Positions 1 to 36,951 of a stretch of DNA of 36,951 bases are shown piece by piece. Origin of the DNA: a virus; IMG/VR virus record IMGVR_UViG_3300035698_013157, positions 1-36,951 of that record; one strand, given 5' to 3'. Numbering within the stretch: position 1 is the first letter of the stretch; every line of letters starts with the position of its first letter. A program made the position numbers and the translations under genes. The notes beneath the pieces are model-generated. The model ran no database searches, was not told the origin of the DNA, and saw nothing but the letters and a program-made list of their open reading frames with translations.

Positions 1-139
1 AACCAACAATGTATATATTTAATTGCTGTTTACCGCCTAACTAAAGGCTTGTTAATATTTATTTTCTTTGTGCTTAATCCTACTATTTTGGTTTATTTAA
101 TCGCAACTAACCATATTACCATCGTTATGTGTAAGGCTA

Positions 140-379
140 TCAATCGTCATCACCGACAACATATTCTAACATTCCTACATAAACATCGCCACAATCTTTT
201 TTAAATAGGATTTTATTGTCGATTAAAGCTTGTTCATAATTACATTGGCAAAGGCAATAATCCAATTCAATTACGCCATGCTCAAATTCTTTTTTCGGCA
301 TAAATCCAAAATGTTCTAAAAATTGGCGTGGTGTTTCTATTTCCTTTTCGCCTCTGTTAATTACTATTAAGTAACACAT
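140..379 (-). CDS. Small acidic phage protein, unknown function
   Basis: A 79-residue protein that I do not recognise. It has an aspartate-rich C-terminus (VVGDDD) and a CLCQC cysteine cluster near residue 43. The cysteines could bind a metal, but no second pair completes a zinc finger. It is the last gene I can see in the leftward early operon, starting 2 bases after the stop of the preceding 56-codon gene, which supports co-transcription. No membrane segment or signal peptide is visible. Confidence 0.6.
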   Translation of the reverse strand: MCYLIVINRGEKEIETPRQFLEHFGFMPKKEFEHGVIELDYCLCQCNYEQALIDNKILFKKDCGDVYVGMLEYVVGDDD

Positions 380-381
380 GT

Positions 382-552
382 TTATAAAATTGAGTAAGCG
401 TTTTCTTCATTATCATCGTCCGTAATATGATTGCCTTTGTTGAAGTTATTTATTAAATCATTGCATCCCGACCTATTAAAATAATGGCTTTGCGCATCTC
501 GTTTAATTTCTGCAAACAAAGCCGTTCTGTACATTATTATAATTTTTGTCAT
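382..552 (-). CDS. Small phage protein (56 aa), unknown function
   Basis: A short reading frame starting MTKIIIMYRTALFAEIKRD and ending in an Asp/Glu/Asn-rich tail. It is not recognised. The case for a real gene is its tight fit: it ends 2 bases before the start of the next leftward gene, lies in the same operon and direction, and has ordinary phage-like codon use. A second Met at residue 7 is an alternative start. About 118 bases without a clear gene separate it from the DnaC-like gene upstream. Confidence 0.5.
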   Translation of the reverse strand: MTKIIIMYRTALFAEIKRDAQSHYFNRSGCNDLINNFNKGNHITDDDNEENAYSIL

Positions 553-670
553 TATTTCTTAAAATGTTTTAGGTAGTTGTTTATAGATCATCAATAATGC
601 GTGTTTTTTTTATTGTAATAAGTATCTATTTCTTTAGATAATTTAGGATGAGCATATTTTAAAACTGTTT

Positions 671-1552
671 TTAAACTCTAAATGAATTTCCTTTGAATTG
701 AATTATATTAAACATATCGAATACCCTATCGTAAATTCTATCTCCGTATTTATCAGACAATTGAAGAATACCTATTCCTAAGTCTTTATTGGTTTTATCT
801 TTAAAATTCATTGATATATAAGTTCGTAATTTATTATTGTATCGCTCTTCTAAAATATCTTTAATTAGATTGGTTTTGCCGTAATTACTTGCTTCTCGCT
901 CTGTTAAAACATCATCAAAATATCTTATTCCTGACCTAGTTATTTTATTAAATTCTTCTTTGTCTAATGGGTTTTGAAGCCCCTCATACATTTCTACTAA
1001 TTTATTTGTAGTAAAGCCTTTAAAAGCTAGATTACTACCTATAAAACACTTTTCAAAAGCCCTCATTATCGATGTTTTTCCGTTTCCATAGCCGCCAATT
1101 ATTAAAATTCCTTTTTTTAGACTTGGCTCTGACAATAGGGAAACATTTGAGCATTTAGCGAAATTTTCATAATCTCCTAAGAAGTAATAAATCAATGGTT
1201 TTATATTTTCTAAGGTGTCTCTGTGGGAGTGATTGAACTGTTTTCCTTCGTTCTCTAAATAGGCTTTTTTGAACATTCTCCAAAGCATATCCTTAGTAAG
1301 CACAATTGGTTCTTTTTTAACAAATTCACCTCTGACGCGATTCATGTAGGCTTTGTTTGCCTCTATAAACTCTGGATTGTTTTCTGGCATACTTTTTTCG
1401 TAAGAAGCTACTTGTTTGATTGCTTCTCCGATTGAAATTGAAAATTGATTATTAAAAATTTCAATACTTTCCTCTGTTAGATTTTCTAAATCAAAAGATT
1501 TCAATGCTTCGTATTTTCTTTTTCCAATTTTATCTTCGTTGTTATTTTTCAT
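671..1552 (-). CDS. DnaC/IstB-like AAA+ ATPase, probable helicase loader
   Basis: 293 residues. A Walker A loop GGYGNGKTS lies at residues 153-161 and a Walker B-type YFDDV at 211-215. A C-terminal block (DKYGDRIYDRVFDMFNI, then FKGNSFR) contains the arginines expected in sensor regions of DnaC-type AAA+ proteins. Family knowledge: such ATPases deliver replicative helicase to phage origins. It lies directly downstream of the initiator-like gene and overlaps it by 11 bases, a pair reminiscent of lambda O/P. No helicase or polymerase gene is seen in the window, so the phage probably recruits the host replisome. The ATPase fold is firm; the loader role is inferred from fold and neighbour. Confidence 0.85.
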   Translation of the reverse strand: MKNNNEDKIGKRKYEALKSFDLENLTEESIEIFNNQFSISIGEAIKQVASYEKSMPENNPEFIEANKAYMNRVRGEFVKKEPIVLTKDMLWRMFKKAYLENEGKQFNHSHRDTLENIKPLIYYFLGDYENFAKCSNVSLLSEPSLKKGILIIGGYGNGKTSIMRAFEKCFIGSNLAFKGFTTNKLVEMYEGLQNPLDKEEFNKITRSGIRYFDDVLTEREASNYGKTNLIKDILEERYNNKLRTYISMNFKDKTNKDLGIGILQLSDKYGDRIYDRVFDMFNIIQFKGNSFRV

Positions 1553-2258
1553 ACCAAGGTATTAAGGGTCTGTTATGATCATATACTTTAGGAACTTCTT
1601 TGTTGTAGTTGTTTTGATTTGTGATCCATTCGCTACTAAATCCACTCCAACTTTTTTCTACAGCCATTTTTATTGAATCGTTTGGATTTAAAGTTGATTT
1701 TATAATCTCTGTTTTTATTTTTTCAAAAGCGATTTTAGAATTAACAGCTTTTTTCTGTTTACGAACTTCTAACCATCCTTCTGCGATTTCCACATTTACC
1801 CCTAAATCGATTAAAGAATTTTTAAATGAAAATTTATTAACCGAAGGTTTATTTATTTTATTATTTATTACATTATCATTATCATTATCATTTACATTAT
1901 CATTTACATTATCATTATCATTATCAGTTGGATTTGTTGATATTTGTTGAACACTTTCAACACTTGTTGATTTTGTTGGATTTTGTTGCTCTTTGTTTAA
2001 CACTCTTAGTCTTGCTGACTCCTTTCCAGCGTCGCTGCGCTTACCTTTAACTTCCTTAAACTTTACTAAATCCCTTTTAAGTTGACTTTGAATAAACTTC
2101 CACGCTGACAACACAACCCTATCTTCTAAGACTGGATTCATGTTATTAACGTACTCCAATAGGTGATTGAAAAGCATTCCCTTTTCTTCGTTAGTTAGGT
2201 GATCTATGTTATGAATAAGATCAGCATAAAGAACAAACGATTTTTTATTTTCTGCCAT
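1542..2258 (-). CDS. DUF6291-like phage replication initiator/organiser
   Basis: 238 residues. The N-terminus (FVLYADLIHNIDHLTNEEKG, then LFNHLLEYVN and AWKFIQSQLKRDL, residues about 8-65) matches the DUF6291-type domain often found beside DnaC-like ATPases in Bacteroidetes phages. A low-complexity linker of alternating Asn/Asp/Val follows (about residues 112-135). The C-terminal part (LGVNVEIAEGWLEVRKQKKA, ending PLIPWYEK) resembles the tail of phage replisome organisers. The linker is encoded by a CATTAT/CATTTA tandem array that could double as origin iterons, as in lambda gene O. The gene is preceded by a 176-base leader with a predicted structured RNA. DNA binding is inferred, not shown. 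Confidence 0.72.
   Translation of the reverse strand: MAENKKSFVLYADLIHNIDHLTNEEKGMLFNHLLEYVNNMNPVLEDRVVLSAWKFIQSQLKRDLVKFKEVKGKRSDAGKESARLRVLNKEQQNPTKSTSVESVQQISTNPTDNDNDNVNDNVNDNDNDNVINNKINKPSVNKFSFKNSLIDLGVNVEIAEGWLEVRKQKKAVNSKIAFEKIKTEIIKSTLNPNDSIKMAVEKSWSGFSSEWITNQNNYNKEVPKVYDHNRPLIPWYEK
1871..1925. repeat. ATTATC/CATTTA tandem hexamer array inside the initiator gene
   Basis: About nine near-perfect 6-base units (CATTAT with interspersed CATTTA) run in tandem on the plus strand. They keep the minus-strand frame and encode an Asn/Asp-rich linker. Because the length is a multiple of three, unit gain or loss would not break the protein. The position in the middle of a replication initiator-type gene is the position of the lambda origin iterons within gene O. 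An origin role is inference. Confidence 0.6.
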
Positions 2259-2286
2259 AATTATTAGATTTTATACAAATAAAAAA

Positions 2287-2362
2287 CCGCTAAAAAACCC
2301 TAGCCCTCTCACTGGCATTAGGTAATTTAGCGGCATGAAGAAAAATTTTTTCATAGTGAGAG
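2287..2362 (-). ncRNA. Candidate structured leader RNA with a pseudoknot and terminator-like stem
   Basis: On the minus strand, upstream of the initiator gene, an 8-bp stem (CCGCTAAA at 2333-2326 with TTTAGCGG at 2294-2287) encloses an inner stem (CCTA, bulge AT, GCC / GGC, TAGG). The 8-base apical loop AGTGAGAG (2313-2306) is the perfect complement of CTCTCACT at 2362-2355, which would form an 8-bp pseudoknot. Between the two pseudoknot strands lies a further hairpin (ATGAA..TTCAT, 2354-2335). A run of Ts follows the outer stem (2286-2281), so it may also act as an attenuator. I match it to no known RNA family. Confidence 0.55.
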
Positions 2363-2434
2363 CATTTTATATCCCAAATATATAACTTTATTTATATTTT
2401 AACTACACTAAGTATAAATTATTAAATAAATAAT

Positions 2435-2755
2435 TTACACTAAAGAACTATTAAATTCTTTTATGTACTCTGGATCTAAGAAAAACTCCTTAAATCTTGA
2501 GCCTTTTTTGTATTCAGACATAACGGGTACTTTGTGAATATCTACTAAGTCTTTTTTTCTTCTTCTTAAATCACCAATACCTAGTTTCATTGCTGTCATA
2601 GTGGTTAATCTACGGCCTGTGAGCATTTGTTCCATAACAACCCTGCATTGGTTGTTAAAATGATTAACACTGCTTAAATAGCCGTTTTCACTCTCTGTAT
2701 TGTTCTCTAATCCGTGACATTTTTTTAAGTCAATTACTTCTTTAATTTTTTTCAT
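2435..2755 (-). CDS. Small helix-turn-helix protein (HTH_39-like)
   Basis: 106 residues. The stretch QMLTGRRLTTMTAMKLGIGD followed by LRRRKKDL (about residues 43-70) fits the short HTH domain common in phage early regions, in which 'G..lT..eA...gi..l..ri..Lr..G' recurs. It lies 22 bases downstream of the DUF3127 gene in the leftward operon and before the structured leader. The Cys in KKCHGL and CRVV do not form a zinc site. It probably binds DNA. It could be a transcriptional modulator or a NinH-like accessory factor; the sequence does not decide. Confidence 0.55.
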   Translation of the reverse strand: MKKIKEVIDLKKCHGLENNTESENGYLSSVNHFNNQCRVVMEQMLTGRRLTTMTAMKLGIGDLRRRKKDLVDIHKVPVMSEYKKGSRFKEFFLDPEYIKEFNSSLV

Positions 2756-2776
2756 TTTTATTGTATTAAATTGATA

Positions 2777-3163
2777 TTAAAATTGAAAATCATCTTGTTT
2801 TTTTTCGGTTAAATCTGTTTTAGGTGTAGAAATTTTCTCGTCTGGCGCTTTTTCCTCATACTCGTCAACGGCTGAATTTGAATCACCGATTACCAAGTCT
2901 ATTTTCCAACCTTGAATTGCATTAAAATACTTAGATTCGCCTTGCGGATTAACCCATTCTCTACCGCGTAAATTAATACCAACCTTTACCGATTGACCTT
3001 CTATGTAGCCGTCTAATAAAGCGCACTTGTCTTTAACAAATTCCACTAGAATATGCTGTGGATATTGTTCTTCTGTGGTAACTACTATATCTCTTTTTTC
3101 AAAGTTATTTGTTCCAAAAGATTGTGTTTTCCCGATAACTTTTATTTTTCCTTCTAAATCCAT
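2777..3163 (-). CDS. DUF3127 protein, SSB-like OB-fold
   Basis: 128 residues. The N-terminal half (MDLEGKIKVIGKTQSFG, then KRDIVVTTEEQYPQHILVEF and SVKVGINLRGREW) is the DUF3127 pattern, a Bacteroidetes-specific OB-fold family found in phage and plasmid replication modules. After about residue 95 comes an acidic, low-complexity tail ending KQDDFQF. Acidic tails ending in a hydrophobic tip are typical of SSB proteins and recruit partners. Its place between recombination genes and the initiator supports ssDNA binding during replication. The family is confident; the SSB role is from fold and tail. Confidence 0.85.
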   Translation of the reverse strand: MDLEGKIKVIGKTQSFGTNNFEKRDIVVTTEEQYPQHILVEFVKDKCALLDGYIEGQSVKVGINLRGREWVNPQGESKYFNAIQGWKIDLVIGDSNSAVDEYEEKAPDEKISTPKTDLTEKKQDDFQF

Positions 3164-3166
3164 TAT

Positions 3167-3433
3167 TTATTTATTTTTAAAAAAATTAATTAATATTTTC
3201 ACATCTTGTAATTCTTCAATAACAACGCTTGCTTTTATATCTCCTTTTTTATTAACTCGAATCATTTTACATTTTCTAGTCAACTTATCCCAGTCTAAAG
3301 AAATGTTTTTAGCTAATTTTTTGGTTATGATTTCAAAATCAAAACCGTAATGATTAAAATAAACATCATCCAACTGTTTTTTGGCTTTAAGGCCTAAACT
3401 CATAATCTCTGAATATCTAATTTCATTTTCCAT
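3167..3433 (-). CDS. Unknown phage protein (88 aa)
   Basis: Not recognised. It is Lys-rich and has a plausible alpha/beta pattern (FDFEIITKKLAKNISLDWDKL, then MIRVNKKGDIKASVVIEEL). Only 3 bases separate it from the DUF3127 start and 2 bases from the gene upstream, so it is translated as part of the operon. No membrane segment. Confidence 0.6.
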   Translation of the reverse strand: MENEIRYSEIMSLGLKAKKQLDDVYFNHYGFDFEIITKKLAKNISLDWDKLTRKCKMIRVNKKGDIKASVVIEELQDVKILINFFKNK

Positions 3434-3435
3434 GC

Positions 3436-3729
3436 TTAATTACTTATTTCTGTTGAAGCTATAAATCCAGATTCGTTTCTATTTTCCTTTACCCAATCGC
3501 CAATTGTTATTCCGTCTAGCGTATTTATTAAAGGGTATCTGCTATTTTCTTCTTCTGATAAATAATAATTATCCCAATACTTTGTTTGTATTTCTGATAT
3601 TTCTGATTCTTCAAGTTCTTCTAGTGTGTAATGCTTTGTTTGGCACAATATGGATGAAGCCTGTAGTGGTCTAGCTGCCGCAATAAAATCTTCAATTTTA
3701 TTTGCGTGTGTTATTTTGAAAACTTTCAT
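3436..3729 (-). CDS. Unknown acidic phage protein (97 aa)
   Basis: Not recognised. Acidic centre (TLEELEESEISEIQ) and a C-terminal segment TLDGITIGDWVKEN. The N-terminus MKVFKITHANKIEDFIAAAR resembles small phage proteins that begin with a beta strand followed by a helix. Its ATG overlaps the stop of the preceding gene (TAATG), indicating translational coupling. Confidence 0.6.
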   Translation of the reverse strand: MKVFKITHANKIEDFIAAARPLQASSILCQTKHYTLEELEESEISEIQTKYWDNYYLSEEENSRYPLINTLDGITIGDWVKENRNESGFIASTEISN

Positions 3730-3965
3730 TACGCTATATCTTGAATAGTAACCCTATTTATATCTTGTAGGTGGCGAGATTTTATAGTTTCTTCATTTAA
3801 TTTAAAACCATAATCATTAACAAGCCAAAATTGCCTTTTTAAGCCATCTATTATAATTTTATTAAATAGACTACCGCAATCTGGTAATTGTTTATAGCCA
3901 ATCTTCTCTAGGTCTTTTGAAGCCATGTCTAGCCCTTTTTCAATGTAAGTAAACCTGTTTTTCAT
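3729..3965 (-). CDS. Unknown phage protein (78 aa)
   Basis: Not recognised. It begins MKNRFTYIEKGLDMASKDLEK and contains FNKIIIDGLKRQFWLVNDYG, a helix/strand pattern without a catalytic motif. It ends in a TAATG overlap with the next gene and starts 6 bases after the upstream HTH gene. It is supported mainly by operon packing. Confidence 0.6.
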   Translation of the reverse strand: MKNRFTYIEKGLDMASKDLEKIGYKQLPDCGSLFNKIIIDGLKRQFWLVNDYGFKLNEETIKSRHLQDINRVTIQDIA

Positions 3966-3971
3966 AATTAT

Positions 3972-4253
3972 TTATCCGTTTAAGTATTTTTTTAAATCTT
4001 CTTGTGCAACGTAATACGTTTTTCCAATTTTAAATGCCTTTAACTTGGCTCCTGGTGTTTCATTAATGTAGTTTCTAATATGAATTCTAATTGTATTCAC
4101 ATCTTTTTTTACTTTTAAAGCAACTTCTTTGGCTGAATAAGTTTTTACAGAATCTTCTGTTGATGTTAAATTTAACTCCGCAGTTCTTTTTGCAATTACA
4201 TTAATGAAATCATCATCGATTTCTATAACATCACTAGCTTTTAGTTTTTTCAT
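3972..4253 (-). CDS. HTH_17/excisionase-type DNA-binding protein
   Basis: 93 residues. The C-terminal half (YSAKEVALKVKKDVNTIRIH, then INETPGAKLKAFKIGKTYYV and EDLKKYLNG, residues 39-93) is the MerR/excisionase-type winged HTH: an 'AKEvA..l.v...TIr.hI' recognition helix followed by the 'fkiGktyyv...dl.ky' wing. It starts 2 bases after the MBL-fold gene ends. In an early operon of an integrating phage such a protein may act as Xis or as an early regulator. The integrase is about 6.5 kb away on the other strand, so excision would need both operons expressed. Fold confident, role inferred. Confidence 0.75.
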   Translation of the reverse strand: MKKLKASDVIEIDDDFINVIAKRTAELNLTSTEDSVKTYSAKEVALKVKKDVNTIRIHIRNYINETPGAKLKAFKIGKTYYVAQEDLKKYLNG

Positions 4254-4255
4254 TT

Positions 4256-4999
4256 TTAAAATGGTGTTTTATTTAAATCTAATTTAATTCCAGAATTTGC
4301 TATGTAGGTTTCTTTTACAAATTCCTCTTCTATTTTTGTTTTAAAATACAATTCGTTTGAATTACGATCACTTAAATGCAGCAACATAATTGTTCTTGTA
4401 TTTGATAAATCATTAGCCCTAAGCATGTCTTGACAATTCTGAAAACTAAAGTGGCTAGATAAAATTCTGTCTCTTAAAAATTTATCTTCGACTCCACTAG
4501 CTCTTTTTTGCTCTAAAATTTCATTACAGTAATTCGCCTCTATTAGCCAATGACTTACGTTCGCAAACTTAAATGGGCTATAGACTGTATCTGTTATAAA
4601 CACTATTACCCCGCTTTCTAAATGGTTTATGACAAAACCAAACGGCTCTTTAGTGTCGTGGACTGTTTTAAAACCCAATACAGTATATGGCCCAATTTTT
4701 TGTTTTTTCATTGGATCTAAAATAAATGACCTGTGATGGTTAATTATTTTAGTTTCTTCCAACGTGCCTTTTGATGCGTATATTTTTATCCCAGAAGCCG
4801 CCAAGTGATTAATTGACTTACAGTGATCGTTATGTCCGTGAGTAACTACGCAACCGGAAACATTATTCAAATCAAAATCAATAGCTTTTTTAATTTTTTT
4901 GATATCAATACCGCACTCAATCAGGAGCATTAATCCTTTAGAATCTTTAAGTAAGTAGCAATTTCCTGAGCTTCCTGAGCCTAATACTTCTAAGGTCAT
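4256..4999 (-). CDS. Metallo-beta-lactamase-fold hydrolase (YycJ/WalJ-like)
   Basis: 247 residues. It starts with a typical MBL first strand and loop (LEVLGSGSSGNCYLL) and has the metal-binding motif THGHNDH (His54, His56, Asp58, His59). Later ligands are likely in FVINHLESG, FITDTVYSP and SHFSFQN. YycJ-like members are putative DNA exonucleases. Phages often pair an MBL-fold gene with RecT, and here it follows RecT with a TAATG overlap. No YqaJ- or lambda-Exo-type nuclease is visible in the window, so this enzyme is the best candidate for the 5'-3' resection partner of RecT. That role is inference. Confidence 0.82.
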   Translation of the reverse strand: MTLEVLGSGSSGNCYLLKDSKGLMLLIECGIDIKKIKKAIDFDLNNVSGCVVTHGHNDHCKSINHLAASGIKIYASKGTLEETKIINHHRSFILDPMKKQKIGPYTVLGFKTVHDTKEPFGFVINHLESGVIVFITDTVYSPFKFANVSHWLIEANYCNEILEQKRASGVEDKFLRDRILSSHFSFQNCQDMLRANDLSNTRTIMLLHLSDRNSNELYFKTKIEEEFVKETYIANSGIKLDLNKTPF

Positions 5000-6027
5000 T
5001 AAAATCCTGGTTCCGTGATTTCTCCTGTGGTGGTATTAACTGAACTTATTTTTTTTGTTTCAACCTCTTCCGCTAATCCCATATCAATTATTTCATCATT
5101 AGCATTATCGTCAACATCTTTATTTACCCTATTTGATACGCTTTCTATATCATTTTGAAGCAATCTCTGTAGGTTGTCGTCAATTTTTTCTGGATCTATA
5201 TTAATTGAACCCCAACAAGCTCTTTTTACCGTTTTCCAAGCCATTTCATCATACCACCCATCAATATTTTCTTTTCCAACTCTTTTACCATTTTCCCACT
5301 TATCTTTTTCTCCACCCCAAAATTCAGCAGATGCGTATGTAGGTTTTCTTTTTTCAATGTCTTTTTTACTTAATAAAACAAGTTTATTTTTCTCTGGATT
5401 GTTTTTGTAGATGTGATAATAAAAACCACCCTTTACTTCCCCTCTATCAAATTCATCTGTAATGTTAAATTTATATGTTTCTACAGGGTTATCTTTATCC
5501 TTTTTCACCGCCTTAAAATCATCAGTTGTATAAACTAGCTCTATGATAGCTGTATCGGGCGCGTCAAGTCCGTATTTTTTAGCCTTTATCTCAATACCAT
5601 CATACCCTGGAATGAAAGTAATATCAAACTTATTGGTCTTGCTGTTTTTGTATGGAATTGGGTTTATGTGATTTGGCTGTAGTGGGTCTAACCCTATTTC
5701 AGAATAAGCAACAACATCTTGCGCTAATTTATTCATATTTACATTTTGCCACTTAAACTCTAAAGCGTCTCTATATTGCTCTGTTTTAGCCAAGCGCTTA
5801 ACTTCACCATCTTTAAGAACACCGTCTAATTTTATAAAGTAGTTGTTTATTAGTTTTTTTTGAAGTGTTGTTAATTGTAATTTTTTAGATCCTCCGTTTG
5901 GAAACTCAAGCATTACTTTTGCCGTAAATCTGTCGGCAGGGGAGTCTTTTACTGTTTCTATTTCCGATTTTTTTGCAATAGCTATTGCAGTTGTTTTTTT
6001 TGTTCCTTCTGTTTGTTTTGTTTCCAT
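4999..6027 (-). CDS. recT: RecT-family single-strand annealing protein
   Basis: 342 residues. The central RecT block is clear: VVAYSEIGLDPLQPNHINPI, then PYKNSKTNKFDITFIPGYDG and IEIKAKKYGL, and later FWGGEKDKWENG and DEMAWKTVKRAC. The family anneals complementary ssDNA and promotes strand exchange during phage replication and repair. The tail (DDNANDEIIDMGLAEEVETK) is acidic and may contact other proteins such as the DUF3127 SSB-like protein. It is preceded by a roughly 200-base leader with inverted repeats (6028-6224) and followed by the translationally coupled MBL-fold gene. Confidence 0.93.
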   Translation of the reverse strand: METKQTEGTKKTTAIAIAKKSEIETVKDSPADRFTAKVMLEFPNGGSKKLQLTTLQKKLINNYFIKLDGVLKDGEVKRLAKTEQYRDALEFKWQNVNMNKLAQDVVAYSEIGLDPLQPNHINPIPYKNSKTNKFDITFIPGYDGIEIKAKKYGLDAPDTAIIELVYTTDDFKAVKKDKDNPVETYKFNITDEFDRGEVKGGFYYHIYKNNPEKNKLVLLSKKDIEKRKPTYASAEFWGGEKDKWENGKRVGKENIDGWYDEMAWKTVKRACWGSINIDPEKIDDNLQRLLQNDIESVSNRVNKDVDDNANDEIIDMGLAEEVETKKISSVNTTTGEITEPGF

Positions 6028-6224
6028 TATTTATAAATTTATTAATATTAATAAGCCTTATCGCGGCTAACGTTCTTTCAATTTCTTGGTTGAGTATGCT
6101 TACCTAACAGGGCAACCGTTTATATTTACATGTAAAAAACAAATCAATGCGAGGCATGTGTAAATAATTAAGAAAAAGCTTTTTGCCCGAAGAAATCCGA
6201 GACCGTAACCCCCTGTTAACCTCT
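6028..6224 (-). other. Leader between the SbcC-like gene and recT with several inverted repeats
   Basis: About 200 bases without a gene. On the minus strand they contain TAACAGGG (6218-6211), complementary to CCCTGTTA (6112-6105), which would close a domain of about 114 bases. Inside are palindromes AAAAAGCTTTTT (near 6180) and TTTACATGTAAA (near 6130) and a small ATGC/GCAT hairpin. Near the recT start is a perfect 16-base palindrome TTATTAATATTAATAA (6039-6054). Either a structured leader controlling recT or a set of protein sites would fit. I match no RNA family. Confidence 0.35.
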
Positions 6225-8243
6225 TTAAGTAACTTGTAATTTTTTGCAATCAGGATCAACTATTAAGTTAACCACCTGAGAATCTGTATTAATAAGATTT
6301 GTTGTTGACTCTCTGTTGTCAATGAAAACAGGAACCGCTATATTGTAGTAGTTGTTTAGTACATTAATTATAGATAATCCTGCATTTGTTTTGCCCGCAG
6401 TGTTTGCGTCTGAGAACGGAACTCCATTTACTAAAATTGTACACCAAGGAATTACGCCATCTGTTTGTTCCTTAAACATTTTTACAGAAATATTATCTGT
6501 AAATAGTTTATTTATCTTAACCTCTAAAGCCTCTACCTTTGCTATCGTAAATTCATTAGCTGTAAATTGTTCTTTTTCAATACTAGCAATTTCATTCGCA
6601 AAATTTGACTCTTCTTTTTCTAATTCAGAAATCCTAGTTTCTATTTTTAAAATCTGTTCTTTCCCAGATAAAGTATAATTTAGCTGCCTTAGCTCTTTAT
6701 TAAGTTGGTCTTTTTTAACTTTAAGGTTTGAAACATCTACCGCACTTTCTTTAAGCGTGTTGGACTGTAATGTTTCAATTTCTTTTAAATTAGACTGGTA
6801 TTGATTGCTCTTAGACTTCTCTAGTTCTAATAAAGCAACCTTATCAACCACTTCAATAGTTTTTGTCTTTAAAACCTCTAATTCAGATTGGATCAAGTCT
6901 AATTTAGTTTGTGATGCTAATATTTGACTTTTGCCGCTATCAAGTTTTAGCTCAAAGTCTATAATACTCTCTTTCGTTTTATTAACTCTTTCTGAAATAA
7001 CAAGTCCTTTTTCTTTAATAGAATTCAAGGCATTACGCTTGTCAGTATTAAAATCATTAATCATTTTAAATTTTTCAGACTCAATATCGTCAACCTCTAA
7101 TATTCTTTTACAGGCAGGGCAATCGAAACTTCCCTCGTCAAATTTTAAAACTTTAGCATTTTCATCAGCCCATTCTTGTCTAATTTTTCCTAAAACAAGA
7201 TCAGCATTAATTATTTCATTTTTGCAAACCTCTAGCGTATCTGACGCATGATTTAATTTAAGTAAATAAGACTCGTGAAGGTTTTTGGCAGCGCTCAATT
7301 CCGCTTCTTTTTGTGGCACATAATTAATAACACCCAAAGAAGTGCTATTTATTTTTGTCTTCAATTCAAATTCAATATTTTGATTTTTAGATTTTAAATC
7401 AAATATTGTGTTTAAGTTTTCGGTTCTTGATTTGTTTGATTTTTCTAAAATTTTATTTCTATCCTCTATTAGTAGATCTACCTTAGATATAGACTCATTG
7501 ATTATAAAAATATTATCCTCTACCTCTTTAAAGTCTATTTCTTCTGGTTTTGATTTAGTTTGCTCATCTATTCGCGAAGGAATAAATGAAATTTCTTTCA
7601 TTAATTTTGCCCTCTTTGCCGCTAATTCTCTCTTGTATTCGTCTAAATCTTTATTTGATAGCTTATTAAGAAGAGACTCAAACCTTTCGTTACCTAAAGC
7701 TACCGCGCTATCAGCAACTTCACCCCCAACCGTGTCCATAAGAATCTCGCGCATTTTTATCCAATGCAAAGCGTTAAAGGCTAAAGTGTCAGAACAAACT
7801 TTGAAAATATCCTCATTAAGTATTGATGAAATTTTTTCACTATATTCTCTTTGTGATTTAGGTACATCATTATAAAAATAAATAGTTTCGTTACCTGTGT
7901 ATTCAGCATTAATAGCACCTTTTTTCTTTACCCACTTTTCTCTTAATGTTCTTTTTAAAAGAATTTCTTGTCCCTGAACTAAAATTAAGCCCTCAACAGT
8001 ATGTTCAACCTTTTGAATTACATTGTTATTTGCGTCTAGTGTCTTAATTGAAAATGAAGTATCTGATTGTCCTTGAGCATTTTTTCCAAAAAGAAGCCAA
8101 GTCCAAGCGTCTAAAACTGTAGATTTACCAGTACCATTCGCTCCCTTGATACTTGTAATATGCTTAAAATTGACACTTAGAGATTTTTGTCCTTTAAAGT
8201 AGCTTAGTGTTAATTTTTTTAACTCAATGTTTTTCATTTGCAT
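6225..8243 (-). CDS. Rad50/SbcC-like ATPase with zinc hook
   Basis: About 672 residues. Near the N-terminus is Walker A GANGTGKST. Long coiled-coil segments flank a CPAC zinc-hook motif in the middle (about residues 375-378), and a Walker B-like VPVFIDN lies close to the C-terminus. This is the SMC/Rad50 layout, though much shorter than bacterial SbcC. Such proteins normally work with an Mre11/SbcD nuclease; none is adjacent, and the only metallophosphoesterase in the window is at 35648. First gene of the leftward operon. I chose ATG 8241-8243 over the upstream in-frame TTG; ATG 8235-8237 is also possible. The long acidic/lysine-rich coils explain several long antisense frames, which I ignored. 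Confidence 0.88.
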   Translation of the reverse strand: MQMKNIELKKLTLSYFKGQKSLSVNFKHITSIKGANGTGKSTVLDAWTWLLFGKNAQGQSDTSFSIKTLDANNNVIQKVEHTVEGLILVQGQEILLKRTLREKWVKKKGAINAEYTGNETIYFYNDVPKSQREYSEKISSILNEDIFKVCSDTLAFNALHWIKMREILMDTVGGEVADSAVALGNERFESLLNKLSNKDLDEYKRELAAKRAKLMKEISFIPSRIDEQTKSKPEEIDFKEVEDNIFIINESISKVDLLIEDRNKILEKSNKSRTENLNTIFDLKSKNQNIEFELKTKINSTSLGVINYVPQKEAELSAAKNLHESYLLKLNHASDTLEVCKNEIINADLVLGKIRQEWADENAKVLKFDEGSFDCPACKRILEVDDIESEKFKMINDFNTDKRNALNSIKEKGLVISERVNKTKESIIDFELKLDSGKSQILASQTKLDLIQSELEVLKTKTIEVVDKVALLELEKSKSNQYQSNLKEIETLQSNTLKESAVDVSNLKVKKDQLNKELRQLNYTLSGKEQILKIETRISELEKEESNFANEIASIEKEQFTANEFTIAKVEALEVKINKLFTDNISVKMFKEQTDGVIPWCTILVNGVPFSDANTAGKTNAGLSIINVLNNYYNIAVPVFIDNRESTTNLINTDSQVVNLIVDPDCKKLQVT

Positions 8244-8302
8244 CAATATTTTTTTTGTTTGAATATTATTTTTGTTTGAATATTATTTTGTATATCACAA
8301 TA

Positions 8303-8360
8303 CATTACATTTGCTCTAAAATAACAACGTATTATATTCTATTGAACGGTAAATGTAATG
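8303..8360. promoter_or_regulatory. Divergent operator: CATTACATTT/AAATGTAATG inverted repeat
   Basis: Two perfectly complementary 10-base half sites lie 38 bases apart, at 8303-8312 and 8351-8360. Each half overlaps a -7 element: TACATTTG (8306-8313) reading right and TACATTTA (8357-8350) reading left. The layout is a lysogeny switch in which the XRE repressor at 8419 could silence the early operon and itself. Binding by that repressor is inferred. Confidence 0.6.
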
Positions 8361-8380
8361 CAAGATTTTTAGACATCAAA
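8350..8380 (-). promoter_or_regulatory. Leftward early promoter
   Basis: On the minus strand TTTG (8380-8377), a 19-base spacer, then TACATTTA (8357-8350). Both elements and the spacing fit the Bacteroidetes primary-sigma promoter. It lies 107 bases upstream of the SbcC-like ATG and overlaps the right half of the operator. Confidence 0.6.
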
Positions 8381-8418
8381 ATAAAAATGCAATTTTTTTA
8401 TGCATTATATAAAAATTA

Positions 8419-8778
8419 ATGAAAGGGATAGAATTAAAATCTAGGAGAGAAGAATTGGGGCTGACCCAAGAAGAGTTTGCAGCCATAGTAGGAGTAACTA
8501 GACAAACAATAGGCCTACATGAAAATATTGAATTAATTCCAAAAACAAAAGCTAGGCTATACGACATAGAATTAAAAGCGATAGGCTCTGTATCAGTAAG
8601 TCAAAGCGAGCAAATTAGCGATCACCAATTAATAAGGCTTATAAACGCAAGAAAGGACATCTTAGAGAAGATGCCCTTGTTTAATAAGGTTATTGAGTCT
8701 ATTTATTTAAAAATTTCGCTACACAAAGTAGAAAATGATATTCTTTTGGCTTTGAAAAATAAAAATGTCAAAAGTTAA
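8419..8778 (+). CDS. XRE/Cro-CI-type transcriptional repressor
   Basis: 119 residues. The N-terminal HTH (LKSRREELGLTQEEFAAIVG, then VTRQTIGLHE, residues 6-36) is a classic XRE fold. It is followed by a helical C-terminal region (HQLIRLINARKDILEKMPLF) probably for oligomerisation. There is no LexA-type protease domain, so it is a short repressor, released by some means other than self-cleavage. It is divergent from the early operon with the inverted-repeat operator between, the usual place for a phage lysogeny repressor. Confidence 0.85.
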   Translation: MKGIELKSRREELGLTQEEFAAIVGVTRQTIGLHENIELIPKTKARLYDIELKAIGSVSVSQSEQISDHQLIRLINARKDILEKMPLFNKVIESIYLKISLHKVENDILLALKNKNVKS

Positions 8779-8932
8779 TTTTAAGCAATTGCCTTTTAAG
8801 TAAAGCAGAATAAAGTTTGCTTTTTGTTTCTTCTATTTCTTTGTCTAGTCTTTTTTCAAAATCCAATTCTATGTGATTTTTACTTTTTTCTACTATAAAT
8901 TTTTGAATTCTTAGGTTGTTTGATTTTCTCAT
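8768..8932 (-). CDS. Possible small coiled-coil protein (54 aa)
   Basis: An open frame from ATG 8932 (MRKSNNLRIQKFIVEKSKN, then IELDFEKRLDKEIEETKSKL) with a strongly helical, charged pattern. It overlaps the end of the repressor gene by 11 bases, tail to tail. I find no good promoter for it. The amphipathic heptads and clean start make it worth listing; an antisense accident in Lys/Glu-rich AT-rich DNA cannot be excluded. Confidence 0.38.
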   Translation of the reverse strand: MRKSNNLRIQKFIVEKSKNHIELDFEKRLDKEIEETKSKLYSALLKRQLLKINF

Positions 8933-9100
8933 GTAAATTTAAAATTGGAAGTTTGAATAATATTATCCACTTAATTACTATCGTATTTTTAAAAAATAAA
9001 AATAACAATAATAACGTATTTAAACTACAATAAAGCTATATTAATATAATATATATGTAAATATATCATAACATATTATATAAATAAGGGTAAGTGAAAA

Positions 9101-9124
9101 AAAGATCATACGAATATGATCTTT
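9101..9124. terminator. Symmetrical hairpin, probable bidirectional terminator
   Basis: Perfect 10-bp stem AAAGATCATA/TATGATCTTT with a CGAA loop. A-runs precede it and Ts end it, so it could stop transcripts from either side, including read-through from the repressor gene. The U-tract is short on the plus strand. Confidence 0.5.
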
Positions 9125-9132
9125 TACAAATT

Positions 9133-9154
9133 GCAGGACAATGGTCGGACAGAA
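9133..9154. repeat. Two tandem 11-bp repeats left of attP (arm-type site candidate)
   Basis: GCAGGACAATG followed directly by GTCGGACAGAA, sharing GGACA at an 11-base period, i.e. one helical turn. The second unit is identical in its first nine bases (GTCGGACAG) to the array on the other side of the core at 9328. The position fits an integrase arm site; a host or phage regulator site is the alternative. Confidence 0.5.
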
Positions 9155-9163
9155 ATAGGGTAT

Positions 9164-9202
9164 AAAAAAGAAAAAAGCCTGTAAACATTGAGCTTACAGG
9201 CT
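9164..9202 (-). terminator. Rho-independent terminator carried beside the tRNA 3' end
   Basis: On the minus strand, AGCCTGTAA (9202-9194), a 9-base loop, TTACAGGCT (9184-9176), then a T-rich run continuing to about 9164. It lies 8 bases downstream of the tRNA-like 3' end on the same strand, so after integration it would terminate the restored host tRNA transcript. Confidence 0.75.
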
Positions 9203-9210
9203 AAGATTAG

Positions 9211-9224
9211 TGACCTCGACTGGA
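9211..9224 (-). other. attP core: 3' end of a tRNA gene
   Basis: On the minus strand TCCAGTCGAGGTCA reads as the end of a tRNA: the last part of the T arm (TCCAGT), a 7-base acceptor strand CGAGGTC and discriminator A. The T-loop sequence TTCGAA is not present further upstream, where phage sequence begins, so only the 3' end is carried. The matching acceptor 5' strand would be GACCTCG. I suspect a tRNA-Arg gene but cannot confirm it. Many tyrosine integrases recombine in tRNA 3' ends and restore the gene with such a fragment. Confidence 0.68.
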
Positions 9225-9298
9225 CTAAATATTTATACTGAAACAAGCTATAACATAATTAATTTTTATATATTTTTGATTTTTATTGTGTGTTTATA

Positions 9299-9329
9299 TT
9301 GTATCATATCACATAATAATGTATATTTG
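9299..9329 (+). promoter_or_regulatory. Probable promoter of the integrase operon
   Basis: TTG (9299-9301), 20 bases, TATATTTG (9322-9329), a full TAnnTTTG element. The expected start point is about 7 bases on, inside the GTCGGACAG repeat array, so a protein bound there would block initiation. Next genes: HTH protein 9498 and onwards to the integrase. Confidence 0.6.
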
Positions 9330-9360
9330 TCGGACAGATGTCGGACAGCTTTCGGACATT
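9328..9360. repeat. Three tandem 11-bp repeats (TGTCGGACAGA type) right of attP
   Basis: TGTCGGACAGA, TGTCGGACAGC, TTTCGGACATT in perfect 11-base register. Directly abuts the -7 element of the promoter at 9322. Could be integrase arm sites, operators or both. Confidence 0.6.
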
Positions 9361-9424
9361 ATACTAACTTTAAAAGAAACGCTTGTGGTTATAAGACAAC
9401 TTTTTTACAAGTATAAACAATGAA

Positions 9425-9457
9425 AACACGTAAAAAACACCTAAAAAACACGTAAAA
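9425..9457. repeat. Second array of three 11-bp repeats (AACACGTAAAA type)
   Basis: AACACGTAAAA, AACACCTAAAA, AACACGTAAAA, again with an 11-base period but an unrelated sequence. Lies between the promoter and the first gene of the integrase operon. A second protein such as Xis or the HTH protein encoded next could bind it. Confidence 0.55.
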
Positions 9458-9497
9458 ATAATTAAAGTTGATTATAAAAATTGGGAAATTTATCAAT

Positions 9498-9764
9498 ATG
9501 GAAAATTATAAAAAAGCATCAGAAGTGGGTCAAGATTTAATTTTCATCTATTTAAAAAACAGAATGGAAGAAAATAAAATTACTATAAACAAACTCGCTG
9601 AAATTTTAGAAGTAAGCGTTACAAAACTCGGGCAAGTTTTTAAAAAAGAAAGCCCAATGACTTTAGGCATGTACTTAGAAATTTGTGGAGCGCTACAATT
9701 GCGCCCATATTTAATACCTACTGAAAGTGATAATACCGATATGCAAAGAATGTTCTTTAATTAA
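9498..9764 (+). CDS. HTH transcriptional regulator (XRE-like)
   Basis: 88 residues from the ATG at 9498, chosen over an upstream in-frame TTG at 9468. The core NKITINKLAEILEVSVTKLG followed by QVFKKESPMTLGMYLEICGA (about residues 26-65) is an XRE-type HTH: 'l..la..l.vs...l...f......l..l..i...l'. First gene of the rightward lysogeny/integration operon, immediately after two phased repeat arrays that it could bind. It may be a Cro-like partner of the repressor at 8419, or an autoregulator. Confidence 0.72.
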   Translation: MENYKKASEVGQDLIFIYLKNRMEENKITINKLAEILEVSVTKLGQVFKKESPMTLGMYLEICGALQLRPYLIPTESDNTDMQRMFFN

Positions 9765-9910
9765 AGTAACGGTGGCGATTAGCGAAGTAAAAGCCTACCG
9801 CTACCGTTCAAGTTTGCCACAAATGCTACTGGCTTTTATTTTGCCAATTGCGCGTTAGCGGTTCGAGCTTCTCCGCTTTTAGAAGCACAAAACTAATAAA
9901 TAATATAAAA
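9765..9910 (+). other. GC-richer spacer with nested hairpins
   Basis: Contains a 10-bp stem AACGGTGGCG/CGCTACCGTT (one G-U pair, starting near 9768), GCCA/TGGC and AGCGG/CCGCT stems, and GCTTCT/AGAAGC (near 9867-9886). Base composition is visibly richer in GC than its surroundings. It looks like foreign DNA flanking a cargo gene; I cannot assign it to a known element and it does not fit the integron attC core rule GTTRRRY. Confidence 0.4.
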
Positions 9911-10171
9911 ATGCAAAAGATTTACAGGTTAGAATTTAATGAAAAACAACAGAATTTTCATTTAGACAATTACACTCACGAACCAAATACTTTGGGTTGG
10001 TTTACAATTACTGACCATTGTTCGGATTTTGAATTTAAAGTATTCGAGGCTTATGTAAATAGAGTTAAGAACGACAAATTAACAAAAGATTATTTATTAA
10101 AATGTTTGGCAGAAATAATAGGTCTTATTAATAACTTACAAGAACGTAATTTGCACATTGTCGGTTGTTAG
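9911..10171 (+). CDS. Unknown protein (86 aa), possible cargo gene
   Basis: Starts at the ATG at 9911 (MQKIYRLEFNEKQQNFHLDN), preceded by an A-rich Bacteroidetes-type initiation region; the longer upstream frame runs through hairpins and is not credible. Contains HEPNTLGWFTITDHCSDFEF, suggestive of a small alpha/beta protein. Not recognised. Flanked by GC-richer structured DNA, and it lies with the secreted repeat protein in the segment between the phage switch and integrase, where lysogeny-expressed cargo genes often lie. Confidence 0.6.
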   Translation: MQKIYRLEFNEKQQNFHLDNYTHEPNTLGWFTITDHCSDFEFKVFEAYVNRVKNDKLTKDYLLKCLAEIIGLINNLQERNLHIVGC

Positions 10172-10265
10172 CCTTACCACTAAATACTTGCTGCATGGAA
10201 CAGCCGTTCACACAGCTATTTAACAATCAAAAAAAATGTAAACTAATTTAATAAAACAAAACACA

Positions 10266-10694
10266 ATGAAAAATTTAATTTTATTCTACTTTATGACACT
10301 CGCTTTAACTGTAAACTCTCAAACAAGGTGGGGTACTTATAGCGCAACTAACGGTTTTCAGGATCTTACTCCGTCAGAAATTACAATACTATCTACTAGC
10401 GGTACGTTTAGCACTTATCAAACAACAAATGGATTTCAGAATTTGTTACCGTCTCAAGTTACAGTACCTAATTATAGCAACGGATATGACACTTATGGAA
10501 TTACAAACGGTTCCAGAGACTTGACTCCTTCTTTAATTTCTACACCTAACCTGAATGGAGGCTATGATATTTATGGGACAACAAATGGATTTAAAAATTT
10601 AACCCCAAACATTATCTTACAACCTACCTTAGATATAGGATATGAGGTTTATATTTTTCCTAGCATCATTATTGATGGCCCAAAATTAAACTAA
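10266..10694 (+). CDS. Secreted protein of four 26-residue repeats, probable lysogenic-conversion cargo
   Basis: 142 residues. A Sec signal peptide (MKNLILFYFMTLALTVNSQ, cleavage likely after NSQ) is followed by four consecutive 26-residue units, each of the form [TI]Y..TNGF.[DN]L.PS.....(about 10)GY[DE]. All four are exactly 26 long with no gap, then a short tail. There is no lipobox Cys and no sorting domain, so export to the periplasm or beyond is likely. The gene sits just before the integrase, away from late genes. I do not recognise the family. An effect on the lysogen's surface or environment is plausible but not shown. Confidence 0.78.
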   Translation: MKNLILFYFMTLALTVNSQTRWGTYSATNGFQDLTPSEITILSTSGTFSTYQTTNGFQNLLPSQVTVPNYSNGYDTYGITNGSRDLTPSLISTPNLNGGYDIYGTTNGFKNLTPNIILQPTLDIGYEVYIFPSIIIDGPKLN

Positions 10695-10751
10695 ATTAGA
10701 GACGAAAACAGAACAATTAAAATAAGTAGTTAATTACTAAAGTTAAGGGAA

Positions 10752-12035
10752 ATGGCAACGGTAAAAATATTCACAAGAGGGAATTCTGATTCCTCGGCAC
10801 TATATATTCGGTTTATTAATGGCCGTAAATTAGATATTCAGATAAAAACTAATCTCGTTGTAAACTCAGAGCATTGGGATAATTCTAAAAGCAATTACAG
10901 AAATGTATTTGCGGTAAGTAATAGAGCTACGTTGAACGCTAGGTTCAATAAGTTAATGGCAGTAGTTTTAGAGAGTTATAACGAGTCTTATATGCTAGGA
11001 GAGGTTATTGACAAAATATGGCTTGAGAACGTATTGAAAGAGTTTTTTGAAAGACCTAAGCAAGAAGATCAAGCGTCCGTACAAAAACACTACGTTTATT
11101 ATGTGGATTTTATTGATTGGTGGCTTGAAAATATTTCTGCTACCTGGCGAACCGATAAAAATAAGTTTTTGAACAAGAGATCTAAAGCTCAATATCAATC
11201 TTTTGTAGAAATGTTTAAAAAGTATGAGAATAAATCTAAGCAAAAAATAAAAATAAAAGAAATTGATAGCTTTTTAATCAATGATTTTATAGATGTAATT
11301 ATAGATAAAATGAACTACGCTCCTGCAACTGCTAGGAGGCATGTTACTAGGTTGAAATTTTTTTTAAACAGGGCTGAGAACATGGATATTAAAGTAAATC
11401 AAAATTACAAAGAGCGTGTATTTGTAGGTAATGAGGAAGAGGATATTTTGGCGCCATATTTAAACGAGGAAGAAATAGACCGCATATTTAATTTAGACCT
11501 TTCGAGCGATGATGTTTTAGAAAATATAAGGGATAGTTTTATAATTTCTCTTTGGTCGGGCTTGCGAATATCCGATTTTAATAAAAACCTAAATACAGAA
11601 AATATAGATGAAGATTTCATCAATATTAAGACCACTAAAACACAAGCCTGGGTTAATATTCCTTTACATTCGCAAGTAAAGCAGGTGTTAAAGAAAAGAT
11701 TTGGATATTTGCCGATCAAATATTCAGATAAGCATTTTAATGATCGTATAAAGACCGTTTGTATGCTTGCTAATATAGATGAAGAAATTAGAGGCAAAAA
11801 GTTTGATAGTGATGTTAAGCGAAAAGTTATTGGAACCTACAAAAAATACGATTTAATCTCAAGTCATACAGGCAGGAGAAGTTTTGCTACTAACTTATTC
11901 GGTGTTGTGCCTAATAGTGTTATAATGTCGGTTGCCGGATGGAGTAGTGAAAAGGTATTTTTAAGCTACATAAAGCGTACAAAAAAAGAAAGTGCGTTGA
12001 TATTAAAAAATGTTTGGGACGAAAAATATAAATAG
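10752..12035 (+). CDS. int: Tyrosine recombinase, phage integrase
   Basis: 427 residues. N-terminal Arm-type DNA-binding domain (MATVKIFTRGNSDSSALYIR.., about 1-95), a SAM-like core-binding domain (about 110-215) and a C-terminal catalytic domain. Catalytic residues are visible: Arg272 in SGLRISD, a Lys near KTTKTQAW, His372-x-x-Arg375 in SHTGRRSF, Trp397 in the AGW position and Tyr406 in LSYIK. Normal length for Bacteroidetes phage integrases. Its likely target is the tRNA-derived site at 9211, with flanking 11-bp arrays as arm sites. It is followed 27 bases later by another HTH gene in the same transcript. Confidence 0.96.
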   Translation: MATVKIFTRGNSDSSALYIRFINGRKLDIQIKTNLVVNSEHWDNSKSNYRNVFAVSNRATLNARFNKLMAVVLESYNESYMLGEVIDKIWLENVLKEFFERPKQEDQASVQKHYVYYVDFIDWWLENISATWRTDKNKFLNKRSKAQYQSFVEMFKKYENKSKQKIKIKEIDSFLINDFIDVIIDKMNYAPATARRHVTRLKFFLNRAENMDIKVNQNYKERVFVGNEEEDILAPYLNEEEIDRIFNLDLSSDDVLENIRDSFIISLWSGLRISDFNKNLNTENIDEDFINIKTTKTQAWVNIPLHSQVKQVLKKRFGYLPIKYSDKHFNDRIKTVCMLANIDEEIRGKKFDSDVKRKVIGTYKKYDLISSHTGRRSFATNLFGVVPNSVIMSVAGWSSEKVFLSYIKRTKKESALILKNVWDEKYK

Positions 12036-12062
12036 AATAATTAAAATTTAATAAAAAACAAT

Positions 12063-12443
12063 ATGGGAGAGAATATAACAGATGGTAAGAAATTAGAAGA
12101 TTTGCTTGCCGCATTGGATATAACGGCGCATAATTTAGCGGTAAAGCTAGGGTACAAGAGCCACGCCTCCGTTTACCACGTGATTAACGGTATTAATAAC
12201 TTGTCGGAAGGAATGATTGAAAGAATAGTAAAAGCTGTTCCTAACGCAAGCTATCAATTTTTAAAGTTTGGAAAATTACCTGTACTTTTAAGCAACGAAG
12301 GAATACAGGCGCAAATGAATTTGTTTAATCTACCGCCTACCCAAAATAGCGAGCTGTTTAAACTTAAAAGGATTATGGACGTTCCGGATCAACTAGACAG
12401 AATTGAAGAAATGCTTATCGATTTATTAAACAGAAAAACTTAA
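12063..12443 (+). CDS. Cro/CI-type HTH protein
   Basis: 126 residues. HTH at about residues 9-45: KKLEDLLAALDITAHNLAVK, then LGYKSHASVYHVINGINNLS. This is a 'short HTH plus helical tail' protein common in Bacteroidetes lysogeny regions. The C-terminus (LDRIEEMLIDLLNRK) is a likely dimerisation helix. It ends just before a strong bidirectional terminator that separates it from the convergent operon. Probably controls integration or lysogeny genes. Confidence 0.78.
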   Translation: MGENITDGKKLEDLLAALDITAHNLAVKLGYKSHASVYHVINGINNLSEGMIERIVKAVPNASYQFLKFGKLPVLLSNEGIQAQMNLFNLPPTQNSELFKLKRIMDVPDQLDRIEEMLIDLLNRKT

Positions 12444-12467
12444 AATTAAAATAACTGCTATAACTAA

Positions 12468-12506
12468 CAAAAAAAAACCTGCTTACTATAAGTCAGGTTT
12501 TTTTTT
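12468..12506. terminator. Bidirectional rho-independent terminator
   Basis: An A-run, CCTG, inner CTTA/TAAG stem, CAGG and a T-run: the A-tract and T-tract flank the same stem, so it works on both strands. It separates the integrase operon (plus) from the accessory operon (minus). Confidence 0.85.
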
Positions 12507-12507
12507 G

Positions 12508-12777
12508 CTAATACAATTCTTTCGGTTTTATTTTTTTAATTTCAATTTCATATCCCAAACATTGAAGTATTGAAACTACTGTTGAATATGTGGGATTCTT
12601 TCTTACTCCGCCTTCAACCTCACTAACATAACTCATAGCAAGTCCTGTTTTAATAGCTATGTGTTTTTGATGAAGACCTAGCTCTAGTCTTTTTCTTCTA
12701 ATGAAGGTTGCAAGCTCTTGGTTCTTTTTAGTTGCTAAATTCTGCATTTCTAATTGTTCGTATGTTTTTTGCTTCAT
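12508..12777 (-). CDS. XRE-family regulator
   Basis: 89 residues with a strong XRE HTH: FIRRKRLELGLHQKHIAIKT, then GLAMSYVSEVEGGVRKNPTY, then a conserved 'LGYEI.I' end (residues about 25-80). The length and ending resemble HigA/MqsA-type or plain XRE regulators, but there is no neighbouring toxin gene, so I do not call a toxin-antitoxin pair. Last gene of the leftward accessory operon, so it may be expressed with it. Confidence 0.82.
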   Translation of the reverse strand: MKQKTYEQLEMQNLATKKNQELATFIRRKRLELGLHQKHIAIKTGLAMSYVSEVEGGVRKNPTYSTVVSILQCLGYEIEIKKIKPKELY

Positions 12778-12794
12778 TTTAATATTGTTTTTTT

Positions 12795-12959
12795 TTAATT
12801 AGATTTAATTCTTTCAGCTAAGGCAGATTTTTCGTAAAACGATAATTCTTTAAATTGCCTGTTGTTCATGTGCCACCTTCCGTTTATCACAGAATAATCT
12901 GTGCTATTGATTGCTTCATCTAGTGCAATTTCTTTAATTGTTTTATCAATTCCAAACAT
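12795..12959 (-). CDS. Small phage protein (54 aa), unknown
   Basis: Starts MFGIDKTIKEIALDEAINST and ends NRQFKELSFYEKSALAERIK plus three residues. Ordinary composition with an alternation of helices. It lies in the same direction as its neighbours and ends 17 bases before the start of the XRE gene. Not recognised. Confidence 0.6.
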   Translation of the reverse strand: MFGIDKTIKEIALDEAINSTDYSVINGRWHMNNRQFKELSFYEKSALAERIKSN

Positions 12960-12971
12960 ATTTTCTGATTT

Positions 12972-13052
12972 TTAAGTTAGTAGTAAAATAAAATATATTA
13001 GGATCAAAAAAATACCCCAATAAATCCATTTTTTTTGTGTCGGTTTTTTCAT
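12972..13052 (-). CDS. Membrane microprotein (26 aa)
   Basis: MKKPTQKKWIYWGIFLILIY then FILLLT: a basic N-terminus followed by one hydrophobic span that fills the rest of the protein. Starts 1 base after the stop of the upstream gene, which is strong positional support despite its size. Topology prediction: N-terminus inside. Function unknown; small phage membrane peptides can affect host membrane enzymes or superinfection. Confidence 0.55.
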   Translation of the reverse strand: MKKPTQKKWIYWGIFLILIYFILLLT

Positions 13053-13053
13053 A

Positions 13054-13263
13054 TTAGGTTAATTTTATGCGTTCTGCCTGGCTGATTCCCAACATAAATA
13101 CATTCATGTGGCTAAAGTCTAGTGGCGGGCCAATTGAGGTGCCATTTTTTAACAAGTAATACTTTGCTTTTTTTCTCTTGTCGTCGTAAAGTAATTCTCT
13201 AACTTCTAAAGTTAGATTGGTTGCAAAATTACTTAACGCTTGTAGTTCGTTGTTTTTTTCCAT
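13054..13263 (-). CDS. Unknown small protein (69 aa), related in pattern to the 14124 gene
   Basis: Not recognised. The C-terminal part (PPLDFSHMNVFMLGISQAER) shares a pattern with the end of the protein at 14124-14351 (NFMTFKQMECFFFGLNAVKN): 'F..M..FM/FFGL/I..A'. Both may be members of one small phage family. Start overlaps the stop of the upstream gene by one base (TAATG). Confidence 0.55.
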   Translation of the reverse strand: MEKNNELQALSNFATNLTLEVRELLYDDKRKKAKYYLLKNGTSIGPPLDFSHMNVFMLGISQAERIKLT

Positions 13264-13910
13264 TATTTTACTTTTTCTCTAATTAAATTATAAATTTCTG
13301 TCCATTTTAAAACTCGAAAATCATTGTTTGATACTCTTTGAATTAAACTGTTTGCCTTTATTTGCCACAATTCTTTATTTTCAGCGTCTTTTAAAGCCTT
13401 TAATTCGATTAAAACTTCTTTTATATAGATTTCATTGTCTTTTATAAAATCAATCATCATTTCGATTGTAAATGATTCTCTGTTGTCGTTTTTTATCTTT
13501 GATAGCCTTAATTTTTCAGATTTTGATTCTTCTATTTGAAAATACCTTTTTATGACTTTTTTATTTTTAGCAAATCTTTCAGCTAAGTATTCAAAAAGCT
13601 CTTTTTTTGATGATGCAAAAAATGTAAACTCACATAAATCGGAAAGATTATTTTCCCATTTTAAAAACAGTATATTTTTAGCTTCTTTTTTTGTTTTATA
13701 AGTTTCTAATTCTCTTCGGTTGTTACCCCTTAAACCCCATGTACAAAGTGTTTTTCCGTCTAAAAATAATCTAGGTGCTACACCTCTGGGCGTTGTGGTT
13801 TCGTCGGCTCCAAAATCTCTTAAATAATCCTGGTAGGATATTTTTTCAATATTATCTCTACTGTTTAGGATATATCCTTGCTTGCTTAATTTAAAATTTA
13901 GATTTTCCAT
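13263..13910 (-). CDS. Unknown phage protein (215 aa)
   Basis: No known domain recognised. The N-terminal part (ISYQDYLRDFGADETTTPRG, then VAPRLFLDGKTLCTWGLRG) looks globular. The C-terminal part is helical and charged (MIDFIKDNEIYIKEVLIELK, then ALKDAENKELWQIKA). The largest gene in this part of the operon apart from the DUF3560 gene. No signal peptide or membrane span. Confidence 0.6.
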   Translation of the reverse strand: MENLNFKLSKQGYILNSRDNIEKISYQDYLRDFGADETTTPRGVAPRLFLDGKTLCTWGLRGNNRRELETYKTKKEAKNILFLKWENNLSDLCEFTFFASSKKELFEYLAERFAKNKKVIKRYFQIEESKSEKLRLSKIKNDNRESFTIEMMIDFIKDNEIYIKEVLIELKALKDAENKELWQIKANSLIQRVSNNDFRVLKWTEIYNLIREKVK

Positions 13911-13958
13911 TTTTCAAAGTTGCCCCTTTGTCTCTGTTGGCTGTTCAGTATAAAATTT

Positions 13959-14105
13959 TTAATTCAAATTATTGTTGTAAAATACGCCTCCAAAATTGCT
14001 TTTTTGTTGATCTTGCGCTGCTGCTTTTATCTTGTCTTTTTCGTCTCCTCGCATTAATTTAGAATAATGCAGAATTTTTGATACTGTATCTTTACTAGTT
14101 TTCAT
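13959..14105 (-). CDS. Small phage protein (48 aa), unknown
   Basis: MKTSKDTVSKILHYSKLMRG, a mostly helical, charged sequence with a Gln/Ala-rich middle. Sits between two operon genes in the same direction, 18 bases after the stop of the upstream one. Not recognised. Confidence 0.55.
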   Translation of the reverse strand: MKTSKDTVSKILHYSKLMRGDEKDKIKAAAQDQQKSNFGGVFYNNNLN

Positions 14106-14123
14106 TTTTTAGTTTTCAGTTTT

Positions 14124-14351
14124 TTAAATATTTAAAGTTTTGTTTTTTACTGCGTTTAATCCAAAGAAAAAACATTCCATTTGCTTAAAAGTCATAAAAT
14201 TGCTTTTAACGTTTAATGATCCTGGTTCTGCACATTCATAAAGCGCAAAACGTTTGCCCGTTATTTGATCTGTTCCAATAAAATAATTTTGTTTTGGATC
14301 CGAAACCCTTAGCATTCTTGTAAGAGATTCCCTTTTTTCCGTTTGTGTCAT
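14124..14351 (-). CDS. Unknown small protein (75 aa)
   Basis: Not recognised. Shares the C-terminal 'NFMTFKQMECFFFGLNAV' pattern with the 69-residue protein at 13054. N-terminus MTQTEKRESLTRMLRVSDPK, then a likely beta hairpin (YFIGTDQITGKRFALYECAE). Confidence 0.55.
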   Translation of the reverse strand: MTQTEKRESLTRMLRVSDPKQNYFIGTDQITGKRFALYECAEPGSLNVKSNFMTFKQMECFFFGLNAVKNKTLNI

Positions 14352-14379
14352 AACTTTTATTTAGTTTTTTTTAATTGGC

Positions 14380-14862
14380 TTAATAATCTTTATTAAATTC
14401 AAGATTAAATAGTTTTTCTAAAATATCCTCCTCACACTCATACTCTTTGCCCTCATATTTGTAGATGTCGTTTTCGTCATCGAATTCATACATATCAAAA
14501 TATTTTTCGCTTAGGTCGCAATTTTCAGCCTCTTCGTTTCCTGCCGTGTAAATTGCTTTGCCATAAATATTATTACTTGGTTCTTGATAATTTAATTCAA
14601 AATTCAATCCGTAATGTTTCGCAATTAATACACAGTCTTCTGTATTTGCATCCCATTTTGTTGAGAAACTAATTTGCTCGTCGTCGTCGTATGCGTATAT
14701 ATCAAAAAAATAGTCCTTTACTACTTCCTTTATAAAAAAAGGTTTTTGCCCCTCGTTGGTTTGATCGCAAAGTTTTTGCATTTCTACAAATAATGCCTTT
14801 ACTTCTTTTACTTTTAATTCTTCGCCTGAAAAATAAATTTGATTGTTGCACCAGTTTGCCAT
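14380..14862 (-). CDS. Api92/YubB-like protein (DUF1281 family)
   Basis: 160 residues. Begins MANWCNNQIYFSGEE, the family signature ('MANWC.N.v.f.g'), followed by ISFSTKWDAN and GKAIYTAGNEEAENCDLSEK, where the family has 'KW.P' and 'G.....'. It ends with an acidic region (EFDDENDIYKYEGKEYECEE). The family is widespread on phages and plasmids with a ferredoxin-like fold and unknown biochemical role. Family assignment is by signature; function unknown. Confidence 0.68.
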   Translation of the reverse strand: MANWCNNQIYFSGEELKVKEVKALFVEMQKLCDQTNEGQKPFFIKEVVKDYFFDIYAYDDDEQISFSTKWDANTEDCVLIAKHYGLNFELNYQEPSNNIYGKAIYTAGNEEAENCDLSEKYFDMYEFDDENDIYKYEGKEYECEEDILEKLFNLEFNKDY

Positions 14863-14899
14863 AATTTCTAATTTTTTAAAGTTGTTAAATTTTTTTGTT

Positions 14900-15148
14900 T
14901 TAGTTTTCGATTAACATTTTTCTGTTCTTGATAAGCTTTTTAATTTCTTCAATACTCAATTTTTTATCAATAAAAAGATGCAGCATTATTTTTTGCAGCT
15001 TTAATTTCGTTTCTTTAAATTCAGGACTTAGCCTATTTAAAATCATATTTTCTGCTGCAATTCTAATAGATTTGTCCGTAAATTTTTGAGCCTTTGCAGT
15101 TAAATATCTTTTTTTACTGCATTTTATAAATTCTGTTTCGTTTCTCAT
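14900..15148 (-). CDS. Unknown small basic protein (82 aa)
   Basis: Helical and Lys-rich: RYLTAKAQKFTDKSIRIAAE, then LKLQKIMLHLFIDKKLSIEE and IKKLIKNRK. No motif recognised. Positioned in the accessory operon with normal spacing. Confidence 0.55.
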   Translation of the reverse strand: MRNETEFIKCSKKRYLTAKAQKFTDKSIRIAAENMILNRLSPEFKETKLKLQKIMLHLFIDKKLSIEEIKKLIKNRKMLIEN

Positions 15149-15170
15149 TTTTTAGGTTTTTTATATTAAA

Positions 15171-15374
15171 TTAATCCTTGAAATTTTTATCTATAAATTT
15201 GTATGCGTTTTCTAATGTTCTAAAACTTCTTATGTGTTTTCTGTTGCTCCAGGAACTTTGAAAAGTCCAATATTCAAAAATTGCCTCATATCCACCTTTA
15301 AAGATTTTGTTTTCATCTGCTATGTAGAGGGTGTTATCGTTTAAAACGCCTTCACTTATTATTTCTATTGTCAT
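15171..15374 (-). CDS. Unknown small protein (67 aa)
   Basis: MTIEIISEGVLNDNTLYIAD, then FEYWTFQSSWSNRKHIRSFR and LENAYKFID. Looks like a small beta-rich domain rich in aromatics. Not recognised. Confidence 0.55.
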   Translation of the reverse strand: MTIEIISEGVLNDNTLYIADENKIFKGGYEAIFEYWTFQSSWSNRKHIRSFRTLENAYKFIDKNFKD

Positions 15375-15385
15375 AATGTTTATTT

Positions 15386-15526
15386 TTAGTAATAGTTTAT
15401 AAAATCTGAATTAATGGTATCAAAGGTCTCTATCATAAATCGCACCGCCCCTTTGTCGTTCTTAAAATCCTTTCGGGTTTCTTTAAAGCTATTTTTTGAG
15501 TCAAAAAAATCTATGTAACATTTCAT
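15386..15526 (-). CDS. Small phage protein (46 aa), unknown
   Basis: MKCYIDFFDSKNSFKETRKD, then RFMIETFDTINSDFINYY. A likely alpha/beta microdomain. Fits the gap between two operon genes in the same direction and ends 11 bases before the start of the next. Not recognised. Confidence 0.55.
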   Translation of the reverse strand: MKCYIDFFDSKNSFKETRKDFKNDKGAVRFMIETFDTINSDFINYY

Positions 15527-15571
15527 AATTTTAGGTTTTAAATTATTATATTTTTATAACTGAATTTTTAA

Positions 15572-15835
15572 TTATGCTTTTAGCGATATTGTTTTGAGCC
15601 TAAACGATCCGTTTTGATAAACTTTTTTAATGAAGCCTACATAATAGCCTTTTTTATATTCAATGACCTTTAAACCGTTTAAAATTTCGTCTCCAGGCGC
15701 TTCTATTGGACTACCTTTTTTATCTACTAATTTTAAAAGTGCAAAAAGTTTGTTTTCTTTGATCGAGGAACTAAAAACATCTCTTATATGTTTGTCTATT
15801 TCTAATACGTTCGATTTTTTTATATGTGTATTCAT
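15572..15835 (-). CDS. Unknown phage protein (87 aa)
   Basis: Likely beta-rich C-terminus (LNGLKVIEYKKGYYVGFIKK, then VYQNGSFRLKTISLK). Not recognised. Ten bases from the next small gene upstream. Confidence 0.55.
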   Translation of the reverse strand: MNTHIKKSNVLEIDKHIRDVFSSSIKENKLFALLKLVDKKGSPIEAPGDEILNGLKVIEYKKGYYVGFIKKVYQNGSFRLKTISLKA

Positions 15836-15845
15836 AGCTTTTTTT

Positions 15846-15989
15846 TTAAAGTTCGTTTAATTCGGTTTGAGCTTCTTTTTCGGTTCTGTGATATTCTCCG
15901 TTGTATTCGTTATTAATACCAACAACATGAAATAATTCTACATCATTAAAATGATCGTAACCTTTAGAGATTTTAAATGAATTTTGCAT
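15846..15989 (-). CDS. Small phage protein (47 aa), unknown
   Basis: MQNSFKISKGYDHFNDVELF, then HVVGINNEYNGEYHRTEKEA. Looks like a three-stranded domain with a helix at the end, in the style of small phage 'host-takeover' proteins, but no family is recognised. Followed by the 15572 gene at 10 bases. A GGGCCT/AGGCCC hairpin lies upstream at 16008-16025. Confidence 0.55.
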   Translation of the reverse strand: MQNSFKISKGYDHFNDVELFHVVGINNEYNGEYHRTEKEAQTELNEL

Positions 15990-16007
15990 CGCTTTATTTT
16001 TTATTAT

Positions 16008-16025
16008 GGGCCTAATTAAAGGCCC
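16008..16025. other. GGGCCT/AGGCCC hairpin between operon genes
   Basis: 6-bp GC stem with a 6-base AATTAA loop. No T-run follows on the minus strand, so it is not a good terminator there. It may be an mRNA processing or stability element between the DUF3560 gene and the small genes downstream. Confidence 0.4.
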
Positions 16026-16040
16026 GTTATTAATTGATTT

Positions 16041-16949
16041 TTAAACGCTTTTTATATATAAATCAGCATTTTTTGAGGGAATATATAAACCTACCCCCAT
16101 ATGGCGCACTTTTTCGCCCTCTTCGACGTGTCCGGAAGCTTTAATTTTTGCGTAACCTTCCCGAAATTGATCCGCATTAAAAGAGAAAAAACCGCCATAT
16201 TTGGTAATTAAATCAGTTTTTTTATTACTTTTTTCTGCTTTGGTTTCTGCTTCTTCTTTTTTCTCATTTGCTAACTGGTTTAATTCTTCATCAGATCCCC
16301 ATAATTTGACGGCTAAATTTAAATTGCCTTGCGCTTCGTTTACCGCTTTATTTGCATAAGTCAAAGAGTAACTGTGATCCCTTTTTTTGGGGTTGTCTTT
16401 TAAGTCTTTATGCTCAATTTTAGTCTGCTCTAATTTGTACTCGTAAAAATCTAAGCTTTCAGGCATTGAAAGATTTATATCGTTTGTTTTAGCTTCCCAA
16501 TATTCAGCGCGTCTTTGGTATTCCTGCGCCTTGTTTGACTCTTCGACGCTTTTACCCATGCGCGCCCAATTACGGTCAATTAATGCGCGGTGCCTTTTTT
16601 CGCTGTGGTGGCCTATTTTTATAGGTTCTCCTAAGCTTAAAAAATCTCTTCCCTCCTGGCTTGCCTCGTAAGCTGTGGAGCTTCTTTTTTCAGCATTCGA
16701 CGCGTAACCATTTAATTTTTCAGCTTTATTTTTTGCGCGCTCTTGACTATTGAAACCGTCTAATCTAGTAATCGAATAAAGAAAAAAACCGTCTTTAGTT
16801 TTGCCTAAAAAATTGTGTACCTCGTTTTCTATTTCTTTACCGTACTTTGTGGTTAAAATGATAGTTTCCCCTTTTTCGTGCTCGTTTGTACATTTAGCTA
16901 CAAAAACATTCGGGCAATACTTCGTAAATGTGTTTTCTTGATCTTTCAT
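16041..16949 (-). CDS. DUF3560 domain protein
   Basis: 302 residues. The DUF3560 signature is clear: SSTAYEASQEGRDFLSLGEP, then IKIGHHSEKRHRALIDRNWA, then KSVEESNKAQEYQRRAEYWE (about residues 90-150). A charged helical region follows. A C-terminal segment (KYGGFFSFNADQFREGYAKI, then HMGVGLYIPSKNADL) may be a second small domain. The family occurs on phages and conjugative elements and its biochemical role is not established. It lies in an early accessory operon, so an anti-defence or host-modifying role would fit, but this is inference. Confidence 0.82.
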   Translation of the reverse strand: MKDQENTFTKYCPNVFVAKCTNEHEKGETIILTTKYGKEIENEVHNFLGKTKDGFFLYSITRLDGFNSQERAKNKAEKLNGYASNAEKRSSTAYEASQEGRDFLSLGEPIKIGHHSEKRHRALIDRNWARMGKSVEESNKAQEYQRRAEYWEAKTNDINLSMPESLDFYEYKLEQTKIEHKDLKDNPKKRDHSYSLTYANKAVNEAQGNLNLAVKLWGSDEELNQLANEKKEEAETKAEKSNKKTDLITKYGGFFSFNADQFREGYAKIKASGHVEEGEKVRHMGVGLYIPSKNADLYIKSV

Positions 16950-16971
16950 GATATTTGATTTTTATAAATTA

Positions 16972-17244
16972 TTAATAACTTTTAGTTGTGTGTTGTAATT
17001 TCATCAACATATAATAAGGTTCCACGAATCTAATAGTCGAACAAATTGAAGCCATTTTTAACGCGTTCTTATCGCTTAAAATTTCATAAACACCTACCAC
17101 ATAATGAAGCGTTAAACATTCATTTTTGAAAGCCTCTAAACTCTTAATATATTTATCATCTGCCGTTATTGATTGATTACAAAATTCTTTGCGCCACTTG
17201 TTAAATAATTTTAAAGCCTTTGCATTTGCTTGCTTATTTGTCAT
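16972..17244 (-). CDS. Unknown phage protein (90 aa)
   Basis: MTNKQANAKALKLFNKWRKE, then CLTLHYVVGVYEILSDKNAL. Helical, with several Cys. Not recognised. Starts 5 bases after the stop of the upstream small gene. Confidence 0.58.
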   Translation of the reverse strand: MTNKQANAKALKLFNKWRKEFCNQSITADDKYIKSLEAFKNECLTLHYVVGVYEILSDKNALKMASICSTIRFVEPYYMLMKLQHTTKSY

Positions 17245-17249
17245 AATTT

Positions 17250-17396
17250 CTATCTTTTAGTAATTAATAATTTTAATATTTTCTTTGCTTTGTTTGTGGT
17301 TTTCTCTGCATCTGTAAAGACTTCGACCCTGCAACCTACATGCACTATAGTAAGTTTCAAGAAGTTGTTTGAGTGGTCCGTAATTGGGTTTTTCAT
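17250..17396 (-). CDS. Small phage protein (48 aa), unknown
   Basis: MKNPITDHSNNFLKLTIVHV, then GCRVEVFTDAEKTTNKAKKI. Looks like a strand-strand-helix microdomain. Tight operon packing: 4 bases after the previous gene, 5 bases before the next. Not recognised. Confidence 0.58.
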   Translation of the reverse strand: MKNPITDHSNNFLKLTIVHVGCRVEVFTDAEKTTNKAKKILKLLITKR

Positions 17397-17400
17397 TGAT

Positions 17401-17559
17401 TTATAAATTAAAGTTTTCAATAAATTTTATTTGAATATTAAAATTAATAGCATAATAAAAATCTAGTTTATTTTTTGCAGCCTCCATATTACTACAAATA
17501 ACAGTTTTCAAAAGTTTTTGACCGTTTAAATAAAACCCGTATTTTTTTAAAGTTTTCAT
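17401..17559 (-). CDS. Small phage protein (52 aa), unknown
   Basis: MKTLKKYGFYLNGQKLLKTV, then CSNMEAAKNKLDFYYAINFN. The pattern of two strands, a helix, and a final strand resembles small proteins at 15171 and 17250. Not recognised. Separated by 6 and 4 bases from neighbours. Confidence 0.58.
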   Translation of the reverse strand: MKTLKKYGFYLNGQKLLKTVICSNMEAAKNKLDFYYAINFNIQIKFIENFNL

Positions 17560-17565
17560 ATTAAA

Positions 17566-17700
17566 TTAATTTAAAGGGTTTGTATTAAGTTCCCCAGTTA
17601 TAAGCCCAATGATCAAACTTGTTGCACCTACCAGAATAATAGCTACATAAATAGCTACTATAACTATTTGTAATAATTCTAATTTTTTCGAGGTCTTCAT
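17566..17700 (-). CDS. Membrane microprotein (44 aa)
   Basis: MKTSKKLELLQIVIVAIYVA then IILVGATSLIIGLITGELNT: one long hydrophobic stretch (residues about 9-35) after a basic start, predicted as one membrane helix. Its leader carries a compact H-type pseudoknot candidate ending only a few bases before the ATG. Function unknown. Confidence 0.6.
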   Translation of the reverse strand: MKTSKKLELLQIVIVAIYVAIILVGATSLIIGLITGELNTNPLN

Positions 17701-17707
17701 AATAATA

Positions 17708-17739
17708 AACCGTTTTTAACTGGAACGGTTAAACCAGTT
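17708..17739 (-). promoter_or_regulatory. Compact H-type pseudoknot candidate in the leader of the 44-aa membrane gene
   Basis: Minus strand order: AACTGG (17739-17734), 3-base loop TTT, AACCGTT (17730-17724), CCAGTT (17723-17718), 3-base spacer AAA, AACGGTT (17714-17708). AACTGG pairs with CCAGTT (6 bp) and AACCGTT with AACGGTT (7 bp), interleaved. The structure ends 7 bases before the start codon. It could be a translational switch; two overlapping palindromic protein sites are the alternative. Confidence 0.5.
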
Positions 17740-17752
17740 TTAAAATGGGTTT

Positions 17753-17914
17753 TTATTCTGACAGTAATGAGGCAATTTTATTCAATTTTCTTTTAGTCAG
17801 TCCTTTTTTTAATTGGTTTAAAGACCAAATAATCCACTTTGAATTATCTGCCATCTCAATCGCATTACTGTTCACAATGTCATTAATGTTGTAAAATTTG
17901 TTTGTAGCTTTCAT
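17753..17914 (-). CDS. Small phage protein (53 aa), first gene of the accessory operon
   Basis: MKATNKFYNINDIVNSNAIE then MADNSKWIIWSLNQLKKGLT. Helical, not recognised. It is the first gene I see in the leftward operon and lies about 120 bases from the promoter/operator candidate at 18035-18066. Confidence 0.58.
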   Translation of the reverse strand: MKATNKFYNINDIVNSNAIEMADNSKWIIWSLNQLKKGLTKRKLNKIASLLSE

Positions 17915-18045
17915 AATAGTATATTTTAAAAGTTGATGATAAAAAGCCTATCTTTCTACCGCTTCGCTAAGGTAGATATTTATTTTGATATAACAATAAT
18001 ATAAGCTATTTCGTTGTATTCTTTTTATCTATCATATATTTTAAA

Positions 18046-18066
18046 AGTATAAATAAAACTTATACC
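18046..18066. promoter_or_regulatory. Operator candidate AGTATA-N9-TATACC
   Basis: One of three similar palindromes in the window (others at 21574 and 24769). On the minus strand it contains TATACTTTTA, a near-consensus -7 element (TACTTTTA), so it may overlap the promoter of the leftward accessory operon. A further GTATAA half site follows at 18071. Confidence 0.5.
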
Positions 18067-18300
18067 ACCAGTATAATCAAGGCTTGAGAGATGATACATA
18101 AAATTAATAGGGTTATAATACAGGTTAAATAGTAAGTTTTTTTTATTTAGATTGTTAGGGAATTGATGGGAGTTTATGAGGTTGAAACGTTTATCTTGTT
18201 ACGTAAATAAGAAATTTTACGAGGGTTTCCGATGATCTTAATCCAATAATGTAACAGGAAATTTAAACAATTAGTAAAGCCCTCCAATCATTTCTAAGAT

Positions 18301-18322
18301 GCAGGACAAAGGCAGGACAAAA
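18301..18322. repeat. Phased 11-bp repeat pair related to the attP arrays
   Basis: GCAGGACAAAG followed by GCAGGACAAAA. Same GGACA core and 11-base period as the array at 9133 (GCAGGACAATG). Seventy-six bases to the right lies GTGACCTAAGTAGGA (18377-18391), resembling the attP core region GTGACCTCGACTGGA. Confidence 0.5.
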
Positions 18323-18468
18323 AGAGTTATTTTATTTGTAGTTTCTAGTAATAGCAAGGGATTAAACAATTTTAATGTGACCTAAGTAGGATGCGTACCA
18401 GGTAGCACGACGATAAATAGCAGGTAAATACGCTCATAAAAAGTCAAAAATCTAATCGACTGCGCAAG

Positions 18469-18498
18469 ATATTGGAGGGGGTGGGGTCAAAATATCCG
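18469..18498. other. GC-rich G-run flanked by GATATT/AATATC, possible packaging site
   Basis: GATATT, then GGAGGGGGTGGGGTC, then AAAATATC. Such G-rich sites beside the start of late transcription occur near cos or pac sites of some phages. This is a positional guess; no cohesive-end structure can be proved from sequence alone. Confidence 0.25.
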
Positions 18499-18701
18499 AC
18501 TTTCCCAACACGCCAGACGCCCTCATGTATGTATATCATCCCCATAAATTTACCATAGGAAAGTTTTACAATTAGAGTGTCTTATCTTGTGGGCTAAAGG
18601 AACTTTACCTAATACTAAAGAAGAACTATAGTATAAAGTTCTCGTATCGCTGATTGTACGGTTGTATAATACTGTATATCAATACCTTGAATAAGTGTCC
18701 A

Positions 18702-18765
18702 AATGCGTTTTTAAAACACACTTGGGAGCACCAGTAATACCGTAATGCGTTTTAAAAACACACTT
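18702..18765 (+). repeat. 22-base direct repeat, two copies 41-42 bases apart
   Basis: Copies begin AATGCGTTTT at 18702 and 18744 and continue to ACACACTT, differing by a single T/A change. Each unit holds an internal GTTTT/AAAAC palindrome. The second copy overlaps the -33 region of the promoter at 18783, so it is likely a regulator binding site. Confidence 0.55.
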
Positions 18766-18790
18766 TGTATTTATATTTATACTATATTTG
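18764..18790 (+). promoter_or_regulatory. Promoter for the rightward middle operon
   Basis: TTTG (18764-18767), then TATATTTG (18783-18790) in the block TATTTATACTATATTTGCG, which recurs almost unchanged at 36850. The spacing of 15 is shorter than the usual 19-20, so a modified or phage-encoded factor may be involved. A start point near 18797 would exclude an ATG at 18745 and supports the ATG at 18835. Confidence 0.55.
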
Positions 18791-18834
18791 CGTTAGGTAT
18801 AGGGAAAATATTAACTTCAAAGCAGATAGGGATT

Positions 18835-19482
18835 ATGCAATTAAACATTAACACGCCATACATTCAGTGTATGATAAGAAAGGAATTTACGGGAACGGAT
18901 GTTAATATGGAGGGTTACATTTTCGGGGCCAAGTCTATGTTAAATTATCCGATGTTATTTCATTTTCAGGGAAGTAACGGATCTGTTTTTTGGAATGTAT
19001 CGATAAATTATTTTTGTCATAAGGACGATTACGATGTATTGTCTTTGGACGAGCAGACTCGGTTACAGTTATTGGAGAGTTGGGATTGTCAGAGTAGTGC
19101 GATTTCGGCAACTTGTTTTAAGTTTTTGGAATATAAGACGGTAGATGTTTTTTGCAGGGACAAGAAATGGAGGAAGGGAAAGTACATTTTTACGATAGAC
19201 GATTACGAGGGCGAGTCTAATCAGATTAATGTGGGTCATTCTAATAGTTTAGACAGCAAGTGTTTTCACTTTATATATTTGGACGACGGTAATTTCTGTA
19301 TTCAGCCGAACAATTTAATTAGGTGGCACAATGCTGATTTTATAGTTCCTTACGACAAGGAGAATCCACCTAGAATAAAGATAAAAAAGGATTTAATCTT
19401 GAGCGAGGATATAGACAGGACTTACGGCAATAGCCCTTATTATTTCTACGGAGACGATGATACAGTTAAAACCACAGATTAA
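18835..19482 (+). CDS. Unknown phage protein (215 aa), first middle gene
   Basis: Starts MQLNINTPYIQCMIRKEFTG. I chose the ATG at 18835 because the promoter element lies at 18783-18790, inside the longer frame that begins at 18745. The protein is rich in Asp, Tyr, Trp and Phe (FHFQGSNGSVFWNVSINYFC; DDGNFCIQPNNLIRWHNADF). No catalytic motif is recognised. It may be a beta-rich accessory protein. It overlaps the next gene by 26 bases. Confidence 0.65.
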   Translation: MQLNINTPYIQCMIRKEFTGTDVNMEGYIFGAKSMLNYPMLFHFQGSNGSVFWNVSINYFCHKDDYDVLSLDEQTRLQLLESWDCQSSAISATCFKFLEYKTVDVFCRDKKWRKGKYIFTIDDYEGESNQINVGHSNSLDSKCFHFIYLDDGNFCIQPNNLIRWHNADFIVPYDKENPPRIKIKKDLILSEDIDRTYGNSPYYFYGDDDTVKTTD

Positions 19483-19657
19483 TGTTTTCACTCCCTTAGG
19501 AGAGGGATGGGCGTTTTTTATAATAGACTACGGAGCCTGGATGAATTCTTGTTGGGTTGTGCGGCTTAATTCTACGGGAGGCGTAAAGCATTTCGATTCA
19601 AACGATATTACAATAGAGGGGAATCCGACCTTAGATCAAGATTTTATAAAACCATAA
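19457..19657 (+). CDS. Unknown small phage protein (66 aa)
   Basis: MIQLKPQINVFTPLGEGWAF then FIIDYGAWMNSCWVVRLNST. Short beta-rich protein, the pattern 'G.g.a.fiidYG...n..W.v.l..tG...hf..ndi' being common in Bacteroidetes phages. Overlaps the end of the previous gene by 26 bases. Function unknown. Confidence 0.65.
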   Translation: MIQLKPQINVFTPLGEGWAFFIIDYGAWMNSCWVVRLNSTGGVKHFDSNDITIEGNPTLDQDFIKP

Positions 19658-19663
19658 TTAATT

Positions 19664-19981
19664 ATGCAAAGAGTAATATTAGAAAGCCCCTATGCAGGGG
19701 ATATAGACCGGAATATAAAATACGCAAGGGAATGTTTAAAGGATAGTTTAAAACGCGGGGAGGCTCCGATTGCGAGTCATTTACTTTATACGCAAGAAGG
19801 AGTGTTAGACGACGATAATGCAGAGGAAAGAATGTGGGGTATTAAAGCGGGACTTGCATGGAAAGAAGTAGCGGACTTGCATGTATTTTATGTGGATTAC
19901 GGAATGAGCAACGGAATGAATTTTGCGCTAGAGTATGCGAAAAGCGAGAATATTAAAACAGAGTATCGAACTATTTATTAA
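19664..19981 (+). CDS. DUF7768-like protein (nucleoside deoxyribosyltransferase-type fold)
   Basis: 105 residues: RVILESPYAGDIDRNIKYAR, then LKRGEAPIASHLLYTQEGVL and WKEVADLHVFYVDYGMSNGM. The order 'SPyaG....N..YAr.......G..p...Hl.......D......R..g...........vY.dyG.S.GM' matches DUF4406/DUF7768-type proteins related to nucleoside 2-deoxyribosyltransferases. Phage members may act on nucleotides or ADP-ribose-like molecules; the activity of this one is unknown. Confidence 0.72.
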   Translation: MQRVILESPYAGDIDRNIKYARECLKDSLKRGEAPIASHLLYTQEGVLDDDNAEERMWGIKAGLAWKEVADLHVFYVDYGMSNGMNFALEYAKSENIKTEYRTIY

Positions 19982-19996
19982 AATATAGATTTTTTT

Positions 19997-20281
19997 ATGG
20001 GAGCATTTAAAGAGGAATTAGAATTTATTGCTAATAATATTTTACTACAAAACGCATCTGACGATGGCGCGCAAAAACCAAATTATAGCAATAGGGATTT
20101 TATGAATACACTTATAATATTCCAAGGGGCATTAATGGATAAGATGTATAATAATCAAGAGTACGATAAGATGGATTTTGAAGATAGATTAGAAATGGCT
20201 AATCAATGCGGATTAGATTTTAGGAAGTTTATACATACATACACAGGCTTAGATACTCATAAAATTGATGAGTTCCTTTAA
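19997..20281 (+). CDS. Unknown phage protein (94 aa)
   Basis: Helical and acidic: MGAFKEELEFIANNILLQNA, then SNRDFMNTLIIFQGALMDKM and EDRLEMANQCGLDFRKFIHT. Not recognised. Spaced 15 bases from the gene before. Confidence 0.6.
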   Translation: MGAFKEELEFIANNILLQNASDDGAQKPNYSNRDFMNTLIIFQGALMDKMYNNQEYDKMDFEDRLEMANQCGLDFRKFIHTYTGLDTHKIDEFL

Positions 20282-20348
20282 ATGTTTTACAAACTACCGC
20301 AGATAAGATTAGTTGCGTAGAATATTAACATAATTAAATAAATAAACG

Positions 20349-20507
20349 ATGAATAAATTTGTAGTAAAAATGTTAGAATTAGGAGCTGAACTTGATAAAG
20401 CAGTAAGTCCTACACAAATAAGTATGGTAATTAATGATGCGGAAATTTTGTATAAAAACCATAAAGAGCAATTAATTTTATCTGGTGTTGTAGGGCGAAG
20501 CGAATAG
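20349..20507 (+). CDS. Small phage protein (52 aa), unknown
   Basis: MNKFVVKMLELGAELDKAVS then PTQISMVINDAEILYKNHKE. Helical pattern, same direction as the operon, preferred over an antisense frame covering the same stretch. Not recognised. Confidence 0.55.
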   Translation: MNKFVVKMLELGAELDKAVSPTQISMVINDAEILYKNHKEQLILSGVVGRSE

Positions 20508-20523
20508 TAAAAATTATACAAAT

Positions 20524-20655
20524 ATGAAACTACCAAGAAAATTAAAAAAAGAATGTAAAAAGACCGCTATGTTATGGGTAACTAATAAAAGCAAGAACAT
20601 AATAATTAAAAACTATAATAGACAAAAAAGAACCTTTGAAATAGAAATAGTGTAA
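20524..20655 (+). CDS. Small basic phage protein (43 aa), unknown
   Basis: MKLPRKLKKECKKTAMLWVT, then NIIIKNYNRQKRTFEIEIV. Very basic at the N-terminus; a nucleic-acid contact is possible. Sits 16 bases after the previous small gene. Not recognised. Confidence 0.5.
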   Translation: MKLPRKLKKECKKTAMLWVTNKSKNIIIKNYNRQKRTFEIEIV

Positions 20656-20764
20656 TAATTTTTATTGTAATACAACGGTTAATATAAGGTACGTTGCGTC
20701 ACAGAAATTAATAGATAAAAACAAATTACGCATAATCCATTGGTTATGAATTCTATATTATGAT

Positions 20765-21181
20765 ATGTCAAAATCCACTAATAGTTTTTCTCAGGCTGTA
20801 AGCACGTACTTTACAAAGTGCCTCAAGTATTCTGGCGCATCTGAGCATACGGTGGATTATTTATATTCTAGCTACGTTGGAAAAAGAGGTTTTAATTCGC
20901 TATTTATTAAAAAGTTAAGCGAGGAATGTACGGCTTATGAATTTATGCTTTATATGTTAATAGCTAGTAGCGTTCCTATAACAAGCGATCCTTTTAAAAG
21001 CGGTGTAGTAGAGCTAAACTATCAGGATTATTCTTATTGCTGCAGCAGGAGTGTTTTTGCTAGTGCTAAAAAAAAGTTTATTGAACAAGGGTACTTGCTG
21101 CAAACACCAAAGAGCAGGTTTTACATTATTAATCCAAAGTACGTAAACAATTTTAAGAAACTTAGATTTAAAAAGAAATGA
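20765..21181 (+). CDS. Winged-helix protein, RepL-like pattern
   Basis: 138 residues. The C-terminal half (YSYCCSRSVFASAKKKFIEQ, then GYLLQTPKSRFYIINPKYVN) has the order seen in RepL-type winged-helix proteins: a recognition helix 's..vf...kk.fIe.GyL', then a wing 'tp.sr.yiINP.y'. The first half is helical (SGASEHTVDYLYSSYVGKRG). It could be a regulator or a plasmid-type replication/maintenance factor; no evidence of an adjacent origin. Overlaps the next gene by 4 bases. Confidence 0.55.
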   Translation: MSKSTNSFSQAVSTYFTKCLKYSGASEHTVDYLYSSYVGKRGFNSLFIKKLSEECTAYEFMLYMLIASSVPITSDPFKSGVVELNYQDYSYCCSRSVFASAKKKFIEQGYLLQTPKSRFYIINPKYVNNFKKLRFKKK

Positions 21182-21513
21182 TAATACTGTACACTTTTTC
21201 TTTCCATAGGGTAGAAATGTTTTTTGATTTTTTACTAGAAGAGTCAAAAGGAGATTCCGTTAAGATATTTGCTGATTCAGAGGATTTGCCAAAGTATATA
21301 AAAAAAAGTTTATTTAATAACTACAAACCTTTTAAGGTTTACGGCAAATATTTAATGGGATTTTACGGAGATTTTGTTGTCGATTCAGAATTAATACACA
21401 ACGCATTTATAGATTACATTATTTTGGGTAAAATTAAAAAAATGGACGAGATACAAAACCAGATGGATATTGTTCAAGACCAAATATTTGAGCTTCAATC
21501 ATCAAAAAAATAA
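21178..21513 (+). CDS. Unknown phage protein (111 aa)
   Basis: MIILYTFSFHRVEMFFDFLL, then a C-terminal coiled coil (KIKKMDEIQNQMDIVQDQIF). Translationally coupled to the winged-helix gene by a 4-base overlap (ATGA). Not recognised. Followed by a gene-free 187-base stretch with operator and promoter. Confidence 0.6.
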   Translation: MIILYTFSFHRVEMFFDFLLEESKGDSVKIFADSEDLPKYIKKSLFNNYKPFKVYGKYLMGFYGDFVVDSELIHNAFIDYIILGKIKKMDEIQNQMDIVQDQIFELQSSKK

Positions 21514-21570
21514 TCAATTAAAGTATAATAATTTATAAAAACTATAATTTATGTTGTTTTTGGTATAAAT

Positions 21571-21596
21571 ATTAGTATAAAAATGTTTATACTAAT
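21571..21596. promoter_or_regulatory. 11-bp perfect inverted repeat operator (ATTAGTATAAA/TTTATACTAAT)
   Basis: Arms at 21571-21581 and 21586-21596 with a 4-base AATG centre. Contains the shared AGTATA-N8-TATACT pattern (21574-21593). It lies immediately upstream of the -7 element TATATTTG at 21609. No T-run follows, so it is not a terminator. Confidence 0.6.
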
Positions 21597-21616
21597 TATA
21601 TAAATCAATATATTTG
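21586..21616 (+). promoter_or_regulatory. Promoter upstream of the 21701 gene
   Basis: TTTA (21586-21589), 19 bases, TATATTTG (21609-21616). The -33 region lies inside the operator palindrome. Drives the block from 21701 to the GroES-like gene at 24121. Confidence 0.55.
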
Positions 21617-21700
21617 TACTTCTTATTGTACTGATATAAATAAAAATCAAAATGTAAACAAAGAAAACTCATTTTTTAAAAACGTTTAAAGGGAAAATAA

Positions 21701-22000
21701 ATGACTAAAAAAGAATCTTTTATTGCGGTTATCAATGGCTTAATGCTTCAAAACGACCTTGATGTTAAATACGCCTCAGAAATGTCTAATATTTACAATC
21801 AAGCAGAAATACCAGTTTACAACAATGGCGTATTAGTTGAATCATTAATAAGATTAATTATTACCGAATTACCTAATCCAAGTCAAGCGGAACAAAAGAT
21901 TAGATGTTATATGTATGAAGACAATTTTGGAAGGCATGGAAATTTTTCTACAAATGCAGAATATTTATGGAGGGAATTAAACTTTATGAATGTCGAATAA
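21701..22000 (+). CDS. Unknown phage protein (99 aa)
   Basis: Helical: MTKKESFIAVINGLMLQNDL, then SLIRLIITELPNPSQAEQKI. Not recognised. First gene after the 21571 operator/promoter; overlaps the zinc-ribbon gene by 34 bases. Confidence 0.6.
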   Translation: MTKKESFIAVINGLMLQNDLDVKYASEMSNIYNQAEIPVYNNGVLVESLIRLIITELPNPSQAEQKIRCYMYEDNFGRHGNFSTNAEYLWRELNFMNVE

Positions 22001-22101
22001 TTTGCTACTACTGCGACTGTGAAATACCGGACAATAAAGAAACCTACTTAGGCGAAAGTGATTTAGCTTTTTGCGAAGATTGCATTAAAATAATAAAGTA
22101 A
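21967..22101 (+). CDS. Zinc-ribbon microprotein (44 aa)
   Basis: Starts MEGIKLYECRIICYYCDCEI and ends LAFCEDCIKIIK. Two C-x-x-C knuckles (CYYC and CEDC) with about 19 residues between are the ligand pattern of a zinc ribbon. It starts inside the end of the preceding gene in another frame, with a 34-base overlap. The clear metal site supports it as a real gene in spite of its size. Function unknown; small zinc ribbons often bind proteins or nucleic acid. Confidence 0.62.
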   Translation: MEGIKLYECRIICYYCDCEIPDNKETYLGESDLAFCEDCIKIIK

Positions 22102-22115
22102 AAACCAAAGGGAAA

Positions 22116-22691
22116 ATGGAAAAAGAAAATAATACTACACTAGATCAATACATAAAGCATAAAAACGGATTAATGTTTCAGATTATGCAGCACTACAAAA
22201 TTAGGGGTAAGTGCTATTTAAGAAGAGGAAATAAATACACTTTAAAAGACCTTACTGAAATTAGGCAAGGAATTCAAAGCGGAACATGGAATCAACCCAA
22301 CGAGCATGAAATTAAAAATTTCATAAAAGAAGACAACAAAAAAACTTTATTAATAACACAAAAGATGGTTAACAGGACGCTACACGCACAGGCGTTACTT
22401 GAGATTGACGATAGCCTTAAAGAAGACCTAGAAGACGATAATAGAATGGTAGCGGTTTTAAATCGCTCTAATAAAGAAATTGAAAGAATTGCAGATAAAA
22501 TGTACGATAGGATTTATGCTAAAGACGATACAGTATCTCAAAACCTTCTTGATGTAGTTTCTAGGATTGGAAAAATTATTGGAGGCATAGATGTTATAGA
22601 TATGCCGTTTTTAGAAAATCATTTAGATAGGTTCTTAGAAAATATTGAAGAGCATAGGAAAGAAACTGTTTATTTTAAAAACATAGGGTAA
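22116..22691 (+). CDS. Unknown phage protein (191 aa)
   Basis: Not recognised. Basic N-terminal region (HYKIRGKCYLRRGNKYTLKD), then helical and charged (KKTLLITQKMVNRTLHAQAL, EDDNRMVAVLNRSNKEIERI). No catalytic motif. It stands between the zinc ribbon and the RuvC-like gene, in what seems to be a DNA-metabolism block. Confidence 0.58.
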   Translation: MEKENNTTLDQYIKHKNGLMFQIMQHYKIRGKCYLRRGNKYTLKDLTEIRQGIQSGTWNQPNEHEIKNFIKEDNKKTLLITQKMVNRTLHAQALLEIDDSLKEDLEDDNRMVAVLNRSNKEIERIADKMYDRIYAKDDTVSQNLLDVVSRIGKIIGGIDVIDMPFLENHLDRFLENIEEHRKETVYFKNIG

Positions 22692-22727
22692 AGGCGATTA
22701 AGCCAAATAAAAATAAATTTATACAAA

Positions 22728-22940
22728 ATGTGGATAATAGAATTATTTTCAAAGAAAAGCAACTGGATAGATGTAGGAATGTACGACAAATCCGGACATT
22801 ATAAATTAGTGCAAATGAGATATAGACTTGACAACAATAAAAAATCATTTAGAACAGTATCTCTTGGGTTTGTAAACGACTACGGAATTAAATTAGAGCT
22901 ATTTAAAAGAATACAGTTTTTTAATTGTTTTCCAAAATAA
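22728..22940 (+). CDS. Unknown small phage protein (70 aa)
   Basis: MWIIELFSKKSNWIDVGMYD, then MRYRLDNNKKSFRTVSLGFV. Small beta-rich protein rich in aromatic and basic residues. Not recognised. Ends 5 bases before the RuvC-like start chosen here. Confidence 0.55.
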   Translation: MWIIELFSKKSNWIDVGMYDKSGHYKLVQMRYRLDNNKKSFRTVSLGFVNDYGIKLELFKRIQFFNCFPK

Positions 22941-22945
22941 CAAAT

Positions 22946-23482
22946 ATGAGAATACTTTCTATAGACCCTGGAACGCTTATTTCTGGTTGGCTAATTTACA
23001 ATAACAAAACCCACGAAATAGAAGACAAGGGCATTACCGATAATTACGGACTTAAACTTCTAATAAAAAGCAAAATAGAAGATGATTTGTTTAACTCGGT
23101 AGCTGTAGAAATGATTGCATCTTACGGAATGGCTGTAGGCAGAGAGGTTTTTGAAACTTGTTTATATATCGGTCAAATAATGCAATTAATGGACGATAAT
23201 TTTATTCCCTGCAAATTAATATACAGAAGAGAGGTTAAGGATTATATATGCCACAACGGAAAGGCAAAAGACAGGGATATTAGACAAGCATTAATTGATG
23301 AGTTTCCTAAAATTGGTGGGGGTAAAATTCCACAAATAGGAACAAAAAATGAGCAAGGTAGGTTATACGGAATTACCTCGCACATGTGGGCCGCATTAGG
23401 AGTGGCTATTACATACGCAAAAAAAGAAAACAAATACAACCCAGACGTTGATATAGATATGTCAAGAACTTGGCTTAAATAA
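22946..23482 (+). CDS. RuvC-like Holliday-junction resolvase family nuclease
   Basis: 178 residues from the ATG at 22946 (MRILSIDPGTLISGW). RNase H-fold motifs: Asp7 in SIDPGT, Glu55 in SVAVEMIAS, and a later KAKDRDIRQALIDEF. The last motif reads SHMWAALGVA where many RuvC proteins have a 'D..DALAVA' acidic cluster; His146 and no Asp are at that place, a substitution common in phage variants but worth checking. A role in resolving recombination intermediates before packaging is likely. A longer in-frame start at 22925 overlaps the previous gene. Confidence 0.8.
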   Translation: MRILSIDPGTLISGWLIYNNKTHEIEDKGITDNYGLKLLIKSKIEDDLFNSVAVEMIASYGMAVGREVFETCLYIGQIMQLMDDNFIPCKLIYRREVKDYICHNGKAKDRDIRQALIDEFPKIGGGKIPQIGTKNEQGRLYGITSHMWAALGVAITYAKKENKYNPDVDIDMSRTWLK

Positions 23483-23489
23483 ATTAGTT

Positions 23490-23822
23490 ATGACAGAGCA
23501 AGATTTTGAAATATTAGTAGAAGACACATTGTCTCAAATCAAAGAAACCTTAATTATTAAAGGAAAAGAATACAGGAGAAATGGAAATCCGTTTCACAAC
23601 TTTAGTCAAGGAGCCAAAAAAAAAGGAATTACGCGCGAGAGAGTTTTAGACGGTATGATGTTAAAACACGAAATATCTATTGACGACATGGTGGACGATA
23701 TTGACGTAGGTGTATTGCCTAGCGTTTATGCGGTTAACGAAAAGTTTGGAGACTATTTAATTTACTTAATACTTAAAAAAGCAAGTATAATGGACAGAAT
23801 TAACGATGAAAAAATAATATGA
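23490..23822 (+). CDS. Phage protein, possible DUF1599/MazG-like
   Basis: 110 residues: MTEQDFEILVEDTLSQIKET, then KGKEYRRNGNPFHNFSQGAK, ITRERVLDGMMLKHEISIDD and FGDYLIYLILKKASIMD. The order 'KG.EY....n.f.NF..ga.....t....l.Gmm.KH..si.dmv.........eK.gD...YlilL.a' is a conserved all-helical phage family related in layout to nucleotide pyrophosphohydrolase-like folds. Function not established. Overlaps the GroES-like gene by 4 bases. Confidence 0.55.
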   Translation: MTEQDFEILVEDTLSQIKETLIIKGKEYRRNGNPFHNFSQGAKKKGITRERVLDGMMLKHEISIDDMVDDIDVGVLPSVYAVNEKFGDYLIYLILKKASIMDRINDEKII

Positions 23823-24121
23823 AACCACTAAAAGACAGAATGTTAGCAGAAGTATTGCCTGAGCCAAAAAACGAATCTGGAATAATACTATTAAACCAAC
23901 CAAAAAATTTAGCAAAGGTCTTGTTTATTGGCCTAGAAGTTCAATACGTTAAAATTGGCGATACCGTTAGATTTGACCCAAACAGCGCAATTAAGATTGA
24001 CTACGAAAATAAGAATTGCGTATTTATAAACGAAGGAGTAAGCTCACTATTTATTGTGGATTCTAGCGAAAACGATACATTGTCGCTGAAAACCGAATTT
24101 CATAAAAACATTTATAATTAA
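23819..24121 (+). CDS. GroES-like co-chaperonin
   Basis: 100 residues. Shows the GroES barrel pattern: MKPLKDRMLAEVLPEPKNES, then GIILLNQPKNLAKVLFIGLE and YVKIGDTVRFDPN, then CVFINEGVSSLFIV. This is the order 'PL.DR.l.......t..GIil........a.V..iG.....k.GD.V.f......' and the closing strand. The mobile-loop position (residues about 17-28) has NESGIILLNQP. Phage co-chaperonins such as T4 gp31 work with host GroEL to fold capsid protein. Position before the tail/late genes fits. A short C-terminal extension (TLSLKTEFHKNIYN) is unusual. Confidence 0.75.
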   Translation: MKPLKDRMLAEVLPEPKNESGIILLNQPKNLAKVLFIGLEVQYVKIGDTVRFDPNSAIKIDYENKNCVFINEGVSSLFIVDSSENDTLSLKTEFHKNIYN

Positions 24122-24124
24122 AAA

Positions 24125-24718
24125 TTAATATAAAGCCTTTCTAAATTTAGAAGGGTTTTTTTCTGCTTGATGTTTAAGTTTTTCCATTACTTTTTCGCGC
24201 TCCAAATCAACCTTAGCTGATTCTTCGTTTCTAAAAGGATTCAAATTACTATTAGGATAAATAACCTTTTCACCTGACAAATAAGAGTAGTAGTCGCGTA
24301 CAATTTTTACCGACCTATCTGTAAGCGTGTAAATTGACTTATTTACCACAGGAAATTTTACAGCAATTTTAAAGTAACCACTTTCAACTAAGCCTTTTAA
24401 AGTTATATTGTGGTGGCGCAATATTTTAAGTATTTTAAAATCTCCAATAGTAAAATACTGCATTGGGAAAACATATAGTAGCGCTTTTAACTCTAAAGGT
24501 TCTTTTATTGAGAACTTTTTTAATATGTAAGGCTCTACTACAATTAAATATTGCAGAAGGTCATAGCCCTCAAAAAAACAAAGTTTCATTTTAAGTTTGT
24601 TGGTAGAATATTTACCTGTTTGGTCTTGAAAATATACTCCTATTTTATTTTTTTCTAAAGTATTTAAAGTTTCGCTTCCGATTACCTTTTCTATTTTTTT
24701 GGAAATGCCTTTTGCCAT
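24125..24718 (-). CDS. Winged-helix/HTH protein, candidate late-gene regulator
   Basis: 197 residues. Central winged-helix pattern: LELKALLYVFPMQYFTIGDF, then KILKILRHHNITLKGLVESG, YFKIAVKFPVVNKSIYTLTD and RSVKIVRDYYSYLSG, i.e. a helix, a recognition helix ending 'LvesGyf', a wing, and a 'LTd.g..ivr..y..l' closing helix as in MarR/PadR-like folds. The only minus-strand gene between plus-strand late genes and divergent from the fibre operon, with a palindromic operator candidate between them. It could be a late-gene repressor or activator. N- and C-terminal regions are unrecognised. Confidence 0.62.
   Translation of the reverse strand: MAKGISKKIEKVIGSETLNTLEKNKIGVYFQDQTGKYSTNKLKMKLCFFEGYDLLQYLIVVEPYILKKFSIKEPLELKALLYVFPMQYFTIGDFKILKILRHHNITLKGLVESGYFKIAVKFPVVNKSIYTLTDRSVKIVRDYYSYLSGEKVIYPNSNLNPFRNEESAKVDLEREKVMEKLKHQAEKNPSKFRKALY
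24136..24162 (+). terminator. Terminator of the middle operon
   Basis: CCTTTCTAAA/TTTAGAAGGG stem (one G-U pair), then seven Ts on the plus strand. It sits within the 3' end of the convergent minus-strand winged-helix gene, whose last codons encode the stem. Confidence 0.65.
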
Positions 24719-24768
24719 AATAAAAATTTTGCAATAAAATTACATATTAATATTAAAAATACAATAAT

Positions 24769-24789
24769 AGTATAGATTTATTTTATACT
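24769..24789. promoter_or_regulatory. Operator candidate AGTATA-N9-TATACT
   Basis: Third copy of the palindrome seen at 18046 and 21574. Its right half overlaps the -7 element of the fibre promoter (TACTTTTG, 24786-24793) and it lies 51 bases upstream of the minus-strand winged-helix gene. Confidence 0.55.
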
Positions 24790-24793
24790 TTTG
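24786..24793 (+). promoter_or_regulatory. -7 element TACTTTTG of the tail-fibre operon
   Basis: Perfect TAnnTTTG match 29 bases upstream of the fibre ATG at 24822. A TTG upstream at the usual distance is not clear, so a positive regulator at the adjacent palindrome is possible. Confidence 0.5.
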
Positions 24794-24821
24794 TTGTTAA
24801 TAATAGAAACTTCTTATAGTT

Positions 24822-26366
24822 ATGCCTAAAATTAGCAACGACGCACTATATCCAACTAGCCCAATAAATGAAGGCGCTACTATAATTGGCTCTCTACCAG
24901 ATAATCACCCAACAAATCCAAACGGAACTGTTCAATTTGACGTAGCTAGTCTTAGATTAACAACTGCTCAAGAAAATGCAATAATTAATAATACTGCAAA
25001 AGTAGGCATAAGCACCGAGCAAGCGAATATTATAGCTAACACAACTGGCGTAAACACAGGCGACCAAGATTTAACACCATTTGCCACAAACGATAATTTA
25101 GCTTTAAAAGCACCGATAGCAAGTCCTACTTTTACAGGAACGGTAAGCGGAGTTACTAAAACAATGGTAGGTTTAGGCAATGTCGAAAACACAACCGATA
25201 TTGAGAAAATTATTTCAGCATCAACACAAAATGCTTTAGATTTAAAAGTTGATATAGTTGCTGGCGAAAGACTTATAAACGCAGCCGAGATAGTTAAATT
25301 AGCTAATACAAGTGGCACAAATACAGGCGACCAAGATATATCTGGCATCGCAGTTAATGCAAGTGCAATTGATGTTATTGAATTAGAACAAAATAGCCAA
25401 AATACTGCCATTGCTTTAAATACTTTAAAAGTTGGAATAACACAAGGTCAAATAGATAAGGTTGAAAATACACCCGAAAATACAAATACTGAAAAACAAA
25501 ATACTTTAGTTTCAGGGACAAATATTAAAACTATAAACGGAGGAAGTTTATTAGGTTCTGGGAATATAGAAATCATTGGTGGTGGTGGTGGAACTACTTA
25601 TACTGCTAGTAACGGCTTAACGCTTGCAAATGATACGGAATTTTCATTAGCACAAAGCGTTGAAGATAGAATTGCTTTAAATGATTTAAAAATTGGAATA
25701 ACAAACGAGCAAGCCGATGCGATTTTATTTAATAGCGATAAGATTGGTATTAGCGCCGAGCAAGCCGATGTTATAGCCAATACAAGCGGTTTAAATACAG
25801 GCGACCAAGACATAAGCGTTAAAGTTGATAAAGTAGCAGATAAGTCCTTAATATTAGACAGCGAAATTACAAGGCTTGCAAGTGTTACCAATCAAGATAT
25901 AAGCGGGAAAGTTGATAAAGTTACAGATAAAAGTTTAATACTAGATACTGAAATTAGCAGACTTGCAAGCGTTACAAACCAAACAAAAGTAAGTTTAGGC
26001 TTAGAGAATGTTGACAATACAAGCGATGCAAATAAGCCTGTTTCAACAGCAACTCAAACCGCTTTAGATTTAAAGCAAAATTTAACTTATAACTATCCTG
26101 TAAACGTAATTTCCATCGCTACCAATGCAACGGTAAAAGAAGCTTATGTATTTACATCTAATGTAACATTAACGCTACCTAGCACGCCCTTATCAGGAGA
26201 TTGGGTAGAAGTTAGTAATTTAAGCGCAACGCCTTCCCCTATAATAGCAAGAAACGGCAAAAAAATAGTAGGCTTAGAAGAAAATTTAACAATAGACACG
26301 GCATACGCAGGCTTTAGATTAGTTTTTACAGGCGATTCTCTAGGTTGGACAATAATTGGACAATAA
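24822..26366 (+). CDS. Tail-fibre protein with repeated NTGDQD motifs
   Basis: 514 residues. The motif 'NTsGxNTGDQD' occurs four times (e.g. GVNTGDQDLTPFATNDNLAL; TSGTNTGDQDISGIAVNASA), with trimeric-fibre style blocks such as ASPTFTGTVSGVTKTMVGLG and GLENVDNTSDANKPVSTATQ. A C-terminal knob-like domain (YPVNVISIATNATVKEAYVF..LGWTIIGQ) ends the protein. This is a typical phage fibre shaft of heptad/repeat type with a receptor-binding tip. First gene of the late fibre-lysis-packaging operon. Confidence 0.82.
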   Translation: MPKISNDALYPTSPINEGATIIGSLPDNHPTNPNGTVQFDVASLRLTTAQENAIINNTAKVGISTEQANIIANTTGVNTGDQDLTPFATNDNLALKAPIASPTFTGTVSGVTKTMVGLGNVENTTDIEKIISASTQNALDLKVDIVAGERLINAAEIVKLANTSGTNTGDQDISGIAVNASAIDVIELEQNSQNTAIALNTLKVGITQGQIDKVENTPENTNTEKQNTLVSGTNIKTINGGSLLGSGNIEIIGGGGGTTYTASNGLTLANDTEFSLAQSVEDRIALNDLKIGITNEQADAILFNSDKIGISAEQADVIANTSGLNTGDQDISVKVDKVADKSLILDSEITRLASVTNQDISGKVDKVTDKSLILDTEISRLASVTNQTKVSLGLENVDNTSDANKPVSTATQTALDLKQNLTYNYPVNVISIATNATVKEAYVFTSNVTLTLPSTPLSGDWVEVSNLSATPSPIIARNGKKIVGLEENLTIDTAYAGFRLVFTGDSLGWTIIGQ

Positions 26367-26381
26367 TAAAAATATAAAAAT

Positions 26382-27584
26382 ATGAATAATTTATCAGATT
26401 TATACCCGAGTGGTGGCGGTGGAGGATTAGAAGGAACTTCCTATGTTTTTGTACAAGCAAATGGTACAGACGTTGAAAACGCAATAGAATTACAAGCAGC
26501 TTATGATTTAGCAATTACAAAAGTTGTAACAACGCAAGCTCTTTCTGCACCTTATAATTTCCCTTACGTAATAAGTCCAACTACACTTGATCTTTCTGAT
26601 TATAATGAAACTTTACCTGTTTTAATTGAAGGGCAATCCTACACTTTTAATGTTGAAGGTGTTGATATGATAGGAGAAGTTGTTAATGATCTGGGATTTT
26701 TTCAGTATAGGGTTGAATTTCCGACAGCGTTTACATATAATGAAGGCGATGTTCGTGTCTACGTTTCTGTAACTACAAAATCAATCGTAATCGCAGCACC
26801 TGGAAATTACAATTTTGAAAATGGAAATTTTATCATGGATACCGAATATGTTGATTTAGTTTCATTAGACAGCAATAGAAGCATTGTTTTTAATGGAGCA
26901 AACACCATACAAATTACAGCAAACAATGTTTTTGTAAAAGGTGTTGACGTTCAAGGCAAAGAATTTAAAATTGGAAATGATTTATCGAAACTTAACGCAG
27001 AAAGTTGTACGGGTGGTAATGATTCATTCGGAAAAGATTTAATTGTATCAGGAACATTTACTAGTTGTCAAGGTGGTAATAATTCATTTGGTGGTAATGG
27101 TACAGCATCAGGTACCTTTACTAATTGTCAAGGTGGTGATATTTCATTTGGTGGTAATGGTACAGCATCAGGTACCTTTACTAATTGTCAAGGTGGTGAT
27201 ATTTCATTTGGTGGTGGTGGTGGTGGTACAGCATCAGGAACATTTACTAATTGTCAAGGTGGTAATAGTTCATTTGGTTTTGGTACAGCATCAGGAACAT
27301 TTACTAATTGTCAAGGTGGTTATAATTCATTTGGTGGTGCTACAGCATCAGGAACATTCACTAATTGTCAAGGTGGTGATAGTTCATTTGGTGGTAATAA
27401 TACAGCATCAGGAATATTTACTAATTGTCAAGGTGGTGATAGTTCATTTGGTGGTGGTGATTTTGGTGCATTATCAGGTAAACTATACTATTGTCGTTTA
27501 ACATCAGGTACATTTGGAACAGTATCATCAGGAGGAAGAACAGTTATTTGTATAGACGGAAATAATAATCAAAATAATCAATAA
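26382..27584 (+). CDS. Second tail-fibre/spike protein with about eight FTNCQGG repeats
   Basis: 400 residues. The N-terminal part (MNNLSDLYPSGGGGGLEGTS, then FVQANGTDVENAIELQAAYD) resembles the attachment part of phage fibres. About residue 205-360 comes an array of roughly eight units of 19-22 residues (FTNCQGGDSSFGGN..TASGT), probably a beta-helix ladder with a Cys in each turn. It ends in a short tip (YYCRLTSGTFGTVSSGGR). The repeats are nearly identical at DNA level, including a GGT run at about 27208, so unit number may vary. A receptor- or matrix-binding spike is likely. Confidence 0.75.
   Translation: MNNLSDLYPSGGGGGLEGTSYVFVQANGTDVENAIELQAAYDLAITKVVTTQALSAPYNFPYVISPTTLDLSDYNETLPVLIEGQSYTFNVEGVDMIGEVVNDLGFFQYRVEFPTAFTYNEGDVRVYVSVTTKSIVIAAPGNYNFENGNFIMDTEYVDLVSLDSNRSIVFNGANTIQITANNVFVKGVDVQGKEFKIGNDLSKLNAESCTGGNDSFGKDLIVSGTFTSCQGGNNSFGGNGTASGTFTNCQGGDISFGGNGTASGTFTNCQGGDISFGGGGGGTASGTFTNCQGGNSSFGFGTASGTFTNCQGGYNSFGGATASGTFTNCQGGDSSFGGNNTASGIFTNCQGGDSSFGGGDFGALSGKLYYCRLTSGTFGTVSSGGRTVICIDGNNNQNNQ
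27007..27480 (+). repeat. Tandem 57-66-bp repeat array in the spike gene
   Basis: About eight units encoding FTNCQGG...TASGT. The unit period is near 60 bases but varies by multiples of 3, keeping the frame. A GGT microsatellite (five or more triplets, 27208-27227) lies in one unit. This array also creates a long unused frame on the same strand. Confidence 0.85.
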
Positions 27585-27588
27585 AAAA

Positions 27589-27924
27589 ATGAAAAATTTT
27601 CAATCAACAATAGAAGGAGTTTGGATAGAGCAAATTGCAGTTCAACTAACAGAAGCAGAAAAACAATTAATGGTTTCTCAAAAAGAAGAGTATGATCAAG
27701 AAAAACAAGCTTTGTTAAAAAGGTTTAAAGAAGAAAGAGAGCAGCCAACAACATTGGAAAAGTCGGATGCTCTAACACTTTTTTATATAGGCATTAAGCC
27801 ACAACTAAAAAAAACAGATACTTATCAGTTAATAGCTTGTGATTGTAGTGAAGTTACAGCGGGATTTTACAGCGGAATATTAAACTTTAGAATTAATGGA
27901 GAACACAAACAAATAAGGTTTTAA
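27589..27924 (+). CDS. Tail accessory protein, N-terminal part (likely +1 frameshift into 28180)
   Basis: 111 residues to the stop, ending HKQIRF. Starts MKNFQSTIEGVWIEQIAVQL and has a coiled-coil segment (LMVSQKEEYDQEKQALLKRF). The next frame continues without interruption: KIEDDITALFWDGEKLYQGE and on to a stop at 28180, giving a 196-residue product if the ribosome slips +1 at UUU-UAA (27919-27924). Probably a fibre-associated or fibre-assembly protein judged by its place after the fibres. Whether the shift is programmed, a mutation or a sequence error is unresolved. Confidence 0.6.
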   Translation: MKNFQSTIEGVWIEQIAVQLTEAEKQLMVSQKEEYDQEKQALLKRFKEEREQPTTLEKSDALTLFYIGIKPQLKKTDTYQLIACDCSEVTAGFYSGILNFRINGEHKQIRF

Positions 27925-28021
27925 AATAGAAGATGATATTACCGCTTTATTTTGGGATGGCGAAAAACTATACCAAGGCGAACTTGATGAAAACGGAGAG
28001 TTTTTAGAAGGTAAAATAATA

Positions 28022-28180
28022 ATGGCTAAGCAATGGCGAAACACCGAGTTAAGCGATACTGATTGGGTAGTTCCTGTAGTTGACCATCCACAACACGCGC
28101 AATATTTAACATGCAGACAAGCGTTAAGGGATTGGACTGTTTCGGAAACTTTTCCAGATACTAAACCAGTTTTAGAATAA
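28022..28180 (+). CDS. C-terminal part of the tail accessory gene (52 aa if read alone)
   Basis: The same frame opens at 27916 but has no ATG until 28022 (MAKQWRNTELSDTDWVVPVV). Upstream of the ATG it reads as protein (FWDGEKLYQGELDENGEFLE). Residues such as DWVVPVVDHPQHAQYLTCRQ look structured. It is most simply the second half of the frameshifted gene at 27589, with the internal ATG as a possible separate start. Confidence 0.5.
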   Translation: MAKQWRNTELSDTDWVVPVVDHPQHAQYLTCRQALRDWTVSETFPDTKPVLE

Positions 28181-28198
28181 CAATAAATAAATAATAAA

Positions 28199-28465
28199 AT
28201 GACCATAAAAAAAACAGAGACAAAGTCAGAATTTTTCTGGATTTTAATTTTTAGAGTAGCAGGATTGCTGTTGTTCTTTTTACCGTTTATTCCTATTACA
28301 CTAGGTTACATAAACTCAACAAGTGAAAAAATAAGACTCGATGGTGCTGATTGGCAGTTGTTAGGGTTTGGCTTTTTCTTAGTTTGGGGTAGTAGCTATT
28401 TTGGAATATTGGGAAATAAATTAGGCAAACTATTGTCTGATAAATTAGGAATTAATAAAGAATAA
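28199..28465 (+). CDS. Two-TM membrane protein, holin candidate
   Basis: 88 residues. Two hydrophobic spans: FFWILIFRVAGLLLFFLPFI (about 12-31) and a later LLGFGFFLVWGSSYFGILG (about 54-72). Basic ends (MTIKKTETK, NKLGKLLSDKLGINKE) flank them. Placed directly before other small membrane genes and the endolysin, the usual place for holins. The class cannot be set from sequence. Confidence 0.65.
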   Translation: MTIKKTETKSEFFWILIFRVAGLLLFFLPFIPITLGYINSTSEKIRLDGADWQLLGFGFFLVWGSSYFGILGNKLGKLLSDKLGINKE

Positions 28466-28469
28466 AACA

Positions 28470-28682
28470 ATGACAGACAGCATGATTAAGAGCTTTGCAA
28501 TGCTAGGTATCTGGATATTAAGTTTTAACTCCCCAGAAGCTTTTTTCCAAATAATGACAAGTATAATCGCATTTATTTATTTTGGAGCAATGCTGAAAAT
28601 TAATATTGTAGATGTAAAATATGAAGGCAACTGGTTGTTGTTCTTTAAAAGTTGGTTTAATTTAAAAAAGAAAATAAAATGA
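28470..28682 (+). CDS. Membrane protein, holin/antiholin candidate
   Basis: 70 residues. Hydrophobic stretches SMIKSFAMLGIWILSF and FFQIMTSIIAFIYFGAMLKI, then a basic C-terminus (FNLKKKIK). Its stop overlaps the ATG of the next gene (ATGA). Three small membrane genes in a row suggest a holin/antiholin set. Confidence 0.58.
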   Translation: MTDSMIKSFAMLGIWILSFNSPEAFFQIMTSIIAFIYFGAMLKINIVDVKYEGNWLLFFKSWFNLKKKIK

Positions 28683-28786
28683 AAAATTTAATTACATGGT
28701 TAAGTGGAACAACATTAATTCCAAACATATTTTTTGTATTGGGAGGCATTATTTTTTTAGGGATAATTACTTTCTGGATATTTTAA
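28679..28786 (+). CDS. Single-TM microprotein in the lysis cassette (35 aa)
   Basis: MKNLITWLSGTTLIPNIFFV then LGGIIFLGIITFWIF: one hydrophobic span making up most of the protein. Coupled by a 4-base overlap to the gene before and 3 bases from the endolysin ATG. Could be a pinholin, antiholin or an endolysin helper. Below the usual gene-calling cut-off, so likely missed by default pipelines. Confidence 0.6.
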   Translation: MKNLITWLSGTTLIPNIFFVLGGIIFLGIITFWIF

Positions 28787-28789
28787 GAA

Positions 28790-29437
28790 ATGAAGCATTT
28801 AAGTACATTTCAAAAAAACAACAATCTATTGGTAGATGGCGTTTTGGGTAAAAATACATTTGAAAGTTTTAAGAAAAAATTTCTTTTAAACGATTTAGAA
28901 TTAGCGCACTTTCTTGGTCAAGTTGACAAAGAAACAGGCGGTTTTTCTAAAGATACTGAAAGCTTAAATTATAACCCAGAAGGTTTAATTGCTACTTTTT
29001 CTTATTACAGAGATAGAAAAACAGAAGCTTGGATAGACGGTAGAACTAAACTTTCAAGAGCTAACCAAGAGGTTATTGCTAACAAGGTTTACGCTGATAA
29101 AAACAGAGGCGCAAAGTTTAAATTAGGCAACACTATTCATGGAGACGGCTTTAGGTTTATAGGTCGTGGAGCCTTACAGTTAACAGGTAGAAATAATTAT
29201 ACTTCTTTTTCAAAGTATTTGAATGACCCTGAAATAATTATAAATCCTGATTTAGTAGCTACTAAGTATTTTTGGGAGTCTGCTATGTTTTTCTTTATAA
29301 GAAACAATTTATTCAAGATGTGCACGAGCATAAGCACAAGTCAGATTAACAAGGTGACAGCAGTTATAAATAAAGGAACTGATAGTTACCAAGACAGGGT
29401 AAATCTAGTTAGAGAATATTATGAACTTACAAGGTAG
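28790..29437 (+). CDS. GH19 endolysin with N-terminal peptidoglycan-binding segment
   Basis: 215 residues. A short PG_binding_1-like start (LSTFQKNNNLLVDGVLGKNT, about residues 4-30), then the GH19 domain: HFLGQVDKETGGFSKDTESL (catalytic Glu48, with Glu57 as the likely second acid) and GDGFRFIGRGALQLTGRNNY. It hydrolyses peptidoglycan or chitin-like glycans; in this cassette, cell-wall lysis. No signal peptide, so it needs a holin. Its end overlaps the spanin-like gene by 17 bases. Confidence 0.9.
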   Translation: MKHLSTFQKNNNLLVDGVLGKNTFESFKKKFLLNDLELAHFLGQVDKETGGFSKDTESLNYNPEGLIATFSYYRDRKTEAWIDGRTKLSRANQEVIANKVYADKNRGAKFKLGNTIHGDGFRFIGRGALQLTGRNNYTSFSKYLNDPEIIINPDLVATKYFWESAMFFFIRNNLFKMCTSISTSQINKVTAVINKGTDSYQDRVNLVREYYELTR

Positions 29438-29912
29438 AATAAAAGTATTTGTTTTTGCGTTTTTAGTTTTTTCTGCATCAAGCTGTAGGACTACTAAATC
29501 AATAGAAAAAGTCGAAATAATTAAAAACGATTCTTTGGTTATTCGTAGTATTTCTACTGTACAACCTAACATTCTATCTTCGCTTGTTATTAATGAGATT
29601 TGTGATACTTTAAATAATAAGCCTAAAGAGTTTAGGCAAATATTTGTAATTGGCCAAGACACGATGGCGATCTCTTTAAAAAATAACAATCTTAACGTAG
29701 AGATTAATCAACTAAAAAAAATACTAAAACAAAAAGACAGCGTTTATAAAAATTCAATTAGTAGCCAAAACCGATCAAAAAAAGAAACAATTATAAAATA
29801 TCGTGTACCTCGATGGGCAATATTTGTAATGCTATTGATTCCTGTTTTTATTATTTTTCCTGCTATCGTTTTATTTTTAAACAAAGCTCTACGCAAACTA
29901 TTACCTATTTAA
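29421..29912 (+). CDS. Probable u-spanin (outer-membrane lipoprotein with C-terminal TM)
   Basis: 163 residues. N-terminal lipoprotein signal (VFVFAFLVFSASSC, lipidated Cys22) and a single C-terminal membrane span (WAIFVMLLIPVFIIFPAIVL, about 132-152). The middle is a coiled region (NNNLNVEINQLKKILKQKDS). An outer-membrane anchor at one end and an inner-membrane span at the other define the unimolecular spanin type known from phage T1 gp11. Overlaps the endolysin gene by 17 bases in another frame, as spanins often do. Confidence 0.75.
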   Translation: MNLQGRIKVFVFAFLVFSASSCRTTKSIEKVEIIKNDSLVIRSISTVQPNILSSLVINEICDTLNNKPKEFRQIFVIGQDTMAISLKNNNLNVEINQLKKILKQKDSVYKNSISSQNRSKKETIIKYRVPRWAIFVMLLIPVFIIFPAIVLFLNKALRKLLPI

Positions 29913-29923
29913 ATTAAATAAGC

Positions 29924-30535
29924 ATGAGGGGGATTAAGGATTTTATTGTTAGCATACCAAAAAAATACAGCGATACTTTTAAAACAGAAAGCGGAATTGA
30001 GCTTTATGCTGATCGAAGGTTTTCAATTAAAAAAGTAGCAAATACAATTGTTGAAGTAGTTGAAGTCCCATTTAATTATTCTGGAAATATTAAAAAGGGA
30101 AGTTTATTGTTTATTGATTCCACAGTTTTAATGCAACAAGACTATGCAATTGGGGGAGAGCAAGAAAACATAAACCTTTTAGATAAAAAGAATAACCTGT
30201 ACAAGGTTGAGCAATGCCTTATTATACTTTACCAAGTAAATAAAGACTGTAAATGGATGGCTTTTGGAGATTACTTTTTAGCTGAAAAAATACAAATTAA
30301 AAAAGAATTTTTAACATCTAGCTTAATTATAATGCTAGAGGATAGTAAACCTAGCTTTGAAAACAATAAATGCAAGGTATTTATACCAAACCAATACTTA
30401 ATAGAAAACAAAATAGAAAAAAACAATATTATTTTTACAAGCAAAAATAATGGTGTTGATGTAATATTTATGGATAAAGAGTATCTTTGGCTTAGGAATA
30501 GAGACGCAATAGCTAGTGAGCCTTTTTTTGTTTAA
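29924..30535 (+). CDS. Unknown late protein (203 aa), possible GroES-like barrel
   Basis: Not firmly recognised. Strand-rich throughout (IELYADRRFSIKKVANTIVE, KKGSLLFIDSTVLMQQDYAI). Its end (FTSKNNGVDVIFMDKEYLWL, then RNRDAIA) resembles the last strands of GroES proteins ('G.dv.f.g.eyl.vre.dIla'). If so, this would be the second co-chaperonin-like protein in the phage. It lies between lysis and terminase genes. A capsid-associated or tail role cannot be excluded. Confidence 0.45.
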   Translation: MRGIKDFIVSIPKKYSDTFKTESGIELYADRRFSIKKVANTIVEVVEVPFNYSGNIKKGSLLFIDSTVLMQQDYAIGGEQENINLLDKKNNLYKVEQCLIILYQVNKDCKWMAFGDYFLAEKIQIKKEFLTSSLIIMLEDSKPSFENNKCKVFIPNQYLIENKIEKNNIIFTSKNNGVDVIFMDKEYLWLRNRDAIASEPFFV

Positions 30536-30565
30536 TATTTTATATCAAGTATAATAATTATATCA

Positions 30566-30865
30566 ATGGCAGAGGAAATAAAAAAGTCAAGTTACTACGA
30601 GGAAAACGTTCCTGATTTAATTAGCGATTTAAAAACAGCGGTTACGAACAACAGAAAGGTTATTACTCAAGACGTAACAGGGGAATTAGGAGAGGACAAG
30701 TATGTGAATGTGTTAAAGTCAAGAAGAATGGCGGCAGATGATACTATTCATTTTTTAAAAGAAATAGACCGGTTACAAAACGAAATAAATGGTGTTAGTG
30801 TTGATGAAAATATAAAAGAAAAAAAATCTATTAACCCTGTAAGTAAGTTTTCTAAAAAAAATTAA
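30566..30865 (+). CDS. Small protein before TerL, candidate small terminase
   Basis: 99 residues, helical and charged: VPDLISDLKTAVTNNRKVIT, then VLKSRRMAADDTIHFLKEID. It ends right at the start of the large terminase gene, with no gap. Small terminases often occupy this place. No clear HTH motif is visible, so the call is positional. Confidence 0.45.
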   Translation: MAEEIKKSSYYEENVPDLISDLKTAVTNNRKVITQDVTGELGEDKYVNVLKSRRMAADDTIHFLKEIDRLQNEINGVSVDENIKEKKSINPVSKFSKKN

Positions 30866-33196
30866 ATGATTTTTTATCTAGGAGCCAAAGTTGAAAGTAT
30901 TATAAAAGATACCGAACGAACTCGCAAGAATAAAATGCGAGAATGGTCTTATGGATATAATCCAGATATTGATACTGTTATAATTTCTAAAGATGGCACT
31001 CTTGGAGCTATTTTTCACATACAAGGCTTAAATATTGGATTACCTGAAACACCTTTTAAAAAAGATATATTAAATTACGATAATCCAGGGTATAACCAAA
31101 AGTGGAAACGCCATGAATTACCTTTAGAATTATCTGATAAATCTATAAACACAGCTTGTTCTGCAATAAGACGTATGAGCATTACTACCGATCAAAAAGA
31201 AGAAATGGTAGAGGAATACATGGTTGATTTATATGAAAAACACGATGAGTATATTTCGCGTGAATTTATGCGTAGGGATCAAGGCGTATGGATTTACTCT
31301 AACGGACAGACTATTTACTTAACAGGAACTTACTATTACGGAATTCAATGGTTTAAAGAATCTACTGACTATCCAGATTTTAGAGTAATACAAAACGAGT
31401 TAATGATTTTCTGGGAGGCTTGTAAGGCAGACAACAGGTCTTACGGTATGCAGTACGTTAAAAACAGACGCATGGGAGCTTCTTTATTAGGTCTTTTTGA
31501 ATTTAGTGAATCAGGAACTATTACTGAGGATAAAATTCTAGGTATGATTTCTAAAAAAGGTGATGATGCTAGAAAAATATTTAGAAGACTTGTTTCTGGT
31601 TTTAAAAGATTGCCTTCTTTTTTTAAACCGCTTACGGACGGTACAAACACGCCTAAGAAAGAATTGATATTTGCGGAGCCAACAAAAAGAAGAAAAAAAG
31701 GAGAAGGAGTTGGTTCTGGTGAGGGGTTAAGTACAAGCATATCTTGGCACAACACGGATATGAACGCTATGGATGGAGAAGCTGTATTCCGCAGCTTATT
31801 AGATGAATCTGGAAAATACCCAACAGATGTAAAATTTAGCGAATATTGGTCTATTGTAAAAACATCACACCGTAAAGGGGTTAGAATTACAGGAAAATCG
31901 ATGGTTGTATCTACCGTAAACTCTTTAAAAAAAGGAGGTGGCGAGTATTTAAAAGTATGGAACGCTAGTGATTTATTAGATAGAAACGAAAACGGACAAA
32001 CTAAATCTGGTTTATACAGAGTTTTTATTGCTGCTAAGTTTTGTTTAGAGGGAATGTTTGATGAGTATGGGTTCTCTATTGTAGATGATCCAATAAAACC
32101 AATTAGAACTGACACAGGTAATATCACTAGAATTGGATCTAAAACATTTCTTAAAAACGAGGAAGACGCTTTAGTGGGCGATCCAGAAAAGTATAACGAG
32201 CAAAAAAGACAATTTCCGGACACAATACAAGATGCTTTTAGAGACGCTAGTAGCGATTGCGAATTTAACCTACAGCATTTACTAGAGCAAATAGAGCATA
32301 ATGAATTTGAGTTAAACGATAGGTGGGACACTGAAAAAAACTTTTTAGGTAATGATGGTGTAGAGCGCGGAAACTTTAGATGGAAAGACGGTGTTCCTGA
32401 CACAGAAGTAATATGGACTCCTGACAACGAAACAGGAAGGTTTTTTATTAAAAAAGGATGCCACCCGCCAATAGAGTTTAAAAACCAACACGAGTTAAAG
32501 TTTAAAAACGGAATACTAGCCAAATCTCCGTTAGCAGGTCATATAGGCGGCTTTGGAGTCGATCCATACAACCGAAGTTTAAATGCTGACGGTAGAGGCT
32601 CTAAGGGATGCAACATAGGCAGCACAAAGGCTCATACTTATGATTTTGTGCCTAGTGAATGTGTTTTTCTTGAATACATAGACAGGCCTAGAAAAGTAAC
32701 TTTATTTTTTGAAGATGTAATTATGTGTTCGGTTTATTTTTCGATGCCTTTTTTAGCAGAGCAATCTAACGACCAATTTTTAGCATACGTAAAAGATAGA
32801 GGTTATCGACATTTTAGCGCAAACAATCCTTTTAAATTATATCAAGACTTGACACCTCAAGAAAAAGAGTTTGGCGGCGCTCCGCAGCAAGATTCTAAAA
32901 TAGGTGAAGGGCAATTTTACGCTACAGAATCTTATGTGCAAGACCATATAGGAGTAGCTAAAGACGAGAGCAAAAGAATGAAGGGCGAAATGGGGGATAT
33001 GCCTTTTACTAGAACATTAATTCAACTAAAAGAAGTAGATACTTCAAATAGAACGAAATATGATGCTTATATAGGATTCTCTTTATCAAGGTTGCTTAAC
33101 CAAAGGAGGGTTAAAAAAGAAGTAGAAAAACCAAATCAAACATTTATCCCATTCCAGAAATATGACAATTCTGGTTCAATATCTAAACTCGCATAA
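30866..33196 (+). CDS. terL: Large terminase subunit
   Basis: 776 residues, long for a TerL. Deviant Walker A QYVKNRRMGASLLG (Lys199-Asn-Arg-Arg-Met-Gly-Ala-Ser206), hydrophobic Walker B with DE (FRSLLDES, Asp313-Glu314) and a C-terminal RNase H-type nuclease with GFGVDPYNRSLNADG (Asp565). It powers DNA packaging into the procapsid and cuts the concatemer. The K-N-R-R-M-G-x-S type P-loop is the kind I associate with large Bacteroidetes-phage terminases, including crAss-like phages, although replication genes here are unlike crAss-like phages. Followed by the portal at 3 bases. Confidence 0.9.
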   Translation: MIFYLGAKVESIIKDTERTRKNKMREWSYGYNPDIDTVIISKDGTLGAIFHIQGLNIGLPETPFKKDILNYDNPGYNQKWKRHELPLELSDKSINTACSAIRRMSITTDQKEEMVEEYMVDLYEKHDEYISREFMRRDQGVWIYSNGQTIYLTGTYYYGIQWFKESTDYPDFRVIQNELMIFWEACKADNRSYGMQYVKNRRMGASLLGLFEFSESGTITEDKILGMISKKGDDARKIFRRLVSGFKRLPSFFKPLTDGTNTPKKELIFAEPTKRRKKGEGVGSGEGLSTSISWHNTDMNAMDGEAVFRSLLDESGKYPTDVKFSEYWSIVKTSHRKGVRITGKSMVVSTVNSLKKGGGEYLKVWNASDLLDRNENGQTKSGLYRVFIAAKFCLEGMFDEYGFSIVDDPIKPIRTDTGNITRIGSKTFLKNEEDALVGDPEKYNEQKRQFPDTIQDAFRDASSDCEFNLQHLLEQIEHNEFELNDRWDTEKNFLGNDGVERGNFRWKDGVPDTEVIWTPDNETGRFFIKKGCHPPIEFKNQHELKFKNGILAKSPLAGHIGGFGVDPYNRSLNADGRGSKGCNIGSTKAHTYDFVPSECVFLEYIDRPRKVTLFFEDVIMCSVYFSMPFLAEQSNDQFLAYVKDRGYRHFSANNPFKLYQDLTPQEKEFGGAPQQDSKIGEGQFYATESYVQDHIGVAKDESKRMKGEMGDMPFTRTLIQLKEVDTSNRTKYDAYIGFSLSRLLNQRRVKKEVEKPNQTFIPFQKYDNSGSISKLA

Positions 33197-33199
33197 TAT

Positions 33200-35629
33200 A
33201 TGTACAACGCACTTAATTCTAAAGAAAATTTAACAGCTATTCCAGATCCACTAGCACCTGCAAAAGAAAAATTAACAATCAGCTACGGATTAACTTACGC
33301 TATGGCTATTCAAAAAGAATGGTTTAATGGTGGTAAAATTAATTCTAAAACAAGTTTTATGGAGCGCCATGAATATGTTCGTGAAATGCGAACTTATAAT
33401 AGAGGGGAGCAGTCTATTGACAAGTATAAGGACATGGCGGCTAGGGAAAAAGAGAGTTTAGAGTGGATGAACATGGATTGGACCCCTATTAATGTAGTTG
33501 AGAAATACACCAACATTGTTCGTAATGGGATAAGTGATGAGTTTTATAGAATGGATATTCGTTCTGCGGATAGGTTTGCGCTTTTAGAGCAGGGCAATAA
33601 AATATTGAACCATAAAATAAACATGGCATCGAAAGACATGCTAGAAAAAGCTAAAGTTTTACTAGGTGTAGATTTAACGCCAAGGGGTTTTGTTCCAGAA
33701 GACATAGAGGAAATGAATCTTTATAATGAAATTAAGGAGCGTCCAAAACAAGAAATTGCAGAAGAAATTATAATAAATTACGTAAAGAACGTTAGCAATT
33801 GGGGAGATTATATTAAAAAAGAAACAGACAAAGACCTTGTTTTGCTAGACATTCAAGTAGCTAGAGTATTCACAGACCCTAATAATGGAGTTCAAGTAGA
33901 ATACGTTGACCCAGAAAATTACGGTCATAGCTTTGTTGAGCGCAATGACTTTAGAGACGCTTTTTATCATTTTGTAGTTGACACTATTACTATAAACGAT
34001 TTAAGGAGAGAAAGCGGATATAGTGAGGAAATATGTAGAAAAATTGCAGCTCTTTACGGAGACGATAATAAAAGTAATGTTGCAAACTATGGTGAATGTG
34101 ATATAAATAAAATATTAAATTTTAGGGTAAATGTTATGCGATTTACTTTTAAATCTGATACAGAACAAGTTTGGAAAGCTTACAGAGATAAAAAAGGCTC
34201 TTTAAAAAAGGTTTCTAAAAGAGACAGCAAATACGATGTTCCAGAAGGAGCAGAAAAAAGCAAGCTGTCTAAAAGAATGGACACTTGGTACGAAGGAAGT
34301 TATGTTGTAGGTAGTAATGAGTATTTGTATAATTACAAGGAATCTGAAAACATTGCCGTAGATGATATGGATAGAGTGTTGCCTCCTTTTATTGCGCAAA
34401 GTACAAACATATATAAAAATAAATTACGGTCTTTTTTAAAGAATATTATTCCATTAGCAGACCAAATGCAGTACATACATTTAAAGCTACAGCATTTAAT
34501 AGCGGAATTAAAACCTGATTTAATAGAAATAGATTTAGATAATGTTGCCGAACTTATTGCTGACGCAAAAGGTGATCCAGTATCGAATATGAAAAAAATC
34601 ATAGGAATATTAGATGCTAAGGGTATTATTCTTAAAAAGCGCACCAATATGGGTGAAGATGGAATTAAAGAAGGACCAGGAGCAAGGCCTATACCAAATC
34701 AACAGGGTTCAGCATTGGCGGCACTTTTAAATTCTTGGCAGCATTATTACAACTTAATTAGAGAAACTACAGGAATTAATCCGGCAAGAGACGGCACTTT
34801 GTCGGAAAATGCTTTGGTTGGTATAAATCAGATGATGAAGTTAGCTAGTAATACTTCTACCAAACACATTGCTGATGCTGCGGTAGCTTTTGATAAAAGA
34901 GTATCTGGCGTAATAAGCTCTAGGGTTAAAGGAATATTTTCACAACGAAAAGAAGCAAACCACATTGTAAAAATGTACGAAACAGCAGTGGGTAAACACA
35001 ATTTAGAAGCTTTAAGTTCTCTTAAAGATAGGCATATTCACGAGTTTGGTTTTACTATAGAAATGGTTCCTGCCAAAGAAGAATTAGACGAATTAAAGCA
35101 AGACTTAATGATAGCGCTGCAAGAAGGAACAATTGATGTTTCTGAAAAATCTGAAATTATGAGAATTGCTCGAAACAACATTAAGCAAGCTACGGAGTAT
35201 ATGAGTTTTATTAGACGTAGAAGAATTAAAGAGAAGATGAAAGAAACTGAGTATAATCAGAAACTTCAATCTGAATCTAATGCTGCTGCGGCAAATGCAG
35301 CAGCTCAAGCAGAAATGCAGACCTATGAAATGAAAGCTCAAATTGATATGGAAATAGAAGGAAATAAATCTATGATGAGATTAAAAGAACTTCAAGCGCA
35401 ATTACAAATTAATTCCCCTACAGAGGATAAAAAATTTCAGCAAAATGTTTATATCGAGCAAATTAAAAACATGCAGACTTTAAACCTTAAAAAATACGAT
35501 AACGATAAAAAGTCAGAAAGAGAAGTGGCAAATAGTTCCAGACAAAGTAAAATGATTGAGCAGCGCCAAAAAGACCTTAATGCTTTTGATTTTAAAAACG
35601 AATTTAATATTGAAGATATTTTAAACTAA
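33200..35629 (+). CDS. Portal protein
   Basis: 809 residues, 3 bases after TerL. The N-terminal half includes WMNMDWTPINVVEKYTNIVR and, further on, NPARDGTLSENALVGINQMM and LASNTSTKHIADAAVAFDKR, portal-like blocks near the clip and wing. The C-terminal part is coiled and Ala/Gln-rich (SNAAAANAAAQAEMQTYEMK). The dodecameric portal is the channel for DNA and the site of terminase docking. Length is at the upper end of portals, as with the terminase, suggesting both belong to one large-type pair. No other portal in the window. Confidence 0.82.
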   Translation: MYNALNSKENLTAIPDPLAPAKEKLTISYGLTYAMAIQKEWFNGGKINSKTSFMERHEYVREMRTYNRGEQSIDKYKDMAAREKESLEWMNMDWTPINVVEKYTNIVRNGISDEFYRMDIRSADRFALLEQGNKILNHKINMASKDMLEKAKVLLGVDLTPRGFVPEDIEEMNLYNEIKERPKQEIAEEIIINYVKNVSNWGDYIKKETDKDLVLLDIQVARVFTDPNNGVQVEYVDPENYGHSFVERNDFRDAFYHFVVDTITINDLRRESGYSEEICRKIAALYGDDNKSNVANYGECDINKILNFRVNVMRFTFKSDTEQVWKAYRDKKGSLKKVSKRDSKYDVPEGAEKSKLSKRMDTWYEGSYVVGSNEYLYNYKESENIAVDDMDRVLPPFIAQSTNIYKNKLRSFLKNIIPLADQMQYIHLKLQHLIAELKPDLIEIDLDNVAELIADAKGDPVSNMKKIIGILDAKGIILKKRTNMGEDGIKEGPGARPIPNQQGSALAALLNSWQHYYNLIRETTGINPARDGTLSENALVGINQMMKLASNTSTKHIADAAVAFDKRVSGVISSRVKGIFSQRKEANHIVKMYETAVGKHNLEALSSLKDRHIHEFGFTIEMVPAKEELDELKQDLMIALQEGTIDVSEKSEIMRIARNNIKQATEYMSFIRRRRIKEKMKETEYNQKLQSESNAAAANAAAQAEMQTYEMKAQIDMEIEGNKSMMRLKELQAQLQINSPTEDKKFQQNVYIEQIKNMQTLNLKKYDNDKKSEREVANSSRQSKMIEQRQKDLNAFDFKNEFNIEDILN

Positions 35630-35647
35630 AAATAAATATTATTTTAA

Positions 35648-36817
35648 ATGCAAAAAAATTATCAAAGACTTTACGCTCATGAAGCTGAAAGTTTAGGTTT
35701 AAAAGTAAAAGCAAATTTAAAAAATAGAACACAGGCAAAATATTACATTGAAGATACAGACTTCAAAATTATAAAAGATTTAAGATTTACACCAAAGCAT
35801 CAATTATTTATCGAAGCTAAAAATAAAGGCATTATAGACGCTTGTCAAAATGTAGGGGTTGAACCTGTTAATGCTCCAATGATATGGCTAAAAAATAAAA
35901 GCGAAAGTGTTAGGGTTGATAACCCACTTTATGTGAAAAAAGAAGTAAAAGCCTTGCATGAATATATTAAAGACTTGACTCTTCAATTAAAAAAATACAG
36001 TCCTAATTTTAAAGAAATAAAAAGGGAACAACAAGAAGATCCGCACCTATTTATTATTGATATAGCAGATTTGCATATAAATAAATATTGCGATATTGAT
36101 TTAACAGGAGCGAATTATAATAGCGCAATAGCGGTTCAAAGGGCTGAGGATGGAACAAGGGGTTTAATAAAAAAAGCAAGCGGATTTAACATAGAAAAGA
36201 TACTTTTTGTAATTGGCAACGATGTGCTAAACACCGATAATTTACTAAAAGGAACAACAAAAGGAACGCTTCAAGACACAGACACGCATTGGCTTAGAGC
36301 CTTTAATATCGCTAAGGAATGTTATATAAAATGTATTGAGATATGTGTAGGAGTTTGTGATGTGGACATAGTGCATTGTACGAGTAATCACGATTTTATG
36401 AGTGGTTGTTTTTTAGCAGAAACGCTACACGCGTGGTTTAGGAATTGCAAAAATATTACTTTTAATATAGGCGCAAAATATAGAAAATATTACAAATATC
36501 ATAGCAATATGATTGAAATAGAACATGGAGAAAAAGGGAAAATGGCAAACTTACCTTTATTAATGGCGCAAGAAGAACCGCAAATGTGGGCGAGTACTAA
36601 ATTTCGATATGCTTATTTGCACCACGTTCATCATCAGGACAAAACTCAATTCAAATCTAGCAAAGATTATATAGGTGCTAACGTAACATATCTTCGTTCT
36701 CCTAGTTCTGCGGATATTTGGCATAGCGATAATCAATATATAAATTTAATTGCTGTAGAAGGCTTTATCCATTCTATGCACAATGGTAGGGTTTCGCACT
36801 TAACGCATTATTTTTAA
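35648..36817 (+). CDS. Calcineurin-like metallophosphoesterase
   Basis: 389 residues. The N-terminal 130 residues are an unrecognised helical region. The catalytic domain shows DLH (Asp141-Leu-His143), GND (Gly190-Asn-Asp192), a SNHD in place of GNHD (Ser246-Asn-His248-Asp249), HGEKGK after the conserved His293 and YAYLHHVHHQD near the end. These are the two-metal ligands of the family, which includes Mre11/SbcD. It lies after the portal, among structural genes, so it may act in packaging or DNA processing; pairing with the Rad50-like ATPase at 6225 is possible but only guesswork. Confidence 0.8.
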   Translation: MQKNYQRLYAHEAESLGLKVKANLKNRTQAKYYIEDTDFKIIKDLRFTPKHQLFIEAKNKGIIDACQNVGVEPVNAPMIWLKNKSESVRVDNPLYVKKEVKALHEYIKDLTLQLKKYSPNFKEIKREQQEDPHLFIIDIADLHINKYCDIDLTGANYNSAIAVQRAEDGTRGLIKKASGFNIEKILFVIGNDVLNTDNLLKGTTKGTLQDTDTHWLRAFNIAKECYIKCIEICVGVCDVDIVHCTSNHDFMSGCFLAETLHAWFRNCKNITFNIGAKYRKYYKYHSNMIEIEHGEKGKMANLPLLMAQEEPQMWASTKFRYAYLHHVHHQDKTQFKSSKDYIGANVTYLRSPSSADIWHSDNQYINLIAVEGFIHSMHNGRVSHLTHYF

Positions 36818-36842
36818 TGATATTAAGTTTTTTATTAAAATC

Positions 36843-36867
36843 TTGTCGCATATTTATACTATATTTA
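36843..36867 (+). promoter_or_regulatory. Promoter-like element at the right edge
   Basis: TTG (36843-36845), then TATATTTA (36860-36867) within TATTTATACTATATTTACG, matching 18 of 19 bases of the block at 18774-18792. Same short spacing (14-15). Probably a second copy of the late promoter, reading towards the ATG at 36935. Confidence 0.5.
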
Positions 36868-36934
36868 CGACCAAACCTTGCTATACTCAATCCGTTATAA
36901 GCAATGCTACTTTTCTGCATCTAATTGAGATTTT

Positions 36935-36951
36935 ATGGCTGACCATTTGGC
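36935..36951 (+). CDS. Start of the next late gene (cut by the window edge)
   Basis: ATG GCT GAC CAT TTG: five codons only. The promoter-like element ends 67 bases upstream. In this position, after the portal and phosphoesterase, a capsid-assembly gene would be expected, but nothing can be said from so little. Confidence 0.3.

Follow-up and report, generated by a model that had tools for sequence, protein, structure and literature searches.

The DNA analyzed here, referred to as the window, comprises 36,951 nt of a viral record (IMGVR_UViG_3300035698_013157, positions 1 to 36,951) and probably represents part of the genome of a Pachyviridae-like phage. A large late-region protein (33200-35629), portal-like by reading, is 65% identical to proteins of phages phi46:3, phi13:2 and phi19:3. 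An ORF at 10752-12035 resembles a tyrosine recombinase from its translation, and the protein encoded at 26382-27584 carries repeated GTASGTFTNCQGGDxSFGG units and is probably a tail or surface protein. A protein of the metallo-beta-lactamase fold is encoded on the minus strand at 4256-4999, and its Pfam match to anti-Pycsar protein Apyc1 (6e-4) stays below the cut-off; in phi19:3, a metallo-beta-lactamase gene adjoins RecT in the same order.

The element under study lies in the 5' leader of a minus-strand replication operon (Table 1). The sequence-only reading had placed it ahead of a replication initiator gene, and this is right: the protein encoded downstream matches Pfam PF19808 (DUF6291; 3e-19), PHROG 6451 (primosomal; 2e-29) and PHROG 678 (replication initiation, O-like; 9e-14). 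The promoter-like box stands 12 nt before strand X, and the U-run 22 nt before the initiator ATG at 2258.

Table 1. Coordinates of the leader element, its operon, counterparts in named phages and loci of a second leader class
Record	Feature	Position	Strand	Basis or remark
Window	Promoter-like element TATATTTG, Bacteroidetes -7 box TAnnTTTG	2375..2382	-	Sequence; putative promoter activity
Window	Strand X, CTCTCACT	2355..2362	-	Near predicted RNA 5' end; exact complement of H2 loop
Window	A/T-rich linker with ATGAA..TTCAT hairpin	2335..2354	-	Hairpin folds in MFE, changed in relatives
Window	H2, terminator-like hairpin	2286..2334	-	Outer 8-9 bp, internal loop, CCUA/UAGG, GCC/GGC, 8-nt apical loop
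Window	Strand X', AGTGAGAG, whole H2 apical loop	2306..2313	-	Sequence, fold, inverted repeat
Window	U-run TTTTTT directly 3' of H2	2281..2286	-	Intrinsic-terminator signature by sequence
Window	DUF6291/primosomal, O-like replication initiator, 238 aa, first gene after leader	1542..2258	-	Pfam and PHROG
Window	DnaC-like helicase loader, second operon gene	671..1552	-	PHROG 50, 1e-15
Flavobacterium phage 11b	Element, initiator operon	33621-33725		Descriptor
lillamy9-4	Element, initiator operon	14098-14205		Descriptor
elemoC	Element, initiator operon	9596-9712		Descriptor
Polaribacter phage P12002S	Element, initiator operon	33794-33887		Descriptor
Olleya phage Harreka_1	Element, initiator operon	30070-30169		Descriptor
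Cellulophaga phi19:3	Element, initiator operon	4018-4112		Descriptor
L038	Second leader class	2310-2430		
L039	Second leader class	4895-5000		
L146-L150 (L146, L147, L148, L149, L150), L153-L157, L159, L162	Second leader class			

All sequences quoted in the sequence-only reading are present at 2287-2362 when the minus strand is read. The leader RNA is predicted to fold with -24.0 kcal/mol (z -2.6). Both stems that had been described, the outer one of 8 bp (CCGCTAAA/TTTAGCGG) and the inner bulged one (CCTA/TAGG, then GCC/GGC), recur in the MFE and centroid structures and leave AGTGAGAG as apical loop. The claimed exact complementarity of this loop to the upstream strand is borne out, X and X' forming an inverted repeat with 8 of 8 positions matched. 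The T-run noted after the hairpin is likewise there; directly following the stable H2, it gives the sequence signature of an intrinsic terminator, at which transcription would presumably end. The second hairpin proposed in between is A/T-rich, weak and altered in the Cellulophaga relatives, and finds no support. Overall, the element looks like a bacteriophage leader RNA ahead of the gene that starts DNA replication, in which the 5' end pairs with the loop of a stop-signal hairpin in the same molecule.

The chance of such a loop match, which had been called low, was estimated on dinucleotide-shuffled window leaders. An exact complement of the loop arose in 0.16% of these; when matches of equal strength to any part of the inner hairpin were counted, the figure was 0.67%. 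The estimate agrees with the claim, but the window sequence by itself is suggestive only; the pairing is secure because homologous leaders share the complementarity between loop and 5' end.

Pairing and geometry in homologous leaders

Relatives of the initiator gene were drawn from viral contigs, and their leaders were picked by gene, promoter motif and terminator-like hairpin alone, blind to complementarity (n = 33, non-redundant). The T-run belonged to the selection criteria, and some relatives have weak T-runs (e.g. L009 and L043). Each leader's X region paired with its own loop at ≤ -8 kcal/mol in 33 of 33 cases and at ≤ -12 kcal/mol in 32 of 33, with a mean of -15.1 kcal/mol. When leaders and loops were swapped, 16% of the combinations reached -8 kcal/mol and 4.6% reached -12 kcal/mol, and none of 20,000 leader/loop permutations gave a mean below -6.6 kcal/mol. 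Roughly half of the initiator relatives lack a promoter and terminator detectable directly upstream with the descriptor; some of these carry the element by eye, and others use a different leader.

Read by eye, the leaders of relatives have the same order of parts written in different letters. Examples of X/X' are GCTTCTCAC/GTGAGAAGC, GGTCTGAC/GTCAGACC, CGTCCAC/GTGGACG and CCACCAC/GTGGTGG, and 45 curated elements contain 42 distinct X sequences. Blind consensus folding of 34 elements (RNAalifold on a MAFFT alignment) yielded no consensus; because the sequences are too divergent for blind alignment, the analysis relied instead on the descriptor, on swapping leaders and loops, and on aligning closely related groups.

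Within such close groups, the complementarity between the loop and the distant strand is kept by compensatory change, as in a kissing loop or loop-docked pseudoknot. One X:X' pair takes the forms A-U, C-G and G-C among seven closely related elements, and H2 carries G-C/A-U and A-U/U-A changes; sliding the partner by 1-3 columns removes all compensatory signal. Between the window and Cellulophaga phages phi19:3, phi13:2 and phi46:3, 100% of cells are paired and two double changes are found. One is the eighth X:X' pair, U-A versus A-U, the Cellulophaga phages keeping X as CTCTCACA with a compensating change in the loop; the other lies in the inner helix of H2. The near-identical RNAs of loci L009 and L062 differ by a G-C to C-G exchange within X:X' (GTGGAAG/CTTCCAC versus GTCGAAG/CTTCGAC). 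The sequence-only reading was to be given up if homologues lacked compensatory changes; they are present, and together with recurrence in dozens of phages they support its structured RNA with an upstream-paired apical loop. We regard the structure, i.e. the predicted X:X' pairing plus H2, as well supported by this comparison.

The geometry of the element is more constant than its letters. A TAnnTTTG motif lies 4-19 nt 5' of X in 42 of the 45 curated elements; RNA 5' ends in Cellulophaga phi19:3 and Flavobacterium phage 11b would fall a few nucleotides downstream of TACATTTG/TATATTTG. The end of H2 mostly falls 7-35 nt before the next start codon in the same 45 elements, also when another small gene stands ahead of the initiator. 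In 93% of elements, no more than 2 nt of X' fall within the H2 stem, and docking and terminator are therefore compatible, not alternatives. Beyond the promoter, the A-rich linker before H2 (a loose AAAnATTA-like pattern in 19 of 45) and the T-run, almost no columns are conserved in 34 aligned elements. Over the set, a short hairpin H1 that presents X in its loop is supported (combined p 2e-13; e.g. GTAG-AGTGGAAG-CTAC), and most relatives thus probably have a loop-loop (kissing) contact, as opposed to the contact between loop and single strand described at first for the window. There, H1 is not significant (p 0.93), so X is probably single-stranded and the contact would be one of loop to strand.

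Occurrence and relation to known RNAs

The descriptor was run on seven phage records, of which three are partial or a fragment, and each gave one convincing match for the initiator operon, located at its 5' end. Besides the window, six named phages carry the element at this same gene (Table 1). Further copies precede YopX, DUF6378, helicase-methylase and unassigned early genes; phi19:3 has a second element ahead of its YopX gene. The YopX loci examined contain only three clear copies. At locus L209, a copy precedes another probable type of initiator, and one clear copy was found by eye in the isolate Pedobacter sp. Leaf170. Two contigs each contain two kissing-loop leaders with different X (L006, 1256-1369 and 2365-2468; L032, 2997-3096 and 8549-8635), and specificity therefore belongs to the copy, not to the phage.

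In 1.0 Mb of phage DNA, a set enriched by selection and partly redundant, 65 matches reached a score of -20 versus 15 in controls. Two Bacteroidota chromosomes (800 kb) gave 2 matches at the phage cut-off, neither with the right spacing and geometry. A scan that asked for terminator and complementarity but for no promoter was noisy (93 matches versus 36 in reversed controls at -14 kcal/mol), and requiring the promoter improved it. An additional window match (9768-9895, minus strand) has the wrong geometry and is regarded as chance. Of 296 genomes in the order to which a Chryseobacterium MAG belongs, only 4 contain DUF6291, and chromosomal prophages added little. In phi46:3 (L084, 2640-3345), an HNH endonuclease gene comes first after the leader, followed by a short ORF matching the C-terminal part of the initiator; apparently the initiator gene was invaded by the endonuclease gene, with the leader left intact.

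That the element could be matched to no known family agrees with Rfam 15 (4227 families), which gave 0 matches in the window. A permissive search of the element region returned a best E of 0.54, far below the cut-offs; 20 loci yielded one tRNA and nothing else, and nine loci, most with elements, yielded no match up to E 0.5. A prior description was not found in the open-access library searched, the Weinberg 2017 motifs being covered through Rfam alone.

Several described systems share single traits with the element. In the ColE1 RNAI/RNAII kissing complex, which is bound by Rop and governs replication, a loop-loop helix of ~7 bp joins two RNAs from opposite strands. The helix length is similar and sequence drifts while complementarity is kept, but here there is one RNA from one strand, plus a terminator. 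The rep attenuators of pT181 and pIP501 also have a terminator ahead of a replication initiator gene, in its leader; they need a counter-transcribed RNA, whereas the pairing here is presumably intramolecular. Phi29 pRNA has two loops with complementary, phage-specific sequences, which pair intermolecularly for DNA packaging and not in a leader. In phage lambda, tR1/nutR gates genes O and P, and HK022 has put RNAs. As in lambda, a terminator lies between an early promoter and the genes for an O-like initiator and a helicase loader, and, as with put, an early RNA element lies near the promoter; by contrast, neither a nut/boxA nor a put-like sequence was identified in the present case, and the docked element is the terminator itself, directly before the start codon. 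The lambda terminator ahead of O and P would be the nearest biological situation.

Among described principles, the kissing loop of cobalamin riboswitches comes closest. Their L5-L13 (P14) interdomain contact pairs the aptamer with a hairpin of the expression platform, which in env8 hides the ribosome-binding site (PMC10907184). In both cases a 5' part of the leader, there a hairpin loop, pairs with the loop of a downstream hairpin, which sets expression in the riboswitch (PMC10907184) and would do so here. Unlike the riboswitch, the element has neither aptamer nor conserved core, measures ~95 nt in total and has a platform that looks like an intrinsic terminator; the cobalamin aptamer has no Rfam match in the window or the element region. 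The element would work partly like the cobalamin riboswitch and lambda systems and is a member of neither.

A second, unrelated class of leader RNA was observed in Bacteroidota phage contigs (Table 1). It consists of a TAnnTTTG promoter, P1, a hairpin P2 and a pseudoknot P3. The P2 loop is usually TTTAGCGG, TTCAATGAGG is invariant, P3 stretches almost as far as the start codon, and the layout also includes CCTGC. Covariation was seen in P2 and P3, with double changes in 9 of 11 pairs (28 cells; 0 of 500 shuffles). This class has no Rfam match, was not found in the window and, given its conserved core, could be a riboswitch or a protein site. It precedes DUF6291 initiators, NUMOD4 (HNH-associated) proteins and others, a place held elsewhere by the kissing-loop leader. 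Both classes stand before different genes in single contigs (IMGVR_UViG_3300005747_000515, with L162 and L211; L039). The kissing-loop leader of L209 and the second-class leader of L162 precede similar proteins (M[SA]KLGYTWYPKDW..), and the two classes therefore seem interchangeable.

Proposed function and alternatives

The comparison of leaders shows a predicted X:X' pairing and H2 in a constant leader position, conserved together with a free choice of letters. We propose, with a probability of about 0.58, that the element is a cis-acting transcription attenuator in the 5' leader of the replication operon, built on a loop-docked terminator, because a promoter, a terminator within 100 nt and then directly a start codon form the layout of an attenuator. 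Of the functions suggested earlier, an attenuator or autoregulatory leader is thus favored. Host RNA polymerase would start just downstream of TATATTTG, making X the 5'-most part of the RNA. On leaving the polymerase, X' would form 7-8 Watson-Crick pairs with X, and at the same time the H2 stem would close around X'. Most transcripts would then be stopped by docked H2 and the U-run ~20 nt before the initiator start codon, and polymerases reading through would yield initiator and helicase loader. Docking would speed or lock H2 and so lower expression of the replication operon until undone; at odds of about two to one, it would favor rather than hinder termination. The level of read-through may be set by a phage or host factor, or by the kinetics of docking.

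X and X' presumably pair within one molecule, and the comparison fits pairing between two molecules equally well. A stand-alone small RNA of ~95 nt, running from promoter to U-run and acting in trans (through loop-loop dimerization, or with replication or other RNAs as its target), would agree with a compact unit that has its own promoter and terminator and whose complementary loops are able to pair between molecules. The downstream gene would then be a mere neighbor, and the tight distance to the start codon before different genes would be needless; X also differs between copies in one phage (L006, L032). We consider this unlikely, and equally so a leader that affects translation or mRNA stability, in which the docked structure would shape the region before the start codon or guard the 5' end without terminating transcription. 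A start codon just ~20 nt downstream, the 5'-terminal location, weak U-runs in a few members and the nearby second leader class without terminator are in line with such a role, whereas the start codon lies outside H2 and the U-runs are strong in most members.

A leader-peptide attenuator, in which the ribosome on a translated short ORF governs H2, is very improbable. A 27-codon ORF (MKKFFFMPLNYLMPVRGLGFFSGFLFV) does run through the window element and a similar one occurs in the Cellulophaga phages, but ORFs are present in 11 of 45 elements versus 12.9 expected from shuffled leaders, i.e. without excess. In alignments by eye, moreover, every codon difference between the window and phi13:2 is an amino-acid replacement, and in phi19:3 the T-run within the ORF is one T shorter. 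The ligand-binding riboswitch that had also been suggested fits the leader position with a terminator and the pseudoknotted fold. A classical riboswitch is nevertheless hardly credible for want of conservation in the paired region: across 34 elements, neither the paired parts nor their surroundings hold a conserved residue, X varies almost from element to element, and the downstream genes are unrelated. An origin or protein-binding inverted repeats at the DNA level, for which the adjoining initiator gene might speak, can be dismissed with similar confidence, since both the G-U pairs and the orientation agree with the promoter strand and copies precede non-replication genes. H2 is more stable on the sense than on the antisense strand in 44 of 45 elements, a set chosen on the sense strand and partly biased by this; with the G-U pairs and the promoter orientation, this stability points to an RNA-level element.

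More broadly, and as a tentative idea that we hold to be rather doubtful, Bacteroidota phages may share a leader system for early and replication genes. In it, a terminator would be run by sequence-free, self-specific docking of the 5' end on its loop, with the shape read by a common phage or host factor, and the second, unrelated pseudoknot class would replace it elsewhere.

If the attenuator reading is true, phage DNA replication would be regulated by a widespread RNA that lacks annotation, in a phylum with little-known phage gene regulation, and the element would be an RNA switch timing the onset of phage replication genes. Its conservation runs almost wholly via base pairing, so that it escapes sequence searches and Rfam. 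A mechanistic question is thereby made testable, namely whether docking of the 5' end on the apical loop of a terminator sets the efficiency of termination.
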